A DNA stretch of 9,472 nucleotides from DATKZS01 sp035527835 [NCBI: bacterium] (lineage in GTDB: Bacteria > RBG-13-61-14), in NCBI GenBank assembly GCA_035527835.1, contig DATKZS010000238.1:1-9472 (forward strand), in the 5' to 3' direction. Of this stretch, positions 1-9,472 are shown piece by piece. The position numbers were made by a program, and so were the translations under genes. Position 1 is the first letter of the stretch. Each line of letters opens with the position of its first letter. The notes under the pieces were generated by a model. That model did not search any database, was not told where the DNA came from, and saw only the letters and a program-made list of their open reading frames with translations.

Positions 1-1035
1 GCCACCCGGCGACGGCTCCTCATCTTCATCCTCGCCTTCTTCCTCGATGTACTCATAAAAATCATCCTCGTCTTCTTCGCCGTCCCCCGCCGGCCGGCGG
101 CCCGCCAACAGCCGCGCCCCCCTCTTCTTGACCCGGTAATCGTAATCCGCGATGTCTTGCCGCACCTCCTTCATCCGCGCGGCCTTGCGGAACCAGGCCA
201 CCGCCGAAAGCAGCCCGAGCAGGCCCCAGAGCAGCGCGCCCCCGGAAAGCGCCGGGACCAGGCCGTAGGTCCATCTCACCCCCTTGAGCCACTGGGTCTC
301 CAGCGGGAACAGGGTCGAGTGGAACGCGGCCTGCAGCGCCTGGTCCGGGTCCTGCCCTTGCGCGATCAGGTCAAGGTAATGGTTAAAGGCGTCGCTCCCG
401 TACTGGTGGTAGAGAAAGCGGATGAAATCGCCCGACTGGGCATAGGCCGTGGCCGCGTCATCGGCATCGCCCGGGAAGCTGTCCTCCAAATAGCGGAACG
501 GGATGTTGCGGCCCGTGATCCCCACCCGGGCCAGCGTCTCCGCCCGCGAGTACAGCGGCTCGTCCGCCATGAACACCGCCAGCCCCTCGTCCAGCCAGCG
601 CGGGACGTGCCGCCCGCCCAGCTTGTGGTACAACACCACGTGCGTAATCTCGTGCGCGATCACCGCGTCCAGCGACGCGTGCCGCACCTCCAAGCCCGTG
701 AGCGGACGAAGATAGATAGTGGCCCGCTCCGGATACGCCATCCCCGATACCCACGGCGGCGCGCCCCCCGCGAGCTCGCGAAAAGACCGCGCGTCCGGCG
801 CCAGCACCACCGTGATCCGCGCCGGCGGGTCCGTGTGCAAAAGCCCGGTAACCCGCCCAAGCTCCGCCTCGAACTCCGGCTCAACCCGGTCCAGCAGCTT
901 CGCGGACGGCGGCAGATACAGCAGCGTGAAGTGCGGCGTGTCCCGCCGCTCCCACTCCGGCGCCGCGCGCAGGCACAGCGCCGCCATGATAATCAGTATC
1001 AGCCGGGCCCTCTCCCCGGGCCGGCCGGCCGTCAT
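1..1035 (-). CDS. Peptidase MA-like zinc metalloprotease, membrane-anchored (C-terminal part off window)
   Basis: The frame is open from 1035 to the window edge, 345 codons with no stop, so the 3' end is missing. The motif HEITH lies at residues 128-132, followed by WLDEG with E150 as the probable third zinc ligand; this HExxH...E arrangement fits gluzincins of the peptidase MA-like family. The chosen ATG at 1035 gives a basic N-terminus followed by a hydrophobic stretch (about residues 12-22), a likely signal peptide; a later ATG at 987 would lose it. A single membrane helix spans about 258-282 and is followed by a basic segment, so the catalytic domain should be outside and the tail inside. 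The tail (318-345) is extremely rich in Asp and Glu. The substrate is unknown. The gene stands alone, divergent from the tRNA and toxin-antitoxin genes, behind a promoter at 1095-1123. Family assignment is fairly sure; specific function is not. Confidence 0.85.
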   Translation of the reverse strand, partial: MTAGRPGERARLILIIMAALCLRAAPEWERRDTPHFTLLYLPPSAKLLDRVEPEFEAELGRVTGLLHTDPPARITVVLAPDARSFRELAGGAPPWVSGMAYPERATIYLRPLTGLEVRHASLDAVIAHEITHVVLYHKLGGRHVPRWLDEGLAVFMADEPLYSRAETLARVGITGRNIPFRYLEDSFPGDADDAATAYAQSGDFIRFLYHQYGSDAFNHYLDLIAQGQDPDQALQAAFHSTLFPLETQWLKGVRWTYGLVPALSGGALLWGLLGLLSAVAWFRKAARMKEVRQDIADYDYRVKKRGARLLAGRRPAGDGEEDEDDFYEYIEEEGEDEDEEPSPGG

Positions 1036-1073
1036 TGCCCGCCGCCCGCCGGCGCCCTGGTCCGCGATCTTTC

Positions 1074-1119
1074 CATGCCTCCCGCCATATTGCCATTGTA
1101 AGCGCTCCATGCTATTCTT
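1074..1119. repeat. Copy 1 of a split motif shared with 5230-5257
   Basis: CATGCCTCCCGCCATA (1074-1089) and ATGCTATTCTT (1109-1119) reappear, with one mismatch each, as CATGGCTCCCGCCATA (5230-5245) and ATGTTATTCTT (5247-5257). The two blocks are 19 bases apart here and 1 base apart in the other copy. In this copy the motif overlaps the promoter and early leader of the metalloprotease gene. It may be a small dispersed element or a regulatory site; only two copies are visible. Confidence 0.4.
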
Positions 1120-1123
1120 GCAA
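1095..1123 (-). promoter_or_regulatory. Sigma-70-type promoter of the metalloprotease gene
   Basis: Read on the - strand, a -35 box TTGCAA (1118-1123, 4 of 6 consensus bases) is followed by a 17-base spacer and a -10 box TACAAT (1095-1100, 5 of 6). Transcription would begin near 1088, giving a leader of about 50 bases before the ATG at 1035. A GGCGGGCGGCGGG stretch just before that ATG can act as a ribosome binding site. Confidence 0.6.
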
Positions 1124-1174
1124 TCATGGACCGGCGCTGGTGTTCGCTCGCGGACACTGGAGTTGCGGCCATAA

Positions 1175-1251
<77 letters not shown>

Positions 1252-1323
1252 GCATTAAAGATGCAGTCGGCATTTTGAGGAAACAGGTTAGTTTTATCGG
1301 CCGAAAACTCCGGCGGAGGCGAA

Positions 1324-1620
1324 ATGAAATATCGTATTGAATACTCCCCGGAGACTCTCGAACATTTAAGAGCTCTTTCCGCCCGCCAACAGGCCACGGT
1401 ATTGGACACGGTTGAAAAACAACTGAGCTTTCAGCCAACCATGGAAACCAGAAACCGGAAACCCATGCGTCCGAATCCGGTCGCGCCCTGGGAGTTGCGG
1501 ATTGGCAATCTTAGGGTCTATTATCATATTGATGGAATAGAAAGGATTGTGCGCGTTCTCGCCGTGGGAATCAAGCAAAGAGATCAGGTGAGAATTGGGA
1601 AAAAGGTGATAAAATTATGA
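1324..1620 (+). CDS. Type II toxin of the RelE/ParE family
   Basis: This 98-residue basic protein has the length and layout of RelE/ParE-fold toxins: an N-terminal strand (KYRIEYSPET), a helical middle (residues 11-35), and a C-terminal sheet with WELRIGNLRVYYHID (about 56-70) and a final RVLAVGIKQR strand. Such proteins either cut mRNA at the ribosome or poison gyrase; which applies here cannot be told. The ATG at 1324 follows GGAGG (1315-1319) at suitable spacing. The gene overlaps the antitoxin start by four bases (ATGA, 1617-1620), so toxin comes first and antitoxin second. The GC content is visibly lower than in neighbouring genes, suggesting horizontal acquisition. The partner identity strengthens the call. 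Confidence 0.88.
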   Translation: MKYRIEYSPETLEHLRALSARQQATVLDTVEKQLSFQPTMETRNRKPMRPNPVAPWELRIGNLRVYYHIDGIERIVRVLAVGIKQRDQVRIGKKVIKL

Positions 1621-1874
1621 AAACCGTGGAAGCGGCCGAAGCCAAATCGTCTCTTGGAGAGTATGCTAAAAAAGCTAAGAATGAACCGGTCATCGTCACT
1701 GCCCGGGGCAAGCCGGTTGCGGTGTTGGTAAGCATCCACAATGCGGATCTGGAAACGGTTTCCATGAGCAACAACCCCGGGTTTCTTGCCCTGATTGAGC
1801 GTTCCCGGACACGGCATATAACGGAAGGTGGAATATCCACGGAAGAAATGCGTCGTCGGCTGAAAAAAACTTGA
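1617..1874 (+). CDS. Type II antitoxin of the Phd/YefM family
   Basis: This 85-residue protein shows the Phd/YefM N-terminal fold: a start strand (MKTVEAAEAKSSLGEY), a helix with KKAKNEPVIVTARGKPVAVLVS (residues 19-40, written here as a motif span), and a more charged C-terminal part. The N-terminal domain in this family dimerises and binds the operon's own operator; the C-terminal tail (about 45-85, ending in EEMRRRLKK) wraps and neutralises the toxin. The start ATG overlaps the toxin stop and is preceded by AGGTGAT (1604-1610), so it probably has its own ribosome binding site as well as coupling. No clear operator palindrome was found upstream of the pair. The pairing of a Phd-type antitoxin with a RelE/ParE toxin is common. 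Confidence 0.9.
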   Translation: MKTVEAAEAKSSLGEYAKKAKNEPVIVTARGKPVAVLVSIHNADLETVSMSNNPGFLALIERSRTRHITEGGISTEEMRRRLKKT

Positions 1875-1899
1875 GACGGGCGGCTCCCGGCTCTTTTTC
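1873..1899 (+). terminator. Likely Rho-independent terminator of the toxin-antitoxin operon
   Basis: The stem GAG-A-CGGG (1873-1880) pairs with CCCG-G-CTC (1886-1893) around the loop CGGCT, with one A/G mismatch, and is followed at once by TTTTT (1894-1898). It begins inside the antitoxin stop codon. The mismatch makes the stem modest, so termination may be partial. Confidence 0.5.
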
Positions 1900-1915
1900 T
1901 CAGGCGGCGGGAAGA

Positions 1916-1921
1916 TATAAT
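1916..1921 (+). promoter_or_regulatory. Possible -10 box of a promoter for yebC
   Basis: A perfect TATAAT lies 73 bases before the yebC start, just after the toxin-antitoxin terminator, where a promoter is expected. No good -35 box is found 16-18 bases upstream (that position holds the T tract). The call rests on the -10 box and on position only. Confidence 0.35.
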
Positions 1922-1942
1922 AAGGTCATGAAATTGACTTAA

Positions 1943-1955
1943 TCGGCATTGCCGA
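1943..1955. repeat. Perfect short inverted repeat in the yebC leader
   Basis: TCGGC (1943-1947) and GCCGA (1951-1955) form a perfect 5-bp stem around ATT. It sits between the TATAAT at 1916 and the yebC ribosome binding site, so it could be a leader hairpin or an operator. It is short enough to be chance. Confidence 0.3.
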
Positions 1956-1993
1956 GCGGAAAGGTCTTTTTCCAGCAAGGGAGGGGGAAACCC

Positions 1994-2743
1994 ATGTCAG
2001 GGCATAGCAAGTGGAGCAGCATCAAGCATAAGAAGGGCAAAGAGGACGCGAAAAGGGGCAAGATTTTCACCAAGTTGATCCGCGAGCTGCAGATCGCGGC
2101 GCGCGCCGGAGGCGCGGACCCGGACAACAACCCGCGGCTCCGCCAGGCCATCAGCGCGGCCAAGTCCGCCAACATGCCCAACATCAACGTCGAGCGCGCC
2201 ATCAAGAAGGGCGCGGGCGGCGAGGAGGGCGGGACCCTCGAGGAGATCATGTTCGAGGGCTACGGACCCTCCGGAGTGGCGCTGCTGGTTGAGACCATGA
2301 CCGACAACCGTAACCGCGCCGTCTCCGAGATCCGCCACATGCTGGAGCGCCACAACGGACACATGGGCGAGACCGGGTGCGTGGCCTGGATGTTCGGAAA
2401 AAGCGGCCTCATCGTCATCGAAAAAGACAAGGCCAGCGAGGACACCGTCATGGAGATCGCCCTCGAAGCCGGCGCCGACGACGTCACGGACGAGGGCGAA
2501 GTCTTCGAGGTCACCACCGGCATGAACGTGTTCGAGGCGGTGAAGGATGCCTTCGAGAAAAAGGGCATCGCGATGTTGGAGGCCAACCTCTCCATGATCC
2601 CCCAGACCACGGTCAAGCTCGCCGGCAAGAGCGCCGAGCAGATGATCAAGCTCATGGAATCACTGGAGGACCACGAAGACGTCCAGAACGTGTACGCCAA
2701 CTTCGAGATTTCCGACGAGGAGATGGAAAAGCTGTCGGCGTGA
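1994..2743 (+). CDS. yebC: YebC/PmpR (TACO1) family protein
   Basis: The 249-residue product begins [15 protein letters not shown] and continues with [15 protein letters not shown], the hallmark N-terminus of the YebC/PmpR/TACO1 family; its length is typical of the family. The alternating motifs [17 protein letters not shown] and [12 protein letters not shown] are also diagnostic. Members have been described as DNA-binding regulators (PmpR) and, more recently, as ribosome-associated factors that help translate difficult proline-rich stretches; which role applies here is open. I start at ATG 1994 because it matches the family N-terminus and follows AAGGGAGG (1977-1984); an in-frame upstream start at 1949 would add residues foreign to the family. 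The gene lies directly upstream of ruvCAB, a conserved order in many bacteria, but is separated from ruvC by a 187-base gap with a large palindrome. Confidence 0.96.
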
Positions 2744-2795
2744 TTGGGATGGTTATCGGGAGAGCCTCTTGCAAAAGGCATGGGTTAATAGTGAA

Positions 2796-2877
2796 GCCGC
2801 AGATGAACGCAGATGAACGCGGATAAAACAATAAAAAGAATTCTTCGTATCCGCGTTCATCTGCGTTCATCTGCGGC
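2796..2877. repeat. Perfect 30-bp inverted repeat with 22-base spacer (dispersed palindrome, MITE/REP-like)
   Basis: The left arm 2796-2825 is the exact reverse complement of the right arm 2848-2877. Each arm contains the 10-base tandem unit AGATGAACGC twice (or its complement). The AT-rich spacer 2826-2847 carries an inner palindrome, AAGAATTCTT (2836-2845). As RNA this would be a very stable hairpin. It is followed by seven A residues on the + strand, and no T tract is found on either strand, so it is not a typical terminator. The short sequence resembles a palindrome I recall as recurring in intergenic regions of many environmental bacterial genomes; that recollection is unchecked. No transposase is encoded nearby. 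Confidence 0.85.
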
Positions 2878-2930
2878 AAAAAAATCTCTTGCCTTTCGCC
2901 CATCCCGTTTTATTCGCGGGAAGCTGGTTC

Positions 2931-3431
2931 ATGATGCTGATCCTGGGAATTGATCCTGGACTCCGGTGCACGGGTTATGGCGCGGTCGGGCTCGAAGGAC
3001 TGGCGCCGTCGCTCTTGGAGGCCGGGGTGGTGAGGACGGGCGGCGGCGGGCTGGCCGAGCGGCTTTGCGAGCTGGCGCGCGGGCTCCAGGAAGTGATGGA
3101 ATCGGTGAAGCCCGGCGTCGTGGTGGTGGAATCGCTCTACTCGCATTACAAGCACCCCCGCACCGCCATTCTCATGGGACACGCCCGCGGCGTCGTGCTC
3201 CTCTGTGCCTCCCAGCTCGGCATACCCGTCATCGCCTACCCGGCAACCCGGATCAAAAAGTCGCTCACCGGAAACGGGCGCGCCTCCAAGCTCCAGATGC
3301 AGCGGACCATATTGCATACGCTGAAGCTCGCGGCCATGCCCGAGCCGCCCGACGTGGCCGACGCCCTGGCCGTGGCCCTGTGCCATGCCAACGTCATGCG
3401 CCACGAAGCAATGTTGGAGAAACAAGTTTGA
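2931..3431 (+). CDS. ruvC: Crossover junction endodeoxyribonuclease RuvC
   Basis: The 166-residue product is the Holliday-junction resolvase that makes paired nicks in four-way junctions, working with RuvAB. The RNase H-like fold starts with LILGIDPGLRCTGYG (catalytic D8). The other acidic residues are E67 in VVVESLYSHYKHPRTA, and D141 and D144 in PPDVADALAVALCH, so the full catalytic set is present. The length is close to the usual 160-175. Two adjacent ATGs (2931 and 2934) are possible starts; I use the first. An in-frame TTG at 2889 would add residues outside the family. The ribosome binding site is weak (GGGAAG, 2918-2923) and lies partly in a small possible hairpin (CCCG 2904-2907 with CGGG 2917-2920). 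The stop overlaps the ruvA start by four bases. Confidence 0.97.
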   Translation: MMLILGIDPGLRCTGYGAVGLEGLAPSLLEAGVVRTGGGGLAERLCELARGLQEVMESVKPGVVVVESLYSHYKHPRTAILMGHARGVVLLCASQLGIPVIAYPATRIKKSLTGNGRASKLQMQRTILHTLKLAAMPEPPDVADALAVALCHANVMRHEAMLEKQV

Positions 3432-4060
3432 TTACACGAATCAGAGGCCTGCTGGAAAAAGTCATGGAGAACAAGGCCGAGCTCGCCTGCGGCGACTTGG
3501 TTTACGAGGTCCTGATTCCTTCGTACCTCGGCCGCGACCTGCGCGCGAAGCAGGGCCGGCAGGTCGAGCTTTATGTCCAGCATTACCTGGAGGGCGGGTC
3601 CGGACATGCCTCCATGATTCCCCGCCTCGTCGGATTCATGAGCGAGGCCGAGCGCGACTTTTACCTGTTGCTGGTCAAGGTCCCCGGCCTCGGCGCCCGC
3701 ACCGCGCTCAAGGCCATGATCATCCCGCCCGGAGAGATGGCCAGCGCCATCGAGGGGGAGGACAAGAACGCGCTCGCCAGCCTGCCCGGAGTCGGACGCC
3801 GCACCGCCGACAAGATCGTGGCCAGCCTCAAAGGCAAGGTCCTCGCATTCGCGATTGACAAGGGCGCGAAGCGCGAGCCCTCGGGCCCGTGGACCGAGAC
3901 CGAGGAGGAAGCGCTCATGGTCCTGCTCCAGCTCCAGTACAAGCGCTCGGAAGCGGAGCAGCTCATCATCCGGGCGCGCAACAAAAACCCGGGCCTTGAC
4001 AGCGCCGAGGCCCTGTGCCAGGCCGTGTTCAGGGAAGCCGGGCAAAAGGCTCTCCGGTGA
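3428..4060 (+). CDS. ruvA: Holliday junction branch migration protein RuvA
   Basis: RuvA binds four-way DNA junctions as a tetramer and loads RuvB. The 210-residue product has the family layout: an N-terminal OB-fold domain (1 to about 65, beginning MITRIRGLLEK), two helix-hairpin-helix motifs (VPGLG at 85-89 and LPGVG at 119-123), and a flexible acidic linker before the C-terminal RuvB-binding three-helix domain (about 153-210). The start is the TTG at 3428, inside the TTGA overlap with the ruvC stop, preceded by GGAG (3416-3419) with 8 bases of spacing. No ATG in this frame would keep the conserved N-terminus. The OB/HhH junction (about residues 53-68, GGSGHASMIPRL) looks somewhat longer than in E. 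coli. The identity is strengthened by ruvC and ruvB on either side. Confidence 0.95.
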   Translation: MITRIRGLLEKVMENKAELACGDLVYEVLIPSYLGRDLRAKQGRQVELYVQHYLEGGSGHASMIPRLVGFMSEAERDFYLLLVKVPGLGARTALKAMIIPPGEMASAIEGEDKNALASLPGVGRRTADKIVASLKGKVLAFAIDKGAKREPSGPWTETEEEALMVLLQLQYKRSEAEQLIIRARNKNPGLDSAEALCQAVFREAGQKALR

Positions 4061-5085
4061 CGGTTGACAGGATCATATCCGGCAAGGCGCTGGGCCCGGA
4101 GGACGAGGCGTTCGGCTGGAGCCTCCGCCCCAAGCGGCTCGCCGACTACATCGGCCAGAAGGCCGTGACCGAGAAGCTCAGCATCGCGATCGAAGCGGCA
4201 CTCAAGCGCGGCGAGCCGCTCGAACACGTGCTCTTCTACGGACCGCCCGGGCTCGGCAAGACCACGCTCGCCTTCATCATCGCCGCCGAGATGGGCTCGC
4301 GCCTGGTCACCACCTCCGGCCCCGCACTGCAAAGGGCCGCCGACCTGATGGGAATCCTGACTAACCTCGAGCGCGGCGACGTGCTCTTCATTGACGAGAT
4401 CCACCGGCTCTCGCCGCCGGTCGAGGAATTCATCTACCCGGCCATGGAGGACTTCAAGGTGGACTTCGTGGTGGACAAGGGAATGTACGCCAAGACCATC
4501 AACGTCCCGGTCGCGCCCTTCACCCTGGTCGGCGCCACCACCCGCGCCGGACTGGTCACCGCGCCGCTCCGCGAGCGCTTCGGAATCTACCACCACCTCG
4601 ACTTCTACCCCGCCTCCGAACTCCTCGAAATCATCGTCCGCACCGCCCGGCTCCTCGCCATCGAGTGCGAGGGCGAGGCGGTCAAGCTCCTGGCCGCCCG
4701 CTCGCGCGGAACGCCCCGCACCGCGAACCGGCTCCTGCGCCGCGTGCGCGACTTCGCCCAGGTCCGGGCCCAGGGCAAGATCACCAGCGAGGTCGCCGTA
4801 AAGGCGCTCGAGGTGGAGGGCGTGGACGCCAAGGGACTCGACGAGCTCGACCGCCAGTTCCTCCGCACCATCGTGGACTATTACGGCGGCGGACCCGTCG
4901 GCATCGAGGCCATCGCCGCCACCTTGAACGAGGAGACCGACACCCTGGTGGACGTGGTCGAGCCGTACCTCTTGAAGATCGGCTTCGTGAACCGCACCCG
5001 CCGCGGACGATGCATCACCCCGAGGGCCTGCGAGCACATGGGAGTCAAGGTCTCCCGCGATACCATGCCCGGACTGTTCGACTGA
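4057..5085 (+). CDS. ruvB: Holliday junction branch migration ATPase RuvB
   Basis: RuvB is the AAA+ hexameric motor that pumps DNA through the RuvA-bound junction. The 342-residue product shows Walker A GPPGLGKT (62-69), Walker B with DEIH (113-116), a sensor 1 region GATTRAG (159-165), the arginine-finger segment PLRERFG (170-176), sensor 2 GTPR (218-221), and the C-terminal winged-helix domain (about 255-335) with YYGGGPVGIEAIAATLNEE. The length matches the family. I use the GTG at 4057, overlapping the ruvA stop as GTGA; an in-frame GTG at 4015 lies inside ruvA and would add a tail foreign to the family. No strong ribosome binding site precedes 4057, which fits translational coupling to ruvA. 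The segment before Walker B reads PALQRAADLMG, a mild departure from the common form, without loss of a key residue. Confidence 0.97.
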   Translation: MTVDRIISGKALGPEDEAFGWSLRPKRLADYIGQKAVTEKLSIAIEAALKRGEPLEHVLFYGPPGLGKTTLAFIIAAEMGSRLVTTSGPALQRAADLMGILTNLERGDVLFIDEIHRLSPPVEEFIYPAMEDFKVDFVVDKGMYAKTINVPVAPFTLVGATTRAGLVTAPLRERFGIYHHLDFYPASELLEIIVRTARLLAIECEGEAVKLLAARSRGTPRTANRLLRRVRDFAQVRAQGKITSEVAVKALEVEGVDAKGLDELDRQFLRTIVDYYGGGPVGIEAIAATLNEETDTLVDVVEPYLLKIGFVNRTRRGRCITPRACEHMGVKVSRDTMPGLFD

Positions 5086-5096
5086 TCGGCAAGGGA

Positions 5097-5171
5097 GGTG
5101 GAGCCCGACACTCCTGTCGGGCGGCGTCTGCATTGTTGACATGTGCCGGGGACAAGAGTGTCCCCGCCACC
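5097..5171. repeat. Compound palindromic element: two hairpins within GGTGG...CCACC ends
   Basis: The 75-base element starts GGTGG (5097-5101) and ends CCACC (5167-5171). Inside are two similar hairpins: GCCCGACA-CTCC-TGTCGGGC (5103-5122, 8-bp stem) and CGGGGACA-AGAG-TGTCCCCG (5147-5166, 8-bp stem). Both have stems ending in GACA/TGTC, and the loops CTCC and AGAG are related on opposite strands. The layout resembles REP/BIME pairs or a very small MITE. There is no T tract, so it is not a classical terminator, although it could protect the ruvCAB mRNA 3' end. Confidence 0.7.
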
Positions 5172-5313
5172 ATGCCGCCGGTGTCCGATATTTAGGGCTC
5201 CCATCAGAAAAAATTCCGCGGCCCGGTTGCATGGCTCCCGCCATAAATGTTATTCTTCTACATTGGAACGTTGTTGTGCAAAATATTCTCCCGCAGGGGA
5301 ATGATGAATAATA
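5172..5313. other. Gene-free leader upstream of the pentapeptide gene
   Basis: Together with the preceding element this makes a 228-base gap after ruvB. No ORF or RNA gene is supported. It must hold any promoter for the downstream cluster, but only weak candidates are seen: TTGGAA (5264-5269) with TATTCT (5285-5290, 15-base spacer). The AT content rises towards the start codon. It also contains the copy-2 motif at 5230-5257. Confidence 0.5.
5230..5257. repeat. Copy 2 of the split motif shared with 1074-1119
   Basis: CATGGCTCCCGCCATA and ATGTTATTCTT lie one base apart here. ATGGC-TCCC-GCCAT (5231-5244) forms a perfect 5-bp hairpin, which the other copy has lost through one change. Read on the - strand, both copies give AAGAATA(A/G)CAT before TATGGCGGGAG. 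The role is unknown. Confidence 0.4.
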
Positions 5314-7068
5314 ATGCCGGGTGAAACCGAAAAAAGGATCCAGGAGCTGATCGCGGCGGGCGAGCCTTGCCGCGGCGAGGTCTTGAATAACCTTGACTTC
5401 TCCCGCCAGCGCCTGAAGAACGCCGTGTTCGAGGGCTGCGACCTGTCCGGGTCCAACTTCTCCTTCGCCGAGCTTACGGGCGCCGTGTTCCGGGAGTGCC
5501 GGCTGGCCAAGACCTCCTTCCGCGGCGGTCTGCTCGGCCATTGCGTTTTCCACCAGTGCCAGGCGTCCGAGTCGGACTTCGAGAGTGCCGGCATGGAAGG
5601 CACGCTCTTTTATCATTCCGAGCTCGACCGCTGCCGCTTCGTGCGTACCGACTTAAGAGGCGCACGCGTCACCGAGTCCTCCTTTGAGGGCGCCGACCTC
5701 ACCGCCGCCCTGGTCACGCCCGAGCAGCTCAAGGGCGCGCGCCTGAGCAAGGCCGTGCTGGCGGAGGTCAACCTCGAAGCCGCGGACCTCTCCGGCCTCG
5801 ACCTCTCCCGCGTCAGCCTGCGCAAGGCCCGCCTCAAAAAAGCCCGGCTCGACGGCGCAACGCTCCGCGAAGCGCGCCTCGAGCTCGCGGACCTGACATC
5901 GGCCCGCGCTAAGGGCCTCCACGCCGAGTCCGCGGCCTTCACCGGCGCCAACCTCGCCGACACCGTGTTCAGCGATTCGCACCTGGCCGCCGCCGACTTC
6001 ACCGACGCCGTCCTGTCCGGCGCCCAATGGCAGGCCTGCGACCTCTCCCGCGCATCCCTGGCCGGCGCCGACGCCCGCGCCGCCAGCTTCCTCGGCTGCC
6101 AGTTCGCCGGGGCCCAGGCCAAAAACGCCAGGCTCTCAAACGCCGCCTTCATCGCCTGCGGATTCTACCGCGCCGACCTCTCATCCGCCGCCCTCGACGG
6201 CGTCCAGCTCATCAACCCCGACCTCGAAGCCGCCACCCTCGCCGGCGCGCGGCTCGCCGGACTCAATCTCAGCCAGGCCAACCTTAAAACCGCGCATCTC
6301 GCCGGCGCCGACCTGTCCTCGGCTAACCTCTCCGGCGCCGACCTCTCCCTGGCCGACCTCGCCGGCGCCGACCTCGCCAAGGCCGGACTCGCCGGTTCCA
6401 ACATGACCGGCGCCAGGCTCGCTACAGCCAGGCTCCGCGGCGCCAACCTCTCCGGTGCGCGACTCGACCGCGCCGACCTCGACCACGCCGACCTGCAAAA
6501 CGCCAACCTCTCCCGGACCATCATGCGCGACGCAATCATGACCCGAACCAACCTCGCCGCCGCCAACCTCACCGAGGCCGAGCTCGCCAGGGTCCAGATG
6601 TCAGGCGCCGACCTCACCGGCGCCCGCCTGGAAGGAGCCAAAATCACCCGCAAGGAATCAACGCCGTCATGCCCCGTCTGCGGCTCCGAGCTCGAACCCG
6701 ACGGCTCGTGCGGCTCCTGTAAAAAACAGGAGATCGGCGCCCTCATCTTGTCCCGGCGCTCCCGGCCCGTGTACCTCGCCCTCCTCATCTGCCTGCTGGC
6801 CGGACCCCTCAACCTCGTGTTCACCCCGCTGTTCGCCGCCGCCGCCGGAGGCTGGTACTCCGGAATGCACGCCTTCGGCATCGGCTGGCCCATAGGCATC
6901 GCCCTGTCCCTTCTCGCCCTCCTCCTGGGCGCCCTGACCTCAAGAAAAAGCGAGGGCCGCGAGCGCAGGCTGTTCATCGCCAACACCTTCCTGGCCTGCG
7001 TCAACGTCCTGGTGCTGGGCGCGACGCTTGCCGCGCTCTGGCGGCTGGGGGCGCCGTTATGGAGATGA
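5314..7068 (+). CDS. Pentapeptide-repeat protein with zinc ribbon and three C-terminal membrane helices
   Basis: The 584-residue product is mostly pentapeptide repeats of the A(D/N)LXX type, from about residue 22 to 445, which fold as a right-handed square beta-helix. The first 110 residues are less regular with central Phe and several Cys (CDLSGSNFSFAEL type); the middle and end are near-perfect, for example GADLSSANLSGADLSLADL. A zinc ribbon follows, with C453/C456 and C466/C469. Three hydrophobic helices (about 486-508, 523-541, 553-576) then anchor the protein, so the beta-helix and ribbon probably face the cytoplasm. No enzymatic motif is present; a scaffold or binding role is inference. 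The ATG at 5314 has only a distant AGGGGA (5295-5300), so its start is the least certain part. The stop overlaps possible starts of the next gene. The repeat-rich DNA gives long meaningless frames on the other strand. Confidence 0.9.
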   Translation: MPGETEKRIQELIAAGEPCRGEVLNNLDFSRQRLKNAVFEGCDLSGSNFSFAELTGAVFRECRLAKTSFRGGLLGHCVFHQCQASESDFESAGMEGTLFYHSELDRCRFVRTDLRGARVTESSFEGADLTAALVTPEQLKGARLSKAVLAEVNLEAADLSGLDLSRVSLRKARLKKARLDGATLREARLELADLTSARAKGLHAESAAFTGANLADTVFSDSHLAAADFTDAVLSGAQWQACDLSRASLAGADARAASFLGCQFAGAQAKNARLSNAAFIACGFYRADLSSAALDGVQLINPDLEAATLAGARLAGLNLSQANLKTAHLAGADLSSANLSGADLSLADLAGADLAKAGLAGSNMTGARLATARLRGANLSGARLDRADLDHADLQNANLSRTIMRDAIMTRTNLAAANLTEAELARVQMSGADLTGARLEGAKITRKESTPSCPVCGSELEPDGSCGSCKKQEIGALILSRRSRPVYLALLICLLAGPLNLVFTPLFAAAAGGWYSGMHAFGIGWPIGIALSLLALLLGALTSRKSEGRERRLFIANTFLACVNVLVLGATLAALWRLGAPLWR

Positions 7069-7070
7069 AG

Positions 7071-7634
7071 ATGCGCGTGCTCCTGCACTCCTGCTGCGGC
7101 CCGTGCAGCGTATATCCGTTGGACGCCCTGCGCGCGGAGGGCCACGAGCCCAGCCTGTTCTTTTTCAATCCCAACATCCAGCCGTTTAAGGAGTACGAGA
7201 AGCGGCGGGGCGCGGTGAAGCTGCTCGCCGAGAAAAGCGGCGTGGAGCTCGCGGTGGACGACGCGTATGACGTGGTCGAGTGGCTGCGCATGATGGTGTT
7301 CCGCGAGCCCGGCCGCTGCCTGGTCTGCTACCGCCACCGCCTGGCCCGCGCCGCCCGCGCCGCCAAAGAGGGCGGGTTCGAGGCCTTCACCACCAGCCTC
7401 CTCTACTCCCGCCATCAGAAGCACGAGCTGATCCGAGAGCTCGCCTCGGCCGTGAGCGAAGAAGAGGGCGTGCCCTTCCTCTACCGCGACTTCCGCAAGG
7501 GATACCAGGCCGGCATCGAGGCCGGAAAAAAACTGGGGCTCTATCGCCAGCAGTACTGCGGCTGCATCTACAGCGAGCAGGAGAGGTATCTGGGGCCTCT
7601 CCATAAAAACCCGGACGCGGGGGGCCGGCCATGA
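7071..7634 (+). CDS. queH: Epoxyqueuosine reductase QueH
   Basis: QueH carries out the last step of queuosine synthesis, reducing epoxyqueuosine to queuosine at the wobble base of tRNAs for Tyr, His, Asn and Asp; it is the non-homologous alternative to cobalamin-dependent QueG. The 187-residue product has the family's cysteine pattern: HSCCGPC (C8, C9, C12), RCLVCYRHRL (C83, C86) and YCGC (C163, C165), which serve the iron-sulfur and iron centre in this family. It also has FFFNPNIQP (30-38) and TTSLLYSRHQ (107-116). Three in-frame ATGs are possible (7059, 7065, 7071). I prefer 7071 because GGAG (7061-7064) is six bases upstream and the protein then begins directly at the first strand; 7065 would give an ATGA overlap with the upstream gene. 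The 3' end overlaps the kinase start by four bases. No other queuosine genes are in the window. Confidence 0.93.
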   Translation: MRVLLHSCCGPCSVYPLDALRAEGHEPSLFFFNPNIQPFKEYEKRRGAVKLLAEKSGVELAVDDAYDVVEWLRMMVFREPGRCLVCYRHRLARAARAAKEGGFEAFTTSLLYSRHQKHELIRELASAVSEEEGVPFLYRDFRKGYQAGIEAGKKLGLYRQQYCGCIYSEQERYLGPLHKNPDAGGRP

Positions 7635-9472
7635 ACCTGCCCGCGCTGCCCATGCTCGATTACGAATATCTTCTGGCCGCCTCCGGAGCGGCCGCCGGGC
7701 TGCTCCTCCTCTTCTTCCTCCTCATGTACCGCCGGGAGGAGCACCTCGCCGGCTACGGCGCCAAGGTGGCCCTGGAGGGAAAGAGCAAGAAGTGGATCGA
7801 GAAGAAGGCTAACGAGCTGACCCGCGTCGAGGCCTTCCGCCTGGCCGGAGACCTCCGCGCCCACCTCGGCCAGTGGGACGAAGCCGCCGAGCTGTATAAA
7901 AAAGGCGGCAACCTGATCCGCGCCGCCGAGAGCTACCTGCAAAACAACAAGAGCGACCTGGCCGCCTCGGCCTACCTGCAAAGCAAAAATTACGACCGCG
8001 CCGCGTCCCTCTTCCTGGAAAACGGCAACCATAAAATGGCCGCGGAGTCATACCTCAAGGCTCTCGACCCGATCAAGGCCGCACAAACCTACGAGCGCGG
8101 AGGGCTCATCGAACCCGCCGGTGAAATTTACGTGGAACAGGGGCTCTACCGCCGCGCCGCCGAGACCTACGCCAAAAAGGAAATCTGGACCCGCGCCGCC
8201 GATGCCCTGTGGCGCTGCTACAGCCAGGAGCTCACGCGCCTGCCGGAGGACGTGGCCAAGGCCTCCAGCATGCCGCTCCGATTGCTCGCCCGCGAGGCGG
8301 GCGAGATGTTTGCCCGGGCCGGCCGCCCCGACGAGGCGGTCGAGGCCTTCAAGACCGGAGGATGGGCCGCGCGGGGGGCCGAGGTACTAAAGGACCAGGC
8401 GCGCTTCACGGAGGCCGCCGAGGCCTATTTCGAGGCCGGCATGGCGCTTCCCGCCGCCGAGTGTTACGAGAAGGCCGGCCTTCCGGCCAAGGCCGCCGCC
8501 ATCAAATCGCGCTATCACTTGGACCGTGGCGAGGAGGTCGAGGCCGTCCCCTTCCTCGAGCTCGCCGGTGACTTCCCCAAGGCCGCGGAGATTTACCAGA
8601 AGCTGGAAAAGTGGCCGCAGGCCGCCGAGACCTATGAAAAGGCCGGACTCTTCAAGCAAGCCGCCGCCATGTACGAGAAGGCCCAAGAGTTCGAGCTCGC
8701 CGGCGCCAGCCTGGAAAAGGCCCAGGACTTCCGCGCCGCCGCCGAGCTCTACGGCCGCGCCGGAAACGCCTCCGCCCAGGCCGACGCCCTGGAAAAGGCC
8801 GGAGACTTCCTGGCCGCCGGCCAGAACTTTTTCGAGCGCGGCCTGCTCGACAAGGCCATCGCGGCGCTGCAGCAGGTCGAGCCGAGCCGGGAAGACTACA
8901 AGCCCGCGTCCCTGCTCCTGGGGCAGGTCTTCAAGGAAAAGGGCATGCTCGACCTGGCCCACGAATATTTCAAGCGCTCGGTCGCGGACGAGGAGGTCTC
9001 ACGCGGAAACCTCGACAACTATTACCAGCTCGCCGTGTGCGCCGAGCGCTTGAACAACCCCGAGGAGGCCGCGCGCATTTTCGAGCAGATCCTGGTGGCG
9101 GACTTTCATTTCAAGGACGTGGCCAACCGCCTCAACGCCATCAAGTCCGCCCGCACCGTTCTGGAGACGCCGAGCACGCCGTCCAGCTTCGACGCCACCG
9201 TGTCGCGGAGCAGCCTGGAGGGACCCCAACCCCAGCCCGAGTCCGTGGCCCAGACCGAGCGCTATTCCCTGATCGAGGAGATCGGAAGGGGCGGAATGGG
9301 GATCGTGTACAAGGCCAAGGACAACGTCCTCGAACGCATCGTCGCCTTCAAGGTCCTGCCCGCCAATCTCAAGGAACACCCCCAGGCCCTCAAAAATTTC
9401 TTCCGCGAGGCCAAGAGCGCCGCCCGTCTCAACCACCCCAATATCGTCACCGTCTTTGACGCCGGCGACGAG
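7631..9472 (+). CDS. Membrane-anchored Ser/Thr protein kinase with N-terminal 13-residue helical repeats (3' end off window)
   Basis: The frame is open for 614 codons to the window edge. It starts at ATG 7631, overlapping the queH stop (ATGA). A single membrane helix (about 14-33) is followed by RRE, so the rest is probably cytoplasmic. Residues 72-188 and 223-421 are a helical scaffold in units of 13 residues (consensus AAexYxkaGxxxx), interrupted at 189-222 and by a four-residue insertion near 288-304. A more TPR-like part follows (about 424-505), then a Ser/Thr/Pro-rich linker (506-545). The Hanks-type kinase domain begins near 546: glycine loop IGRGGMGIVYKA (551-562), ATP-binding K574 in VAFK, and helix-C E593. 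The catalytic HRD and DFG motifs would lie beyond the window, so activity cannot be confirmed. The scaffold probably binds partners and the linker may be phosphorylated; both are inference. Confidence 0.9.
   Translation, partial: MNLPALPMLDYEYLLAASGAAAGLLLLFFLLMYRREEHLAGYGAKVALEGKSKKWIEKKANELTRVEAFRLAGDLRAHLGQWDEAAELYKKGGNLIRAAESYLQNNKSDLAASAYLQSKNYDRAASLFLENGNHKMAAESYLKALDPIKAAQTYERGGLIEPAGEIYVEQGLYRRAAETYAKKEIWTRAADALWRCYSQELTRLPEDVAKASSMPLRLLAREAGEMFARAGRPDEAVEAFKTGGWAARGAEVLKDQARFTEAAEAYFEAGMALPAAECYEKAGLPAKAAAIKSRYHLDRGEEVEAVPFLELAGDFPKAAEIYQKLEKWPQAAETYEKAGLFKQAAAMYEKAQEFELAGASLEKAQDFRAAAELYGRAGNASAQADALEKAGDFLAAGQNFFERGLLDKAIAALQQVEPSREDYKPASLLLGQVFKEKGMLDLAHEYFKRSVADEEVSRGNLDNYYQLAVCAERLNNPEEAARIFEQILVADFHFKDVANRLNAIKSARTVLETPSTPSSFDATVSRSSLEGPQPQPESVAQTERYSLIEEIGRGGMGIVYKAKDNVLERIVAFKVLPANLKEHPQALKNFFREAKSAARLNHPNIVTVFDAGDE

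What the first reader, a model, noticed from the sequence alone, without database searches (positions are those of the whole stretch)
7844..8893. Kinase scaffold built on a strict 13-residue (39-base) helical repeat
From residue 72, nine units follow at exactly 13 residues, each opening with AA or AG and having an aromatic or large hydrophobic residue at position 5. After an interruption at 189-222, fourteen to fifteen more units follow to about residue 421 with only one four-residue slip. Ordinary TPRs step by 34 residues. A one-helix-per-13 step recalls the solenoid parts of eukaryotic IFT or coatomer-type proteins (a resemblance in pattern only). Fused to a membrane anchor and a Hanks kinase, it could be an unusual sensor or assembly platform.
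Basis: partly seen in the sequence, partly recalled or inferred. Interest (0 to 1): 0.65.

Follow-up and report, generated by a model that had tools for sequence, protein, structure and literature searches.

The report
Bacterial kinase with 13-residue helix repeats
A bacterial, probably membrane-anchored protein kinase carries a long stretch of about 25 similar 13-residue helical units, a shorter step than that of ordinary bacterial helix repeats and like that of some eukaryotic cilium-transport proteins, and related bacterial kinases share the design.

Summary
In the ORF 7631-9472(+), 614 aa and open at the window end, residues 72-421 follow a 13-residue step (lag-13 autocorrelation z=10.55; lags 26, 39 and 52 next). 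The 34-residue step of TPRs is absent (z=-2.0). It is a family trait: in 25 of 25 aligned members (the window and 24 relatives, 25-33% identical to it) the top lag is 13, 26 or 39. A single-sequence AlphaFold model shows a 10-residue helix plus a 3-residue turn per unit in residues 95-182 with high confidence; residues 341-414 are not resolved that way. About 425-510 are TPR-like, beside a Hanks kinase cut off by the window end. A solenoid-only profile finds IFT172 first in the PDB (E 5e-26), but a designed TPR array scores nearly as well (8.3e-25). The solenoid is modular: relatives carry an active kinase, a degenerate plus an active kinase in tandem, a cNMP-binding domain, a GreA/B C-terminal domain or a UvrD helicase. 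Best reading: a membrane-tethered scaffold that brings partners or substrates to the kinase; function is inferred. New variant of a known kind.

The parts
7631..9472 (+). ORF of the solenoid kinase, 614 aa, open at the window end; its ATG overlaps the end of the upstream queH frame (7059-7634)
7664..7729 (+). probable N-terminal membrane helix (about aa 12-33), followed by RREE
   Evidence: hydropathy only; 11 of 25 members pass the same threshold
7844..8194 (+). block 1: nine strict 13-residue units (aa 72-188)
   Evidence: one helix per unit in the model
8195..8296 (+). interruption (aa 189-222), opening with a tenth unit-like start; same place in relatives
   Evidence: longer helices in the model
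8297..8893 (+). block 2: about 15 further units (aa 223-421) with one 4-residue slip before aa 305
   Evidence: aa 341-414 not resolved as 13-residue helices in the model
8903..9160 (+). TPR-like cap next to the kinase (about aa 425-510)
   Evidence: Pfam TPR best stretches at 462-490; TPR structures align to model residues about 352-462, that is aa 402-512
9263..9472 (+). start of a Hanks-type Ser/Thr kinase domain (aa 545-614; glycine loop and VAFK), cut by the window end
   Evidence: Pkinase 38.9 bits, cut-off 31.7

Best explanation
It is a Ser/Thr kinase, probably membrane-tethered, whose N-terminal part is an alpha-solenoid of about 25 quasi-equivalent 13-residue helical units, closed by TPR-like repeats against the kinase. 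Shown: the 13-residue step, its conservation in the family, the kinase domain start. Predicted: one helix of about 10 residues plus a turn per unit (block 1), one N-terminal membrane helix, cytosolic solenoid and kinase. Inferred: the solenoid surface binds partner or substrate proteins, and the TPR cap positions them for the kinase or relays binding to it, as the TPR domain is proposed to do in PknG.
For: Step. Control: of 12 loci brought in by weak TPR hits, the best ORF has lag 34 as its top lag in 7 (L082, L085, L119, L121, L122, L123, L128), lag 40 in L120, lag 29 with 34 close behind in L084, no clear period in L081, L083, L086; the largest lag-13 z printed is 1.7. Family: 25 of 25 members have lag 13, 26 or 39 on top and a negative lag-34 z; Pkinase matches 25 of 25. 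Position-1 Ala is present in 24 of 24 rows of A2 at 8 of 25 unit starts, and in at least 12 of 24 at each of the 25 (A2 leaves out the partial member L113). Model: helices 45-54, 58-67, 71-80, 84-93, 97-106, 110-119, 123-132 (model numbering, add 50), block pLDDT 90-95. Modularity: of 10 further solenoid ORFs given to Pfam, three have cNMP_binding (L155, L168, L170), two a GreA_GreB C-terminal domain (L158, L159), one a UvrD helicase (L163), one kinases (L164), three only repeat models (L153, L154, L157). In 11 of 24 relatives the kinase next to the solenoid lacks an HRD motif by pattern search; 8 of those 11 carry a second kinase with HRD and DFG, which fits a binding or regulatory role. PknG precedent: passages of PMC8546545.
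Against: No ligand, substrate or experiment is known. In the flanks held, gene neighbours are shared only within subgroups of relatives and none with the window, so no partner is suggested. The model is from a single sequence (pTM 0.51; five models from 81.8 down to 44.8 mean pLDDT) and two long helices replace the 13-step in aa 341-414; a second fold of aa 209-516 did not settle it (mean pLDDT 74.4). Only 11 of 25 members have a membrane helix at the threshold used (starts of the relatives' ORFs were not fixed), so tethering is not a family trait. The window's own catalytic motifs lie beyond the window.
Confidence: 0.6

Rival explanations
1. Ordinary TPR kinase: the region is a diverged TPR array and the 13-step is a by-product of Ala/Tyr/Gly-rich helices.
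For: Four TPR models pass their cut-offs for the whole window protein by some bits (TPR_7 42.5, TPR_2 37.5, TPR_6 33.6, TPR_1 31.2), with several stretches of which only the best is located. In L124 and L103 the best TPR stretches lie inside the solenoid (203-232, 399-419). A designed TPR array scores E 8.3e-25 with the solenoid profile.
Against: Lag-34 z is negative in 25 of 25 members, while TPR ORFs give lag 34. In one search the designed TPR stretches of 192-194 columns need seven gaps, in step with its 34-residue repeat. The best TPR stretch of the window lies at 462-490. Block 1 helices of the model are 13 apart.
Confidence: 0.17
2. The solenoid is mainly a self-assembly element, a coat- or IFT-train-like polymer at the membrane, with the kinase as cargo or regulator.
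For: Profile similarity to IFT172, IFT140 and IFT144 and to the Pfam Clathrin model (24 of 25 members at E<=0.01); probable membrane anchor; units alike.
Against: No beta-propeller in the window protein, which the coat architecture has; profile likeness does not imply assembly; fold superpositions are poor.
Confidence: 0.1
3. The solenoid is an intramolecular regulator of the kinase (ligand- or strain-sensing) with no stable protein partner.
For: Fusion to cNMP-binding domains and degenerate/active kinase tandems in relatives suggest regulation.
Against: It is also fused to a GreA/B C-terminal domain and to a helicase; nothing shows ligand binding.
Confidence: 0.13

Closest known systems
IFT172 and IFT-A solenoids (IFT140, IFT144, IFT122, WDR35)
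   Same: IFT172 is the best PDB match of the solenoid profile (E 5e-26); some IFT172 stretches align over 113-163 columns with one gap; top Foldseek chain is from IFT-A.
   Different: Those are eukaryotic and carry N-terminal WD40 propellers (recalled); here an anchor and a kinase are attached. The best IFT172 stretch has five gaps. Common descent is not shown.
Tetratricopeptide repeats (TPR)
   Same: Helical solenoid with similar Ala/Tyr/Gly helices; aa 425-510 are TPR-like; TPR models match.
   Different: Step 13, not 34; no consistent alternation of unit types in the window, though lag 26 exceeds lag 13 in 5 of 25 members.
PknG of actinobacteria (TPR and Ser/Thr kinase)
   Same: Bacterial Ser/Thr kinase whose helical-repeat domain is proposed to couple a membrane partner to substrate phosphorylation (PMC8546545, passages).
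   Different: In PknG the TPR domain is C-terminal; here a 13-step solenoid precedes the kinase.
PVC membrane coat-like proteins
   Same: Bacterial alpha-solenoids, also in Planctomycetes (PMC2799638, passages).
   Different: Defined there by a beta-propeller followed by the solenoid; no propeller in the window protein.

Membership tests
Tetratricopeptide repeat (aa 72-421) | 34-residue helix-turn-helix period | tested here: not met
   lag-34 z=-2.0; negative in 25 of 25 members; the statistic gives lag 34 on top in 7 of 12 control loci
Tetratricopeptide repeat (aa about 425-510) | match to TPR models | tested here: met
   scores above cut-off with best stretches at 462-490; TPR structures align at model 352-462
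IFT-type solenoid | sequence-profile similarity | tested here: met
   IFT172 E 5e-26, IFT-A subunits from 8.2e-19 down; a designed TPR scores nearly as well
IFT-type solenoid | same helix step of about 13 residues | tested here: inconclusive
   IFT172 stretches of 163 columns (37.2 bits) and 113 columns (21.0 bits) align with one gap each, but the best stretch (38.2 bits) has five gaps of 2-6 residues; the IFT sequences themselves were not tested for period
IFT-type solenoid | overall fold superposition | tested here: inconclusive
   Foldseek E 1.7e-7 but TM 0.25/0.13, rmsd 19.2 A; VIA Z 13.8 at 2.7 A covers model 352-459, the TPR cap
IFT or clathrin/coatomer subunit | N-terminal beta-propeller before the solenoid | tested here: not met
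   no propeller family among the 23 listed for the window; only about 70 residues precede the repeats. The family list shows 25 of 54 families
Clathrin repeat (PF00637) | score above curated cut-off | tested here: met
   41.3 against 29.6 bits; clathrin heavy chain itself only E 5.7e-4 in the PDB
Hanks-type Ser/Thr kinase | kinase domain with glycine loop and VAxK lysine | tested here: met
Hanks-type Ser/Thr kinase | HRD and DFG motifs in the window protein | not testable with these tools
   the window ends at aa 614; 13 of 24 relatives have both in the kinase next to the solenoid
PknG | TPR domain C-terminal to the kinase | tested here: not met
   repeats precede the kinase; PknG layout from passages of PMC8546545

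The most novel reading that the evidence does not exclude
The 13-residue unit is an unrecognised bacterial repeat family of its own: a single-helix solenoid module of Acidobacteriota and Planctomycetota signalling proteins, attached to kinases, degenerate-plus-active kinase tandems, cNMP-binding, transcription-factor and helicase domains, and sharing its step with, possibly being a bacterial root of, the IFT172-type solenoids of eukaryotes.
Probability: 0.3. Interest if true: 0.75.

Novelty: new variant of a known kind. Interest (0 to 1): 0.52.

Why it matters
A uniform one-helix repeat kept through a protein family would be a natural design rule for alpha-solenoids beside TPR, HEAT and Sel1 (recalled), and a test case for whether the short-step solenoids of cilia and coats have bacterial counterparts. 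The family also offers bacterial degenerate/active kinase tandems next to a scaffold, a layout that recalls eukaryotic JAKs (recalled), in phyla whose signalling is little studied.

Tried and rejected
Relatives by direct scan: the search for related loci with the solenoid in genome contigs found none; plasmids and phages no match. Zixibacteria: 20 of 132 genomes gave weak matches only, best 8.5e-6; a profile search of 98 genomes of an overlapping set found none at 1e-20 (the tool notes that an empty answer without a positive shows nothing). Class of G455 and order of G446 hold one genome each. The searches scored only a few candidates per genome, so counts are lower bounds.

Host: a RuvB tree of 103 rows leaves the window unplaced (end branch 0.5, no starred set holds it; nearest rows Zixibacteria and Planctomycetota).

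Recent DNA duplication was rejected: TRF found nothing; 62 of 84 identical residue pairs at lag 13 share a codon against 52.4 expected. Unit-by-unit inheritance is only moderately supported: the in-register alignment beats shifted ones in 17, 19 and 14 of 23 relatives for three stretches.

Anti-phage defence: PADLOC models match through the kinase domain, some (mad6) reaching into the TPR cap (6 proteins scanned, lists cut at 25); not taken as evidence. NCBIfam: the window's best match is far below its cut-off, 91.1 against 450 bits, the protein being cut off. General operon partner: none found.

Literature: the searches listed no paper that describes this family by its title and abstract start; one search listed 10 of 63 papers and 10 of 11; only open-licence PMC papers are held. 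Seen as passages: PMC8546545, PMC2799638, PMC4773986; the others only in listings.

Mended after checking: the control count is 7 of 12 (not 8); the IFT172 alignments are less clean than first written, and TPR stretches fall inside the solenoid of two relatives, so I lowered the best explanation from 0.62 to 0.60 and raised the TPR rival from 0.15 to 0.17.

Full report
What is there. The ORF at 7631-9472(+) encodes 614 residues and runs off the window. Pfam gives the start of a protein kinase at 545-611 (38.9 bits, cut-off 31.7), TPR models whose best stretches lie at 462-490, and the Clathrin repeat model (41.3 against 29.6 bits) with its best stretch at 309-357. A hydrophobic stretch from about residue 12 is a probable membrane helix; the RR after it suggests that solenoid and kinase face the cytosol (positive-inside rule, recalled). 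No whole genome is held for the window.

The repeat is real. For residues 61-500 the lag-13 autocorrelation stands 10.55 standard deviations above 500 shuffles, with 26, 39 and 52 next. Nine of nine block-1 units open with AA or AG and 8 of 9 have a hydrophobic residue at position 5; in the 13 block-2 units scored these are 9 and 13. Similarity between units shows no consistent odd/even alternation (block 1 slightly favours odd distances, block 2 even ones). The period is one of protein, not of recent DNA duplication: no tandem array by TRF and only a mild excess of shared codons, 62 of 84 against 52.4 expected.

It is a family trait. A search of 297 genomes of the phylum of L068 (record title: Acidobacteria) gave matches at E<=1e-3 in 159; many of the weak ones are probably ordinary TPR similarity. 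The twelve best rows span at least 427 of 516 query residues at 27-34% identity (E 5.5e-50 to 2.2e-36). In the phylum of L016 (record title: Planctomycetota) 6 of 392 genomes match at 1e-15. From the loci fetched by then I took the ORFs that match the window's solenoid by phmmer with E of 2.4e-28 or better, 24 in all; the next one, L128 (4.3e-14), was left out. With the window they make the 25 rows of A1. In 25 of 25 the strongest lag is 13, 26 or 39 (26 in five, 39 in two, one of these a tie) and the lag-34 z is negative. The same statistic gives lag 34 on top for the best ORF of 7 of 12 control loci brought in by weak TPR hits; L120 shows lag 40, L084 lag 29 with 34 close behind, and three show no clear period; none has a lag-13 peak. 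In A2, the solenoid alignment of 24 rows (L113, partial, left out), alanine at unit position 1 is present in all rows at 72, 111, 176, 189, 236, 262, 275 and 344.

Structure. AlphaFold on residues 51-516 alone gave mean pLDDT 81.8 and pTM 0.51; the other four models were worse, down to 44.8. In residues 95-182 helices of ten residues start exactly 13 apart, with block pLDDT 90-95. Parts of block 2 keep a 13-residue spacing too (for example model helices starting at 252, 265 and 278), but from 341 to 414 the model shows two long helices with block pLDDT about 51-81, which does not confirm the step there. A second fold of 209-516 was no better (mean 74.4). Foldseek ranks an IFT-A chain first (E 1.7e-7), but superpositions are poor (TM 0.25 and 0.13, rmsd 19.2 A). 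The VIA look puts IFT-A first (Z 13.8), at good rmsd only over the TPR cap.

Kinship. A profile of the solenoid alone finds IFT172 first in the PDB (5e-26), then a designed TPR protein (8.3e-25; a 16-repeat array by its title), IFT-A subunits from 8.2e-19 down, SNAPs from 2.4e-7, and clathrin heavy chain at 5.7e-4. Scores of repeats add up over many registers, so these E-values overstate kinship. In the alignments one IFT172 stretch of 163 columns (37.2 bits) has one 6-residue gap and one of 113 columns (21.0 bits) one 2-residue gap; a third of 104 columns, also with one 2-residue gap, is not significant (5.7 bits); and the best stretch (38.2 bits, 267 columns) has five gaps of 2-6 residues. 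The designed TPR (37.5 and 37.8 bits) has seven gaps over 192-194 columns. This hints that IFT172 shares the step in part; it does not prove it, and it does not show common descent. TPR models also match inside the solenoid of some relatives (L124 at 203-232, L103 at 399-419).

What the family looks like. Among the 24 relatives, 13 have one kinase with HRD and DFG motifs; 8 have a degenerate kinase followed by a second with HRD and DFG; 2 have only a degenerate one; 1, with a degenerate one, is cut by its contig end (pattern search). Eleven of 25 pass the membrane-helix threshold. Nineteen further loci were fetched to look at other matches (20 regions asked, one already held as L113); 18 of them hold an ORF that the solenoid profile matches. 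Ten of these ORFs were given to Pfam: cNMP-binding domain in L155, L168 and L170; GreA/GreB C-terminal domain in L158 and L159; UvrD helicase in L163; kinases in L164; only repeat models in L153, L154 and L157. The solenoid is therefore a module. Within the flanks held, neighbouring genes are shared only inside subgroups; in L101, L102, L108 and L111 the gene directly downstream is recA (Pfam on L102's only; the others by similarity). None of the window's neighbouring ORFs was matched in those flanks.

How it most likely works. Shown: step, conservation, modularity, kinase start. Predicted: one helix per unit, membrane helix. Inferred: the solenoid holds a partner or substrate near the membrane, and the TPR cap positions it for the kinase or relays binding. 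PknG is the nearest worked example: its TPR domain is proposed as a localisation scaffold linking a membrane protein to substrate phosphorylation (PMC8546545, passages). Loss of the HRD motif in the kinase nearest the solenoid in 11 of 24 relatives fits a module kept for binding or regulation.

Novelty. The parts are known kinds: alpha-solenoid, TPR, Hanks kinase. A uniform 13-residue step kept through a bacterial kinase family was not found described in the listings of my searches of the held open-licence papers. I rate it a new variant of a known kind.

Noticed in passing
window 1324-1617 and 1617-1871 (+): Toxin-first type II pair: ParE-like toxin (27.7 bits, cut-off 23) and Phd/YefM-like antitoxin (41.3, cut-off 29.8), in a stretch of lower GC, about 0.49.
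   Followed up: partly
window 1175-1251 (+): tRNA-Pro (anticodon tgg), just before the toxin-antitoxin pair.
   Followed up: no
window 2796-2825 and 2848-2877: Perfect 30-nt inverted repeat with a 22-nt spacer, between the YebC-like and RuvC-like ORFs.
   Followed up: no
window 5314-7068 (+): Long pentapeptide-repeat protein (232.5 bits); by eye a CxxC zinc-ribbon-like stretch and hydrophobic C-terminal segments follow the repeats.
   Followed up: partly
window 1-1233 (-): Peptidase MA superfamily protein (60.9 bits, cut-off 32.4), cut by the window start.
   Followed up: no
window 7059-7634 (+): QueH, epoxyqueuosine reductase; its end overlaps the kinase ATG at 7631, so the two may be translationally coupled. 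Not matched in the relatives' flanks.
   Followed up: partly
L101, L102, L108, L111: recA lies directly downstream of the solenoid kinase in these four relatives (Pfam on L102's only); the window's kinase lies a few genes after ruvC-ruvA-ruvB. A possible link to recombination genes was not pursued.
   Followed up: no
L103, L105, L107, L109, L112, L113, L115, L118: Tandem kinases after the solenoid: the first lacks an HRD motif, the second has HRD and DFG.
   Followed up: partly
L163:216-4511 (+): UvrD-type helicase followed by a long 13-step solenoid (lag-13 z 10.0).
   Followed up: partly
L158:1419-2513 (-), L159:1861-2928 (+): GreA/GreB C-terminal domain fused to the solenoid; lag 13 is on top in L159, while lag 52 is on top in L158.
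   Followed up: partly
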